64,000 bases of DNA. Origin: Anaerolineales bacterium (GTDB lineage: Bacteria; Chloroflexota; Anaerolineae; Anaerolineales; DRMV01). Under the pieces are notes generated by a model. That model was not told where the DNA came from and made no database searches. It saw only the letters and a list, made by a program, of their open reading frames with translations. Numbering within the stretch: position 1 is the stretch's first letter; every line of letters starts with the position of its first letter. The stretch is from the NCBI GenBank assembly GCA_027023425.1, contig JALVVL010000022.1, positions 48,210 to 112,209 on the forward strand, given 5' to 3'. Made by a program: the position numbers and the translations under genes. Shown in pieces: positions 1-64,000 of the stretch.

Positions 1-1
1 G

Positions 2-1039
2 TTTTACTGGTCGCCGGGGGTGTTGGGGGCGGCGCTCAACAGCCTTGTAGGTTTTGTTTCGGTTGGCAGGGGAGCGGATTCGGTTTCGGCGTTTGAAGCC
101 GTTTTCATTTTGCTGGCCTATTCGCCGTTGGCGGTAGGAGCGGCCTTGGTCGGTTTGTTTTTGGCTTGGCGCGCCCAATCTACCGAATTGCCCGCCCACA
201 GCCGTTGGCTGAGGGGAATGCTTATCTTTTTGGCCGCGGCCTTGGTAGCGCTGTTTGTGTATCCGCTGCGCCCCGTGGCGTTCTTGGCATGGGTTCTTCC
301 GACCTTGTGGCTTGTTGCCGCGTGGGCGTTGTCTCGTTTGCCCAAACCGAGCACCGCGGCTTCGGTACATGCCGTGCTCATATTCTTGCTTTTTAGTTTT
401 GTGTTGCTAAACACCTTCGGGTTTGCCAATTCCATTGCTGGCTCTAAGGTAGCAACTGCGAGGTTGGTGCTTATCGCCCTCACCTTTCTGCTTATGCTGG
501 CCGCTACGGCATTGCTCGCGTGGGGCTGGACGCTTGACGAGGCGCTATCTGGCTTTGCGTGGGGCGCAACGATCTTTGTTTTGGTGCTGAACCTGAGTGC
601 TTTGTACCGCGCGGCTTATGCCCCTCGCCCCCGGGAATTTTGGTACGGCGAGCCCGCTTCGCCCAATGTGCACCTGCTTCAGCGCACTGTGGCCGATTTT
701 GGCAATTGGGTTCACGGCCACGCTGATACACTCACCCTCTTAGACCTCACCAATTCCCCGGCTTTGGCGTGGGATTTTCACAGCCTTCACTCCTACAAAG
801 CCGCCATTTTCCCCCCGCCCCGCGCCAAACCCGAAGCGGCCATAACCGCTCGCAATGCCCAGCCGCCTAAAGGCGCGGCCTACACAGGGCAAGATTTTCG
901 CGTCACGGCGCGCACAGTTTTTCCATTTGCAAACCTGCGCGAGGCATTGAAATGGCTTGCTTTCAGGCAGAGCACGCTTGAAAGCCGCTCGGATGTTTTG
1001 TGGATTAGGAACGATTTGTTTGCTGGGGCGAAAAAATGA
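2..1039 (+). CDS. Multi-pass membrane protein, 5'-truncated by window edge (glycosyltransferase-39-like C-terminal part possible)
   Basis: Frame open to the window edge (FYWSPGVLGAAL...), many hydrophobic helices, ends just before cmk. Confidence 0.6.
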   Translation, partial: FYWSPGVLGAALNSLVGFVSVGRGADSVSAFEAVFILLAYSPLAVGAALVGLFLAWRAQSTELPAHSRWLRGMLIFLAAALVALFVYPLRPVAFLAWVLPTLWLVAAWALSRLPKPSTAASVHAVLIFLLFSFVLLNTFGFANSIAGSKVATARLVLIALTFLLMLAATALLAWGWTLDEALSGFAWGATIFVLVLNLSALYRAAYAPRPREFWYGEPASPNVHLLQRTVADFGNWVHGHADTLTLLDLTNSPALAWDFHSLHSYKAAIFPPPRAKPEAAITARNAQPPKGAAYTGQDFRVTARTVFPFANLREALKWLAFRQSTLESRSDVLWIRNDLFAGAKK

Positions 1040-1062
1040 TGCCCCACAATAAGGAGCAGTTT

Positions 1063-1758
1063 ATGGGAAGCCCCCTCCGCATAGCGATTGACGGCCCTGC
1101 GGCTTCGGGAAAGTCTACTTTGGGGAAGCGCCTTGCCGCAGCGCTCGGCTACCTTTATTTTGATACAGGCGTCATGTATCGCGCTGTGGCTTTGGCGGCC
1201 TTGCGGCGTCACATTCCGGCAGAGGACGCCGACCGCCTGACCGACCTTGCCGCAAATTTGCAAATTGACGTCCGCCCACCGAGCAAAGACGACGGGCGGG
1301 ATTACGATGTCCTTTTGAACGGCGAGGATGTAACTTGGGAAATCCGTCGCCCTGAAGTTGATGCGATAGTTTCGGTTGTGGCCTCGCACCCGGGCGTGCG
1401 GGAGGTGCTGACGCGCAAACAGCGGGAAATTGGCGAGCGGGGGAGGGTTGTGATGGTGGGGCGCGATATTGGCACGGTGGTGATGCCTGACGCCGATTTG
1501 AAAATTTACCTTGATGCTTCGCCCGAAGAAAGAGCGCGCCGCCGTTACTTGCAGAGGCTGGGGCGCGGCGAGCAGGCTTCGTTTGAACACATCTTGGAGG
1601 CCGTCCGCGAGCGCGACCGCTTAGACCACGGCCGCGCGGTTGCCCCGCTGCGTCCGGCGCAAGACGCAATTGTGTTGGATTCCAGCGAGTTGAACGCCGA
1701 GCAAGTCTTCCAACGGGCACTCGCGCTTGTTAGGGGATATGTCAGACGCACCGACTAA
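1063..1758 (+). CDS. cmk: Cytidylate kinase
   Basis: IAIDGPAASGKSTLGKRLA P-loop, YFDTGVMYRAVAL, VGRDIGTVVMPDADLKIYLDAS; AAGGAG RBS upstream of ATG 1063 (the ORF track start at 1036 is probably too early). Confidence 0.95.
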   Translation: MGSPLRIAIDGPAASGKSTLGKRLAAALGYLYFDTGVMYRAVALAALRRHIPAEDADRLTDLAANLQIDVRPPSKDDGRDYDVLLNGEDVTWEIRRPEVDAIVSVVASHPGVREVLTRKQREIGERGRVVMVGRDIGTVVMPDADLKIYLDASPEERARRRYLQRLGRGEQASFEHILEAVRERDRLDHGRAVAPLRPAQDAIVLDSSELNAEQVFQRALALVRGYVRRTD

Positions 1759-2461
1759 GCCCTACTCGGTCCCGTTGCATGTGCGCTTGAACCGCGTTTT
1801 GTTGTTGGGGGCGTTTAGGGCGCTGGCACGCGTGCTTTTGCGTGTTAGGCGCGTTGGTTGGGAAAACATCCCAAAGAGCGGTGCATATGTGATTGCGTAC
1901 AACCATGTTTCCATTTTAGAGCCGCCCTTGCTGGCCGCCTTTTGGCCTAAGCCGCCGGAAGCGGTGGCGGCGCTGGATGTGTTTTTCCGGCCTTGGCAAG
2001 CGCGCTTGGTGAAACTTTACGGCGCTTTGCCAGTGCGCCGCCATGAGGTTGACAGGCGGGTTTTGAGCGCGATGGAAGCCGTATTGCGCGCCGGCAAGCC
2101 CCTTTTGATTGCCCCCGAGGGCGGGCGCTCGCACGTGCCCGGTCTGCGGCGCGGCTGGGCTGGCCTTGTGCAGGTGCTGGATAGGCTCGGCAGCATCCCG
2201 ATAGTGCCGGTTGGCCTCACGGGCACTTCCGACGCCCATTTGCGCGATGCTTTGCGCTTTAAACGGCCTGAAGTGGTGATTCGGGTAGGCAAACCGTTCA
2301 CATTGCCCCCCTTGCCGCCTAAAGGAGCAGAGCGGCGGGCGGCGCGCCGGCGGTACATTGATTTTGTGATGTGCCGCATTGCCGACCTGCTGCCACCGGA
2401 ATATCGCGGCGTGTATGCCGAATGCCCTGAGTTTGCTAATTTGCAGGCACCTTTGCGGTAA
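1739..2461 (+). CDS. 1-acyl-sn-glycerol-3-phosphate acyltransferase (PlsC-like)
   Basis: NHVSILEPP (NHxxxxD-like) and APEGGRSHVPGLRRGWAGL (EGGRS) acyltransferase motifs; overlaps the cmk 3' end by 20 nt. Confidence 0.85.
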   Translation: MSDAPTKPYSVPLHVRLNRVLLLGAFRALARVLLRVRRVGWENIPKSGAYVIAYNHVSILEPPLLAAFWPKPPEAVAALDVFFRPWQARLVKLYGALPVRRHEVDRRVLSAMEAVLRAGKPLLIAPEGGRSHVPGLRRGWAGLVQVLDRLGSIPIVPVGLTGTSDAHLRDALRFKRPEVVIRVGKPFTLPPLPPKGAERRAARRRYIDFVMCRIADLLPPEYRGVYAECPEFANLQAPLR

Positions 2462-2552
2462 AACGAAGCCTAAACGCCGCTGCTTTTTGCCTGTAAGAAA
2501 ATGAGCATTTTGTGACAGGCTCTTTCCCAAAACAACCTCAGGAGAGTTGACC

Positions 2553-2951
2553 ATGAAAAGGCCGCTCCTCGCCCTTTTTCTTTCGCTTGCCTACCTAACG
2601 ACAGTTTTTCTCGTTGTGTGGGTGGGCTTGTGGGCATGGGAGCGGGTTTACCGGCTGTTTTCGTGTTTGCCGGGTAGCCCAACGGTGCATTTGGCTGGGT
2701 GGATTGCGCTGCTTGCGGCTCTGGCATTTGCGGCAATTGCGGGCGCGGCCTGTCGTCTTTCGCGCGGGCAGTTTTATGGGCGTTGGCCGGTGTTCACGCT
2801 TGCCGGTCTCATTGCCATTGGCTTAGCAGTTTTACTCGGACGCGGTGCAAGCGCACTTTGGGCTTCGGTTGTGCTGGCCTCGGCGCTCGGAATTTTGAGC
2901 CATCTTTGGCTGGAAAACCGTTGCGCGGCCCAATCTCCTCGGCTTGGGTAA
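2553..2951 (+). CDS. Small membrane protein, function unknown
   Basis: AGGAGAG RBS before ATG 2553; 3-4 hydrophobic segments. Confidence 0.6.
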   Translation: MKRPLLALFLSLAYLTTVFLVVWVGLWAWERVYRLFSCLPGSPTVHLAGWIALLAALAFAAIAGAACRLSRGQFYGRWPVFTLAGLIAIGLAVLLGRGASALWASVVLASALGILSHLWLENRCAAQSPRLG

Positions 2952-2969
2952 TAAAGGCTTCTCGTAGTG

Positions 2970-3545
2970 CTTGACATCCTCTCCGCGATTGAACGGTTGA
3001 AACCGCAGATTTCGCAGAAAAAATCTGTGCTAATCTGTGTAATCTGTGGTTTTTATCCTTGGCGTCCTTTGTGCCCTTGGCGTCCTTGGCGTTACTATCC
3101 ACCGATTGACACAGATTTACACCGATTGGTTGTCTGAAACCACAGATTCCGCAGATTTCGCAGAAAAACTTCCACAGATCTCACAGGTTTACACCGATTG
3201 AAAGAAAACCACAGAGGACACAGAAATTTACAGAGAACACAGAAAAAAATCTGTGCTAATCTGTGTAATCTGTGGTTTGTTTTACCCTTGGCGTCCTTTG
3301 TGCCCTTGGCGTCCCTATCCACCGATTGACACAGATTTACACCGATTGGTTGTCTGAAACCACAGATTCCGCAGATTTCGCAGAAAAACTTCCACAGATC
3401 TCACAGGTTTACACCGATTGAAAGAAAACCACAGAGGACACAGAAGTTTACAGAGAACACAGAAAAAAATCTGTGCTAATCTGTGTAATCTGTGGTTTTT
3501 TCTTTCTTTGTTTCCTTTGCGTCTTTGCGTTACACTTGACATCCT
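2970..3545. repeat. Modular intergenic repeat block (ACACAGATT / GCCCTTGGCGTCC / ACCGATTG modules) with 220-bp tandem duplication
   Basis: 3095-3314 repeats at 3315-3500+ with only isolated differences (e.g. cagaaattt/cagaagttt). Confidence 0.9.
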
Positions 3546-3650
3546 TTGCATCCCTGATTCACCATGCCCGCTTGGTTTGACGATTCCCGCGCGGGCGAGT
3601 ATAATCGGGGCGCTCGCCCCAAGGGGCAATCCTTTCGTCTGGAGGCCGTT

Positions 3651-3884
3651 TTGGAAACCTATCTGGACATTGCACTGATAATCACCTCAATCGCTCTGAT
3701 AACGATTGTGGTTTTGCAAAGCAAAGGCGCCGGTCTGGGCGGCCTTACTGGCTCGGACATGGGGGCGGTGTTCAGTGCCCGCCGCGGTCTGGAAAAAACC
3801 TTTTTCTACCTCACCATCGTCATCAGCATCATCTTCTTCTTGCTCACAATAGCGGCGGTCATAGTCACCAAACAGGCCGGGTAA
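3651..3884 (+). CDS. secG: Preprotein translocase subunit SecG
   Basis: LQSKGAGLGGLTGSDMGAVFSARRGLEKTFFYLTIV; GGAGG 6 nt before TTG 3651, so the ORF track N-terminus from 3564 is probably untranslated. Confidence 0.88.
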   Translation: METYLDIALIITSIALITIVVLQSKGAGLGGLTGSDMGAVFSARRGLEKTFFYLTIVISIIFFLLTIAAVIVTKQAG

Positions 3885-3887
3885 CCA

Positions 3888-5627
3888 ATGGCAAATGGAG
3901 GCTTTCTCCGCCGCTTCCGCTGGCAAATACTGCTCGCGGTTGTGGCGGTCGTTGCTATTGGCGTGTTACTTTGGGGGCAAAAGCCAGCCACGGCACCTAA
4001 CACGGTAAACTCAGGGCCAGTGCCAAAGCGCGGAGGGGTCTATACCGAAGCGCTAATCGGTCATTTAAGCCGCCTCAACCCCCTGCTTGACGGCGGAAAT
4101 CAGGTTGACCGCGACGTAGACCGAGTGCTGAACTGCGGCTTAGTGCGGTTTGACGCGCGCGGCCTTCCGCAGCCATCTCTGGCCGAATCTTGGGGAATTT
4201 CAGCCGACGGCGCAGTCTACAACTTCGCCATCCGCAAAAATGCCAAATGGCACGACGGCAAGCCAGTCACAGCGGACGACGTGCTGTTCACCATTGAACT
4301 CATGCGCAGCGACGCGCTCCCCCTCCCACCGGCAATACGTTCACTCTGGAAAAGCGTCAAAGTCAAAAAATTCAACGACTACACCTTCCAAATTCGGCTA
4401 CCTGAGCCCTATGCGCCTTTTTTGGACTACCTGACTTTTGGTATTTTGCCCAAACACGTGTGGAAGGACGTCCCACCATCGGAAATAATAAACTCACCCA
4501 AAAACCTACAGCCGATCGGATGCGGGCCATACCAGTTTGACTCGCTGGTTGTGAAAGACGGCAAAATAACGGGGGTGGCGCTCAAGGCTTTCAAGGGCTA
4601 CTACGAAGGCCATCCTTTCATTGAGCGCGTTGTTTTCCGCTACTACGACACCCCCGAGCAAGCCCTGCAAGCCTACAAAGACGGCGAAGTGCTCGGCATT
4701 CAACGCATCACCAACGACATCCTGAAACCGGCACTCGCCGAACCGGCGCTCAACTTTTACACCGCTCGGTTGCCGCGCATGACGCTGATTTACCTCAACC
4801 TTGGCAACCAAGAAGTGCCGTTTTTCAAAGACAAAAACGTCCGCAAAGCCCTTTACTTAGGCCTAAACCGGCAGTGGATGATAGACCACGTTTTGAACGG
4901 GCAAGCGATGATTGCAACCGGCCCGATATTCCCGGGAACATGGGCTTACTACAACAAACTAAAACCCATCCCATACGACCCCGACCGCGCCATAAGCATA
5001 CTCAAAAAAGACAAATTTGTGATACCGGCGGGCGGCGGGGACGTGCGCGAAAAAGGCGGAAAACCGCTTGCCTTTGAACTGGTTTACCCGGACGATGAGA
5101 TACACGCCGCGCTCGCCAAAGAAATCCAACGGGACTGGAGCGCTTTGGGCGTAAAGGCCACCCTCAAGGCCGTTCCTTACGAAAAACTGATAACCGACTA
5201 TCTGGAACCGCGCACCTACCAAGCCGCACTGGTTGACATAGACCTCACCCGTTCGCCAGATCCCGACCCTTACCCCTTCTGGCATCAAACTCAAGTCACC
5301 AACGGGCAAAACTACGCAATGTGGGATAATCGGCGCGCCAGCGAATACCTTGAACAGGCGCGCATCACCCCCGACATCATAAAACGCCAAAAACTGTACT
5401 ACAACTTTCAGGTAATCTTTGAAGAAGAACTGCCCGCCCTGCCCTTGTTCTATCCGGTTTACACCTACGCAGTTGACAAACGCGTAGGCGGCGTGCAACT
5501 CGGCCCGGTGTTTGACATCAGCGACCGATTCAACCGGATAAACAAATGGTACATGGCCGTCCAAGCAGGTGGGGCAAAAGCCCAAGCGGGCAACACGCCG
5601 GCTTCAACTGGCACTCCGTCGCCATAA
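3888..5627 (+). CDS. ABC transporter substrate-binding protein, peptide/oligopeptide type (SBP_bac_5)
   Basis: N-terminal TM, RRGGVYTEALIGHLSRLNPLL, WHDGKPVTADDVLFTIELM, KNVRKALYLGLNR. Confidence 0.9.
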   Translation: MANGGFLRRFRWQILLAVVAVVAIGVLLWGQKPATAPNTVNSGPVPKRGGVYTEALIGHLSRLNPLLDGGNQVDRDVDRVLNCGLVRFDARGLPQPSLAESWGISADGAVYNFAIRKNAKWHDGKPVTADDVLFTIELMRSDALPLPPAIRSLWKSVKVKKFNDYTFQIRLPEPYAPFLDYLTFGILPKHVWKDVPPSEIINSPKNLQPIGCGPYQFDSLVVKDGKITGVALKAFKGYYEGHPFIERVVFRYYDTPEQALQAYKDGEVLGIQRITNDILKPALAEPALNFYTARLPRMTLIYLNLGNQEVPFFKDKNVRKALYLGLNRQWMIDHVLNGQAMIATGPIFPGTWAYYNKLKPIPYDPDRAISILKKDKFVIPAGGGDVREKGGKPLAFELVYPDDEIHAALAKEIQRDWSALGVKATLKAVPYEKLITDYLEPRTYQAALVDIDLTRSPDPDPYPFWHQTQVTNGQNYAMWDNRRASEYLEQARITPDIIKRQKLYYNFQVIFEEELPALPLFYPVYTYAVDKRVGGVQLGPVFDISDRFNRINKWYMAVQAGGAKAQAGNTPASTGTPSP

Positions 5628-5651
5628 GGCAGCAAAGCACAACATCCAAAC

Positions 5652-5684
5652 AAAAACAGCCGCTCACCCAAAGCGGCTGTTTTT
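5652..5684. terminator. Bidirectional intrinsic terminator
   Basis: AAAAACAGCCGCT-cacccaa-AGCGGCTGTTTTT perfect stem between convergent genes. Confidence 0.9.
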
Positions 5685-5705
5685 GTTGCACACAAGGCAT
5701 TGCGG

Positions 5706-7961
5706 CTAAGCCGCGGCTTTTTCCAGCCCGGCCAGCACCCGCTCGCCGGTCAGCGGGAAGTCGTGATACCACACGCCCACCGCGTGGCGCATGGCGTGCA
5801 TCACCGCGGGGGCAACCGGCAGGAAGGGCATTTCGCCCATGCCGCGCGCACCGTAGGGGCCGCGCGGGTCAGCGTATTCCAAAATCAGCGGGCGCACCCG
5901 CACCGGCACGTCCTTCACCGTGGGGATGAGGTAAGTGGAAAGCCGGTCAGTGACCACGTAGCCATCCTGCTGGATGAAATTCTCAATCAGCGTCCAGCCC
6001 AGGGCCTGCACCACGCCGCCCTCAATTTGGCCTTCCACCTGCTGGGGGTTGACCGCGCGGCCAACGTCGTTGCCCAAAATCACATCCACCACCCGCACCT
6101 CGCCGGTTTCGGTGTCCACTTCTAACGCAACAGCCGCCGCAACGTAGCCGTAAGCGAAGTTGGGCTCCGCGAAGCCGGTAACTTCGTCGAAGGGCGTGGT
6201 GGGCGGGGCTTTGTAGGTAAACTCCACGGAAACCGGGCGCTCGCCCGCCTGCCAGCGCCACAGCGCGCGCTCAGCCGCGCCCTTCACCGCGTGCCCGGCC
6301 ATAAACGTCAGGCGGGAAGCCGACGCACTGCCCGAACTTTCGGTGAACGCGGTGTCGGAGACGCGCATTTCCACCTTTTCAGGGGCAATGCCCAAAGTTT
6401 CGGCCGCGATTTGCAGCATGGCGGTGTGATGCCCTTGGCCGACCTCCGCGCCAGCAATGTAGACCACCGCGCGCTCAATTTCTTCACCACCCTCCAGTTT
6501 CACCTTCGCCCAACTGTTCTCAGGATAGCCGAAAGAAAAGCCCACGTTCTTGAAGCCCGCGGCAAAGCCGATGCCGCGCTTGATGTGCGGCTTGGGCAGG
6601 CCGTTCCAATGCGGCCAAATCGTATCATCCGCGTCTTCGGGGCGATACCAGCCCTCAGGCCCCTTGCGCCAGCCTGCGGCTTTGGCGGTTTCCTCAATGA
6701 CCTGCGCAATGCTCACCCCCGGCGGCACCGGCGTACCCACCGACATCAGGCTGCCTTCCCGCAGCACATTGCGCAGGCGGAATTCCACCGGATCCATGCC
6801 CAAGGCCTCGGCGAGTTTGTTCATCTGCATTTCGGCCACGAAGTTGCCCTGAGGCCCGCCGAAGCCGCGGAACGCGCCCGCCGGGATGTTGTTGGTGTAA
6901 ACCGCGTAGCCGTCCACCCACACATTGGGGATTTCGTAGGGGCCGGTGCAGGTAATCACCGCGTTGCCCAGCACCTTGTTGCTGGTGTACCAGTACGCGC
7001 CGCCATCGGCAATCAGTTCCACCTGTGCGGCAATGACCTTGCCCTCTTTGGTCGCTCCCCATTTGGCGCGCATGAAGTACTGGTGGCGCTTGTGATGGCC
7101 GATGATGGATTCTTCGCGGCTCCAGATGATTTTGACGGGGCGAACGATGCCGCGCTGGTGCAGCCGCCAAACGGCTAAGGCGAGCACGATTTGCACCGAC
7201 ATATCCTCCCGCCCGCCGAACGCGCCGCCGATAGCCGGATAAATCACCCGGATTTGGTCTTCGGGCAGTTGCAGCGCGTGGGCAATCTGCTCGCGGTCTT
7301 CATGCGTCCACTGCCCGGCCACGTAAATCGCGATGCGGCCTTCCTCATCAATGAAAGCCACGCCCGCTTCGGGCTGGAGGTAAGCGTGCTCCTGCATGGG
7401 CGTGTGGTATTCGGCTTCCACGATGACATCGGCTTGAGCGAAGGCGGCTTCCACATCGCCCTTGCGGATGCGGTCGTGGGTGAAAATGTTGGTGCCGAGT
7501 TCGGGGTGCAGCAGCGGCGCGTCGGGCTGCATGGCCTCGCGCGGGTCGGTCACCACCGGCAGGTCTTCGTATTCCACTTGGATGAGGTCGCGGGCGCGGG
7601 CCGCGATTTCCTCGGTTTCGGCCACCACCACCGCGACCTGGTCGCCCACGAAGCGCACCCGGTCGGCGTAGGGCTTGTTGGAGCCGGGGCCGCAGAGCAC
7701 CGGCTGGTCGGGCTCCATCAGACCGTATTCGTTGTTGGGCACGTCTTTGGCGGTAAACACGCCTAACACGCCGGGGAGCGCCTCCGCGGCAGAAGTGTCA
7801 ATGCTCAAAATGCGCGCGTGCGGCCTTCCGGCGAACAAAATTTTCATGTAAGCCATGTTCGGCAGGTCAATATCGGCAGGGAAAAGGGCTTTGCCGGTGA
7901 CTTTATCTTTTGCGTCAATTCGCTTAAGGGAACGTCCAAGAACTTCCATTTTGAACCTCAC
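5706..7961 (-). CDS. Molybdopterin-binding subunit, xanthine dehydrogenase/aldehyde oxidase family
   Basis: QEHAYLQPEAGVAF, IGGAFGGREDMSVQI, AFRGFGGPQGNFVAE, AEVGQGHHTAMLQIAAETL. Confidence 0.92.
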   Translation of the reverse strand: MRFKMEVLGRSLKRIDAKDKVTGKALFPADIDLPNMAYMKILFAGRPHARILSIDTSAAEALPGVLGVFTAKDVPNNEYGLMEPDQPVLCGPGSNKPYADRVRFVGDQVAVVVAETEEIAARARDLIQVEYEDLPVVTDPREAMQPDAPLLHPELGTNIFTHDRIRKGDVEAAFAQADVIVEAEYHTPMQEHAYLQPEAGVAFIDEEGRIAIYVAGQWTHEDREQIAHALQLPEDQIRVIYPAIGGAFGGREDMSVQIVLALAVWRLHQRGIVRPVKIIWSREESIIGHHKRHQYFMRAKWGATKEGKVIAAQVELIADGGAYWYTSNKVLGNAVITCTGPYEIPNVWVDGYAVYTNNIPAGAFRGFGGPQGNFVAEMQMNKLAEALGMDPVEFRLRNVLREGSLMSVGTPVPPGVSIAQVIEETAKAAGWRKGPEGWYRPEDADDTIWPHWNGLPKPHIKRGIGFAAGFKNVGFSFGYPENSWAKVKLEGGEEIERAVVYIAGAEVGQGHHTAMLQIAAETLGIAPEKVEMRVSDTAFTESSGSASASRLTFMAGHAVKGAAERALWRWQAGERPVSVEFTYKAPPTTPFDEVTGFAEPNFAYGYVAAAVALEVDTETGEVRVVDVILGNDVGRAVNPQQVEGQIEGGVVQALGWTLIENFIQQDGYVVTDRLSTYLIPTVKDVPVRVRPLILEYADPRGPYGARGMGEMPFLPVAPAVMHAMRHAVGVWYHDFPLTGERVLAGLEKAAA

Positions 7962-7969
7962 CGATGGGG

Positions 7970-8596
7970 TTAGTATTCGGTATCTTCACGCGGAGGGCGA
8001 GCGGCGTTGAACAGCCAAGCAATAACCGCCGCCAAAGTCCATAGAATTGCCAGCAGCACCAAAAAGAGCAAGAAATAAACGCCGGCTAAAGGAACCGGGC
8101 CGGGCATAAGCCATCCCGGCGGGATGGCAACCCACCCGTGGGAGATGTCCAGCCGCACCAGCCAAACACTTCCCACCAATGCAATGAGAACGCCAAGCGC
8201 GCCCAACACCCTCACGCCGGTATCGGGGCTGAGCCTGCGTTTGCGCCTGAGCGGACGCTTGACGTCAAGCGGCGTGTAAGGCGTCACGCGCAATGCGGCA
8301 TAGAGCAAGGCGTAAACCAGCGCGTACAAAGCATAAAATAACGCCGCATAGCCGATCGTGAGCCACAATGCCCCTTGCGGAATGCCGATTTTGGGCAACG
8401 GGCGGTAGGCGGACGCCGACAATCCAAGCCATTCCACAGCCTTGGGGTAAGCAAGGGTGAGGCGCGCCGCGGCATACGCCAAAATTGGCAACAAAACCGC
8501 CAACATTATCCCCAAAGCGCCCCAAATGGGATGCCCCATCGTGCGCTTGGCAAACGAAGGCATTTCCGGGCGTCCGGAGGAGGAATACATGCCCAT
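7970..8596 (-). CDS. Multi-pass membrane protein lying between the molybdenum-hydroxylase subunits
   Basis: Four to five hydrophobic stretches; tightly spaced (8 nt and about 24 nt) to both neighbours on the same strand. Confidence 0.65.
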   Translation of the reverse strand: MGMYSSSGRPEMPSFAKRTMGHPIWGALGIMLAVLLPILAYAAARLTLAYPKAVEWLGLSASAYRPLPKIGIPQGALWLTIGYAALFYALYALVYALLYAALRVTPYTPLDVKRPLRRKRRLSPDTGVRVLGALGVLIALVGSVWLVRLDISHGWVAIPPGWLMPGPVPLAGVYFLLFLVLLAILWTLAAVIAWLFNAARPPREDTEY

Positions 8597-8620
8597 ATCG
8601 GCTCCTAAAAGTGCTTAGGC

Positions 8621-10042
8621 CTAAACTGTCTTCTCTAACGCCGCGGCGGCCTTTTCAACCGCGCGCACTATCTTGTAGTAACCGGTGCAGCGGCAGAGGT
8701 TGCCCGTGAGCGCATTCTGAATCGTCTCACGGTCGGGATGCGGAAATTCTTCCAGCAATTTCACGGTAGTCATCACAAAGCCGGGGGTGCAGAAACCACA
8801 TTGCACCGCTCCGGCTTCCACAAACGCCTGCTGGACGGGGTGCAAGGCATCGTCTTGAGCCAAGCCTTCAACGGTGACAATATCGCGGCCATAGGCCGCT
8901 GGTGCGGGAATCATACAACTGAGCGCGGCCACCCCGTCTATAAACACCTCGCACGCACCGCACTCGCCTTCACCGCAGGCCTCCTTCGGGCCGGTAAAGC
9001 CGACTTCTTCGCGTAGCATCCGCAGCAGGCTTTTGCGAAAAGCACCCTTTACGCTCACCTCACGGCCGTTCACGCGGAAACGGATAGGCGTCTCTTCGGT
9101 GAGCACCACCGTTTCGGGCAATGGGTTGGGCTTGGGGCGGGCTTTGCCCCACAATAGCGGCGGGCGCTCAGGGAAATCTTCAGCCTCGCGCCCTTCGGCA
9201 ATGCGCAGCAGTGCGCGCTTGACCAACACGGCCACCATGCGGCGACGGTAATCGGCGGAAGCACGCAGGTCGTCAATCGGGCGAGCGGCTTCTGAGGCCA
9301 ACCTTCCGGCTTCGGCGGCAACGGCTTCATCCAAAGTTTTACCCTTCAAATAAGCCTCGGCCTCGGGCGCGCGGATGATGGTGGGTGCTACCGCGCCCAA
9401 GGTGATTTTGGCATCCTGCACCACACCATCCTCAAGGGTGAGCACCGCAGCGGCGCTGACCACCGAAATCACCTGCGCCTTCCGCAAGCCCATTTTGAGA
9501 AAAACGCCGCGCTGGTTGGGCTTCATCGCGGGGAAAGCAATCTCGGTCAGCATTTCATCTGGGCGCATCACGGTGCGACGCACGCCAGTGTAAAATTCGC
9601 TCAGCGGTACGGTGCGCTTGCCGCTCATCGAGCGCAAGGTGACCTGCGCGCCCAACGCCATCAGCGGCACGATGGTGTCGTTAGCCGGGGAGGCGGTGAC
9701 CAGGTTGCCCGCGATGGTGGCGCGGTTGCGGATTTGCGGCGAGCCCACGCCCCAACTGGCCTGCGCCAGCGGAAAGCCATATTTCCGCAAAACGGGCGAA
9801 ATTTCGGCTTCGCTATGAAGCACGTTTGGCCCAATTCGCACCCACCCATCCTCAAGCCTGATTTCATCAAGGCCCGGGATGCGCGTGGTGTCAACCAATA
9901 CTTCCACATTCGGGCGCACATTGCGCTGAAGTTCCAGCATCAGGTCGGTTGCCCCGGCCACAATGCGCGCCCGCTCGCCGTGCTCGGCGAGGGCTTTGAG
10001 AGCGTCTTCAAGTGATGCTGCAATGATGTAAGTATGCCACAT
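8621..10042 (-). CDS. Fused FAD-binding (CoxM-type) + 2Fe-2S (CoxS-type) subunit of molybdenum hydroxylase
   Basis: N-term GERARIVAGATDLMLELQ and RNRATIAGNLVTASPANDT (FAD); C-term CGEGECGACEVFIDG and CGFCTPGFVMTT...GNLCRCTGYYKIV (2 x 2Fe-2S). Confidence 0.92.
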   Translation of the reverse strand: MWHTYIIAASLEDALKALAEHGERARIVAGATDLMLELQRNVRPNVEVLVDTTRIPGLDEIRLEDGWVRIGPNVLHSEAEISPVLRKYGFPLAQASWGVGSPQIRNRATIAGNLVTASPANDTIVPLMALGAQVTLRSMSGKRTVPLSEFYTGVRRTVMRPDEMLTEIAFPAMKPNQRGVFLKMGLRKAQVISVVSAAAVLTLEDGVVQDAKITLGAVAPTIIRAPEAEAYLKGKTLDEAVAAEAGRLASEAARPIDDLRASADYRRRMVAVLVKRALLRIAEGREAEDFPERPPLLWGKARPKPNPLPETVVLTEETPIRFRVNGREVSVKGAFRKSLLRMLREEVGFTGPKEACGEGECGACEVFIDGVAALSCMIPAPAAYGRDIVTVEGLAQDDALHPVQQAFVEAGAVQCGFCTPGFVMTTVKLLEEFPHPDRETIQNALTGNLCRCTGYYKIVRAVEKAAAALEKTV

Positions 10043-10061
10043 ATCTAACCTCCAAAAGCCT

Positions 10062-10592
10062 TTACACAGGCCCTATATCGCTCAAAAGTTCTTCAAACGA
10101 AGCCCACACTCTTTTGCGACCCACACTTCGCCAGTGAATTTTCTTGCCGTTCCATTGCTGCACTGCACGACGGGGCGGCTTATCGTTCATCACTAACGCC
10201 ACTACCTTATGTTTCTTCAACCTGTCTTTCCCAGGCCACACCTCATGATGACGAGAACCTACGGGTTCATCACGGCAAAAATAGCAAATCGTATCGGTAA
10301 TCTGCTCAACGGCATTTTCGTCCGCGCCCTTTTTCAAATCCAGAAAGATCACATAGCACTCATCGCCATTGCAGCCGATGAGCACACCATCGCAGCGATG
10401 CGCACCCGAACCACCGCTCGCAGGACAGAGACAACGATCCTGAGGGCGAAAATAACCACCATCTAACAAATAACAAGCCACGTCCTCGCCGCCGATTACA
10501 AACCGAGCCCCGCTCTCTTGAAAGCGGCACGGCGCCTTTCTGGCCCCAGAAAAGGCTCGCGGATCGTAAGGCTTTACTCCGGTGCAGGGCAT
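10062..10592 (-). CDS. Putative PD-(D/E)XK-fold nuclease-like protein, partner of upstream ATPase
   Basis: ATG 10592 overlaps the ATPase stop (TGATG); motif arrangement E(GGEDVACYL) - D(CDGVLIG) - DxK(VIFLDLKKG) - Q(VEQITDTICYF). Confidence 0.55.
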   Translation of the reverse strand: MPCTGVKPYDPRAFSGARKAPCRFQESGARFVIGGEDVACYLLDGGYFRPQDRCLCPASGGSGAHRCDGVLIGCNGDECYVIFLDLKKGADENAVEQITDTICYFCRDEPVGSRHHEVWPGKDRLKKHKVVALVMNDKPPRRAVQQWNGKKIHWRSVGRKRVWASFEELLSDIGPV

Positions 10593-11890
10593 CAGGCTGT
10601 CTCCTCCGATGCCTCTAAGACCGCTTGAATGCTGTTGAAATACTTGTAAACCGTCCATTCTGCTTCCCGCAAGCGGTCTTCATTTACTTCCCCTTCCTCT
10701 GTCATCAACTTGCGGACACCGTCAAAGGCAACTTCATAGACAGCGACTTGCTCGCGGTGCAAGCGCGACTCCTCTGGCGGAAGGCGCAGTTTCTTTCCAA
10801 ATGCCGTATCTTTCCCTTTAACCGCCGAAGCCCGCAAAAGGGCGTTCAACGAGAACAAAAGCAGAGGAGAATGGGTAGTAAAGACGACACGGATGCCTTG
10901 ATTCACCAAATAAGCCAAAATGTGCAATACTTCCAACTGGGCGGTCGGATGCAGATGGACTTCCGGCTCTTCCACATAAATTACCGCCTCTTCTGCAGCA
11001 AGGCCGTGCCTACGCCACTCCAGCAGGCACATGGAAGCCAAAACCAATGGCCAAGCCTCCATTTGCCCGGAAGAAGCCATTTCCAAATCGTGGATGGTGC
11101 CATCAGGCAAACGCCATTTCCACACCTTGGGGCCACGAGGTGGAAGGTAAGCCTCCCCTCCCAACGCCTTAAACGCCCGTTTCCACACCCACTGAGCCTC
11201 GGCCGTAGCCGGCTTGCCGTCATCCCAGCCAATAAAAGTTTCCATTGCCAGATTTAGAGTTCTGGTAAAAGAACGCATTGTCAAAGGTAAAGAGGGAGAC
11301 TGAAGAATATCGGGAGCAGTGTTCAGAAAACGGGAATAGAAAGTGCGCTCAGCAGGAATGAACAAAGCCGGAAGAGGGCGTAGCCATCGCTCGCGCCACC
11401 CTATTTCTTCAGTGAGGCCATGCACCCATGTCAAAAACGATTTCTCTAAATGAGGCATATTCTGGGTTTGGTACACGCGGAACCCCATCGTTTCATAGTC
11501 TCGCCAAGGTTTGTCCCGCTGGTAGAGAATTTGAACGCCCTGCTTCACCAACGAATTGAAACCGCGGCGTTTATCTTGCACTTCCCCCCGACGCAGCCTA
11601 TCTAAAAGGGACTTCAACAGGCGGGAGGGGTCGGCCTCCTCCTCCCGGCTCACAAACTGAGCGGCCAGATATGGAAATGCACGTCCCAAAAACAGGAGTT
11701 GCATCAGCAACGACTTGCCACTCCCCTGAGGGCCGACAAAGACCGTCAGAGGCGCCAAATTCACCCGGACGCGCCCTTCTTCCCCAAGGTCAAAAGGTCC
11801 TAATTCCCCTGCCGGGTGCTTGGTGTTCGGCAGAGGGAGAATCTGCAGTCTCTCCATCGTCGCTTCCCCGTTTTCACGCTTAGACGCCAT
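10592..11890 (-). CDS. AAA/ABC-type ATPase (AAA_15/AAA_21, OLD-like ATPase without TOPRIM)
   Basis: VFVGPQGSGKSLLMQLLF Walker A, ASSGQMEAWPL signature, VIYVEEPEVHLHP Walker B, VVFTTHSPLLLFSLN H-loop; ATG 11890 with GGGAGA RBS. Confidence 0.85.
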   Translation of the reverse strand: MASKRENGEATMERLQILPLPNTKHPAGELGPFDLGEEGRVRVNLAPLTVFVGPQGSGKSLLMQLLFLGRAFPYLAAQFVSREEEADPSRLLKSLLDRLRRGEVQDKRRGFNSLVKQGVQILYQRDKPWRDYETMGFRVYQTQNMPHLEKSFLTWVHGLTEEIGWRERWLRPLPALFIPAERTFYSRFLNTAPDILQSPSLPLTMRSFTRTLNLAMETFIGWDDGKPATAEAQWVWKRAFKALGGEAYLPPRGPKVWKWRLPDGTIHDLEMASSGQMEAWPLVLASMCLLEWRRHGLAAEEAVIYVEEPEVHLHPTAQLEVLHILAYLVNQGIRVVFTTHSPLLLFSLNALLRASAVKGKDTAFGKKLRLPPEESRLHREQVAVYEVAFDGVRKLMTEEGEVNEDRLREAEWTVYKYFNSIQAVLEASEETA

Positions 11891-11903
11891 AAACGCATCT
11901 CCC

Positions 11904-13250
11904 TTATTCCAGCAAGCCCAGCACCACCGGCAGCAACTGCTTTTTGCGCGAAACCACACCTTCGGCCAAACGCGTGCCGTCGGGCAGGCGTGGGTAGGGC
12001 ATATCGTCAAGCACTTCAGGCGGGTTGGCAAGCACCAAGCGGCTGGAGCCGCGCACCACATCCGTCACCATCAAAATCGCAAAATCAAGCCCGCGCTTTT
12101 CGCGCAGGCGCTCTAAGGCCTCTTGAATTTCCTTTAGGTGCTCATCCAACTGCACCAAACTCGTAACCTCGGCTTGCGCAATGGCAAAATGATAGCCGCC
12201 CGCTTCGTAAACTTTCAAATCGGTGGAGACGACCTCATCGGGGTCGCGGCTGGCCAGCCCCGCACCCGCCGAAAGCAAGGCTTCGCCAAAGGACTGGATG
12301 GTTTCGCCTTCAAGCGGAGCGCCCATGATGAACGCCCAGCGCGCCAAGCGCTCCGCGGCTTGCCGGTCGCGCTCGGTGGTGGTGGGTGAAGTCAAAATCA
12401 GCGTGTCGGAAAGCAAACCAGCGAGCAACAAACCGGCAATTTCAGGCGGCGCGCTCAACCCCGCCTCCGCTATCCGCTCCGAAACCAAAGTGCTGGTGCT
12501 ACCCACCACATCCACAGTAAAGCGGATGGGCGTCTTGGTGTGCGGGTTGCCGAGGCGGTGGTGGTCTAAAACCTCAAGCAATTCGGCCTCTTCCAGTGCG
12601 CCGATGGCCTGCGCCGGTTCGTTGTGGTCAACCAAAACCACCTTCAGGCGCGGCGGGTTGAGCAGGTCGCGCTGGCGGCATACACCCTGATAGCGGCCTT
12701 TGTCGTCCACCACGATGAAGAAATTGTGTTCTTCGCGCAAAATGCGGTTGAGCGCGTCGCGGATGTGTGTTTCGGCGCGAAAACGCGGCACGGTTGTATC
12801 GCAAGCCTCGGCCGCAGGCCGCACGAGAAAATCGCAAATGCGCTGGTTTTCACCGTTTGGTGTTGGGCCAACCAGTCTGCCCAAAAAATCAAACAAACTA
12901 AGGCCGGTAATCAGGCCATAGGGCGTGCCGTCTTCGTTTACCACGGGCGCGACGCCGCCGGTGCGGTTGGCAATAGCCCATGCGTCGCGCAGGGGCTGGT
13001 TGGGCGTCACCGTATCCAAGCGACGAGAAACCGCGGCGAAGCGCGGCGAAGCGTCGGTCAGCAATTTGGGCGGTTTAATTCCCAGCCGTTCCAACGCCCA
13101 AGTGGTTTGAGGGTTTAGAGAGCCAGCGCGCGCCGCCACTGCATTCACCCCATCGCGCTCGCGCAGCAGCCAAGCATACCCCACAGCCGCGGCGACAGAA
13201 TCGGTGTCGGGGTTTACATGGCCGACAACATATACCGCTCCTTTTTCCAT
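11904..13250 (-). CDS. ppaC: Manganese-dependent inorganic pyrophosphatase with internal CBS domains
   Basis: VVGHVNPDTDSVAAAVGYAWLL (DHH family), LVDHNEPAQAI, EVLDHHRLGN, CBS-like insert (TVTPNQPLRDAWAIA...), DHHA2-like C-term. Confidence 0.9.
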   Translation of the reverse strand: MEKGAVYVVGHVNPDTDSVAAAVGYAWLLRERDGVNAVAARAGSLNPQTTWALERLGIKPPKLLTDASPRFAAVSRRLDTVTPNQPLRDAWAIANRTGGVAPVVNEDGTPYGLITGLSLFDFLGRLVGPTPNGENQRICDFLVRPAAEACDTTVPRFRAETHIRDALNRILREEHNFFIVVDDKGRYQGVCRQRDLLNPPRLKVVLVDHNEPAQAIGALEEAELLEVLDHHRLGNPHTKTPIRFTVDVVGSTSTLVSERIAEAGLSAPPEIAGLLLAGLLSDTLILTSPTTTERDRQAAERLARWAFIMGAPLEGETIQSFGEALLSAGAGLASRDPDEVVSTDLKVYEAGGYHFAIAQAEVTSLVQLDEHLKEIQEALERLREKRGLDFAILMVTDVVRGSSRLVLANPPEVLDDMPYPRLPDGTRLAEGVVSRKKQLLPVVLGLLE

Positions 13251-13319
13251 CTCAAAACTCCTGTGGGGAAAGAGAAACGTCATTCCAATAAAATTCTACC
13301 ACGCCGGTCAAATGAACAT

Positions 13320-14051
13320 TTACCCAACGCCGTCCGCATTCCCATCGGAATACAACGAAGCATACTGCGGCTGGTCATCCTCCAAAGCCCGACGGGTGAT
13401 GGGGCTGCGCAGGTAGGGATTAGGCCATTCCGGCGGCGGCAGGTGTTCGGCAGAAGGCAAGCGGTAAGCAGAGGCGACAATATCGCGCACGCGGCGGGTG
13501 AGGCGAAAAGCGGCCTCGCGGCGCGGCACACCTTTGGGCACTTCAGCCTTTACCGGTGGATGGACGATTATTTCAAGGCGCGCGCGGCGAGGGCGTCGGC
13601 GGTGGAAGGGCCAAGCGGCATAAAAGCCGTTCAGCGTTACGGGCACAATGGGCGCGCCGGTAGTAAGTGCCAAACGCGCCGCTCCAGAGCGCCACTTCAG
13701 AAATTTGCCGTCGGGCGTGCGTCCCCCCTCGGGGAAAACGGCCAAAATCCCGCCTGCGCGCAAGTGGGCAAGCGCAGTGCGGTAGGCCTTGTGGCTTATC
13801 GGCGTCGGCGTTTCATTCCAAATATCAACCGGAATGGCATCAAGCAGCCGGTAAAGCCAACCCAACACGGGAAGGCGGTAGTGCTCTTCCCAAACCATAA
13901 AACGGGGCTTGAGCGGGGCAACAGCATAGAGAAATAGCGCATCAAGGTAACTGGAATGGTTGGCAACGATGATAGAAGGCCCACGGCGGGGTAAATTTTC
14001 TATGCCGCTTACGCTGTAATTCCAAAACAAACGGAGAACCTTGGCGAGCAT
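13320..14051 (-). CDS. 1-acyl-sn-glycerol-3-phosphate acyltransferase (PlsC-like)
   Basis: IVANHSSYLDALFL (NHxxxxD), VFPEGGRTPDGKF (EGGR), APIVPVTLNG. Confidence 0.88.
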   Translation of the reverse strand: MLAKVLRLFWNYSVSGIENLPRRGPSIIVANHSSYLDALFLYAVAPLKPRFMVWEEHYRLPVLGWLYRLLDAIPVDIWNETPTPISHKAYRTALAHLRAGGILAVFPEGGRTPDGKFLKWRSGAARLALTTGAPIVPVTLNGFYAAWPFHRRRPRRARLEIIVHPPVKAEVPKGVPRREAAFRLTRRVRDIVASAYRLPSAEHLPPPEWPNPYLRSPITRRALEDDQPQYASLYSDGNADGVG

Positions 14052-14057
14052 TTGGCG

Positions 14058-14405
14058 CTAACCGACCTTCTTCAAAGCCTGAAGGATAAGGTCTACCCGC
14101 GCCCGCATTGTTTCCTTGTTGCGCTCTTCCGCGAAAAAGTTGAGCAACTCCTCCGGCTCAAGAGAATAGTCATCGGCAGGCTGACCGCGCAATTTCTCGG
14201 CGGCCAAATCGGCCAAAGCGAGCAGTTTTCGGCAACGGCGACTGCTGTTGAAGCGGACGTCGGCCAACTTCCCATCGGCGATTCGGGCAAAAAATGATAC
14301 CCGATGCACGCCCGAGCGGGCTTCTTGTCCCAAACGCTCGTAGCCTTCTGGCTTTTCATCCACCCAGTTTTTTAGGCCTTGCTTGTGATATTCTGAGACT
14401 TTCAT
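14058..14405 (-). CDS. Small protein with NifU/IscU N-terminal-like pattern, mostly lacking Cys ligands
   Basis: FFARIADGKLADVRFNSSRRCRKLLALADLAAEKLRGQP resembles the IscU core ...DGxIxDxRFxxxGCxxxxAxxSxxxExxxGK. Confidence 0.5.
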   Translation of the reverse strand: MKVSEYHKQGLKNWVDEKPEGYERLGQEARSGVHRVSFFARIADGKLADVRFNSSRRCRKLLALADLAAEKLRGQPADDYSLEPEELLNFFAEERNKETMRARVDLILQALKKVG

Positions 14406-14576
14406 GGCAAACACCTCACTCGCTGTTTGACCGACAAATCTCGCCATCACACCCCCTAAGTTATACTTTTACACAGGGAACACAGAGAATTTTCTCCGTG
14501 TCCTCCGTGCTCTCCGGGTGAGAAAATGAGCGTTTCGTCAGTCAAACAGCCTAATTTGGATAATTCGCGAACACAC

Positions 14577-14602
14577 CGCGCCGCACTATTAACGGCGCGG
14601 CG
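14577..14602. terminator. Probable terminator/hairpin 3' of acpS
   Basis: CCGCGCCG-cactattaa-CGGCGCGG inverted repeat in the intergenic region. Confidence 0.55.
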
Positions 14603-14660
14603 GGCTTAAGTTTAGCACACAATCGGCCTTGCAGTGGAAATGGTGCATTTATGCCCACGG

Positions 14661-15059
14661 TTATAATTGAGATTGCCGCTCCTGCACTCCAATGGACGCC
14701 ACAAACGCCACCGCGCACTCGGCAGTGTGGCTCAGGCTGAGCGACCAAACCTCCAAGCCAAGCGAACGGGCAAGTTGCGCGGCCTTACCGTGCAACACAA
14801 GTTGCGGCTCGCCGTTAGGCAAAGTCAGGATCTCAATTTCGCGCCAGCCCACTTTGCCAATTCCGGTTCCCAACGCCTTAGAAACTGCCTCTTTTGCGGC
14901 AAACCGCGCCGCCAACGACTGCACCTTTCCCCCGCATTGCTCCCGTTCCTGTGGCGTGAAAATGCGCGCCAACAAGCGCTCGCCGTGCCTTTCAAGCGCG
15001 CGCTCAAACCTTCTTACTTCCACCAAATCCACACCAGTTCGCAGGAGCATCGTCGCCAT
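14661..15059 (-). CDS. acpS: Holo-[acyl-carrier-protein] synthase
   Basis: LLRTGVDLVEVRRFERALERHGERLLARIFTPQEREQC, AARFAAKEAVSKALGTG; start could be 15059 or 15050. Confidence 0.93.
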   Translation of the reverse strand: MATMLLRTGVDLVEVRRFERALERHGERLLARIFTPQEREQCGGKVQSLAARFAAKEAVSKALGTGIGKVGWREIEILTLPNGEPQLVLHGKAAQLARSLGLEVWSLSLSHTAECAVAFVASIGVQERQSQL

Positions 15060-15861
15060 GATACCACAAACCACAGCCCCACCGGACGGATTGAAAGCGG
15101 CGCTCGGTGGATTGCCTGTGCCGCGCTTGCTCTATTACGCCAGCGCCGGCTCTACCAACGATGTGGCGATAGAGTGGGCTGAGGAAGGCGCGGCAGATTG
15201 GTCACTGGTGGTGGCCGACGAGCAAACAAAGGGGCGCGGGCGCTTCGGCAGGCGGTGGTTCACGCCGCCGCGGAGCGCGCTGGCTTTTAGCGTTGTGGTG
15301 CGCCCAACCGAGGCGGAGCGCTCCGTCATGGGGCGCTTTGCCGCTTGGGGAGCGCTTGGCGTGGCCTCGGCGCTTGAGGCTTTGGGGCTAAAGCCTCGCA
15401 TCAAATGGCCTAACGATGTTTTGCTCGGCGGCGAGAAGGTGAGCGGCGTGCTCGCCGAGGCGGTTTGGTCGGGGGATGTGCCAACGGCGTTGGTGGTGGG
15501 AATAGGCGTGAATGTTTTGGCTTCAGCGGTGCCGCCGCGCGAACTCACCGATTTCCCCGCAGGGAGCGTGGAAGCGCATTTGGGCGTGAAGCCAGCGCGC
15601 TGGCATCTTTTGCGCCGCATCCTCATGGCAATGGCGGAATGGCGCGCCCGCCTGCCCACGGATGAATTTTTGCGCGCGTGGGAAGCCCGCTTGGCCTACC
15701 GCGGCGCGCAAGTCCAATTGGGGGAAGCGCGCGGTGTCCTGCTCGGCTTGAGCCGCGACGGGGGCATTGTGCTCCGCACGCCGAGCGGCGAGCGCTTAAT
15801 CCTTCATGCCGTCGCCGACGCCCACCTACGCCCAATACACCAATTCTCCCAAAATCCCTGA
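15058..15861 (+). CDS. birA: Biotin--[acetyl-CoA-carboxylase] ligase (no HTH domain)
   Basis: ASAGSTNDVAIEWAEEGA, VVADEQTKGRGRFGRRWFTPPRSALAFSVVVRP, IKWPNDVLLGGEKVSGVLAE; ATG at 15058. Confidence 0.93.
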   Translation: MIPQTTAPPDGLKAALGGLPVPRLLYYASAGSTNDVAIEWAEEGAADWSLVVADEQTKGRGRFGRRWFTPPRSALAFSVVVRPTEAERSVMGRFAAWGALGVASALEALGLKPRIKWPNDVLLGGEKVSGVLAEAVWSGDVPTALVVGIGVNVLASAVPPRELTDFPAGSVEAHLGVKPARWHLLRRILMAMAEWRARLPTDEFLRAWEARLAYRGAQVQLGEARGVLLGLSRDGGIVLRTPSGERLILHAVADAHLRPIHQFSQNP

Positions 15862-15913
15862 TACCAAATACCCAATCCCAAATTTCCTGACGCCTCGCGG
15901 TACAATTCCCCCC

Positions 15914-16819
15914 ATGAACTTGCGGACGCGCGCAATCTGGGCTGGCATACTTGCATCTTCGTTTTGGGGTGGGCTCTTCCCTGCCATCAAAGTAGTGATG
16001 GCTGTCCTGCCGCCGTTTGTGCTCCTGACGGTGCGGTTCACGCTGGCGATTGCCCTGCTTCTGCCGTTTGTTTTCTGGAAAGGCGGCTTTCGCATGGACC
16101 GGCGCACCGCGCTGAAAACCGCGGCTGTCGGCGCGCTGGGCTTTGGCTTTACTTTGGGCATCCAGTTTGTGGGCACCAACCTTTCTACCGCCGCCAACGG
16201 CGCGCTGGTCACCACTGCCACACCCGCGTTTGTGGTGATGTTCGGCGCGCTTTTGCTCCACGAGCGGATGACGCGCAGACAGGCGGTAGCGCTTGTGCTG
16301 GCTACCTTGGGCGTGCTTGTGGTGATGGATTTGCCCCACGCCCACTTTGACGCCGTCTTTTGGGGAAATGTGGCGTTGCTCGCCGCGGCGCTCGGCTGGG
16401 CGCTGTATTCGGTCTTGGTGCGTTGGCTGACGCGCACGCACGACACGCTGGAAGTCAGCGTGGTATCAATGGCAGGCGGCCTGCCGGTGGTCGCCCCGTT
16501 GGCGCTTTTGCAGTTGGACAGCGTGCGCTGGGCTGACCTTTCTTGGGGGACAATTTGGGGCGTGCTCTACGTGGCAATTTTTGCCACCGCGCTCGCAATG
16601 TTTTTGTGGAATTACGCCTTTACGCATTTGGAGACCGGCGCAGCGGCTCTCACCTTCTTCGCCCAACCGTTGGTCGGCACGCTGATAAGCGTCCTCTTCC
16701 TCGGAGAACAGTTGACGGTGTGGTTTGTGCTCGGCGGGGCTATGCTCCTTGCCGGCATGTACCTTGCCAGCACAAGTCCCGCCGAACCAAGCATAACAAA
16801 AGCGGAGGCTCAAAGATGA
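15914..16819 (+). CDS. EamA/DMT family transporter
   Basis: Ten hydrophobic segments in two EamA-like halves; FWGGLFPAIKVVMAVLPPF, ATPAFVVMFGALLLHERMTRRQ; ATG 15914. Confidence 0.88.
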   Translation: MNLRTRAIWAGILASSFWGGLFPAIKVVMAVLPPFVLLTVRFTLAIALLLPFVFWKGGFRMDRRTALKTAAVGALGFGFTLGIQFVGTNLSTAANGALVTTATPAFVVMFGALLLHERMTRRQAVALVLATLGVLVVMDLPHAHFDAVFWGNVALLAAALGWALYSVLVRWLTRTHDTLEVSVVSMAGGLPVVAPLALLQLDSVRWADLSWGTIWGVLYVAIFATALAMFLWNYAFTHLETGAAALTFFAQPLVGTLISVLFLGEQLTVWFVLGGAMLLAGMYLASTSPAEPSITKAEAQR

Positions 16820-17826
16820 AATTCTTGGGCTTTCTGACCCTGAGCGCGGTCGCCCTAATCGCGCCGTTGCTCGCAATTGGATGGAACACCACGGCGGCGC
16901 TGGAATCGCCCATTGCGCTCAAAAACGCCGTTCATCAGTATTGGCTGAGCAACCGCGATGCGCTCGCTGACGCAGGCAAAGATTTTGCCGCATCAGAAGC
17001 CCGCACTTTGCCGAGCAACAACTCGGCCGTATGGCTTTGGCGCGTGCTGGCCGAATTTGACCACAAGCGTTGGAAAACCCTAATGGACTACGTGCTTCCC
17101 CCTCGGCTTTTGGAAAGCACCACCGACAGCCTGATTGACCAATGGGAAGCGTGGTGGCTCGCCCCCGATTCTCAGCCGCGCCTTATAGCCGATTTGCGCC
17201 CGATAAAGCGCAACCTAAGCGCAAATTCCACGCGCATAGCCGATTGGATTTTAGCCCAAGTGCCACCTTGCGACCTAATGCAAAATGCGGCGTGGGGCAA
17301 AGCCATGCTCTTGAAAAACTGGCGGCAAGCGCCCCTGTGTTTACCCGCCATAGGCGCGAACAGCATCAAGCAAAGCCTGAGGAACGCCCTTCGCTCTCCC
17401 AATATCCCCGAGCAGGTAGACCTGCTTGCTAAAACCGGCACTTCTCCCCAACAACTAATCCGCCTGAAGCAAGAATACAATCACTTCAAGCGCCAACTGC
17501 CACTTGCGGGATTGATAACCGTCGCGCTTTGGCTTTTGGGCTCGTTGATGATGGGGCGCTCATGGAGCGGACGCATCTTCGCCGCGGGGAGCAGTTTGCT
17601 GTTCACCGCGGGCGGCATGGTGCTGTTAGGCTACGCCGCATCGCCAATAGCCAAATTCACAATTGCATACTTTGCGCCCCCCAACCTGCCCTCCTGGGCC
17701 GCCACAGCGCTGGGCAACACAATAGAGTTCTACATAGGGCTTGCCTTCAGGCCGTTGATTACGCAAGGTTTGATTTTAGGCGTGGCAGGGGCGGTTTTGC
17801 TGTTACTCGCGGCGTTGAAAAAATAG
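16816..17826 (+). CDS. Membrane protein of unknown function
   Basis: ATG 16816 overlaps the end of the EamA gene; N-terminal signal-like segment and C-terminal TM helices. Confidence 0.65.
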   Translation: MKFLGFLTLSAVALIAPLLAIGWNTTAALESPIALKNAVHQYWLSNRDALADAGKDFAASEARTLPSNNSAVWLWRVLAEFDHKRWKTLMDYVLPPRLLESTTDSLIDQWEAWWLAPDSQPRLIADLRPIKRNLSANSTRIADWILAQVPPCDLMQNAAWGKAMLLKNWRQAPLCLPAIGANSIKQSLRNALRSPNIPEQVDLLAKTGTSPQQLIRLKQEYNHFKRQLPLAGLITVALWLLGSLMMGRSWSGRIFAAGSSLLFTAGGMVLLGYAASPIAKFTIAYFAPPNLPSWAATALGNTIEFYIGLAFRPLITQGLILGVAGAVLLLLAALKK

Positions 17827-17875
17827 CCCTGTGCTATGAAGCGCCTGCTCACAACCACCGAGGCCACAAACGGGG

Positions 17876-19324
17876 CTATGGCCTTTCGCCCACAGTGTGC
17901 AAAAGAGCAAAATTTGGCGGGCGCATTGCGCCGACCGGGAAGCCGGAAATCAGTACGACTTTTTGCCCTTCGCTTATCAGCGTGGCCGAGCGCATTGCTG
18001 CTTCCACATGAGCGAGCATGGTTTCAACCGTGTTGGCAAACGGCACCTGCTGGGGGAAAACGCCCCAATACATACTCAGGCGGCGGTAGGTGTGCTCGTC
18101 GGGCGTGAATGCCAAGATGGGCACGCGCGGCCGCGCCTTTGACATCAGCGTTGCAGTTCTGCCGGTTTGGGTGAAAACGGCAATCGCCGAAACATCGCGG
18201 TCGTGGGCGAGTTCGCGCGCCGCCAAGGTCAGCGCGCGGGCGTCATCGCGGTCGCCCTCATCAGCAGGCAGGACAAAATGCGCCCATTCGCTGCCGTGGC
18301 GCTCGGCCTCAGTGATGATCGCGCTCATCATCCGCACCGCTTCCACCGGATAGCGCCCGACGGCAGTCTCGGCAGAAAGCATGAGCGCGTCGCTGCCATC
18401 AAAGACGGCATTTGCCACATCCGAAGCCTCGGCGCGCGTGGGGCGGGGGTTGTTCACCATAGAATCCAGCATTTGAGTTGCGGTGATAACAAGTTTGGCG
18501 CGGCGGTTGGCGGCAGCAATGATGCGCTTTTGCGCGATTGGCACATCCTGCGGCGGCAGTTCAACGCCGAGGTCGCCGCGCGCCACCATCACCCCATCCG
18601 CCGCTTCCAAAATTTCGTCCAGGTTGTCCAGCGCCTCGGGGCGCTCAAGTTTGGCGATGATAGGCGTGTCAATCTTTTCGGGGGCAATTTGGGCAATGGC
18701 TTGGCGCACGCGTGCCACATCATCCGCCGAGCGCACAAACGAAACTGCCACAGCGTCAACATCGTGCTTCAACCCAAAAGCGAGGTCGGCTTCGTCCTTT
18801 TCGGTGAATGCGGGCACGTTCAGCGGCGTGCCGGGGAAATTCAAACCTTTGTGCGAAAGCAACTTGCCGCCGAGCACCACTTTTGCTTCCACAAAATTGC
18901 CGCGCACCGCCGTAACGCGCAATTCGTAGTGCCCGTCGTCCATCAAAATCCGCGTCCCCACCTTCACCACCTCGGGCAACTGGGGAAAGTCAATCGGGAT
19001 GGGCTTTGGAGCATCCTGCGGCGGCGGCAGGTGCTCAGGGTAAAGCGTGACGGTTTCGCCTTCCTTGAGCATAAGCGGCTCTTGGGGCAACTTGCCGACG
19101 CGGATTCGTGGCCCCTGCAAATCCTGCAAAATGGCTGTTGCCTTGCCGAGCCGCTTGCTCAGACGGCGCACGCGCTCAATTGCCTGTGCATGCTGTTCGT
19201 GCGTGCCGTGCGAAAAATTGAGGCGCACCACGTCCACGCCTTCTTGCAAAAGAGCGATGAGCACGCTTTCGTTCATGCTCGCCGGGCCAAGTGTGGCGAT
19301 GATTTTGGAGCGTCTGGTTCGCAT
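17876..19324 (-). CDS. pyk: Pyruvate kinase
   Basis: RRSKIIATLGPASMNE, VRLNFSHGTHEQHA, GVMVARGDLGVELPPQDVPIAQKRII, ATQMLDSMVNNPRPTRAEASDVANAVFDGSDALMLSAETA. Confidence 0.97.
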   Translation of the reverse strand: MRTRRSKIIATLGPASMNESVLIALLQEGVDVVRLNFSHGTHEQHAQAIERVRRLSKRLGKATAILQDLQGPRIRVGKLPQEPLMLKEGETVTLYPEHLPPPQDAPKPIPIDFPQLPEVVKVGTRILMDDGHYELRVTAVRGNFVEAKVVLGGKLLSHKGLNFPGTPLNVPAFTEKDEADLAFGLKHDVDAVAVSFVRSADDVARVRQAIAQIAPEKIDTPIIAKLERPEALDNLDEILEAADGVMVARGDLGVELPPQDVPIAQKRIIAAANRRAKLVITATQMLDSMVNNPRPTRAEASDVANAVFDGSDALMLSAETAVGRYPVEAVRMMSAIITEAERHGSEWAHFVLPADEGDRDDARALTLAARELAHDRDVSAIAVFTQTGRTATLMSKARPRVPILAFTPDEHTYRRLSMYWGVFPQQVPFANTVETMLAHVEAAMRSATLISEGQKVVLISGFPVGAMRPPNFALLHTVGERP

Positions 19325-19444
19325 TGTTTCCTCTCGGAAGGGGAGAAACACAGAAAGCACAGGAACTTTGTAACTCACGTTACGCATGGATGGTTAACAG
19401 GCAACAATTTCGTCCTATGAAACTGGTACACATTTGGCTTTTTC

Positions 19445-19552
19445 GCCCTCACCTATCCCCCAGAGCCTTGCTTCGCGGCGGCTCAGCCCCCTTTCCTCTC
19501 CCAGTGGGAGAGGAAAGGGGGCGCGCAGCGGGGGTAAGGTGAGGGCGCTCAT
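19445..19552. repeat. Palindromic REP-like element
   Basis: CGCCCTCACCTATCCCCC...CCCCCTTTCCTCTCCCAGTGGGAGAGGAAAGGGGG...GGGGGTAAGGTGAGGGCG nested inverted repeats. Confidence 0.75.
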
Positions 19553-19617
19553 ATGTGTTGATGCTAAAGTGCGTAACATGAGTTTGTAATTTTACCTACG
19601 CAAAGGTGGGTGCTGCC

Positions 19618-19692
19618 TTTTTGGGGCTCACCCTTCTCCAAAAGTCGCCGTAGGGCGACTTCGCAAGCAGTAGGTGCAGTTTCAACTGCCGC
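19618..19692 (-). repeat. Dispersed hairpin repeat, family B (copy 1)
   Basis: Reverse complement gives GGCAGTTGAAACTGCACCTACTGCTTGCGAAGTCGCCCTACGGCGACTTTTGGAGAAGGGTGAGCCCCAAAA, matching the copy at 30384. Confidence 0.8.
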
Positions 19693-19695
19693 TGG

Positions 19696-19904
19696 AAACC
19701 ACAGAAGACACAGAAAAGCCACAGAAAACTCAGGAATTTTCTCTTGGCGCCCTTCGTGCCCTTGGCGGCCTTGGCGTTCCTATCCACCAATTGACACAGA
19801 TTTACACCAATTGAAGAAAAAACACAGAAGACACAGAAACCTCACAGAAAACACAGAATTTTGTGTTCTCTGTGCCCATCTGTGGAATCTGTGGTTTTCC
19901 TTTT
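19696..19904. repeat. Modular ACACAG/CCACAGA intergenic repeat block
   Basis: accacagaagacacagaaaagccacagaaaac...tccaccaattgacacagatttacaccaattg...tctgtggaatctgtggttttc. Confidence 0.85.
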
Positions 19905-19905
19905 G

Positions 19906-21216
19906 TCAGATGTAATTCAGTTCCTTCGCCTGATGGCGGAGTTCGTCGCGGAAATCGGGATGTGCGATGTTGATGAGCGCGTGGGCGCGCTGGCGGATGG
20001 ATTTGCCGTAAAGGTTGGCTACGCCGTATTCCGTTACCACATAGCGGACATGGTTGCGCGTGGTAACAACGCCTGCGCCGCGCTTGAGCATGGCGACAAT
20101 GCGGCTGACGCGCGTGCCGTCGCGTAGGGTGGTCGTGCTCGGCAGGGCAATGATGGGCACCCCGCCTTTAGAACGGGAAGCGCCGTAGATGAAATCCAAC
20201 TGCCCACCTACGCCGCTGTAAAGTTTCGGCCCAATGCTGTCGGCGCACACTTGCCCCGTCAGGTCAACCTCAATCGCGGAATTTATCGCCACCATCCGCT
20301 CGTTTTGGGCAATCACAAACGGGTCGTTGACGTATTCGGTCGGGTGGAGTTCAATCATCGGGTTGTTATCCACCCAGTCATAAAGTTTTTGCGAGCCCAA
20401 GATGAAGCCGGCGATGATTTTGCCGCGGTGCAAAGTCTTGCGCGCGCCGGTCAGCACCCCGCGCTCCACCAAATCCATCACGCCATCCGAGAAAAGTTCG
20501 GTGTGCACGCCGAGGTCTTTCTTGTCGTGCAAATAGCGGAGCACCGCGTCGGGGATTGCGCCGATGCCCATTTGCATTGTCGCCCCGTCGGGGATGAGGT
20601 CGGCGATGTTTGAGGCTATCTTTTCCACCACCTGCGGGTCGCCCTTTGCACCCATGACCATCTCGGCGATTGGATAATTCACGGGCACAATGTAGTCCAA
20701 TCGGCTGACATGGATGAAAGAATCGCCCAAGGTGCGCGGCATTTGCTCATTGATTTCGGCGATGATGATTTTGGAAGACTCGGCCGGGGTTTTGGTAAGC
20801 CCAACCTCCACGCCAAAACTGCAAAAGCCGTGCTCATCAGGCGGCGAAAGGTGAACGAGCGCCACATCCAAAGGCAAAATGCCGTTTTTGAAGAGCAGCG
20901 GAAATTCAGAAAGGAAAACCGGCGTGAAGTCGGCTCGCCCTTCTTGCACAGCCTTGCGGATGTTGGCGCTGATGAACATGGTGTTGACGCGCAGGTGCCC
21001 TTCCATCTCAGGAGAAACATACTCGGCTGGCCCAACGGTGAGCGCTTGATCAATTTCCACATTTTCCAGTTCCGGGGCGCGCTTCACCAGCGCCTTGAGG
21101 AGCACCTGCGGCGTAGAGCAGTTACCCGTCAGGAAGACGCGCTGATTTGATTTGATCACACTTATCGCTTCTTCTGCGCTGACAATGCGCGAGCGGTAAA
21201 TTTTTTGCCAATCCAT
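19906..21216 (-). CDS. Acetyl-CoA hydrolase/CoA-transferase family (4-hydroxybutyrate/butyrate:acetate CoA-transferase-like)
   Basis: MQMGIGAIPDAVL, AINSAIEVDLTGQVCADSIG, YSGVGGQLDFIYGASRSKGG. Confidence 0.92.
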   Translation of the reverse strand: MDWQKIYRSRIVSAEEAISVIKSNQRVFLTGNCSTPQVLLKALVKRAPELENVEIDQALTVGPAEYVSPEMEGHLRVNTMFISANIRKAVQEGRADFTPVFLSEFPLLFKNGILPLDVALVHLSPPDEHGFCSFGVEVGLTKTPAESSKIIIAEINEQMPRTLGDSFIHVSRLDYIVPVNYPIAEMVMGAKGDPQVVEKIASNIADLIPDGATMQMGIGAIPDAVLRYLHDKKDLGVHTELFSDGVMDLVERGVLTGARKTLHRGKIIAGFILGSQKLYDWVDNNPMIELHPTEYVNDPFVIAQNERMVAINSAIEVDLTGQVCADSIGPKLYSGVGGQLDFIYGASRSKGGVPIIALPSTTTLRDGTRVSRIVAMLKRGAGVVTTRNHVRYVVTEYGVANLYGKSIRQRAHALINIAHPDFRDELRHQAKELNYI

Positions 21217-21218
21217 TG

Positions 21219-22304
21219 CTATTTCTCCTGATAGGGCAAGCGAGCAAGGTTGCGGAGTTCGCCCTTGTAAGTGTTGACGGCGTGGGCTAAAGCCGGTTTT
21301 TCTACCATTGCGCGGGCAATGCCGTGGTCGGCAATGCTGAGGATGTAGGGCATCGCGGCGGTGACGAGGGCATGGGTGGCAGTGCGCGCCACCACGCCGG
21401 GCATGTTGGGCACGGCGTAGTGGATGACGCCTTCCTCAATGTAGGTGGGGTGGTCGTGGGTTGTGGGGCGCGAAGTTTCAACGCATCCGCCTTGGTCTAT
21501 GCTGACGTCAATGATGATGGCGCGTGGCTTCATCGCCCGCACCATTTCGCGCGTTACAACGATGGGAGCGCGCTCGCCCGGGCGAAGCACCGCCCCTACC
21601 ACCACATCGGCATACGCCACCGAGCGGGCAATGTTGTACTTGGTCGCCGGCAATGTGGCAACCGTGGGGTAATCGCGGAAGATTTTTTCAAGCGCACTCT
21701 GGCTGATGTCCAGCACGGTGACGTGCGCCCCAAGCCCAACGAAGCCGCGGACGGCGCACGAGCCAACTACCCCCGCGCCGATTATCACCACTTCCGCCGG
21801 AGGGACGCCGGGCAAACCGCCCAAGATAATCCCTTTGCCGCCGTGGTTGTTTTGCAAAAGCCGCGCCGCGACCTGCACGCTCATTAGCCCGCCTATGCGG
21901 CTCATCGGCTTCAGCACCGGCCGTTCCCCGTCATCTTCTTCAATTTGCTCCAGCGCAACCGAGGTGATGTCGTTTTCAAGCATGTAGGCTACTTTGTCCT
22001 GCTTAGCCGAGGCCAAATGGAGCAAGCCCACCAACACCGACCCCGGGCGCATCCAGTGCAATTCTTCAAGCATAGGACGGGCGACTTTCACCAGCAGGTC
22101 TGCCCGCCCAAAGGCTTCGTGCGGGGAATAGACGATGCGCGCACCGGCGTTTTCGTAATCCTCATCGCTGAATCCGGCGCCCAGACCGGCTTCGTGCTCC
22201 ACGTAAACCGTGTGGCCGTGGCTGGTAAGCACATGCACGCCGTGAGGCGACATGCCCACCCGATATTCAAACGGGCGCCGCTCTTTGGGAATGCAGATAT
22301 TCAT
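21219..22304 (-). CDS. ald: Alanine dehydrogenase
   Basis: NICIPKERRPFEYRVGMSPHGVHVLTSHGHTVYVEHEAGLGAGFSDEDYENAGA; VVIIGAGVVGSCAVRGFVGLGAHVTVLD. Confidence 0.93.
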   Translation of the reverse strand: MNICIPKERRPFEYRVGMSPHGVHVLTSHGHTVYVEHEAGLGAGFSDEDYENAGARIVYSPHEAFGRADLLVKVARPMLEELHWMRPGSVLVGLLHLASAKQDKVAYMLENDITSVALEQIEEDDGERPVLKPMSRIGGLMSVQVAARLLQNNHGGKGIILGGLPGVPPAEVVIIGAGVVGSCAVRGFVGLGAHVTVLDISQSALEKIFRDYPTVATLPATKYNIARSVAYADVVVGAVLRPGERAPIVVTREMVRAMKPRAIIIDVSIDQGGCVETSRPTTHDHPTYIEEGVIHYAVPNMPGVVARTATHALVTAAMPYILSIADHGIARAMVEKPALAHAVNTYKGELRNLARLPYQEK

Positions 22305-22332
22305 GGCAACTCTCCTTTCATGCTGAGCAAAC

Positions 22333-22370
22333 AAGCCTCCCTGCGCGCCGTGTTGAGGCGTGGGAGGCTT
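22333..22370. terminator. Hairpin between argF and ald
   Basis: AAGCCTCCC...GGGAGGCTT inverted repeat. Confidence 0.5.
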
Positions 22371-22402
22371 GCTGTATTGGAAATTAGCGCGGGGCGTTCC
22401 GC

Positions 22403-23329
22403 CTAAATGCCGCCCATGAGCCGCGCGAGGATGGCTTTTTGGGCATGCAGGCGGTTGTGCGCCTGCTGGAACACAACAGAATGCGGCCCATCTATCACCT
22501 CATCGGTAATTTCCTCACCGCGGTGGGCGGGGAGGCAGTGCATCACAATCACCTCTGGCTTCGCTTCCGCCACCAGCGCCGCGTTGACCTGATAGGGCGG
22601 GAAAACGCGCTTGCGCTTTTCGGCTTCGGCTTCTTCGCCCATGCTGACCCAGGTGTCAGTGTAAATCACGTCGGCGCCTTTCACTGCCTCGTGCGGGTCG
22701 TGGGTGAATTGGAGGCTCGCGCCGCTCTCGGCGGCAAATTCGCGCGCCTGCTCAATTGCCTGCTCGGGAATTTCATAACCTTCCGGGCCTGCCCAAGCAA
22801 AGTTCGCACCGAGTTTGGTGCTGATGTGCATCAGCGAAACCGCCACATTGTTGCCATCGCCGATGAAGGCAACTTTCAAGCCTTTCACTTTGCCAAAATG
22901 TTCGTAGATTGTGAGCGCGTCGGCCAAAGCCTGAGCGGGGTGGTTGTAATCGCTCAGACCGTTGATGACCGGCACATCAGCCCAGCGGGCGAGTTCAAGG
23001 ATGTGTTCGTGGGCAAACACCCGCGCCATGATGCCCTGCACGTAGCCGCTGAGCACGCGCGCAATATCGGAAATTGCCTCGCGTTTGCCCAAGCCGATTT
23101 CCTGCGGGCCAAGGTAAAAAGCGTGCCCGCCGAGGTGCTCCATTGCCATTTCAAAAGAAACCCGCGTGCGCAAACTGGGCTTCTGGAACACCATCGCCAG
23201 CGCCTTGCCTTTGAGAATGGGCTTATTGCCACCCGCGAACCATTCTTTTTTTAGTTCAACGGCAAGGTCAAGAAGCCCTTGAATTTCTTCGGGGGAATAA
23301 TCGGCAATTGCAATGAAGTCGCGTTTCAT
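22403..23329 (-). CDS. argF: Ornithine carbamoyltransferase
   Basis: [26 protein letters not shown] (xxSxRTR), [39 protein letters not shown]. Confidence 0.95.
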
Positions 23330-23406
23330 GTTGAATCCTCCGTTCAAAAGAATCTTACACAGGTTTTCCTGTGGATTGCTCAAAGCATGGTTCCAAAAAC
23401 AAGTTA

Positions 23407-23557
23407 GGAGTTACGCGGTTCTCCTGCTTCATGTCACCGCGAGGTGGTCGTAGACTGCCGAAGCGGTCTCCCCCACTGTCTGGGGGATGGCTTCGCCGCC
23501 TATGGCGGCTCGCCATGACATGAAAACGCACGCTTCTACCAGCAACCGCGTAAGTCC
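23407..23557. mobile_element. MITE-like element, copy 1 (151 bp, TA-flanked)
   Basis: Termini GGAGTTACGCGGTT / AACCGCGTAAGTCC are inverted repeats, flanked by TA; same length as and homologous to 52354-52504. Confidence 0.8.
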
Positions 23558-23800
23558 TATAAGTATAACATCGCAAGGTTAGCAAAACAACAAAAGCGCG
23601 CCCGTTGCCTACAAGCAAATTGCGAAGCGCTGTTTCTCGCCCTCACTGCTTGTAACCTTCACCTGCCGAATGGTGGATAATGCCGCTCACTTACGATAAA
23701 ATAATGCCAGACGCATATGCTCTACGGCGTCGCCAGTTGGTGGGAAGAGCATTGTCCTGCCACCATTGCGGCGCACAAATCCCAAAACTGAGGTAAAAGA

Positions 23801-24814
23801 ATGAGCGAATTCAAAGACCTTTTACAATCCAAAGTTTTTACCGAAAATGCCGAACAGGAAATTCTCAAACCTTTCTCTTTTCAGGAAGGGTACAAAAACG
23901 AACTGATTTTCTTCTTCAAGCCGGAAACTTTTTTGCTCCCTGCGCAGGTTTCGGAGCGCGTGATAGAAATGATTGAGAGCAAATTGGAGGAATACGGGGC
24001 AAACGTCTCCGGCATTGTGGCGGTGCGCGGCCCTGTTTTGGAGCGCCACGGCATTATGGACCGCCATTACGGCTTCATAAACACACTTTCCAAAAACGCT
24101 TCCAAGATGGTTAGTTTAGAAGAACTGGAACCGGTAGCCGAGGCCATAGGGCTTGATCTTCAGGCCGAAAAGCCGCAAATCCTCGGCGGGCATGAATTTT
24201 TGGAGCAATTTCCGGAGTTCAACGCCGAAAGTTTGAACGATTTGTGGTTCCAAGAACGCTCGGCGCGGGTGCGAAGCGGCTTTTACGTCCGGCGTGTGAA
24301 TGTGAACGGCAAAGATGTTGTGCTCGTGAACGGCTTTCACCCCCTGCAGTTGGAACATTACACCAACCCCGAGCACAAAACAGTTGTGGCTCTTTTGCAC
24401 TCCAACACACCGTGGAAGGTTTTGCGGGAGGAAATGATAGGCGATACTTACCCCGATAAGGCTTCGCCAAACTCGGTGCGCGGCACCCTCTACGCCGATG
24501 ACGAGGTCAACAAGTGGGTGGAAGTTTCTATCGCTAACAACTTTGTGCATCTCTCTGCGGGGCCTTTTGAGGCTTTGAAGGAGATGGAAAACTTCCTCAA
24601 GCCGCTGATCGGGGAATTTTCGCTGGCCAAAACCAATGTTGGGCGCGCCATCATTGCATCCGGCCTTGATGAAAGCGCGATTTCGTATGCCCTCACTAAC
24701 CCCACTGTGAAAACTGCCGAGGGCGAAACCGACCTCTTCTCGGCAACCGAATTGGCCGACACTGACGAAGCAGTGGCTCTGTTTGTGGAAAATGTGAAGG
24801 CAAGCAAAGCCTGA
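23801..24814 (+). CDS. Divergent nucleoside-diphosphate-kinase-like protein (337 aa)
   Basis: KNELIFFFKPE (cf. ERTxxxIKPD); WKVLREEMIGDTYPDKASPNSVRGTLYAD...ANNFVHLSAGPFEALKEMENF (cf. RxLxGxTxPxxAxPGTIRGD...NxxHGSDSxExAxxEIxxF). Confidence 0.65.
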   Translation: MSEFKDLLQSKVFTENAEQEILKPFSFQEGYKNELIFFFKPETFLLPAQVSERVIEMIESKLEEYGANVSGIVAVRGPVLERHGIMDRHYGFINTLSKNASKMVSLEELEPVAEAIGLDLQAEKPQILGGHEFLEQFPEFNAESLNDLWFQERSARVRSGFYVRRVNVNGKDVVLVNGFHPLQLEHYTNPEHKTVVALLHSNTPWKVLREEMIGDTYPDKASPNSVRGTLYADDEVNKWVEVSIANNFVHLSAGPFEALKEMENFLKPLIGEFSLAKTNVGRAIIASGLDESAISYALTNPTVKTAEGETDLFSATELADTDEAVALFVENVKASKA

Positions 24815-24831
24815 GATGAGGCATTTTGAAC

Positions 24832-24864
24832 AAAAAAGCGCGGCTTTGGGAGCCGCGCTTTTTT
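24832..24864. terminator. Strong bidirectional intrinsic terminator
   Basis: AAAAAAGCGCGGCT-ttggg-AGCCGCGCTTTTTT between convergent genes. Confidence 0.92.
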
Positions 24865-24868
24865 GTTT

Positions 24869-26158
24869 TCACGCTTGCTTGTGCTCGGTGTTTGCTCTGA
24901 TGCGCCTCAGCATCAGTGCCAGCCCAAAAGCGATGCTCAATTCCACAAATGGGAGCAAACCCACCACATAGCGCTGAAAGTTTAGCGGGATAGCCAGCGT
25001 GATGGTACTCCCCATTCCCAACGTGGCGATGATTGTTGCCAAGACCGGCGGCCGCCTAAACTCGGTCATCATGGCCAAAAACCCCAACAGCGTTAGGATA
25101 AAGAGCAAACCGCCTACGGTGATGTTGCGACCCCAGCGGTTGAGCGGGTTTGCCTCGTATGCTCTTATCGCTGGAGCAAGTTCGTGCTTGTAATTGCCGG
25201 TTTCCATGAATTGCAACGGGGCAAAGTACAGATGGCCGAGCACTACGGCGCTTTTGGCTTTTAGCCCTTTGGGCACCATGAAAGGGGCAACAGCCGAATA
25301 TTCTTTTTGCTGGGAAGCCGTGGTGGCAAAGCGTTCACGCAAAGCCGCCAAAGTTGCTTGACTTGGTTTCTTCCAGAAAACGGGGTTTAGGGCAAAAGTG
25401 ACCAGCATCGCCGTGAGCAGGGCAATTCCCCAACGATGGAGCGCTTTTTTGTGGATGTGCGAGCCGTCCTGCGCAAGAGCAAGCGCCGCCGCGGGCAATA
25501 GTCCAATTCCCCAAGGCTTGGCGTTTACCGCTATGGCAAAAGCGAGGCCGACAAGCCAAGGTTTGGGGTTGCGGGCGGTGATTGCCCAAAGCGTAAGGGC
25601 GACGCCGAAGAGCAAAGTGCCTTCCATCATGGCGCGGCGGGCGTGTAGCAACGCCAACGGGTTGAGGAGCACAAGTGCGAAGGCAAGCAAGCCAGCCGCC
25701 AGGCCGCCGAGGCGCGCGCCTACGGCGAAAATGAGCACAGCCGAGGCAAACGCCAACGCGGCGATTGCCGAGCGCGCCGCCAGCAGTTGCCGCTCGCTCG
25801 GAAGCGCGCCAAGGCGCTTGTTTTCTTGCCATGTTTTGCTCCAATCCCAATCTGTTTTGGTGGGTTGTTCCCCCGCGAGCGCCAACCCCACCCCTATGGC
25901 ATAGCGGGTCAGCGGCGCATCCACCAAGCGGTAGTGGGCTCGCCTTTTCTCTCCCCGCGGGTATGCCATACCAAAAGGCGAGCGCAACAAGGTTTTGAGG
26001 TCACCGCTCATGTAAATTTCGGTGCTTTCATCCGGGTGAAACGGCACAGCGGCGATATTGGCGAACCAAAAAAGCGCCCCCGCCGAAATTAGGACGGCAG
26101 CGAGCGCTATTGCTTTTGTGCGGCCTTTCAAAGCAGTGAGCAGATCCTTCAAGTTCAC
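24869..26158 (-). CDS. ArnT/GT39-like multi-pass glycosyltransferase
   Basis: N-term TM then FHPDESTEIYMSGDL (acidic-residue loop), about 10 TM helices, ARRAMMEGTLLFGVALTLWA. Confidence 0.75.
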   Translation of the reverse strand: MNLKDLLTALKGRTKAIALAAVLISAGALFWFANIAAVPFHPDESTEIYMSGDLKTLLRSPFGMAYPRGEKRRAHYRLVDAPLTRYAIGVGLALAGEQPTKTDWDWSKTWQENKRLGALPSERQLLAARSAIAALAFASAVLIFAVGARLGGLAAGLLAFALVLLNPLALLHARRAMMEGTLLFGVALTLWAITARNPKPWLVGLAFAIAVNAKPWGIGLLPAAALALAQDGSHIHKKALHRWGIALLTAMLVTFALNPVFWKKPSQATLAALRERFATTASQQKEYSAVAPFMVPKGLKAKSAVVLGHLYFAPLQFMETGNYKHELAPAIRAYEANPLNRWGRNITVGGLLFILTLLGFLAMMTEFRRPPVLATIIATLGMGSTITLAIPLNFQRYVVGLLPFVELSIAFGLALMLRRIRANTEHKQA

Positions 26159-26577
26159 CCTTCTCGCGGTGGGGTATCTCCATCAGGAGGTGGGGTATCT
26201 CCATCTGGTTGGCCGGAAAGCACCTTTTCCACCCTTTCCAAAAGCGTTTCGGGCGAAAACGGTTTGACTATGTAATCATCTACCCCAACGATATAAAGAC
26301 CCAGCACTCGGTCTATCTGCTGGGCTTTGGCGGTTACTACTATTACCGGCGTTTTGCTGTTTCTGCTTTCAGCCCTTATACGCCTGAAGACTTCCCACCC
26401 GTCTATCTTGGGCATCATTAAGTCAAGCAGTATTAGGTCAAAATCTTGCTTGTTGGCGAGTTCTAACCCCTCTTCTCCCCCTTCCGCGCCGATAACTTCG
26501 TAGCCCGCGCGCGACAAGATGAGCCTCAATAAGTCAATCATATCGGGCTCGTCTTCAATGCAAAGAATACGCTTCAT
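26155..26577 (-). CDS. Response regulator (receiver domain only)
   Basis: KRILCIEDEPDMIDLLRLIL, LILLDLMMPKIDGWEVFRRI, PVIVVTAKAQ, YIVKPFSPETLLERV; overlaps the GT39-like gene by 4 nt. Confidence 0.95.
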   Translation of the reverse strand: MKRILCIEDEPDMIDLLRLILSRAGYEVIGAEGGEEGLELANKQDFDLILLDLMMPKIDGWEVFRRIRAESRNSKTPVIVVTAKAQQIDRVLGLYIVGVDDYIVKPFSPETLLERVEKVLSGQPDGDTPPPDGDTPPREG

Positions 26578-26636
26578 GCTTTTTTCCCTCCACTTCCACT
26601 GCCTAAGCGCCTACTGCACGCCGCGAGCATTACCAG

Positions 26637-26710
26637 GGTGGCTGATGGGACTTGAACCCACAACATCCTGATCCACAGTCAGGTGCTCTGCCACTTGAGC
26701 TACAGCCACC
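26637..26710 (-). tRNA. tRNA-His (GTG)
   Basis: Reverse complement GTGGCTGTAGCTCAAGTGGCAGAGCACCTGACTGTGGATCAGGATGTTGTGGGTTCAAGTCCCATCAGCCAC; anticodon GTG, G-1 present. Confidence 0.95.
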
Positions 26711-26920
26711 ATAGTGCGGGGCACATTTTACCACGCACAATGGCAAGTGTGAAGGGTGCGATTAGGCCGCCAAGTTGTGGAACAGGGCTTTATGCAGATT
26801 TCAACCCGTTCTGGACGCAGGCAGTTTTGGCATGCAGAACGGGTTTTGTTTTCCGCCGAGCGCGCTTACAGTTTTGGTACAATTTGCCAGCAGAATAACC
26901 CCAAGAAAAAGGAGAGCGCC

Positions 26921-27256
26921 ATGCCATTTGTGGATTTGCCCTCGCTCACCATGGAAAATTTTGAGGAAGAGGTGCTAAATAGCACTTTGCCGGTGTTGGT
27001 TGATTTTACTGCCGAGTGGTGCGGTCCGTGTAAGATGTTAGACCCCCAAGTTGCTCAATTGGCAAAAGAGTGGGAAGGAAAGGTAAAAGTGTTTCAACTT
27101 GATGTTGACAAAGCGGCAGATTTGGCGGCGCGACTGCGCGTGCTGGGCGTTCCCACTTTGGCGCTGTTCATTGATGGCAAAATGGTCGCTCGGATGACAG
27201 GTTACAAGCCCAAAAAGGGCATTATCAAGAAGTTCAGCAAGTACCTTTCGTTGTGA
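26921..27256 (+). CDS. trxA: Thioredoxin
   Basis: VLVDFTAEWCGPCKMLDPQVAQLAKEW; ATG 26921 after AAAAAGGAG. Confidence 0.95.
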   Translation: MPFVDLPSLTMENFEEEVLNSTLPVLVDFTAEWCGPCKMLDPQVAQLAKEWEGKVKVFQLDVDKAADLAARLRVLGVPTLALFIDGKMVARMTGYKPKKGIIKKFSKYLSL

Positions 27257-27257
27257 A

Positions 27258-27660
27258 AGATTAACGCAGAGACACAGAGGAAACAGAGGCGCAGAGGAAC
27301 GCAGAGACGCCAAGGGCGCAAAGAGAAAACCACAGATTACACAGATTAGCACAGATGAGAAGATTAGCGATTTAGGATTTGCGGAAGGACGCCAAGGTCG
27401 CCAAGGGCACGAAGGACGCCAAGAAAAAATTTCTGTGTCTTCTGTGGTTTTCTCCTTCAATCGGTGTAAATCTGTGTCAATCGGTGGATAACCACGCCAA
27501 GGGCGCCAAGGGCACAAAGGACGCCAAGAAAAAAGTTTTTCTGTGTTTTCTGTAAATTTCTGTGTCCTCTGTGGTTTTCTCCTTCAATCGGTGTAAATCT
27601 GTGGTTTTTACTTCAACTTTACGCCCCAACAGCCTAACGACCCAACTACCAACGTTCCTC
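27258..27660. repeat. Modular intergenic repeat block
   Basis: cgcagagacgccaagggcgca; accacagattacacagattagcacagat; gccaaggtcgccaagggcacgaaggacgccaag; ttcaatcggtgtaaatctgtgtcaatcggtgg. Confidence 0.9.
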
Positions 27661-27689
27661 TCTCACTACAAATCTGCGAGCAATCCCAC

Positions 27690-28649
27690 CTACTCATTGA
27701 ACAAAGCGCCAACGCTGCGGCCTTCGTGGGCGCGGCGTATCACTTTTGCCAGCAACGGCGCTACGCTCAGCACCTTCAGCCTTCCGCCAAAAGCGGCCTG
27801 CTTTTCGGGGGGGATTGGGACTGTGTCGGTGGTGACCACTTCCTTTATTGGAAGGGCCGCGAGCCTTTGGGCCGCCGTTCCGGAGAAAATGGGATGCACA
27901 AACGACATATAAACATCCCGCGCTCCGTTAGCCTTCAAAATTTGCACCGCTTGCGCCATTGAGCCACCGGTGTCCACCTCGTCGTCCACCAAAATAACAT
28001 CTCGCCCGGCTACGTCGCCTATCACCGTAACGGCGTGGGCTTTGGCGTCGTTGCCCGTGCGCCTTTTTTCAATAAACGCTATGGGCAAGCCAAGTTTTTC
28101 TGCAAAATTGCGGCCTTTTTTGGCAAAGCCCAAGTCGGCAGTAACTACAACCGGGTTGTGCATCTTTGGCAATTTGCCCATCAGGTAATCGCTGAGCATG
28201 TGAAAAGCGGTCAGCACATCGCCCGGAATTGAGAAAAAGCCTTGGATTTGCCCGGCGTGGAGGTCAAAGGTGATATAGCGGTCGGCGCCAGCCACCTCAA
28301 TCATATCGGTTACGAGGCGGGCAGTGATGGGGACGCGCGGCTGGTCTTTTTTATCTGAGCGGGCGTAGCACAAATAAGGCACTACTGCTGTTATCCGCCC
28401 GGCAGAATCCAGCCTCATCGTTTGGAGCATTATCAGCAATTCCATCAAATTGCGGTGCACGGGGCGCGAGGTAGTTTGGATCACATACACATCCTGCCCG
28501 CGCACGCTGTGGTGCAGTTTGACAAACAGGTTTTCGTTAGGAAATTCTATTAGGTCAATGCCGCCAAGGGGAATTTGCAACTCGGCAGCCACCCGAGCCG
28601 CGAACGCAGGGAACGAAGAGCCGGAAAAAATTTTGATGCTGCCGTACAT
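27690..28649 (-). CDS. prs: Ribose-phosphate pyrophosphokinase
   Basis: IKIFSGSSFPAFAARVAAEL, VPYLCYARSDKKDQPRVPITARLVTDMIEVAGADRYITFDLHAGQIQGFF, DVILVDDEVDTGGSMAQAVQIL. Confidence 0.96.
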   Translation of the reverse strand: MYGSIKIFSGSSFPAFAARVAAELQIPLGGIDLIEFPNENLFVKLHHSVRGQDVYVIQTTSRPVHRNLMELLIMLQTMRLDSAGRITAVVPYLCYARSDKKDQPRVPITARLVTDMIEVAGADRYITFDLHAGQIQGFFSIPGDVLTAFHMLSDYLMGKLPKMHNPVVVTADLGFAKKGRNFAEKLGLPIAFIEKRRTGNDAKAHAVTVIGDVAGRDVILVDDEVDTGGSMAQAVQILKANGARDVYMSFVHPIFSGTAAQRLAALPIKEVVTTDTVPIPPEKQAAFGGRLKVLSVAPLLAKVIRRAHEGRSVGALFNE

Positions 28650-28701
28650 TTGGAGCGCCTCCTGAAGTTGCTACACGGCAGGGGTGCGAGCACCAACTAC
28701 T

Positions 28702-29721
28702 TCATGAGCCCTGAGCAGAGGAAAGTAAAGATTCCACAGCCTCAGCCGGAGCGAGGCGGCGGGCGAAAACTTGCTCCAGAACTTCGCGATACTTTCTTTC
28801 CGGCATGTTTTTCTGCCACCGCCGCAACAGGGTCTCGCCGAGCAAGTCCTCAACCTCGGTGCTCAGGCGCAGGCGGTCGCGCGCCTCCCATTCGCCCGTT
28901 TTCTGCAAAAATTCGCGGTGTTTGGCTATCGCGGCGGCCAGTTCGTCAATACCCTTGTTCTCAGTGGCGACCGTTTTGATGACCGGCGGCACCCATTCCT
29001 CCGAATCGTTCTCACCGCCCGCCGGAATTTCCACTTTCATCATCTGGCCGTGATGGGAAACCATTTCACGGGATGGATGAGCCAATTTCAGCATTTCAAT
29101 CAAAGCCCGCTCGGTGGAAATTGCGCCGGGGCGGTCGGCTTTGTTCACAACCAGAATATCCGCGATTTCCAAAATGCCGGCTTTGATTGCCTGCACGTCG
29201 TCGCCGAGGCCGGGCGCTTCTACCACCAAGGTGGTGTGGGCAAGGCGGGCGATGTCCACCTCGGCCTGCCCCGCACCAACCGTCTCTATGAAGATAACTT
29301 CAAAGCCAGCGGCATCCAAAGCCTGCACAACCCCAGCAGTGGCGCGCGCGAGCCCACCCAATGCGCCGCGCGACGCCATTGAGCGAATAAACACTCCCCT
29401 ATCGCCGGTAAGATCGCGCATCCGTATGCGGTCTCCCAAAATTGCGCCGCCCGTGAACGGACTGGAAGGGTCTACTGCCACAATGGCTACGGTTTTAGGC
29501 TCGCCCTCGGGCGGGTGGCGGTAGAAGTAGGCCAATCGGTTTACCAGCGAAGATTTGCCGGTACCCGGAGCGCCGGTAACGCCGATGAGGTGTGCTTTGC
29601 CGGTATATGGGAAAAGGGCGGCTAATGCCTCCCGCCCTTCGGTGGTGTCGTTTTCAATTTGAGTGAGCACGCGCGAAAGCGCGTACCTGTTTCCTTCCAA
29701 CACCTGTTGCACTATGCTCAC
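28702..29721 (-). CDS. meaB: Methylmalonyl-CoA mutase-associated GTPase (MeaB/ArgK)
   Basis: IGVTGAPGTGKSSLVNRLA, VAVDPSSPFTGGAILGDRIRM, FIETVGAGQAEVDIA, LVVNKADRPGA. Confidence 0.95.
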   Translation of the reverse strand: MSIVQQVLEGNRYALSRVLTQIENDTTEGREALAALFPYTGKAHLIGVTGAPGTGKSSLVNRLAYFYRHPPEGEPKTVAIVAVDPSSPFTGGAILGDRIRMRDLTGDRGVFIRSMASRGALGGLARATAGVVQALDAAGFEVIFIETVGAGQAEVDIARLAHTTLVVEAPGLGDDVQAIKAGILEIADILVVNKADRPGAISTERALIEMLKLAHPSREMVSHHGQMMKVEIPAGGENDSEEWVPPVIKTVATENKGIDELAAAIAKHREFLQKTGEWEARDRLRLSTEVEDLLGETLLRRWQKNMPERKYREVLEQVFARRLAPAEAVESLLSSAQGS

Positions 29722-29733
29722 TTTGGCGCTCCT

Positions 29734-30150
29734 TTAGCCGGATTGGTCGTCTTCGCCCAGCACTGCTTTGCGTATGTCGGCGACTATGTCGCTGGTGAGG
29801 GTGCCCGGCCCGTAAACTTCAAGCACTCCCATTTCCTTGAGGGCTGGCACGTCCTCGTCGGGGATAATGCCGCCCACGAACACTTTTACGTGGTCTTGCC
29901 CGTTCTGGCGCAGAAGTTCAATCACGCGCGGCACGAGCGCCATGTGAGCCCCGGAGAGGATAGAAAGCCCCACCACGTCCACATCCTCTTGCAAGGCGGC
30001 TTCGGCTATCATTTCAGGCGTTTGGCGCAGGCCGGTGTAAATCACTTCCATTCCGGCATCGCGTAGGGCGCGCGCCACCACCTTCGCCCCTCGGTCGTGC
30101 CCGTCAAGCCCCGGCTTGGCTATCAGAACGCGAATCCGTCGTTCGGACAT
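29734..30150 (-). CDS. Cobalamin-binding protein (methylmalonyl-CoA mutase small/C-terminal domain)
   Basis: [74 protein letters not shown]. Confidence 0.95.
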
Positions 30151-30383
30151 TTTCTTCTCCTGTGGTTAGGCTATTGCATGAAGAAACCTGTATTTTCATT
30201 ATACCCTAAGCCGCGTTGAACATGAGGCCGGAAAAAAGGCGAGTGGAGCAGGCTTCGGCTGCACCCGTGCCTTCTCCGCATTGGATTTAGGGGCAAACAC
30301 CCGCCCCTGAGCGCGGAGCGAGCAGAAGTTCACGCGGGTGGACTTCGCAAAGCGTCGCCCGTGACTTCAGTCGCTGGGCAAAT

Positions 30384-30458
30384 GGCAGCGGTTGAAACTG
30401 CCCCTACTGCCTGCGAAGTCGCCCTACAGCGACTTTTTGAGGGTAACAAGCCCCAAAA
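30384..30458 (+). repeat. Dispersed hairpin repeat, family B (copy 2)
   Basis: GGCAGCGGTTGAAACTGCCCCTACTGCCTGCGAAGTCGCCCTACAGCGACTTTTTGAGGGTAACAAGCCCCAAAA. Confidence 0.8.
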
Positions 30459-30553
30459 TGGCATTCCCTGAACCGTATTGAGCGCGGGCAAGGAAAGTGG
30501 TATCCTTTGGGCGAGAGGAATACGCCTCGGGAGAAAGGTTTTAGGAGCAACGC

Positions 30554-32179
30554 GTGAAGCCTCAAAAAAGCGTTTTCCCAAAGTGGGGTTGGTGTTTGTT
30601 GCCCGCGATAGCGCTGGCTTGGAAGGGGCTATGGCTTTGGCGGCAAGCCTTCCCTTTCAACGCGGACGAAGCGATTGTGGCGTTGATGGCGCGGCACATC
30701 CTGCACGGCGAGCGCCCCATCTTTTTCTACGGCCAAGCGTACATGGGTAGCCTTGATGCCTTCCTCGTGGCGGCGGCATTTAAAGTTTTTGGGCAAAAGG
30801 TGCTTGCCATACGCCTTGTGCAGGCCATGCTGTATGCCATCATCGTGGATTTGAGCGCCTATTTGGCCTTACGCCTGAGCAAAAATCCGTTGGCGGCTTG
30901 GGCAGTGGGGTTGCTTTTGGCCGTGCCCACCGTCAATATGACCTTGTACACCACCGTTTCGCTCGGCGGCTACGGCGAGGCAATGCTGATAGGCACTGTT
31001 TTGCTGATTTTGGCTCTTAGGCCATGTTCGGCAACACCTTGGGGGGCAGCAGCGTGGGGCGCTTTGTTCGGGCTTGGATTGTGGGCTTTTGGGTTTGTGG
31101 CGGTATACGCCTTGCCTGCGGCGCTCTTCATCTTCCTCAAGTGGTCGCAGGGATGTAAATTCGGCTTCCGAAAGCGGGCAAGGTTGGCGCTCTTTGGCGC
31201 ATTTGGGGCAGTTGTGGGGGCTTTTCCGTGGTGGTGGTACGGCCTTGAGCACGGCTGGAGGCCGCTGCTGGACGAACTGCTCGGCAGCGCCGTCGCCGTG
31301 GAGCACGTCGGCTGGATTGCGCGGACCGCGCGCCATTTGCTTTCATTTTTGGCGCTTGGCCTGCCCGTCACTTTGGGGGTGCGCCCTCCTTGGGGGGTTG
31401 AGGTGCTTGCACCGCCGCTCGCCGCCCTTGCGGTCGGAATTTACGCCATTTGGGCTTTGGAAGCATGGCGGCATCGTTCCTTCCCTTCCAGCGGAGCGTG
31501 GCTCATGTGGGGCGTCGCGGCCACGTTGGTGGCGGGCTTTTTGTTCACTTCGTTTGGCGTTGACCCCTCAGGTAGGTATTTTTTGCCCCTCACCCAAGTG
31601 CTCTTTGTCGGCCTTGGGTGCTTTCTCGGCGGGGTGATGCGCCGCGCGCGCTGGTTAGGAATTGGTGCTCTCGGGGTTGTATTGCTTTTCCACGGGTTGA
31701 GCACCGCGCAAGCCGCTTCTAACCCTTACCGGCTTACTACCCAATTCGCTCCCGATGCCCGTGTCCGCCCCGGCTACGAAAAGGCGCTGATGGAGTTTTT
31801 GCGCTCTCACCACCTGCTCCGCGGTTACACGAACTACTGGGTGGCTTATCCCCTTGCTTTCCTTTCCGAAGAGCAGATAATTTTCATCCCACGCTTGCCA
31901 TATCATCAGGACATGCGCTACACCCCGCGCGACGACCGCTACCCACCATACGACCGGCTGGTTGAATGCGCCAAGCATGTGGCCTACATCACCACAGGCC
32001 AGCCAGCGCTGGAAAAACAACTGCGCGAGGCCTTTCGCACCCACAACATCTCATGGAAAGAAAAACTCATTGGCGATTACCGCATTTTTTACGCCCTTTC
32101 CGCCCCCATCACCCCTTGGGAAATGGAGATTTCGCCCCCACCTTCGTTGAAATGCGAACGCACTGAGGCGCCCAAATAG
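30554..32179 (+). CDS. ArnT/GT39-like multi-pass glycosyltransferase
   Basis: FNADEAIVALMARHILHGERPIFFYGQAYMGSLDAFLVAA, multiple TM helices. Confidence 0.8.
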   Translation: MKPQKSVFPKWGWCLLPAIALAWKGLWLWRQAFPFNADEAIVALMARHILHGERPIFFYGQAYMGSLDAFLVAAAFKVFGQKVLAIRLVQAMLYAIIVDLSAYLALRLSKNPLAAWAVGLLLAVPTVNMTLYTTVSLGGYGEAMLIGTVLLILALRPCSATPWGAAAWGALFGLGLWAFGFVAVYALPAALFIFLKWSQGCKFGFRKRARLALFGAFGAVVGAFPWWWYGLEHGWRPLLDELLGSAVAVEHVGWIARTARHLLSFLALGLPVTLGVRPPWGVEVLAPPLAALAVGIYAIWALEAWRHRSFPSSGAWLMWGVAATLVAGFLFTSFGVDPSGRYFLPLTQVLFVGLGCFLGGVMRRARWLGIGALGVVLLFHGLSTAQAASNPYRLTTQFAPDARVRPGYEKALMEFLRSHHLLRGYTNYWVAYPLAFLSEEQIIFIPRLPYHQDMRYTPRDDRYPPYDRLVECAKHVAYITTGQPALEKQLREAFRTHNISWKEKLIGDYRIFYALSAPITPWEMEISPPPSLKCERTEAPK

Positions 32180-32198
32180 GCTTTTTCCAACCCCGCCC

Positions 32199-32226
32199 TT
32201 GACAAAGAACACCTGTTCTGTTATCC
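32199..32226 (+). promoter_or_regulatory. lexA promoter with embedded SOS (LexA/DinR) box
   Basis: TTGACA (32199-32204), GAAC-acct-GTTC (32207-32218), TTATCC (32221-32226); matches the GAACN4GTTC-type box and lies about 65 nt upstream of lexA. Confidence 0.8.
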
Positions 32227-32282
32227 TTCAAAAAGGAAAACAAGTGTTACCGCAAGGCGCCCTTACGAGAGGAGGTAACTCA

Positions 32283-33053
32283 ATGCCTCGTAGGCCAAGC
32301 AATTCATTGGACGAATTGGATAAGAAAATTTTAGCCACCATCAGGGAGTGGATTAGCAAATACCACTTTCCGCCAACCGTGCGCGAGATAAAAAACGCTG
32401 TTGGCGCCTCTTCAACCTCCGTTGTGGATTACCGCCTCAAGAAACTGGAAAGGCTCGGGCTTCTGAAAAGGCTTGACAACGGCCGTAGGCAGGCGCGCAA
32501 CATTATGCTCTTACCCACACCGCACAACTCAGATTTCGCCAAAGAGGGCGATTTCTTTGAGGCGATGGGGGCAAAACAACCCCTTGAGGCAACGGTAGAA
32601 GAAGAAACCCAACTGGAAGTGCCGGTTGCCGGCCGAATTGTCGCAGGCGCGCCATTGCCTTCTTTCGCCGATGCTTTTACGCCGGAGGACATGATAGAAG
32701 TACCCGCTTCCCTTTTGCCTAAGCGTTCCAGCAGGCTTTACGCCCTTGAGGTAAAGGGAAACTCAATGATTGACGCAATGGTGCAAGACGGCGACATAAT
32801 CATTCTGGAAGCAGTTGAACACGCCAACAGAGGCGATATGGTTGCCGCATGGCTGCGAGACCGCGACGAAGCCACCCTCAAATACTACATCCCCGACGGA
32901 AAGCGAGTGATACTCCGCCCCGCAAATTCCTCAATGGAAGACATTGTGGTGGAAAACCCGGCCGAACTTGAGATAAAAGGACGGGTAATGCTGGTAATCC
33001 ACCGTGTAGACGGAGCGACCTGCACTTACACCGTACACCGCAAGTGCATCTAA
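32283..33053 (+). CDS. lexA: LexA repressor
   Basis: FPPTVREIKNAVGASSTSVVDYRLKKLERLGLL wHTH, VAGRIVAGAP cleavage site, VKGNSMIDAMVQDGDIIIL Ser, DEATLKYYIPDGKRVILRPAN Lys; GGAGG RBS. Confidence 0.95.
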   Translation: MPRRPSNSLDELDKKILATIREWISKYHFPPTVREIKNAVGASSTSVVDYRLKKLERLGLLKRLDNGRRQARNIMLLPTPHNSDFAKEGDFFEAMGAKQPLEATVEEETQLEVPVAGRIVAGAPLPSFADAFTPEDMIEVPASLLPKRSSRLYALEVKGNSMIDAMVQDGDIIILEAVEHANRGDMVAAWLRDRDEATLKYYIPDGKRVILRPANSSMEDIVVENPAELEIKGRVMLVIHRVDGATCTYTVHRKCI

Positions 33054-33159
33054 CTTGGCGGCAACAAGCAAGGTTGTTTGCTCGCCAATAAATCTTCACT
33101 TTCACAACCTTGACAATACCGCCGGAGGTGTGTAGAATTTGGGGGCGCTGGTAAAGGGC

Positions 33160-33232
<73 letters not shown>

Positions 33233-33238
33233 CTACAA

Positions 33239-33311
33239 GCGGGCGTAGTTCAGTTGGTAGAACGCCTCCTTGCCAAGGAGAAGGTCGTGGGTTCGAGTCC
33301 CATCGCCCGCT
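33239..33311 (+). tRNA. tRNA-Gly (GCC)
   Basis: GCGGGCGTAGTTCAGTTGGTAGAACGCCTCCTTGCCAAGGAGAAGGTCGTGGGTTCGAGTCCCATCGCCCGCT. Confidence 0.97.
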
Positions 33312-33384
33312 CAAAGCACCAAAGGCAAAGGGCTGAGGGCAGGTGGCTGACACACAGCCGTTTGCCTTCAGCCTAACTTTTATC

Positions 33385-33530
33385 TACGCCAAGGATGCCA
33401 AGGTTAACGCAGAGGCGCAGAGAAGCGCAAAGAACGCAAAGAAAAATTTCTGTGGTGTTTCTGTGTCTTCTGTGTTTTTTTCTTCAATCGGTGTAAATCT
33501 GTGCCAATCTGTGGATTGGAGATCAAATCT
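33385..33530. repeat. Modular intergenic repeat block between tRNA-Gly and tRNA-Cys
   Basis: gccaaggatgccaaggttaacgcagaggcgcagagaagcgcaaagaacgcaaag...ttcaatcggtgtaaatctgtgccaatctgtgg. Confidence 0.85.
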
Positions 33531-33560
33531 CTAACCTGTAAAATCTTCGTGTCGTAGTTC

Positions 33561-33632
33561 GGCGACGTAGCCAAGTGGGAAGGCAGGGGCCTGCAAAGCC
33601 CTGATTCGCGGGTTCGAATCCCGCCGTCGCCT
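33561..33632 (+). tRNA. tRNA-Cys (GCA)
   Basis: GGCGACGTAGCCAAGTGGGAAGGCAGGGGCCTGCAAAGCCCTGATTCGCGGGTTCGAATCCCGCCGTCGCCT. Confidence 0.96.
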
Positions 33633-33639
33633 CAGCAAA

Positions 33640-33668
33640 AAAAGAGCGCCCGCGCGGGCGCTCTTTTC
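33640..33668. terminator. Intrinsic terminator after tRNA-Cys / fumarase
   Basis: AAAAGAGCGCCCGCGCGGGCGCTCTTTT perfect palindrome. Confidence 0.88.
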
Positions 33669-33692
33669 GTTTCTGGCTCCTGTTTCAGCAGC

Positions 33693-34313
33693 CTAAACGC
33701 CGATTATCGCTTTCAGTTTCTCCTCCGACATCTCAAGTATATCTTCGTGCAGGCTCTTGCCGTGGCTGTCCATAGTCACAATCGCGGGGAAATCTTTGAC
33801 CTCAATCACCCACATTGCCTCGGGCACACCAAATTCCAGTTTATAAACAGCGAGCACGCGCTGCACACTTTGGGCAATCAAAGTCGCCGCGCCGCCAACG
33901 GCATGGAAGTAAACCGCGGGCTCTTCTTGGCACGCTTTCAGCGTTTTCGGCCCCATGCCGCCCTTGCCCATCACACCGCGCAGGTGGAAATGATGGATCA
34001 CCTCAGCCTCATACGGCTCTTCACGAATGCTCGTGGTGGGGCCCGCGGCGACAAATCTATAATCGCCGGTATCCAACCCGGCCACTACCGGCCCGCAGTG
34101 GTAAAGGACGCTGTGGTCAAGCACCTTTTTTATGGCTTCGTAAACTTCCAAATCATCGCCTTGCGGCTCGCGGGTTTTACGAATGAAAGTGTCAATCATC
34201 CATTTATGAACAGCATCGCGGCCGGTCATCATCACGCCGGAAAGTAAAACGGCATCACCGGCGTGAAGGCTCCGGATGGTTTCGTCGTCAATCGGGAGTT
34301 TAATTTCACGCAT
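33693..34313 (-). CDS. Class I fumarate hydratase, C-terminal (beta) subunit
   Basis: LSGVMMTGRDAVHKWM, CGPVVAGLDTGDYRFVAAGPTTSIREEPYEAEVI, GKGGMG. Confidence 0.93.
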   Translation of the reverse strand: MREIKLPIDDETIRSLHAGDAVLLSGVMMTGRDAVHKWMIDTFIRKTREPQGDDLEVYEAIKKVLDHSVLYHCGPVVAGLDTGDYRFVAAGPTTSIREEPYEAEVIHHFHLRGVMGKGGMGPKTLKACQEEPAVYFHAVGGAATLIAQSVQRVLAVYKLEFGVPEAMWVIEVKDFPAIVTMDSHGKSLHEDILEMSEEKLKAIIGV

Positions 34314-34329
34314 AGCACCCTTCCTCTCT

Positions 34330-35220
34330 TTACTTGTATTCGGCTTTGCCGTTGCGGTAAATCATCATGTGGCGGCGGTAAGCCCAGCACATATAGGCAA
34401 TGGAGACAAAGTAGCACGCCGGCAAGCGGTGAACAGCCTTTATGCGCGTGGCAACCACGGTGGTTTTGCCGCCCAAGCCCATTGGGCCAATGCCGAGTTT
34501 GTTTGCATCTTCGGTAATGCGATGCTCTAACTCGGCCAAAGCGGGGTCGGGGTTTTCCTCATCAAGCCGTCGCCAGAGCGACTCTTTGGCGGCGTAGTAG
34601 GAAGAGCCGCGGTCGCCACCAATCCCAACGGCGATGAAGCCCGGCGCACACCCCTTGCCCTGCGCTTGGTAAATGGCGTCCATCACCACCTTGTAGACGC
34701 CCTCAAGGTCGCGGCCGGCGTGCAGGCGCGAATCGGGCAATTTGTATTGGGTGGAAACGTTTTCCGAGCCGCCGCCTTTGAGCATCAGCCGCACGGTGAC
34801 CGTATCGCCGTCAACCTCGTGGAAATGCACCGTGGGGAAATACTCATCGCCGATGTTGTTGCCGGTGTTTTTGCCGGTAATCGGATTCACGGCGTTGGGG
34901 CGCAGGTAAACGCGCTTGGTGGCTTCTGCCACAGCGGCTTCAATTTGACGCCGCATTTCGCGCATGCTCCACCCCTGCGGCATATCCACGTAGAAAATCG
35001 GCACGCCGGTATCTTGGCAGATGGGGGTGGAATTGGCACGCGCCATTTCCACATTGCGCAAAATGGTATCAAGCACACTGCGCGCCACCGAGCCCTCATC
35101 TTCACGGTCTCGCGCGGCGCGCAGTGCGGCCTCCACGTCGTCCGGCAGATCAGTTGCCGCCAGACGCACAAGTTCCAACAATTCTTGCGTCAGGTCAGGT
35201 TGCATTGCATCCTCCTTCAA
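34330..35220 (-). CDS. Class I fumarate hydratase, N-terminal (alpha) subunit
   Basis: PICQDTGVPIFYVDMPQGW, LRPNAVNPITGKNTGNNIG, MLKGGGSENVSTQYKLPD, GFIAVGIGGDRGSSYYAAKESL. Confidence 0.95.
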   Translation of the reverse strand: MKEDAMQPDLTQELLELVRLAATDLPDDVEAALRAARDREDEGSVARSVLDTILRNVEMARANSTPICQDTGVPIFYVDMPQGWSMREMRRQIEAAVAEATKRVYLRPNAVNPITGKNTGNNIGDEYFPTVHFHEVDGDTVTVRLMLKGGGSENVSTQYKLPDSRLHAGRDLEGVYKVVMDAIYQAQGKGCAPGFIAVGIGGDRGSSYYAAKESLWRRLDEENPDPALAELEHRITEDANKLGIGPMGLGGKTTVVATRIKAVHRLPACYFVSIAYMCWAYRRHMMIYRNGKAEYK

Positions 35221-35401
35221 ATCGGCTATCGGGGATAAAATTATTGTAAGCCAAACTTCACAGCGCGCATAGTGATGAATGACACTTTGCCGCCTGTGTT
35301 ATCATTCAAGAGAAAAGGGCGGCAGTTACAAGCCGTTGCTACCCAGCGCCAGCCAAAGCCTCCAACGTTTCGGCTTCACACGCACAACAAGGGAGTGGAT
35401 C

Positions 35402-36472
35402 ATGCCACGCGTGGCCTTGTTTTTAGATTTTGAAAACTTATACAACGCGCTAAAAAAACAGCGCGCCGACTACCGCAACCCCTACGGCGAATCGCCGCAC
35501 ATGGATTTTGAACAACTGGTTGAATACATCAACGAAAACTACGGCGAACTTGCGCCGCGCGATTTCATCGTGGTCGCCAATTTCACCCACTACAACCCCC
35601 AACTCGGCGGGCTAAACCGCCTCGCCACCGTGATTGACGCGCAAAGTTTTCACACGCGCGCCGCACAGCGCGAAAAATTTGGCCGCGGCAAGGGACGCAA
35701 ATTCGTCATCCAGCAGTTCGCCGATATGCGCCTTGCATTTGAAATAGGCAAACATGTGGCAACCAACCCGGCCGATATTTACATCATCGGCAGCGGCGAT
35801 AAGGCCTTCGTCGCCGTCGGAAGGGCGCTTGAAAATGAAGGATACCAGGTCGTATTTTTGGTAGCAGGGGCAGATTCGGAATCGGTGGCATACGAAATTA
35901 GAGCCGAATTTGACCTGCTTGATTTCACCGTCACCCAAAAAGCCAAGCCCCAAGAGCCGCCCATTCCCAAAGCGGAAGGAAAAAAGCAAACGGCTAAGCC
36001 GCCCAAGCAAGATGTTGCCGCGCTTGTCGGCCAATTGCGGCGCGAACTCACCACCGCCATCCCCTTAGCGCTTGCCGAGGCGCTGGTAGGCCCGCCCGAG
36101 CAAGCACAAAAAGCCATCCGCGCCGCTCAAAGCAAGGGCGAGGTGGATGTTTGGGAAAACAACTCTGGCATAATGTGCATTTCGCTGCGCTCGGAGCGGC
36201 TTTTCGGCAAAGTGCAAATCATGGAAAGCCGTCCAGAGGTGGTGTGGGCGGCCAATGTGCTAAAAGCAGTGCGCAGCATCGCGGAAAAAGGCGCACCCTA
36301 CGACCGCCCATCGTGGAGGCGCGCGCTGAAAGAGCACCTCGGCATCTCAAACCGCGAATCCAAAGAACTGCTCCAGCAATTGCTGGAATTGGGGATTTTG
36401 AAAGACGGAGCGCTTGATAAGCCAACTATCAACATAAGGGCTGCAAAAGCGCTCATGGAAAAGCGGCGCTAA
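35402..36472 (+). CDS. NYN-domain (LabA/DUF88-like) protein with C-terminal winged-helix-like region
   Basis: VALFLDFENLYNAL, DIYIIGSGDKAFVAVGRALENEGYQVVFL; ATG 35402. Confidence 0.88.
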   Translation: MPRVALFLDFENLYNALKKQRADYRNPYGESPHMDFEQLVEYINENYGELAPRDFIVVANFTHYNPQLGGLNRLATVIDAQSFHTRAAQREKFGRGKGRKFVIQQFADMRLAFEIGKHVATNPADIYIIGSGDKAFVAVGRALENEGYQVVFLVAGADSESVAYEIRAEFDLLDFTVTQKAKPQEPPIPKAEGKKQTAKPPKQDVAALVGQLRRELTTAIPLALAEALVGPPEQAQKAIRAAQSKGEVDVWENNSGIMCISLRSERLFGKVQIMESRPEVVWAANVLKAVRSIAEKGAPYDRPSWRRALKEHLGISNRESKELLQQLLELGILKDGALDKPTINIRAAKALMEKRR

Positions 36473-37434
36473 TCAGGCTGCGCTCGGCGCAAGCGCAACC
36501 AAAAGCATGTGCCCTTGCCGGTTTCACTTTCAAACCCCATAGCGCCGTCCATTTTTTCCGCCAAAGTGTGCGCCACATGCAACGAAAGCCCCCAGCCCTG
36601 ATGAGCGCGCACCTCTTCCGCCTCAGAGCGGAAGAAGGGGGTGAAAACCCGCTCAGCATCATCGGGCCCAATCCCAATGCCAGTGTCGCAAACCCAAACC
36701 ACAACCTCATCCCCCTGCGGCTCGGCGCGCACCGTGATGCTGCCGCCTTCGGGGGTGTAACGATGGGCGTTGTCCACCATCGCTTCAACTATTTGGGAAA
36801 CGCGCCCTCTATCCCCTAAAACTTTGGGTAAACTTTCGGGAATTTCGGCCTTCAAGGTCTGTTTTTTCTCTTCGCAGAGCGGGCGGTACTGCGCCACAAT
36901 TCCCGAAAGGACACCTGCGAGGTCTATCGGTTCACGCTTGGGGCGCAGGCGGCCCGATTCCAGTTTGCCCATTTCCGAAACACGATCAATCAGCGTCGCC
37001 ATGCGCTCCACATTGTTGCGAATGACGGTGAGGAATTGGGCTTGCTGGTCGGTGACCGGCCCCATCACGCCCTTGACCAGCAGGTCGGCGTAGCCCTTGA
37101 TGGAAGTCAGCGGCAGGCGCAATTCGTGGGTGACGGTGGAAATGAAGGCCGGCAGGCGGCTGCGCTCAGCCTCCAGCGCCTCACGCAGCGCCTGCGGCGA
37201 AGCGCCCCACACCGCGAGGGTCTTCCCTTCCTCAAGGGGGTAAAGCCGCACTGTGCCGAACTGCGGCGAAAGGAAACGCGCAGCCTCGCTCACCGGCAAC
37301 GCCACGCCCTCGGTGGGGAAGAGGGTGCCAGCGGGCGGCGCGTCTTCCCCTGAGGCGGCCAGTACCCGCCCTTGTTCATCCAACAGCGCCCAAGAAAAGC
37401 CTTCGTGGGTGAGGATGTCAGTCCATTTCTGCAT
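36469..37434 (-). CDS. Sensor histidine kinase (HisKA-HATPase)
   Basis: FISTVTHELRLPLTSIKGYADLL, VDNAHRYTPEGGSITVRAE, VWVCDTGIGIGPDDAERVFTPFFRSE; ATG 37434 (the longer track ORF runs into nth out of frame). Confidence 0.9.
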   Translation of the reverse strand: MQKWTDILTHEGFSWALLDEQGRVLAASGEDAPPAGTLFPTEGVALPVSEAARFLSPQFGTVRLYPLEEGKTLAVWGASPQALREALEAERSRLPAFISTVTHELRLPLTSIKGYADLLVKGVMGPVTDQQAQFLTVIRNNVERMATLIDRVSEMGKLESGRLRPKREPIDLAGVLSGIVAQYRPLCEEKKQTLKAEIPESLPKVLGDRGRVSQIVEAMVDNAHRYTPEGGSITVRAEPQGDEVVVWVCDTGIGIGPDDAERVFTPFFRSEAEEVRAHQGWGLSLHVAHTLAEKMDGAMGFESETGKGTCFWLRLRRAQPD

Positions 37435-38137
37435 CGGTTTTGGCCTCCTGCGAACGGGCAAAATCGCACAGGTCGCGCAGCGGGCAGATCTCGCAGCGCG
37501 GCTTGCGGGCGGTGCAAATTTCCCGCCCCAAGCGGATGAGGTTGAGGTGCGCGTCGTAGTAAGTTTCGGGCGGGAAGACCTTTTCCAGAAATTCGTGCGC
37601 CTGCTCGCGGTTGAGGCGCGGCGGGCGTAGGCCAAGCCTTCCGGTGACGCGGTAGATGTGGGTATCCACGGGGAAGGCGGGCTTGCCGAGGGAAAACTGG
37701 AGCACGATAGCCGCGGTCTTCGGCCCCACGCCCTTGAAGCGGGTGAGGTGACGCTTGGCCTCGTCGGGGGGCATGTCGGCAAGGTAATCCAAGGTGAGCC
37801 GCCCCTGCTCGGCGGTGATTTGGCGCAACACGTTTTGAATACGCGGCCCCTTCTGGTTCGCCAGCCCCGCCGGGCGGATGGTCGCGATGACTTCCTCGGC
37901 GGGGGCGTCGCGCACCGCCTCCCACGAAGGGTAGCGGGCTTTGAGGGCGAAAAAGGCGCGGTCGCGGTTGTTGTCGTTGGTGTTTTGCGAAAGGATGGTG
38001 GAGACCAATTCGTCCAACGGGGGCAAAGGCTGCCGCCAGCGCGGCTTGCCGAAGTGCGCCAGCAAGCGGCGGTGGACTTCAAGCGCTTTTTCGCGCAAGG
38101 CTTCAGGGGGAGGAAAAGAAGCGTTAGCGCCAGTCAA
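37418..38137 (-). CDS. nth: Endonuclease III / HhH-GPD DNA glycosylase with 4Fe-4S cluster
   Basis: LVSTILSQNTNDNN, FKGVGPKTAAIVLQFSLGKPAFPVDTHIYRVTGRLGL, CTARKPRCEICPLRDLC; start uncertain, TTG 38137 has an upstream GGAGGGGA. Confidence 0.9.
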   Translation of the reverse strand: MTGANASFPPPEALREKALEVHRRLLAHFGKPRWRQPLPPLDELVSTILSQNTNDNNRDRAFFALKARYPSWEAVRDAPAEEVIATIRPAGLANQKGPRIQNVLRQITAEQGRLTLDYLADMPPDEAKRHLTRFKGVGPKTAAIVLQFSLGKPAFPVDTHIYRVTGRLGLRPPRLNREQAHEFLEKVFPPETYYDAHLNLIRLGREICTARKPRCEICPLRDLCDFARSQEAKTDAEMD

Positions 38138-39218
38138 CCTTCCCCTCCAACACAAAACACGGCCGGCCTTCGCCCACGGGGATTTTGCGCCAATTGGTAA
38201 CGGTGGTTTTCGGGCCAAAGGAGGCCATTTGGGCTGCGAGCGCGTCGTCCAGCGCGCCGAGTTGACGCAACACTTCCAGCGTCACCGCGGGGCGGGCGCG
38301 GTTTTTGCCATCACCGTCGGCGATTTTGAGGGCAATGCCCACGCCGCCTTCTACCCCGGGCACGACGCCGGGCCGCAGCGCCACGGCCTGATACGCCTCC
38401 GCGCCGCCTTTGGCCAGCATCCGCCCGCCAGCGGCCTCCATGAACAGGGTATCAAAGCGCCCAGGGCCGCCCACCATGAACGGGTGTGCGGTCATGGCCG
38501 AGAAAATGGCCTCCAGCGCCGCGGCGCGCTTGGGCGGCAGGCCGCGCGGGTCGGCCAAGCGGGCATAGGCAAAAGCCGCGTGGTAGAGCGAAACCGCGAA
38601 ATTCGGCGCGGAGCACCCATCCACGCCGATATGCACTGCCTCGGGGTCTAAGCCGCACATTTCAGCAAAGGTGCGCAAAATACGCTGTTGCACGGGATGG
38701 CCGGGGTCAATGTAGTTCTCGGTCGGCCAGCCATGCAAAACCGCCTGCGCCAACATGCCGGTATGCTTGCCCGAGCAGTTGTGGCGGTTGGGGGTAGGCT
38801 GTTCGCCGCGGGCTTTGAGCGCGTCCGCGGTGGCGGCGTCTAACGGCGGGTGGGTGCCGCAGAGCAGTTGGCTCTCACTCAGCCCCGCCTTGGCCTGAAT
38901 GCCCGCCACCACCCGCACGTGCTCATCGGTGCCCGAATGCGAGGCGCAGATCACCGCGAGTTCCTGCGTGGTGAGGCCAAAATGCTCAGGGCCGCCGTCT
39001 TCCACAAAGGGCAACGCCTGAAAGGGCTTGGCCGAAGAGCGCAAGAAGGTAATGACGAAAGGGTTGCCGTGCGCGGCCAGCAAATTGCCTCGCGCATCCA
39101 CCACTGCGATGGCGGCATCGTGCACGCTTTCCACCAGATCCCCGCGGGTGAGTTCGTAAGCCGGTTGATAGGGCGGCCAAGGGTCGGGGTGGTCGCCCCA
39201 GACGAGAAGTTGTGCCAT
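38124..39218 (-). CDS. L-asparaginase II family protein
   Basis: YELTRGDLVESVHDAAIAVVDARGNLLAAHGNP, FLRSSAKPFQALP, CASHSGTDEHV, NCSGKHTGMLA. Confidence 0.92.
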   Translation of the reverse strand: MAQLLVWGDHPDPWPPYQPAYELTRGDLVESVHDAAIAVVDARGNLLAAHGNPFVITFLRSSAKPFQALPFVEDGGPEHFGLTTQELAVICASHSGTDEHVRVVAGIQAKAGLSESQLLCGTHPPLDAATADALKARGEQPTPNRHNCSGKHTGMLAQAVLHGWPTENYIDPGHPVQQRILRTFAEMCGLDPEAVHIGVDGCSAPNFAVSLYHAAFAYARLADPRGLPPKRAAALEAIFSAMTAHPFMVGGPGRFDTLFMEAAGGRMLAKGGAEAYQAVALRPGVVPGVEGGVGIALKIADGDGKNRARPAVTLEVLRQLGALDDALAAQMASFGPKTTVTNWRKIPVGEGRPCFVLEGKVDWR

Positions 39219-39219
39219 G

Positions 39220-40098
39220 TTATTCTCCATTGTTTGCCCGCTTATGACGCTTAGCGTGAGAGGGATGGGCAATCCCGTTCAAATAAGTGTGCAAGCCGTG
39301 CACAAGCCGTCGCTGGTACAAGCGCGCCACGGCATCATCCTCAGGTTTAGGCCACATAGCAAGCAATTCAGCAACAGCCGAGACAAATTCTCCATCGGTC
39401 GGCTTGGCGTTTTTCAATCCCTCGGCCAAAGTTTTGACCGTCGTCAGAAACCTCTGCATGTGATGAATGGCCGCGACGGGCACCAGGCCATCCCGTCCAC
39501 TGACTATAAAATAATCGCGGTAATCGGGGGCAAGCAGCAAGTCCAGCGAAGCCAACCACGCATCAATGTCGGCCTCGGCAAGGAATGGCGGCTGGGTGAC
39601 GGTTACACTATCGCCCACAAAAACTACCCTGCGGTCGGGCACGAAAACCCAAACAGCGCCCTCTTGCGGGCCGGGGTGATTTTCAAGCACTAACGGCTCT
39701 CCACCCCAGTGAATTTCCAAACGATAAGAAAAACCCATCTGGGGCGGCATCCAGCGCATGTTAGCAATTTGAGAGCAAAGTTCCCAAGCATGGCCGCGAT
39801 TGTTGTCGTTTACGCGAAAAATAGCGGCACGCCGCCGGAAAATATCCACCGTGGCGCTGTGGGCTACAACCGGCACTTCCAGCATCCGCGAGCCCAACGT
39901 ACGGTCGGGATGGGCGTCAAGATAGGCCAACATGGTTTCCCCGCGGCTAAAACCACGGCACCGCGCACGCCACAGCCTGCTGTGCTGAGGGCAAGGCGGG
40001 GAATCAACTAACAGCGTGCCGCTTTCGCGGATCACAGCCCCTGTTGTGATTCCCCAATAATCATCCAACACGTAGACATCCGGTGCAATTTCTTGCAT
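39220..40098 (-). CDS. Metallo-beta-lactamase-fold protein with degenerate HxHxDH motif
   Basis: DVYVLDDYWGITTGAVIRESGTLLVDSPP, LDAHPDRTLGS in place of HxHxDH, ENHPGPQEGAVWVFVPDRRVVFVGDSV. Confidence 0.75.
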   Translation of the reverse strand: MQEIAPDVYVLDDYWGITTGAVIRESGTLLVDSPPCPQHSRLWRARCRGFSRGETMLAYLDAHPDRTLGSRMLEVPVVAHSATVDIFRRRAAIFRVNDNNRGHAWELCSQIANMRWMPPQMGFSYRLEIHWGGEPLVLENHPGPQEGAVWVFVPDRRVVFVGDSVTVTQPPFLAEADIDAWLASLDLLLAPDYRDYFIVSGRDGLVPVAAIHHMQRFLTTVKTLAEGLKNAKPTDGEFVSAVAELLAMWPKPEDDAVARLYQRRLVHGLHTYLNGIAHPSHAKRHKRANNGE

Positions 40099-40144
40099 TT
40101 AGGTCTCCTCACAAACAATAACGTGTAACCTTTCAGCCAGCAAG

Positions 40145-40530
40145 GAAATAGGCCACAGAGGACGCAGAGGAAGCAAAGAGCGCAAAGAGATTGACGCCAA
40201 GAGCGCCAAGGATAAAAACCACAGATTACGCCGATTAGCACAGATGAGAGGATTAGCGATTTAGGATTTGCGGAAGGACGCCAAGGGCGCCAAGGACGCG
40301 AAGGACGCCAAGAGGTTAACGCAGAGGCGCAGAGGTTAACGCAAAGGGCGCAAAGAAAAATTTTCTGTGTTCTCTGTAAATTTCTGTGTCTTCTGTGGTT
40401 TTCTTCTTAAATCGGTGTAAATCGGTGGACAAAACCACAGATTACACAGATTAGCACAGATTTTTTCTGCGGAATCTGCGGTTTATCCCAAACTCAATCG
40501 GCGCAAATCTGCGTAAATCGGTGGATGGTA
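40145..40530. repeat. Modular intergenic repeat block
   Basis: gccaagagcgccaaggataaaaaccacagattacgccgattagcacagatgag...accacagattacacagattagcacagattttttctgcggaatctgcgg. Confidence 0.9.
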
Positions 40531-40587
40531 ATGCCAAGGCTGAACAGTTACAACATCGTAATATTTCAGGGAAATGTAGTTGCCTTA

Positions 40588-42606
40588 CTAACGCGGCTTG
40601 GCCTCTATCGGTAAAGTGAAATAGAATTTAGAGCCATCCCCGGGCTCGCTTTCAACCCCTATTTTACCCCCATGCGCCTCCACCGCCATGCGGCAAAAAG
40701 CAAGCCCCAGACCCAACCCACGCACACCGGTGGAAGCGCGGGTGTATTTGTCAAAAATGCGCTCGCGGGCATCAGGCGCGATCCCCGGGCCATCATCATG
40801 CACCCAAAACATGACCTCATCCTTACCATGCACTTCTGCCCCTACCTCAATCTCACCACCGGCAGGGGTATGTTTTAGGGCATTATCCAACAGGTTGATA
40901 AGCACCCGCTGAACCATATCGGCATCACACTTTATTTCAGGAAGGCCGTCGGACACTTTCACCACAATTCTATGACCACGCACCTGTGCCGTGGGCTCAA
41001 CCACCTCTACTGCCTGCGAAATCAATTCCTCAGGCCGCACCCAGACCAGGTTCAACACCGCTTCACCACTTTCCAGCCGTCCCACGTCCAACAAGTTATC
41101 GGTCAGTCTACGAATACTGTCGGCAGAGCGCTTGAGAATGCCTAAGACACCCATCGCTGTCTCGCTCTCTGCACATTCCTCTTGCAAAACCCCCACCCCC
41201 GAAACGATATTCCCGAGCGGGGAACGAATATCGTGATAAATAATGTCAAGCAGGTCGTTGCGAAGTTGATCTAAGCGTTTGCGTTCGGTCATATCACGCA
41301 TTATCCACTGCAAATGCGGGCGAGAATTCATTATGATCCTGCGCACATACACTTTTACCGGCACAGGGCGACCGTCCTTGGAAAAAGCAGTGGATTCATA
41401 TGAAATCGGTGGTTCGGAAGGGATGGCCATGAGATCCTCAGGGAGCAAATCCAACGGAAGACGATGCACATCTGTGATTGATAGAACGCCGCCTCGCAGA
41501 TCCTCCCAGCGGTAGTTCAACGACTCTTTGGCACAACGATTTGCCTCCACAATTTTGCCTTGCAAGTCGGTGATGAAGATCCACTCCAGTGTATCGTTGA
41601 AAAGTTCACGGTATTGGTTATAAGCATTTTGAAGTTGGGCGAATAAACTGGAATGCCAAAGCACCGTCCCTATCAAATCGGCAGCCCCTTGTAGAAATTG
41701 CCGCTCATCTGGGCTGAAAATACCAGTAGAAGGGTTAACTGCAATCAAAAGCGCCGTCTTTTCTTCTTTAATGTGAACGGGGAAACAAGCGAGTTGCCGA
41801 GCGGCTATACCCAATAAGCGCTCAAGGGGGGCACAATTTTGTTCAGAATCTTGAGCCTCCGGAGGGAAACGAAACCCCAGCAGTTCGTCAGCGGCTATAC
41901 CGACCGACGCGGTTATGGCGAGCGAGTTCGCGACCGGCAAAAAGCGGGCTAAAGCGAGCGTTTCAACCTGTGCCGCGCGGCGCGTCTCCTCCAGAATGGT
42001 TTGCACCAAGTTTTTACCCTCCGGCAAACCGGCGACGGCGGCCGCGGAACGCGCCAGCGAGCGCATAAAAACTGCTTGTTGTTTGCTCGCAGAATAGGTG
42101 AGGGCATTTAGCAAACCTATTCCCCCCACATGAGCAAGGGCCAGCAAAGAGGTGAGGTGTTTTTCCTTGAAAAAGCCCGCTTCCTGATGCCCCACAGTCA
42201 GCACCCCAACCACATTGTCACCCTTCACGATGATGGGAATGCTTATCACCGAGCGACTTGTTTCATAAGAAGCACGCAGCCAACGTTCGTCTTCGCGGGT
42301 ATCGGGCACAAGCGCGGGGGTGCGATTGCGGAGCACCCACCCGGCCAGCCCGCGGCGCAAAGTATCACCCACTTGCAAAAATGTGTTTTCGTATACCTTC
42401 CCTTCCAAGTTGATAATTGCAAGCACAAGGTAATCACCCTGCAAAATTGCTAAACTGCCACTTGTAGCGCTTACAGCGTCTAAGGCTATACGAAGAAAGT
42501 TTTGGGCAACCGTCTTCAAATCCAGTTCGCCGATCACCTCCTGCATCAAGCGATAGAACAACTCAGGATAGGTTTGCGAAAAATCCAAAAGTTCAGAGCC
42601 GTTCAT
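40588..42606 (-). CDS. Sensor histidine kinase with GAF and PAS domains
   Basis: GAF-like N-term (DAVSATSGSLAILQGDYLVLAII), PAS (EWIFITDLQGKIVEANRCAKE), DIIYHDIRSPLGNIVSG, LLDNALKHTPAGGEIEVG, FWVHDDGPGIAPDARERIFDKY. Confidence 0.93.
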   Translation of the reverse strand: MNGSELLDFSQTYPELFYRLMQEVIGELDLKTVAQNFLRIALDAVSATSGSLAILQGDYLVLAIINLEGKVYENTFLQVGDTLRRGLAGWVLRNRTPALVPDTREDERWLRASYETSRSVISIPIIVKGDNVVGVLTVGHQEAGFFKEKHLTSLLALAHVGGIGLLNALTYSASKQQAVFMRSLARSAAAVAGLPEGKNLVQTILEETRRAAQVETLALARFLPVANSLAITASVGIAADELLGFRFPPEAQDSEQNCAPLERLLGIAARQLACFPVHIKEEKTALLIAVNPSTGIFSPDERQFLQGAADLIGTVLWHSSLFAQLQNAYNQYRELFNDTLEWIFITDLQGKIVEANRCAKESLNYRWEDLRGGVLSITDVHRLPLDLLPEDLMAIPSEPPISYESTAFSKDGRPVPVKVYVRRIIMNSRPHLQWIMRDMTERKRLDQLRNDLLDIIYHDIRSPLGNIVSGVGVLQEECAESETAMGVLGILKRSADSIRRLTDNLLDVGRLESGEAVLNLVWVRPEELISQAVEVVEPTAQVRGHRIVVKVSDGLPEIKCDADMVQRVLINLLDNALKHTPAGGEIEVGAEVHGKDEVMFWVHDDGPGIAPDARERIFDKYTRASTGVRGLGLGLAFCRMAVEAHGGKIGVESEPGDGSKFYFTLPIEAKPR

Positions 42607-43753
42607 ATTTCAACCCACTCCCCGTGTTGAAAAGGACTACGGTGTCGGCAGCATTTATCCATCCGGAAGAAACGAGTTTTTTGAGTGCGGCAACAGTCGC
42701 TGCGCCTTCAGGTGCAGCGAAAATGCCTTCTTCTGCGGCAAGCAGGCGCTGGGCGGCTAAAATTTCCTCATCAGGAACGGCAATAGCGGTGCCGTTGGTT
42801 TCGCGCAATGCGCGCAAAATCAGCCTATCCGCAAACGCCGCGGGCACGCGCAAGCCCGCGGCAACCGTGTGGGCATTTTCCCACGGACGGGCGCGCTCCG
42901 CGCCTTCGTGAAACGCACGCACTATCGGCGCGCACCCTTCCGACTGCACGCTTACCAGCCGCGGGCGCTCAGAGCCAATCCACCCAAGCGCCTCAAGTTC
43001 ATCAAAAGCCTTCCACATGCCAACCAAGCCCGTTCCCCCGCCGGTGGGGTAAATTATCACATCGGGCAAATGCCAGCCAAAAGCCTCGGCAATTTCCAAG
43101 CCCATAGTCTTTTTGCCTTCAACGCGATAGGGCTCTTTGAAGGTGGAGACGCTCCACCAGCCGCGCTCGCGAGCGTGCTCGGCGGCAAGTTTGCCAGCAT
43201 CGCTTATCAGCCCATCCACCAGCACGAGGTCGGCCCCGGCGGCGGCAACCTCGGCTTTGTTGACTTCGGGCGCGTCCGCGGGCATGTACACATGGGCTTT
43301 GACGCCAGCGCGCGCGGCATACGCCGCCAACGCCCCACCCGCATTCCCCGCCGTGGGGATGACAAATTCCCTTATGCCGAGTTCCAGCGCCCGCGAAACC
43401 GCCATCACCAGCCCGCGCGCCTTGAAAGTGGCGGTCGGGTTTTGCGATTCGTCCTTCACCCACACATGCTCCAAGCCGAATTCACGGGCAAGGCGCGGCA
43501 CCTCCACCAGCGGCGTATCGCCCTCGCCTAAGGTGATGCGGTGCTCAGCCGAGCGCACGGGCAAAATTTCATGCCAGCGCCAGATGCCGCGCGGGCGCGA
43601 TGCCACCGCTTCGGGCGTGAGGGCACGCGACGCGGCGTCTAAGTCGTAGCGCGGCAACAGGGGCGATTCGCACCGCGGGCAGAAAGTCTGCGGCTTGTCG
43701 GCTTCAAAATGCGCGCCGCATTCGGGGCATTCTAAGTAAGTGAGGGTGGACAT
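42593..43753 (-). CDS. thrC: Threonine synthase
   Basis: ECPECGAHFEADKPQTFCPRCESPL zinc ribbon, WVKDESQNPTATFKARGLVMAVS, PTAGNAGGALAAYAARAG, YPTGGGTGLVGMWKAF; ATG 43753. Confidence 0.94.
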   Translation of the reverse strand: MSTLTYLECPECGAHFEADKPQTFCPRCESPLLPRYDLDAASRALTPEAVASRPRGIWRWHEILPVRSAEHRITLGEGDTPLVEVPRLAREFGLEHVWVKDESQNPTATFKARGLVMAVSRALELGIREFVIPTAGNAGGALAAYAARAGVKAHVYMPADAPEVNKAEVAAAGADLVLVDGLISDAGKLAAEHARERGWWSVSTFKEPYRVEGKKTMGLEIAEAFGWHLPDVIIYPTGGGTGLVGMWKAFDELEALGWIGSERPRLVSVQSEGCAPIVRAFHEGAERARPWENAHTVAAGLRVPAAFADRLILRALRETNGTAIAVPDEEILAAQRLLAAEEGIFAAPEGAATVAALKKLVSSGWINAADTVVLFNTGSGLKYERL

Positions 43754-43808
43754 GGGAGACCTCGGAAGGGAGGATAGGCGGGGATAGGGAGGATAGGGGG
43801 TTAGGAGG

Positions 43809-46271
<2,463 letters not shown>

Positions 46272-46274
46272 AGT

Positions 46275-47693
46275 TCACCCAATCCTCACGGGAGTCCAAG
46301 GTTGAGAAGTGGCATAATGTGCGCGCCAAATACTCCTCCCCGCGGCGGCGATAAACAGGCTACCGGTGATGAGCACAACCGCCTCCCCACCGGAGCGGCG
46401 GAGCGCTTCGGCAATTGCCCGCTCGGCGGGCATCACAGCGGTTGTGGGGCGTCCGAAGCGGCGCGCCAACTTCGCCAGATATTCCGGATCCGCAGCGCGG
46501 GGGTGCGTGGACGCGGTGGTGATGATTTCGCGGGCGCGCGGTGCGAGTTCTGCCAACATGCCGTGGTGGTCTTTGTCCTCCGACGCTCCGAAAACCAACA
46601 CCACCGGCCAATTTGGGAAGTATTCATCCACGGTAAGGCGCACCTGAAGGGCGGCGGCGCGGTTGTGGGCTCCATCCACCACCACGGGCGGATTGCGGTG
46701 CAAAACCTCAAAGCGGGCAGGCCAGCGCACGGCGGCAAACCCGCGGCGGATGGCATCAAGCGAAACTTCAAGCCCTTGGCGGCGGGCAAGGTGCAGCGCG
46801 GCGTAAGCGGTCGCCGCATTCACAACCTGATGAGGCCCGAGCAAAGGCGTTGTTAGCCGCGTCGGCTCCCATTCCTGAAAACCGCCCGAAGCGATGTAGG
46901 CATCAACCAGCGGTTGCTCGGCGGAATGCCAGACGAAAAGGGTTTGCCCGTCAAGCGAACGCGCTACCGGCGAGTATAGCACATCCCTGCCCACCTCCAA
47001 AACGGGCACACGCCGCGAGCGCGCCACTTCCAAAATTCGCAGGCGCGCTTCGCGGGGCTGCGGCGCCAGCGCCAGCGGAACCCCCTCTTTCAAAATTCCG
47101 GCTTTTTCGCCCGCAATGGCCTCCAGCGTATTGCCCAAAATCGCCGTGTGGTCATAAGAAATGGGAGTGATCACGGTGGTAAGGGGCTGAACGATGTTGG
47201 TAGCGTCAAGTCTGCCGCCCATGCCGACCTCCACAACGGCAACTTCAACGCCGCGCTGAGCAAAGTGGAGGAAGGCCGCGGCGGTGATAAGTTCGTAAGT
47301 GGTCAAGTGTGGGATGCGCTCGGTCAGCGGGCGAAGGCGCTCCACCAGCGCGGGGAGGTGCGCGTGAGGCATCGGCTCGCCGTCAACCCGAATGCGCTCG
47401 GCAAAATCCTCAAGGTGCGGCGATGTGTAAAGCCCCACACGGTAACCCTGAGCCTGCAAGGCAGAAGCGGTGAGCGCGGCAACCGAACCCTTGCCTTTCG
47501 TGCCCGCTATATGAATGACGGCGTAGGCGCGCTCGGGGTTACCTAAAGCCGCCATCGTTTTTTCCATGCGACGCAGGTCAAACCTCTCGGGCGCGTTGCG
47601 GAGGTTGCGCGTTAGGCTGCGATCAATGAAACTGTAAAGAAAATCAAGCGCCTGCTGGTATTCGGTCTCAGCATTGTGCCCTTGGGCAAACAT
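46275..47693 (-). CDS. folC: Folylpolyglutamate synthase / dihydrofolate synthase
   Basis: VIHIAGTKGKGSVAALTASALQAQGYRVGLYTSPHLEDFAERIRVDG, EVGMGGRLDATNIV, VVDGAHNRAAA. Confidence 0.95.
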   Translation of the reverse strand: MFAQGHNAETEYQQALDFLYSFIDRSLTRNLRNAPERFDLRRMEKTMAALGNPERAYAVIHIAGTKGKGSVAALTASALQAQGYRVGLYTSPHLEDFAERIRVDGEPMPHAHLPALVERLRPLTERIPHLTTYELITAAAFLHFAQRGVEVAVVEVGMGGRLDATNIVQPLTTVITPISYDHTAILGNTLEAIAGEKAGILKEGVPLALAPQPREARLRILEVARSRRVPVLEVGRDVLYSPVARSLDGQTLFVWHSAEQPLVDAYIASGGFQEWEPTRLTTPLLGPHQVVNAATAYAALHLARRQGLEVSLDAIRRGFAAVRWPARFEVLHRNPPVVVDGAHNRAAALQVRLTVDEYFPNWPVVLVFGASEDKDHHGMLAELAPRAREIITTASTHPRAADPEYLAKLARRFGRPTTAVMPAERAIAEALRRSGGEAVVLITGSLFIAAAGRSIWRAHYATSQPWTPVRIG

Positions 47694-47709
47694 AGCGTCT
47701 CCAAAAGAG

Positions 47710-47757
47710 TGCTCCAGTGCTCCAGTGCTCCAGTGTTCCAGTGTTCCGGTGTTTCGG
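47710..47757. repeat. 8-bp tandem repeat (TGCTCCAG, 6 units, degenerating)
   Basis: tgctccag x3, tgttccag, tgttccgg, tgtttcgg immediately upstream of folC. Confidence 0.9.
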
Positions 47758-47914
47758 CGCAAAAGTGGCTCAAACAGCGCCCTCACCCCAGCACCTCAAT
47801 CCCTTAGTCTCTCAACTCCTCACACTTTTCCTCAATCTTACCATGCTCCAAAAGCATTTTGCGGTACAATGTAATGCTAAGAATACAACAATTCCATAAA
47901 ACAGGTTTTGCCCC

Positions 47915-49297
47915 ATGTCCACACTCCTCATCCGCAACGCCGAAATTTTAGTGACGATGGACGATGCCCACCGGGAAATTCCCAACGGCGGCATGTTCAT
48001 CCGCGACGGTTTCATTGAACAAGTAGGCCCTACGGCCGAACTGCCTTCTACCGCCGACGAAATCCTTGACCTGAGCGGGCACATCGTGTTGCCCGGCCTG
48101 ATCAACACCCACCACCACTTTTACCAAACCCTGACCCGCGTCATCCCCGCGGCGCAGGATGCCAACCTCTTCCACTGGCTGACTACCCTCTACCCCATTT
48201 GGGCGCGCATCACCCCGCCCGAATTCCGCATTGCCACCAAAACCGCGCTTTCCGAACTGGCGCTTTCGGGCTGCACCACCGCCTTTGACCACTGGTATCT
48301 CTTCCCCAACGGTGCGCGGCTGGATGACGAAATAGAAGCCGCGCAGGAAGTCGGCCTGCGGCTGCACGCTTCGCGCGGCTCCATGAGCCTGGGCGAGAGC
48401 AAAGGCGGCCTGCCGCCCGACAGCGTGGTGGAAGACGAGGATTTCATCCTCAAAGACTCCCAGCGGCTGATTGAGCAATACCACGATCCCAACCCCGGCT
48501 CGTTCCTGCAAATCGTGCTCGCGCCGTGCTCGCCTTTCAGCGTGACTGCCGACCTGATGCGGGAAAGCGCCAAACTGGCGCGCGAATACGGCGTGCGCCT
48601 GCACACCCATCTCGCCGAAACCGAGGACGAGGAAATTTTCTGCATTGAAAAATTCGGCAAAAAGCCCGTGGCCTACATGGAAGAACTGGGCTGGATTGGC
48701 CCCGATGTGTGGTTTGCCCACAGCATCCACGTCAACGATGAGGAAATCCGGCTTTACGCGGAACACGGCGTGGGGGTGGCGCACTGCCCGGCTTCCAACA
48801 TGCGCTTGGGCTCTGGCATTGCGCCGATTTACGAAATGCTGATGGCGGGCGTGCCGGTGGGCTTGGGCGTGGACGGCTCGGCGAGCAACGACGGCTCGCA
48901 CCTGCTGGAGGAAACCCGTCTGGCGATGCTGTTGGCGCGGGTGCGCTCAGGCGTGCTGGGCTTTTCCCGCAGCGGCTCGGGCGCGCCGCCGCTGCTGACC
49001 GCGCGGCAGGCGTTAGAAATGGCAACCCGCGGCGGCGCGCGGGTGCTGGGCCGGGACGACATCGGCCAACTCGCGCCGGGCAAAGCCGCTGACTTCTTCG
49101 CCGTCAATCTCAACCGCTTGGACTATGCCGGCGCGCTGCACGACCCGGTGGCCGCGTTGGTTTTCTGCGCGCCCGTGCGCGCTGATTACACCGTGGTTGG
49201 TGGCAAATTCGTGGTGAAAGAAGGCCAACTCACCACCGTGGACTTGCCAGCGCTGATTGAAGCCCACAATCAAGCCGCCCGCCGCATCGCCGGGTAA
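47915..49297 (+). CDS. Amidohydrolase, 8-oxoguanine deaminase / ATZ-TRZ family-like
   Basis: GLINTHHHFYQTLTRVIPAAQDANLFHWLTTLYPIWA, LHTHLAETEDEE, FAHSIHVNDEEI, GVGVAHCPASNMRLGSGIAP, LGVDGSASNDGSHLLEETR. Confidence 0.9.
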   Translation: MSTLLIRNAEILVTMDDAHREIPNGGMFIRDGFIEQVGPTAELPSTADEILDLSGHIVLPGLINTHHHFYQTLTRVIPAAQDANLFHWLTTLYPIWARITPPEFRIATKTALSELALSGCTTAFDHWYLFPNGARLDDEIEAAQEVGLRLHASRGSMSLGESKGGLPPDSVVEDEDFILKDSQRLIEQYHDPNPGSFLQIVLAPCSPFSVTADLMRESAKLAREYGVRLHTHLAETEDEEIFCIEKFGKKPVAYMEELGWIGPDVWFAHSIHVNDEEIRLYAEHGVGVAHCPASNMRLGSGIAPIYEMLMAGVPVGLGVDGSASNDGSHLLEETRLAMLLARVRSGVLGFSRSGSGAPPLLTARQALEMATRGGARVLGRDDIGQLAPGKAADFFAVNLNRLDYAGALHDPVAALVFCAPVRADYTVVGGKFVVKEGQLTTVDLPALIEAHNQAARRIAG

Positions 49298-49304
49298 AAC
49301 AAAA

Positions 49305-49740
49305 CCACAGATTACGCAGATTGGCACAGAGGTTAACGCCAAGGTCGCCAAGGACACAGAGGACGCCAAGAAAGTAACGCAGAGGCGCAGAGAAAGCAGA
49401 GGCGCAGAGGACGCAAAGAAAAAACCACAGATTACACAGATTAGCACAGATTTTTTCTGCGGAATCTGCGAAATCTGCGGTTTCAACTATCCAATCGGTG
49501 TAAATCTGTGTCAATCGGTGGATGGTAACGCAGAGGCGCAGAGAAACGCAAAGGACGCAAAGAAAAAATTTCTGTGTTTTCCCGCTCTACCCACGACGCA
49601 ACGACCTAATGACTCAACGACCTAACGACCCAATCCCTCAGTACCTCAATTCCTCTCTCTCTTTCTGTGCTCTCTGTAAATTTCTGTGCCTTCTGTGGTT
49701 TTCTTACTCAATCGGTGTAAATCAGTGTCAATCTGTGGAC
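49305..49740. repeat. Modular intergenic repeat block including an 8-nt-period segment
   Basis: accacagattacgcagattggcacag; gccaaggtcgccaagga; cgcagaggcgcagag; acgcaacg-acctaatg-actcaacg-acctaacg-acccaatc at about 49596-49635. Confidence 0.9.
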
Positions 49741-49760
49741 ATTATCACGCGGAGGTCGTC

Positions 49761-51554
49761 ATGGACGCTAAAACTTGGTACCAAACCCGCCAAAAACTCA
49801 TCGCCGTCGCCATGGGGCGCAAGCCCGCGGATTTGGTCATCCGCAACGGCAAGTGGGTGAGCGTGCAGAGCGGCGAAATCATCCCCCACACCGACGTCGC
49901 AGTGGCCGATGGCCGCATTGCCTTTGTGGGCGCTGACGCCTCCCACACCATCGGCGAGCACACCACCGTAGTGGATGCCCAAAGCATGTACTTAGTGCCC
50001 GGCCTGTTAGACGGCCACATGCACGTGGAATCGGGCATGGTCACGGTGACGGAATTCGTGCGTGCCGTCGCCCCCCACGGCACCACGGGTATGTTCGTTG
50101 ACCCCCACGAAATTGCCAACGTCTTCGGCCTAAAGGGCGTGCGCCTGATGGTGGACGAAGCCCGCCAGCAGCCCATCCACGTGTGGGTGCAGGTGCCCTC
50201 GTGCGTACCTTCTGCCCCCGGGCTGGAAACCCCCGGCGGCACCATCACCCCCGAAGACGTCGCCGAAGCCATGCAGTGGGAAGGCATCATCGGCCTCGGC
50301 GAGATGATGAACTTCCCCGGCGTGTTCAACGGCGACGAAAAAATGCTGCGGGAAATGGCCGAAACCGCGGCCGCGGGTAAGGTCATCGGCGGGCACTACG
50401 CCAGCCCCGACCTGGGCCTGCCCTTCCACGGCTATGTGGCCGGCGGCCCCGAAGACGACCACGAAGGCACCCGTCTGGAAGACGCGGTAGCCCGCGTCCG
50501 CCAGGGCATGAAAGCCATGCTGCGCTACGGCTCCGGCTGGCTGGATGTCGCCCCGCAGGTCAAAGCCATCACCGAAATGGGGCTGGATTCCCGCCGCTTC
50601 TTGCTCTGCACCGACGACAGCCACGCCGAAACCTTGGTCAACGAAGGCCACATGGATAGGGTGCTGCGCCACGCAGTCAGCCAGGGGCTGCCGCCGCTGA
50701 CCGCCATCCAGATGATGACCATCAACACTGCCGAGCACTTCGGCCTCAGCCGCGAAATCGGCATGATCGCCCCGGGCCGCTGGGCCGACATCCTGCTGGT
50801 GCCCGACATTGCCGACTTCCACGCCCACAAAGTGTTTGCCAAAGGCCGCCTGATTGCCGAAGACGGCCGCCTGCTGATCCACCTGCCCGCCTACCCTTAC
50901 CCTGAATGGGCGCGCAACTCGGTGCACCTGAAGCGCCCCCTCACCGCGGCGGATTTCCGCCTGCCCGCGCCCAAAGCCAGCGGCACGGTAAAGGCACACG
51001 TCATCGGCATCATTGAGGGGCAGGCGCCCACAAAGCATTTGGTGATGGAAGTGCCCGTCACCGACGGCGAAGTGAAGCCCAATGCCGACCTTGACCTCGC
51101 CAAAGCCGCGGTGGTGGAACGCCACCACGCCACCGGCACGGTGCAGGTGGGCCTGGTGCATGGCTTTGGCTTCCGCGGCAAGTGTGCGGTGGCTTCTACT
51201 GTGGCGCACGACAGCCACCACATGATTGTGGTCGGCACCGACGAGGAAAGCATGGCCGTCGCGGCCAACAAACTCGCCGAAGTGGGCGGCGGGCAGGTGG
51301 TGGTGAAAGACGGCGAAGTCATCGGCTTGGTGGAACTGCCCATCGCGGGGCTGATGTCCACCGAGCGCGCCGAAGTGGTGGCGCAAAAGGCCGCCACCGT
51401 GCTGGCAGGCTTCCGCACCTGCGGCTGCCGCATCAAGAACCCCAACATGCAACTCGCGCTGATGGCGCTGGTCGTCATCCCCGAACTGCGGCTTTCGGAC
51501 AAAGGGCTGGTGGATGTGACCAAATTCGCCTTCGTGCCGGTGTTAGAAGCCTAA
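49761..51554 (+). CDS. ade: Adenine deaminase
   Basis: VPGLLDGHMHVESGMVTVTEFVRAVAPHGTTGMFVDPHEIANVFGLKGV, LCTDDSHAETLVNEGHMD, HDSHHMIVVGTDEESMAVAAN; GGAGG before ATG 49761. Confidence 0.96.
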   Translation: MDAKTWYQTRQKLIAVAMGRKPADLVIRNGKWVSVQSGEIIPHTDVAVADGRIAFVGADASHTIGEHTTVVDAQSMYLVPGLLDGHMHVESGMVTVTEFVRAVAPHGTTGMFVDPHEIANVFGLKGVRLMVDEARQQPIHVWVQVPSCVPSAPGLETPGGTITPEDVAEAMQWEGIIGLGEMMNFPGVFNGDEKMLREMAETAAAGKVIGGHYASPDLGLPFHGYVAGGPEDDHEGTRLEDAVARVRQGMKAMLRYGSGWLDVAPQVKAITEMGLDSRRFLLCTDDSHAETLVNEGHMDRVLRHAVSQGLPPLTAIQMMTINTAEHFGLSREIGMIAPGRWADILLVPDIADFHAHKVFAKGRLIAEDGRLLIHLPAYPYPEWARNSVHLKRPLTAADFRLPAPKASGTVKAHVIGIIEGQAPTKHLVMEVPVTDGEVKPNADLDLAKAAVVERHHATGTVQVGLVHGFGFRGKCAVASTVAHDSHHMIVVGTDEESMAVAANKLAEVGGGQVVVKDGEVIGLVELPIAGLMSTERAEVVAQKAATVLAGFRTCGCRIKNPNMQLALMALVVIPELRLSDKGLVDVTKFAFVPVLEA

Positions 51555-51573
51555 ACTCGCAAACGCCAAAAGC

Positions 51574-51608
51574 AAAAATTGCCCGATGGAATTCCATCGG
51601 GCAATTTT
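51574..51608. terminator. Bidirectional intrinsic terminator
   Basis: AAAATTGCCCGATGGAATTCCATCGGGCAATTTT perfect palindrome between convergent genes. Confidence 0.93.
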
Positions 51609-51633
51609 CATTTACCGCGAAAGGACGATTTCG

Positions 51634-52326
51634 CTACTCAAGCACAAACACATCCCCGGGCTTCAAAACATGAGGCTGAGCCGCGGTTTCGGCCTCAACC
51701 CGCTTAGCCCAAGCGTGGGGGTCTTGCTCAATCAGCGGCCACGTGTTGTAGTGAATGGGAATGACGTGCTTGGGGCTGATGAGTTTGACGGCGCGCAGGG
51801 CATCATCGGGGCCCATCGTAAAGTTGTCACCGATGGGGAGCATGGCAAGGTCAATACCCTCCTCGCCTATCAATTGCATGTCGCCGAACAAACCGGTGTC
51901 CTGAGCGAGGTAAATCTTTTTCCCATCATTGGTGGTAAGCAAAATACCAGCCGGGTTGCCGCCGTAAGAACCATCGGGCAAAGCCGAGCCGTGCAAAGCA
52001 AGGGTAAGTTTCAAATAGCCAAACGGGTGCTTGAAACCGCCGCCAATGTGCTGAGGATGCACTTTCTCAACGCCTTTGGCGCTCAGCCAATTTGTGATTT
52101 CGTAATTGGAAATGATGGGAATATTCAAGCGCTTGGCAATATCAATGGCGTCGCCCACGTGGTCACCGTGGCCGTGGCTCACAACGATGAAATCTGCCGA
52201 AACCTTATCGGCTGTGGTGCTGGCCGCGGGGTTGCCGGTGAAAAAGGGGTCAACCAAAATTTTGTAGCCATCCGCGGTTTCTATGCCGATGGTTGCATGA
52301 CCGTACCAAGTAATTTTGGTAGCCAT
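51634..52326 (-). CDS. UPF0173-type metal-dependent hydrolase (MBL fold)
   Basis: KITWYGHATIGIETADGYKILVDPFFTGNP, VVSHGHGDHVGDAI, AMLPIGDNFTMGPDDALRAVKLISPKHVIPIHYNTWP. Confidence 0.95.
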   Translation of the reverse strand: MATKITWYGHATIGIETADGYKILVDPFFTGNPAASTTADKVSADFIVVSHGHGDHVGDAIDIAKRLNIPIISNYEITNWLSAKGVEKVHPQHIGGGFKHPFGYLKLTLALHGSALPDGSYGGNPAGILLTTNDGKKIYLAQDTGLFGDMQLIGEEGIDLAMLPIGDNFTMGPDDALRAVKLISPKHVIPIHYNTWPLIEQDPHAWAKRVEAETAAQPHVLKPGDVFVLE

Positions 52327-52353
52327 ATCACACCTCCTTGTGAAATTTTGCTA

Positions 52354-52504
52354 GGAGTTACGCAGTTCTCCCGCTCCATGTCACCGCGAGGCGGTCACAG
52401 GCCGCCGAAGCGGTCTCCCCCACCGTGTGGGGGATGGTTTCGCCGCCTATGGCGGCTCGCCATGACATGAAAACGAGCGCTTCTATGAACAACTGCGTAA
52501 GTCC
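52354..52504. mobile_element. MITE-like element, copy 2 (151 bp, TA-flanked)
   Basis: TA|GGAGTTACGCAGTT...AACTGCGTAAGTCC|TA; homologous along its length to 23407-23557. Confidence 0.82.
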
Positions 52505-52614
52505 TATTTGCAACGGAATGAGTGCTTGCCTTTCTTAGTATAGCGCAAATTGGCAAAAAGCAAATGGTAGAGAGAAATTTTTGTGTACGAAAGGTGGCAC
52601 GCAGGGCAAACACC

Positions 52615-53805
52615 CTACACCTTCATGGCCGACACCGCGCCTACCACCAGCGATAAAAGCAAAACAAGCACAAGCAACAACCACGGCGAAAGATTGGACA
52701 ACACTTCTCGCCAGTGCGAAATGCCAAGGGCATCAGCCTGCCAATCGCTTTCCAAATCGCCGAGCGATGCCCCAAACACCTTTTGCACCCCGGCGCGGCA
52801 GTCAACCCCTTGGGCGTAAACGTCAACCAAATTATGCATGGCAATGCGGCCGTAGCGATGGCTTAGATAATCTGTGAAAGAAGCCGATTCAGCATAGGCC
52901 AGCAAAGCCGCACCAGCCTCTTTTGGAAAGCCGCGGCACAAATCCTCCATCGGAATGAGCCGTTTTGCGGCCACAGCGCGTTTCAAAGCCACCGAGTAAT
53001 CCGGCAAAGGGGAAAGTTCATTTAACGAAGCCAGCCCTTCATTCAACCACACCGGCAACGACCGGTAACCGATACCGGCCTGTTGGTAAAGCAGGTAATG
53101 CGCCAACTCATGCGGCACAAGGCGGCGGATTTCGTCTTTATTTCCACCGTTGCGCCCCACTGACACAAACAACGCCCCCAATTCAGGCGAGGCGTGAGCG
53201 GCCACCCAAGGCTCAGTTCCCAAAGCAGACCGAAGGTCGGCGTTGTTGGCATAAATGTAAATGCTCACCTGCTTCGGGGTAGGCGCAAGCCAAATTTCCT
53301 GCGCCCGCATTAGACCATCGTAGGCGGCGTTGAGGGCGGCTTGCGCCACTTCCACCCCGCCACGGTACCAAAACACCCCAAACGGCGGGGCGCTCATCCT
53401 TTCCCAAACGAAGCGGTTATCCTCCAACACGAATGAAAAAGAAGCAGTAGTGTACGAACGCCCATCCCGCGTTTTTACCCTGAACCAGTAGAAAATTTTG
53501 GAAAACGGGGGTAAGTGGTGAAGGCGCAAATCGTGCACAAACACAGCCTCACCCTTATCCGCGTTCCAAGTCATTTCGCCGCTCAGCAACTCGGCAGAAT
53601 GTGCCGGGCGGTAAAGCACGGAGACGGCTTTGACCTCCTGCGCCGGTTTGAAGCGCACCGTAAAGCGAATTTGCTCGCCGAATTTGTAAGTAACGCTCGG
53701 GAATGCTTGGGGCAATTTCTCTTGGGCGCGCGCGGCGGCCGTGGAGACCGCCAGCGCCACCAACCCCACAACAACAAACCACCACAGCCGACGAAAACCG
53801 CGCAT
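52615..53805 (-). CDS. Peptidase MA family-like zinc metallopeptidase, signal peptide and C-terminal TM
   Basis: HELAHYLLYQQAG (HExxH), WLNEGLASLNE; N-terminal signal and C-terminal TM. Confidence 0.85.
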   Translation of the reverse strand: MRGFRRLWWFVVVGLVALAVSTAAARAQEKLPQAFPSVTYKFGEQIRFTVRFKPAQEVKAVSVLYRPAHSAELLSGEMTWNADKGEAVFVHDLRLHHLPPFSKIFYWFRVKTRDGRSYTTASFSFVLEDNRFVWERMSAPPFGVFWYRGGVEVAQAALNAAYDGLMRAQEIWLAPTPKQVSIYIYANNADLRSALGTEPWVAAHASPELGALFVSVGRNGGNKDEIRRLVPHELAHYLLYQQAGIGYRSLPVWLNEGLASLNELSPLPDYSVALKRAVAAKRLIPMEDLCRGFPKEAGAALLAYAESASFTDYLSHRYGRIAMHNLVDVYAQGVDCRAGVQKVFGASLGDLESDWQADALGISHWREVLSNLSPWLLLVLVLLLSLVVGAVSAMKV

Positions 53806-54966
53806 TTACTCCTCGTCATCCTCCCCAAAGAAATCATCGGGCAGCCACGGTAGCATATCGTTCTCTTCCATTTCTTCCAACTCTTCCTCGCTCAATGTGT
53901 GCATCATTTCAGCAAGTTCGTCTTCGCTAAAAGCAAGCAACAAAAACTGAGGATCGCCCAGACCCGCGTTGAAGGTGAAATTGTCAATAGCCTCGCTAAT
54001 CACTTCTCTCTCCTCTTGACTGGCGGCATTGCGCGAAGCCCTCTTGAGTGCGTCTTTCACCCTTTCGCCGCCTGCGCCGATTTCCGAAAGTGCCCAAGCC
54101 GCCATCATCCGCACATCGGCATCCGCATCGCGCAGCAGGTAGAGCAGTTTGGGGACGGCATCCTCAAGGCCGAGCATACCAGCGGCGCGCGCCGCCATAG
54201 AGCGAATTTTAGGGTTCACGTGGTCAAAATACCTCAAAACGGTATCACCCCATTCATCTTCATCCATTGTGTTGCCAATAGCCCGCAAGGCACTTGCCAA
54301 CCATTCGTCATCGGTGCTCTGTAAAGCCTGATGGATAAACTCATCAATGCGCTCACGCTGCTGACTGTAGCCAAGCGTTTCAAGAGCCCTGCGCCGCACA
54401 CGCTCATCCTCGGCCTCGTCCTCCAAAATGCCGAACAATGCGCTTTCAATTTCCTCTAACAAACGCTCGCTCAAGGAATCTACTGCCCCTAAAAACATCT
54501 GATTGCTAAGGGCTGAAACGGCGTTAGCGCGCACTTCGGGATCCGGGTCCGTGGTAGCAATTTCCACGAAGCGCCGCGTCACATCCCTATCATCTTCACC
54601 CCACAAAGTGCTAATGGCATGGAAACGCACTTGCGGGTCGGGGTCGTCCAAAGCAAGTTTGCCGAGTTCGTACAAATTGACGGTAAAGCTCTCATCAGAG
54701 AGGGCAGAGGCGTCTTCCATGATGGCGCGCCTGCGGCGGAGAGGAATGCGCGGCCACACCTCCTGCAACTGCTTGACTTCTTTGGGAGACAACCCGTTCA
54801 AGAGAAACAAATAATTCGGTCCCAAAGGCTTTTGCTCATCAGGTAAAGACTCAAGCAAATCTGCAAAAGTATTTGCCCGCTTTTGCTCAAGCGTCTTCTT
54901 TTCCGCGCGCTTCGCTTTATGCTGCCGCTTTTGGCCTTTATTGCGTTTCTTGTTTTTCTTGCTCAC
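53806..54966 (-). CDS. HEAT-repeat protein
   Basis: Repeated helical motifs DPDPQVRFHAISTLWGE, DPDPEVRANAVSAL, DADADVRMMAAWALSEIG; Lys-rich N-terminus, acidic C-terminus. Confidence 0.88.
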   Translation of the reverse strand: MSKKNKKRNKGQKRQHKAKRAEKKTLEQKRANTFADLLESLPDEQKPLGPNYLFLLNGLSPKEVKQLQEVWPRIPLRRRRAIMEDASALSDESFTVNLYELGKLALDDPDPQVRFHAISTLWGEDDRDVTRRFVEIATTDPDPEVRANAVSALSNQMFLGAVDSLSERLLEEIESALFGILEDEAEDERVRRRALETLGYSQQRERIDEFIHQALQSTDDEWLASALRAIGNTMDEDEWGDTVLRYFDHVNPKIRSMAARAAGMLGLEDAVPKLLYLLRDADADVRMMAAWALSEIGAGGERVKDALKRASRNAASQEEREVISEAIDNFTFNAGLGDPQFLLLAFSEDELAEMMHTLSEEELEEMEENDMLPWLPDDFFGEDDEE

Positions 54967-55019
54967 AGAGCACCTCCAAAGGTAACACTCTTTGAAAAGC
55001 CAACTGCCGATTGAAGTTC

Positions 55020-55216
55020 GTTAGGCGTTGAGTCGTTGAGTCGTTAGGGCGTTGCGTCGTGGGTGGAGCAGAAAAACCACAGAGGACACAGAAATTTTCT
55101 CTTGGCGTCCTTCGTGTCCTTGGCGCCCTTGGCGTTAACCTCTGTGCTAATCTGTGTAATCTGTGGTTTTTTCTTTGCGTCCTCTGCTCCTCTGCTTTCT
55201 CTGCGTCTCTGCGTTA
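55020..55216. repeat. Modular intergenic repeat block with 8-nt-period CGTTGAGT segment
   Basis: cgttaggcgttgagtcgttgagtcgttagggcgttgcgtcg; cttggcgtccttcgtgtccttggcgccc; ctgtgctaatctgtgtaatctgtggt. Confidence 0.88.
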
Positions 55217-55218
55217 AC

Positions 55219-56283
55219 TCAATGCAGCCACTCCCGCAGGTTGACCACCACCAGCAGGCCCAAAAGCAAAACAAAGCCTACAAAATTGATGGCGTTTACC
55301 AAGCGGATGGGGGCACGGCGGCGCACCGCCATCTCTCCCAAGGCAAGCAGCGCCCGCCCACCATCAAGCGCAGGAAGCGGTATCAGGTTGAGCACTCCCA
55401 ACGAAATGGTCAAAATAATGAAGAACGAAAGCGTATTCACCGGAAAACGATCGCCGGAGGCGCGGGCGTTTTGCACGTCAGCCGTGCGGAATTGCCGAAA
55501 TACTTTGTACATCCCCTTATAGCCCAGCAACTGCGGCTTCGGGGTGCTTGGGGAGCGCTTGCGCCGCAAAAGGGTGAACGGCATCTTAGCCACCTGAATT
55601 GTGTCGCCAACCGTGGCGCGCACCCCCATCCATACAGCGGTAAAAATGCCCGCCTTGCGCAGCGTTGGGCCCATTAAAATGCCAATCGCCCCGGTGGGCG
55701 GGGGTGGATTGCGCGGCGTAAGCGCAACTGTTATCACCTTTTCCCCGCGTTTCACACTCAGAGAAATTTTCTCACCCAAGTGAGAATAAATCAAATCGTG
55801 AATTTGGTCGGGGCCTTTCACAGGCTGGCCGTTCACCGCAACAATCAAATCGCCCGGCTTCAGACCAGCCATCTGCGCGGGGGAATTGGGCGCCACCTCA
55901 ATGATGGCTATCTTGCCCAAATCGGGCACACCCTCATGGGCAAAAATCAGAGCATAAAGCACCACAGCCACCAGCAAATTCATCAACGGCCCCGCCAAGG
56001 CCACCAAAAATTGCTTGAACGGCGGGGCAAGCGCCAACGCGTCCACGGTTTCCCCGTTTTCGCCCTCTTTTATGACCTTAGGGCGCACAAACCCGCCCAA
56101 GGGGATGGCGTTTAGCGTGTATTTGGTGCCGCCGGCTTCAAACAAAGTGAGAAGGCGCGGCGGAAACCCAATGCCGAATTCCTCAATCGGAATTCCGAGC
56201 AAGCGCGCCACAATAAAATGCCCAAACTCGTGCAACAAAATCAACAGAGCAAGCGCAACCACAAACAAAACCAAAGTACCCAT
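55219..56283 (-). CDS. rseP: Site-2 protease RseP (M50, PDZ)
   Basis: LLILLHEFGHFIVARLLGIPIEEFGIGFPPRL, PDZ NSPAQMAGLKPGDLIVAVNGQPV, LIPLPALDGGRALLAL; ATG 56283. Confidence 0.95.
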   Translation of the reverse strand: MGTLVLFVVALALLILLHEFGHFIVARLLGIPIEEFGIGFPPRLLTLFEAGGTKYTLNAIPLGGFVRPKVIKEGENGETVDALALAPPFKQFLVALAGPLMNLLVAVVLYALIFAHEGVPDLGKIAIIEVAPNSPAQMAGLKPGDLIVAVNGQPVKGPDQIHDLIYSHLGEKISLSVKRGEKVITVALTPRNPPPPTGAIGILMGPTLRKAGIFTAVWMGVRATVGDTIQVAKMPFTLLRRKRSPSTPKPQLLGYKGMYKVFRQFRTADVQNARASGDRFPVNTLSFFIILTISLGVLNLIPLPALDGGRALLALGEMAVRRRAPIRLVNAINFVGFVLLLGLLVVVNLREWLH

Positions 56284-56432
56284 ACAGTTCCCTCGGTCAG
56301 GAAGGCTGAAAGTCTCAGTCTCCCCCATTATATCGCGTCGGGCTCGGCGAAAATCCTAAAAAACGGCGCAAGTACCTGTCCGTCCCGTAGGCGAAAGAAA
56401 ACTCTTAACCGCGGAGCAAGTGAAGTAAGCGG

Positions 56433-56477
56433 CGGCAGTTAAAACTGCACCTACTGCCTGCGAAGTCGCCCTACAGC
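56433..56477 (+). repeat. Dispersed hairpin repeat, family B (copy 3, 3'-truncated)
   Basis: GGCAGTTAAAACTGCACCTACTGCCTGCGAAGTCGCCCTACAGC. Confidence 0.75.
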
Positions 56478-56478
56478 A

Positions 56479-58197
56479 TCACTCGGCCGGCCGCACTTTC
56501 AAGGAACGCAAGCGATTCAAAGCCGCCCCGATTTCCAGCAAGCGGACGGCGGCGAGGTCGCCCGGGGGATCGCGGAAGCGCCCCAAAGCCTCCCAGCCGC
56601 GCTCTTCAACCTCGCGCAAAACCAATTCCAGCGCGGTGCGCAGAGGGCGCTTGCCGTCAAAATAGCCGCGTTCCAGCGCATAAGCCCACGCAAGCCCAAT
56701 CGCACGCACCTGCGAGGGGTGCACAATTTGCTCCAGCGCCCGCAAATCAACATCCTCGCGCCCCCAAGTCAGCCCATCCAAGCCGCGGGCTTTGAGGACG
56801 ACAGGCTTTTTGCCGCGCGCGGGGTTCAGGCTTTGCGGCTCGGGGGCGCGGGGCGTCAGCGGCAAGGGCGAATCCGCCTCACTTTCCCGCCCTGTGGGGA
56901 ACTGCGCGGCGACCAAGCGGGCGCGCTCGGTGAGGTCTTGCGGCTCGTATTCCACCATGCCGATAACCGTGTCCGCCACATCCAGATAATCGCCGCTGCC
57001 GCCCAGCACAAGCACGGTGCTCACGCCGCGCTCGGCATAAAGTTGGCGCACGCGGTCAATGAACGGCGTAATCGGCTCGTGCTCCTTGGGCACCAAAGCC
57101 TGCATGCGGCGGTCGCGAATCATAAAATTGGTGGCCGCGGTGTCTTCATCCACCAAAAGCACCTGTGCGCCGAGTTCCAGCGCTTCCATGATGGCCGCGG
57201 CCTGCGAAGTTGAACCAGAGGCGTTTTCGGTGCTAAAAAACGCGGTACCGCGCCCCAGCGGTAGGTTGGAGATGAAACCGCTGATGTTCACGCCCGCTAC
57301 ACTGCGCCCATCCTCGGCACGGATTTTGACCGTGGTGGGATGAGAAACCACGCGCTCGCGGCCGTCATCGGGCTTGTGGTTGTAAATTCCCAGCGCGAGG
57401 GCGTTCAGCAGGGTGGATTTGCCGTGAAAGCCGCCGCCGACGATGAGGGTAACGCCGCGCGGAACTCCCATCCCGCTCACCACGCCTGCGTTGGGAAGGT
57501 GCACCTCGGTGCGCAGGCTCGGCGGCGAGCGGAAGGGCAAGCCATTCGGCAGAGGGCGGTCGTCCACCCCCGAGCGGCGGGGCAAAAGCGCCCCATCGGC
57601 CACAAAGGCAACCAAACCAAGCGAATCCAAGCGTGAGCGCAGAAAATCGGCGTCCTCGGCGGTGAGGGCATAGCGGCGCGCAGAAGCCAAATCCACCGCC
57701 GCGGCGCGCAACGACGAACGCACCACAGCGGGCACGTCTTCGGTGAGGAGGGCAATGGCTTCGCGCGCCAAAATGCGCCTGCCAGCCGCAGGCAAGCCCA
57801 CCGTGAAACGCGCCTCCACCCCCTGCGCGCCCACGCGCACCGCCGTGCGCGGGAGCATTTGCTGGCCGGGGGCGTCTATGCGAATTTCGCCGCTGTGCCC
57901 AGTGCCGCGCCGCCGCGAGAAACGGCGCGCCTGCGCCGCAAACTGCTCGGCAAGGTAGTGCTCCAAGCCCACGCGGCGGCTAACGTTTTCCCACAATTCG
58001 GGTGGGAAACCTGCCACGCGGGCAGGAAGGCAGACGCGGAGGCGGCTCGGCGCGGCAAACGGATCGCCCTGCACGTGTTCAACGCACAGGGCAAAATCGC
58101 CAAAATCGTACCGGCCGGCGATGGATTTGTAGGCCTTGTAGCCGCGGCCGTCCAACCGGCTTAGAAGCGCAATGAGTTTTTGCATTTCAACGGGCAA
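56479..58197 (-). CDS. ABC_ATPase-family (predicted ABC-class P-loop ATPase of unknown function)
   Basis: MGVPRGVTLIVGGGFHGKSTLLNALALGIYNHKPDDGRERVVS, VLLVDEDTAATNFMIRDRRMQALV, STVLVLGGSGDYLDVADTVIGM. Confidence 0.93.
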   Translation of the reverse strand: MPVEMQKLIALLSRLDGRGYKAYKSIAGRYDFGDFALCVEHVQGDPFAAPSRLRVCLPARVAGFPPELWENVSRRVGLEHYLAEQFAAQARRFSRRRGTGHSGEIRIDAPGQQMLPRTAVRVGAQGVEARFTVGLPAAGRRILAREAIALLTEDVPAVVRSSLRAAAVDLASARRYALTAEDADFLRSRLDSLGLVAFVADGALLPRRSGVDDRPLPNGLPFRSPPSLRTEVHLPNAGVVSGMGVPRGVTLIVGGGFHGKSTLLNALALGIYNHKPDDGRERVVSHPTTVKIRAEDGRSVAGVNISGFISNLPLGRGTAFFSTENASGSTSQAAAIMEALELGAQVLLVDEDTAATNFMIRDRRMQALVPKEHEPITPFIDRVRQLYAERGVSTVLVLGGSGDYLDVADTVIGMVEYEPQDLTERARLVAAQFPTGRESEADSPLPLTPRAPEPQSLNPARGKKPVVLKARGLDGLTWGREDVDLRALEQIVHPSQVRAIGLAWAYALERGYFDGKRPLRTALELVLREVEERGWEALGRFRDPPGDLAAVRLLEIGAALNRLRSLKVRPAE

Positions 58198-58206
58198 TCG
58201 CTCGGG

Positions 58207-59106
58207 TTACCGGCAGGCCTTGTCCACTAACGGGTTGGGCACGCCTTTGGGGTTTTCGCGGTAGTCGTAAAAGCCGATGCCGCTCTTGCGGCCTAAGTAG
58301 CCGGCATCCACCATCTGGCGGAGCAGGTAGGCCGGGCGGTATTTGTCGTCGCCCAGGTCGCGTTGAAGCACTTCCATCACATACAACACCACATCCACGC
58401 CGATAAGGTCGGCAAGGTAAAGGGGCCCCATGGGGTGGTTCATGCCCAATTTCATCACGGTGTCAATGGCCTCAATGGAGCCAACGCCCTCCTCAAGTGC
58501 GAACACCGCTTCGTTGATCATCGGGCACAAAATGCGGTTGGAGATGAAACCGGGGCGGTCGTTGGCCTCCACCGGCACTTTGCCCATGGCCTTGGCGACT
58601 TCAACCACCGTCTGCGTGGTTTCGTCCGAAGTGGCCAAGCCGCGGATCACCTCCACCAGCCGCATCAGCGGCACCGGGTTCATGAAGTGCATCCCAATGA
58701 CCTTGTCGGGACGCTGGGTGACCGAGCCGATCTTGGTAATCGGGATGGACGAGGTGTTGGACGCCAAAATGGCGTCGGGGCGGGTGATGCCATCCAGGTC
58801 GCGGAAAATATCCAGTTTGATGGAAGGGTTTTCGGTCGCGGCTTCAATCACCAAATCGGCATCCGCGGCCTCGGTGAGGCTATCGGTGGTGCGGATGTTG
58901 AGCGCGGCTTCCCGCTGCTCAGGAGTAATTTTGCCTTTTTCCAGCAATTTGGCTGTAGATTTGTCAATCGTCTTTTTGGCGCGCTCAATTTGTTCGGGCA
59001 CCACGTCCATCATGGTAACTTCAAAGCCCGAAACCGCGGCCGTCTGGGCAATGCCGTTGCCCATCGTGCCCGCGCCGACGACGAAAATTTTGCGAATGGT
59101 AGTCAT
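58207..59106 (-). CDS. hbd: 3-hydroxybutyryl-CoA dehydrogenase
   Basis: [78 protein letters not shown]. Confidence 0.96.
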
Positions 59107-59168
59107 GGTAACCTCCTTTGTGCATTTCGTTGGGTCGTTACGTCGTTAGGTCGTTGCGTCGTAACGAC

Positions 59169-60377
59169 CTACGACTCCACCATCTCCACCGCCATCCCCA
59201 CCGCCTCGCCGCCGCCGAGGCAAAGGGCGGCAATGCCGCGCTTCAGCCCGCGGTCTTTCAAGGCGTAAATCAGGGTGGTGAGGATGCGCGCGCCGCTGGC
59301 GCCTATCGGGTGGCCGAGGGCGATCGCGCCGCCGTGGACGTTCACCTTCGCCCAATCCCAGCCCAGGGGCGCCAGTTCTTTACCGTTGGCAAGCGCCTGT
59401 GCGGCAAAGGCTTCATTCAGTTCTATCAAATCCACATCATCCAGGGTCCAGCCCGCCTTGGCCAGCACCTTGGGGATGGCTTTAGCCGGGGCGGAGAAAA
59501 TCCACTTCGGCTCCACCGCGGCGTAGCCGTAGGCCACAATGCGAGCGAGGGGCTGCGCGCCGATTTCCTCGGCATAGGCAAGGCTGGAGACCACCAGTGC
59601 GGCCGCACCGTCGTTCAGCCCCGGCGAGTTGCCCGCGGTGACAATGCCATCGGGCTTGAACGCAGGCCGCAGTTTGGCCAGCGCCTCAAGGGAGGTGTCG
59701 CGGCGGGGCGTTTCGTCGGTATCCACCACCGTGACCTTGCCCTTGCGGCCGGGTACTTCCACCGGCACGATTTCGGCCTTGAACTTGCCGGAATCTATGG
59801 CCGCGATGGCTTTCATGTGGCTGGCATAGGCGAATTCGTCCAATTCCTGACGGGTAATGCCAAATTGCTCAGCAATGAACTCCGCCGCACCGCCCATGTG
59901 CCAGTCTTCAAACGGGCACCAAAGGCCATCTTTGAGCAAGGCGTCGGTCAGTTGGCCGTGGCCGTAGCGCAATTCGCCACGCCGCGCCCAAAAGAGGAAG
60001 GGCGCGTTGCTCATGCTTTCCATGCCGCCGGCCACGTACAGGCTGGCATCGCCGGCGCGGACGGCCTGTGCGGCCAGCATCACCGCCTTCAGCCCTGAGC
60101 CGCACACCTTGTTGACGGTAAACGCGCCCACCGTGGAGGGCAAACCGCCGAAAATCGCGGCCTGCCGCGCCGGGTTTTGCCCTTCGCCCGCGGTGACCAC
60201 ATTGCCCATCACCACCTCATCAATGGACGCGGGGTCGGGGATGCCCGCGCGGGCAACCGCTTCGCGCACCACCGCCGCGCCCAGCTTTACCGCGGGCAGC
60301 GGCGCCAGCGCACCGCGGAAACGCCCCATCGGCGTCCGCACCGCGCTGAGAATGACGGCTTCTCGTGTTTTGTCCAC
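59169..60377 (-). CDS. Acetyl-CoA acetyltransferase (thiolase)
   Basis: [82 protein letters not shown]. Confidence 0.97.
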
Positions 60378-60404
60378 GACAACCTCCGTTGAAAAAGATC
60401 ATCC

Positions 60405-60740
60405 ACCGATTGAAAAAAACCACAGAAGACACAGAACCACCACAGAAAGCACAGAAATTTTTCCTTGGCGACCTTGGCATTCTTATCCACCGATTGACAC
60501 AGATTTACACCGATTGAGAAACACAGAAATTTACAGAGAACACAGAATTTTTTTCTTTGCGCCTCTGCGTTTCTCTGCGCCTTTGTTTCCTCTGCGTCTT
60601 TGTGTTATCTTGGCGCCCTTTGTGCCCTTGGCGACCTTGGCGTTAACCGTTTTGCGCTCTCTGCGTCTCTGTTTTCTCTGCGTCTCTGCGTTACCTCCTT
60701 GGCGACCTTGGCGTTAATCTGCGTAATCTGTGGTTTTTAT
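60405..60740. repeat. Modular intergenic repeat block
   Basis: accacagaagacacagaaccaccacagaaagcacagaaat; tccaccgattgacacagatttacaccgattg; tctgcgtctctgcgtta; ccttggcgaccttggcg. Confidence 0.9.
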
Positions 60741-60753
60741 CTTTATCAAAAAA

Positions 60754-60786
60754 AGAACATGCGGCGTCACGCTGCCGCATGTTCTT
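60754..60786 (-). terminator. Intrinsic terminator overlapping the 3' end of the HIT gene
   Basis: Minus strand AAGAACATGCGGC-agcgtgac-GCCGCATGTTCTTTTTTT; stop codon of the CDS lies in the loop. Confidence 0.88.
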
Positions 60787-61282
60787 GAGAAGCGCCGTGC
60801 AAGGCAATCCACGCGGAACGCACCCGTTTGTAGGTATCCTCAAGGGCTTCGGGGAGCACGCGCGTGTGCGCCAAGGTGGACATGAAGTTAGTATCGCCCG
60901 ACCAGCGCGGCACCACGTGCATGTGCAGGTGGGCGGCGATGCCCGCGCCTGCGGCTGCGCCCAAGTTCATCCCCACGTTGAACGCCTGCGGGTGGTAAAC
61001 CTCGCGGAGCACGGCAATGGCCTGCACGGTGAGTTCCATCATTTCCGCGCGCGTCGCCGCTTCCAGCGCGGCCAGGTCAGATTCATGCTTGTAGGGGATC
61101 ACCATCAGGTGCCCCGTGGTGTAAGGGTAGCGGTTGAGCATTACAAAAGCCCGCTGGCCGCGATACACGATCAAATTTTCCGGGCCATCCTCATGCTCCA
61201 AAGCCTTGCAGAACACGCAGCCGGGCTCGTTGAAATGATTTTCAATGTACTCCATCCTCCACGGCGACCAAAGGTACTCCAT
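60767..61282 (-). CDS. HIT family protein (AP4A phosphorylase/hydrolase-like)
   Basis: CVFCKALEHEDGPENLIVYRGQRAFVMLNRYPYTTGHLMVIPYKH, HLHMHVVPRW HIT motif. Confidence 0.95.
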   Translation of the reverse strand: MEYLWSPWRMEYIENHFNEPGCVFCKALEHEDGPENLIVYRGQRAFVMLNRYPYTTGHLMVIPYKHESDLAALEAATRAEMMELTVQAIAVLREVYHPQAFNVGMNLGAAAGAGIAAHLHMHVVPRWSGDTNFMSTLAHTRVLPEALEDTYKRVRSAWIALHGASQEHAAA

Positions 61283-61458
61283 ATTTGCCTCGCTACAAAA
61301 TTTTCGCGCCACCCATGCGCAAAACAATTTTACCCCATTTCTTGGGCTACAAACCCAAGGCAAACTATGCCTTCAATATCACAACAGCACACTGACCTCC
61401 CCGCAGATGAGACCTCTTACCCCAAAGCATATGACAACCGTCATGGTAAAATAACCAC

Positions 61459-62880
61459 ATGCTTGCCGACCAGGTGCGCCATTGGTTTGAAATAAACCGC
61501 CCCCTAATGCTATTTGTTTACGGGCAAGTGCTATTTGTGATGGGGATAGCCATTCTATTTCAAACTCGGCGCTATTCAAGGCTTGTGCTGGCGCGCAGTA
61601 TGCCATGGCTGGCCGCTTTCGGCATCTTGCAAGGGTTTTATGAATGGGGAAACTTTTTTCTGCCGCTACAGGCCCCGTATACACCGGCAAGCGCGCTCAC
61701 CGCGCTTGAGGCAATCCAAGTGTTTTTGCTCGCCGCATCGTTTGCCTCCCTGTTCCAGTTCGGCATCACGCTTTCTGCCCCCTTCCCAAAGCGCTGGGAA
61801 TGGGTAAGGAAACTGCCGTTCATCGTATGGTTAGCATGGCTGACCATACCGTTCTATCTTGACCTCGCCTTACGGCAAGACGTGTCCGAGTGGAAATGGA
61901 TAGCCGAAACCACAGCGCGCTACTTCATAGGCTTTCCGGGAGCCGTGATGGCCGCATGGGGGCTTAGAAAACAAGCAAAGTTGCGGCTACTTCCCCTTGA
62001 ACTTCCCACAATTTACAACTTACTGCGAATAGCAGGAGCATCGCTCTTGGCCTACGGCGTGCTGGCGGGACTGGTAGTTTCGCCCCCACACTTCCCGTTC
62101 TCGCTGATGGACGCCCTCACTTTCCAACGGCTTTTCATCCTACCCGTAGAAGCCTATCAAACTGCAGTGGTGCTTGTGCTTTCGGTTGCCGTAATTTTAG
62201 GGCTTGAGGTGTTTGAATTTGAAACCGACCGTCTGATTGAGCGAATGGAACAAGCGCAAGTAGCCGCCATTGAGCGCGAGCGCATTGCCCGTGACCTGCA
62301 CGATGGAGCAATCCAAAAAGTTTACGCCGCCGGCTTAGTGGCACAAGCCTTGAGAAACAAGGTGAACGACGAAAAAATTGCCGCCGATCTTGACCGGCTC
62401 ATGGAAGGAATCAACGAAGCAATTGCCGAACTGCGCCGTTTTTTGAAAGACCTGAGCGAAGAGCCCGAAACGCTTGACCTTGCAGGCGCACTTGAACGAT
62501 TGGTGGACGAAGCGCGGCGCATTTCAGGTACAGAAATCTACCTTGAAACAGAAGGAGAAATCCCCGCTTTATCGCCTGAAGCAACAACACACATACTCTC
62601 CTTTACCCGTGAAGCCCTCTCAAACGCAATCCGCCACGCGCGCAGTCCGCTGATTGAAGTCCATTTGCGCCGCGTCAAGAGCAAAAACACCGACCTACTA
62701 AAACTGGAAATCCAAGACCACGGCGTCGGCCTACCCAACCCCGTTGACCCCGGCTACGGGCTAAGAAATATGCAAGATAGAGCCCACCTGCTCGGTGGCA
62801 AATTCAAACTAAATTCATCCCGCTCCGGCACACTTGTAACGCTTGAAGTGCCGTTAGGAGAACAATGGGAGGCACTATGA
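61459..62880 (+). CDS. NarL-system sensor histidine kinase (HisKA_3, 7-TM-like N-terminus)
   Basis: ERERIARDLHDGAIQKVYAAGLVAQAL, SFTREALSNAIRHARSPLIEVHLRR, DHGVGLPNPVDPGYGLRNMQDRAHLLGG. Confidence 0.94.
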   Translation: MLADQVRHWFEINRPLMLFVYGQVLFVMGIAILFQTRRYSRLVLARSMPWLAAFGILQGFYEWGNFFLPLQAPYTPASALTALEAIQVFLLAASFASLFQFGITLSAPFPKRWEWVRKLPFIVWLAWLTIPFYLDLALRQDVSEWKWIAETTARYFIGFPGAVMAAWGLRKQAKLRLLPLELPTIYNLLRIAGASLLAYGVLAGLVVSPPHFPFSLMDALTFQRLFILPVEAYQTAVVLVLSVAVILGLEVFEFETDRLIERMEQAQVAAIERERIARDLHDGAIQKVYAAGLVAQALRNKVNDEKIAADLDRLMEGINEAIAELRRFLKDLSEEPETLDLAGALERLVDEARRISGTEIYLETEGEIPALSPEATTHILSFTREALSNAIRHARSPLIEVHLRRVKSKNTDLLKLEIQDHGVGLPNPVDPGYGLRNMQDRAHLLGGKFKLNSSRSGTLVTLEVPLGEQWEAL

Positions 62881-63548
62881 GAAAAACCCGTTTGTTGATA
62901 GTGGACGACCATGAAGTAGTACGCATAGGGCTACGCACCCTTTTGGATGCCGAGGCGGACATGGAAGTAGTTGCCGAGGCATCATCGGCAAACGAAGCCT
63001 TAATGCAAGTGGAACGCTACAGGCCGGATGTGGTTATCATGGATGTACGGCTAAAGGGCCAAAGCGGCCTTGAAGCCTGCCGCATGATCCGTCAACGCCA
63101 CCCAGAAACACAAGTGATTATCCTCACCTCATATTTGAACGAAGAATTCATCTCACACGCCCTGCGCGTGGGCGCGGCGGGCTATTTGCTCAAAGAAGTA
63201 GGCGGCAGCGAACTTGTGCGCTCAATTCGTAATGCGGCCTCAGGCAAAGCCGCGTTTGACCCCCACACCGCCAGCCGCATGGCCGCGCGCCTGCGCCGCT
63301 TGGAAATGAACATGGAAGAAAACGCCTTCAAAGGGCTTTCAGGGCGCGAAATGGAAGTGCTGGAACTGGTTTCAAAAGGCAAAAGCAACCGCGAAATCGC
63401 CGAAAAACTCAGCCTCAGCCAGGGCACGGTGCGCAATTATGTTTCTTCCATCATGGAAAAACTCGGAATGCGCAACCGCATAGAACTCGCCACCTATGCC
63501 GTCAAGCACAACATCTCCGAGTGGATGCCGGATATAAACGCTGAGTAA
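62877..63548 (+). CDS. LuxR/NarL-family response regulator
   Basis: LLIVDDHEVVRIGLRTLLDAE, DVVIMDVRLKGQSGLEACRMIR, LSGREMEVLELVSKGKSNREIAEKLSLSQGTVRNYVSSIMEKLG; ATGA overlap with kinase. Confidence 0.97.
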   Translation: MRKTRLLIVDDHEVVRIGLRTLLDAEADMEVVAEASSANEALMQVERYRPDVVIMDVRLKGQSGLEACRMIRQRHPETQVIILTSYLNEEFISHALRVGAAGYLLKEVGGSELVRSIRNAASGKAAFDPHTASRMAARLRRLEMNMEENAFKGLSGREMEVLELVSKGKSNREIAEKLSLSQGTVRNYVSSIMEKLGMRNRIELATYAVKHNISEWMPDINAE

Positions 63549-63579
63549 CCGCGCCGCCGCGGTTGACGCCAAAATCACC

Positions 63580-63880
63580 AAGAGAGAACCACAGATTACA
63601 CAGAAAAAACCACAGATTAGCGCAGATTTTTTCTGTGTTCTCTGCAAATTTCCGTGTTTTCTGTGTTTTCCCGCTCTACCTACGACGCAACAATCCAACG
63701 ACTCAACGACTCAACAACTCAACGACCTAACGACCTAACCACCTAACCACCTAACCACCTAACGACTCAACGCCCCAATCCCTCAATACCTCAATCCCTT
63801 TCCCTTTCTGTGTTCTCTGTAAATTTCTGTGTCTTCTGTGGTTTCAATCATCCAATCAGTGTAAATCTGTGTCAATAGTA
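63580..63880. repeat. Modular intergenic repeat block with perfect-phase 8-nt array
   Basis: accacagattacacagaaaaaaccacagattagcgcagatttttt; nine consecutive 8-mers ACYYAACN at 63701-63772. Confidence 0.92.
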
Positions 63881-63896
63881 TGATAAAGACAGGGGG

Positions 63897-63963
63897 CGGG
63901 TGCGGCAGGTCGGTAGTGAAATGGTCCTTTGAGACCGGCACAGAGTGAAGGCCGCCGCACCCG
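63897..63963 (+). ncRNA. Possible structured RNA element or long-loop terminator (unassigned)
   Basis: 10-bp stem CGGGTGCGGC / GCCGCACCCG closing about 47 nt, which contain GGTC-ctttga-GACC, followed by TTTT. Confidence 0.35.
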
Positions 63964-64000
63964 TTTTCAAAGTAATCCGAACAGTTACCAGGGTCACGAA

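Follow-up and report, generated by a model that had tools for sequence, protein, structure and literature searches.

The window, a 64,000-nt stretch of a Chloroflexota chromosome, contained two overlapping genes on the minus strand. The first (10592..11890) encoded an ABC/OLD-like ATPase of 432 aa, a putative sensor subunit, and the second (10062..10592) a predicted nuclease effector of 176 aa belonging to the PD-(D/E)XK family. The positions in the initial annotation were exact, with the ATPase running from its ATG at 11890 to its TGA at 10594–10592 and the effector from its ATG at 10592 to its stop at 10062. The overlap it described was also present: ATPase TGA and effector ATG shared the sequence TGATG (10590..10594, minus strand), consistent with translational coupling. 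A 13-nt gap containing GGGAG (11891..11903, minus strand) separated the ATPase start from the stop of a gene for a DHH/DHHA2/CBS protein, probably a manganese-dependent inorganic pyrophosphatase (ppaC-like; 11904..13283, minus strand). On the other side, 19 nt (10043..10061, minus strand) lay between the effector and a molybdopterin-dehydrogenase gene encoding the FAD-binding/[2Fe-2S] subunit of a xanthine/CO dehydrogenase-type enzyme (8621..10042, minus strand). Since the pair begins 13 nt after ppaC, with no obvious promoter space of its own, it is probably transcribed by read-through from ppaC.

The ATPase matched Pfam AAA_21 (1.6e-15) and AAA_15 (3.3e-15). The Walker A, signature, Walker B and H-loop motifs originally read from the window were all found (GPQGSGKS, K59; SSGQ, Q276; VIYVEEPE, E308; TTHS, H340) and were kept in full-length homologues, and the PAxR arginine of the ATPase family was present as PAER (R182). 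With Pfam and PADLOC profiles, no TOPRIM domain was found in the ATPase or its partner, which upheld the claim of an OLD-like ATPase without TOPRIM.

Protein searches detected the same pair, 91% identical and with the same flanks, in genome G008; the pair found in G006 was diverged, with 49% identity for the ATPase and 32% for the effector. Of 199 genomes searched across the class, 8 had the ATPase, and some of these contained between two and four divergent copies. All intact copies were directly followed by a small gene, overlapping or a few bases apart; the incomplete loci L010, L016 and L017, shortened by truncation or by the end of a contig, were set apart from these. In a wider scan of species-representative genomes and viral contigs, the ATPase score reached at least 50 at 91 additional loci. 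An effector-profile match (E ≤ 0.01) was obtained at 39 of them, and in 39/39 the matching ORF, among about 41 per locus, was the one directly downstream of the ATPase, which exceeds chance expectation. Co-occurrence of the two genes was thus confirmed at every intact homologue examined. Both genes were under purifying selection (dN/dS 0.165 and 0.097).

Some loci departed from this layout. At L010 / L023:11-523 and at L016:1363-2871, the pair has decayed, apparently through a deletion that took away the ATPase end and most of the effector and left the last effector residues in frame. Three related ATPases (L050, L070 and L097) had a downstream partner resembling a PIN-type protein (RRLVIDTSVARSA...) rather than PD-(D/E)XK, which suggests effector swapping in the wider family. 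At L011:946-3085, a diverged pair was followed by an overlapping third gene whose product resembled, by eye only, a nucleoside 2-deoxyribosyltransferase-type protein.

Relationship to known two-gene systems

Two validated systems have the architecture of the window pair. WonAB of V. cholerae, reported in 2025 from the WASA-1 prophage, consists of an OLD-ABC ATPase and a 16.1 kDa PD-(D/E)xK nuclease, and its defence is abolished by mutation of WonA K34, R182, E300 or H333 or of WonB K71 (PMC12137116). PD-T4-4 of E. coli, reported in 2022, is likewise a two-gene system of an ATPase and a PD-(D/E)XK nuclease (PMC9519451). The accessions listed in PMC12137116 are AWB73975.1 for WonA, AWB73976.1 for WonB, and RCO57999.1 and RCO57988.1 for PD-T4-4. 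The WonAB authors relate their system to PD-T4-4 and to the 'OLD-ABC ATPase + novel REase' operons of Krishnan et al. 2020, which, as cited there, encompass WonAB homologues and, as described there, have the same layout and predicted enzyme classes as the window pair (PMC12137116). In both WonAB and the window pair, an ABC/OLD ATPase that lacks TOPRIM precedes a small PD-(D/E)xK nuclease, and the motifs are the same, including the PAxR arginine. The two pairs differ in that the window ATPase belongs to a sister clade of its own and is encoded in a Chloroflexota chromosome rather than a prophage, and in that WonB has about 140 aa, whereas the window effector has 176 aa, D-x-K and a GxxHH module.

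The PADLOC profiles gave a similar picture. The ATPase matched PDC-M56A (1e-20), PD-T4-4_A (1.6e-15) and PDC-M29A (4.5e-15), and the effector weakly matched PDC-M47B (3e-4) and PDC-M29B (5e-4); the effector of L003, the nearest diverged pair, matched PDC-M47B (6e-8) and PD-T4-4_B (7.5e-5). Both window subunits were therefore nearest to PD-T4-4 and to the PADLOC-DB 2023 candidates PDC-M29, PDC-M47 and PDC-M56, and the pairing, which the initial annotation had considered possibly new, belongs to an architecture already described for WonAB and PD-T4-4 and listed in PADLOC. Given the weak effector E-values, current PADLOC models probably miss or mislabel the window clade.

Septu (PtuA/PtuB), PARIS (AriA/AriB) and Gabija (GajA/GajB) have a related ATPase fold and the same sensor–effector logic, but their effectors are HNH, TOPRIM, or TOPRIM with a UvrD helicase, and none is a separate PD-(D/E)XK protein. 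Septu was ruled out because the window partner had no Pfam or PADLOC match to HNH/PtuB, and PARIS and Gabija because no TOPRIM effector or domain (AriB, GajA) was found.

In the ATPase phylogeny, the window was placed in a clade of 14 members (support 100/99), almost all from Anaerolineae and one from Myxococcota. This clade was grouped with a WonA-like clade (97/88), apart from a more distant PD-T4-4/PDC-M47-like clade containing the ATPases nearest PD-T4-4_A. The WonA-like clade included PDC-M29A and a relative on a viral contig (L163), whose ATPase residues K33, R181, E301 and H336 and effector K71 (145 aa) nearly match the WonA/WonB numbering; the branch was taken as WonA-like from this residue register only. 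A profile–profile alignment of the window ATPase family with this branch covered nearly the whole length (372 columns, probability 100, E 2e-50), and K59, R182, E308 and H340 of the window fell in the same columns as the four L163 residues. The window ATPases thus appear to be a sister group of the WonA-like ATPases, as identified by residue register, and not part of them, which argues against WonAB in the strict sense.

In the 14-member clade, every effector carried the motif G-x(1-3)-HH (G112-x-x-H115-H116, with H128, in the window). The motif was missing from the sister pair L011/L056 and from 83 other scanned downstream ORFs. Judging from these sequence comparisons, what is new is the branch itself: a well-supported, almost purely Anaerolineae clade with GxxHH effectors that diverges within a known two-gene anti-phage family.

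Effector motifs and predicted fold

The window effector had no match in Pfam, NCBIfam or PHROGs or among phage or plasmid records, and a PDB sequence search with two effector profiles returned none. In an alignment of 34 divergent effectors, D68 was invariant and E/D85, K87 and Q97 were nearly invariant, so that the D, DxK and Q initially read as PD-(D/E)XK motifs (D68, D85-x-K87, Q97) were borne out. The proposed upstream acidic residue E36 (GGEDV) was not conserved; this role falls to D44 (LDG), which aligned with the invariant VDG of the compact, WonB-like effector branch. Among the clustered cysteines that had been pointed out, C67 (CD) alone recurred in distant relatives, and the cluster is therefore no family feature. 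The invariants of the compact branch include D41, D52, E66-L-K68 and Q78, and a profile–profile comparison over the catalytic core linked this branch to the window effectors (probability 96.9, E 1.8e-10). The catalytic pair of the window effector is D-x-K, not E-x-K, which we counted against our best explanation.

An AlphaFold2 model of the compact L163 effector had a pLDDT of 93. Its best Foldseek matches in the PDB were BamHI, Mus81-Eme1, EcoT38I, PaqCI, FokI and Cap4, all PD-(D/E)XK enzymes; none reached E 0.001, so the assignment draws on the hits agreeing with one another. For the window effector itself, the model was of moderate quality (pLDDT 75.6) with the expected strand and helix order. 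Its Foldseek search gave no significant match and was dominated by metallo-beta-lactamases (TM about 0.2), a likeness judged to be noise, with FokI ranked 30th; the fold of the window effector is therefore assigned by homology. Accordingly, the initial proposal of a PD-(D/E)XK-type partner stood with respect to the conserved motifs and the fold modelled for the L163 relative, but found no match of its own in the window model. The window effector belongs to a family with a modelled PD-(D/E)XK fold.

Occupied and empty insertion sites

The pair was found at an identical site in genomes G000 and G008. Five relatives (G001, G016, G011, G005 and G017) had an empty site, with the two flanking genes adjacent and 56–95 nt between them; the gaps of 13 and 19 nt thus mark the left and right boundaries of the insertion. 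G001, of the same genus, lacked the pair while its flank proteins were 97–98% identical, and the left flanks of G016 and G008 were 97.1% identical with the pair in G008 only. Between G000 and G008, DNA identity was 90.7% for the pair and 84.0% and 86.8% for the flanks, and dS was 0.26 and 0.43 for the pair genes and 0.74 and 0.55 for the flanks. The G+C content of the cassette was 0.53, compared to 0.60 in the neighbours. An accessory insertion between housekeeping genes, as first suggested, agreed with the clean empty sites and with the lower dS of the pair, and the best reading is that recombination exchanged the cassette at a fixed site. The two neighbours of the pair are housekeeping genes and no further defence genes adjoined it, which counts against a defence role.

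At the same ppaC–dehydrogenase site, G004 (contig 100, L229:3238-3831) carried a different insert of 600 nt. It contained a HepT-like (HEPN toxin) fragment below the Pfam cut-off and possibly an MNT-like one; toxin or defence modules may thus share this site as a small hotspot. The window also contained many intergenic composite repeats, at 3000-3535, 19640-19935, 27280-27630, 33400-33530, 40186-40540, 49270-49755, 55027-55216, 60417-60700 and 63556-63897, assembled in either orientation from short phrases like AACCACAGATTACACAGATTAGCACAGAT and CAATCGGTGTAAATCTGTGTCAATC.

Proposed function and significance

The pair is likely a two-gene anti-phage system of the OLD-ABC ATPase and PD-(D/E)XK nuclease family that would work like WonAB and PD-T4-4 in a separate Chloroflexota branch. 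The initial reading as a defence-type cassette was counted as right. As suggested by its ABC motifs, the ATPase would dimerise on ATP and act as the sensor, and it may hold or stabilise the small nuclease. Upon a phage-derived trigger, the ATPase would license the nuclease to cleave a nucleic acid that the infected cell cannot do without, and growth and phage production would stop (abortive infection). By analogy with WonB, for which tRNA or rRNA cleavage has been proposed (PMC12137116), tRNA or rRNA would be a more probable target than chromosomal DNA.

Alternatively, the effector might degrade DNA of the phage and/or the host chromosome, as in Gabija or NucC-type systems, and the ATPase would then serve as its DNA sensor. 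The closest folds to the L163 effector model are DNA restriction enzymes, and OLD-family ATPases have been linked to DNA ends in other systems. We consider this possible but distinctly the less probable option, as WonAB activation blocked translation and left genomic DNA intact (PMC12137116). Since the window effector is only distantly related to WonB and contains the additional GxxHH module, its substrate could differ from that of WonB. A bolder proposal is that the Anaerolineae clade has a function distinct from the rest of the family. Its GxxHH...H module would form a second metal or catalytic site and confer a new substrate (e.g., one specific tRNA or a nucleic acid with modifications), and homologous recombination would carry the cassettes into read-through sites next to housekeeping genes, not into defence islands; we regard this proposal as rather unlikely.

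Two overlapping genes in an accessory cassette, with a HepT-like fragment in the G004 insert at the same site, would also suit a toxin–antitoxin module, an addictive element with a nuclease toxin and an ATPase antitoxin. The ATPase gene precedes the nuclease gene and its motifs are intact, and WonAB toxicity requires the ATPase (PMC12137116), which disfavours simple neutralisation; such a module is improbable here. A housekeeping pair for nucleic-acid repair or RNA processing, co-transcribed with ppaC, would fit the short distances to both neighbours and the other Anaerolineae pairs that likewise adjoin housekeeping genes. Most relatives lack the pair and have a clean empty site, its presence in the class is uneven, the effectors are extremely divergent, several divergent copies can occur per genome, and truncated copies exist, which makes a housekeeping role very improbable.

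As a putative anti-phage system, the pair would extend a recently validated sensor–nuclease family to Chloroflexota, in a branch that is scarcely picked up by current defence-finding profiles and is set apart by a conserved, testable GxxHH motif. The comparison of occupied and empty sites shows gain and loss of such cassettes at one fixed spot between housekeeping genes, where searches based on defence islands would miss them.
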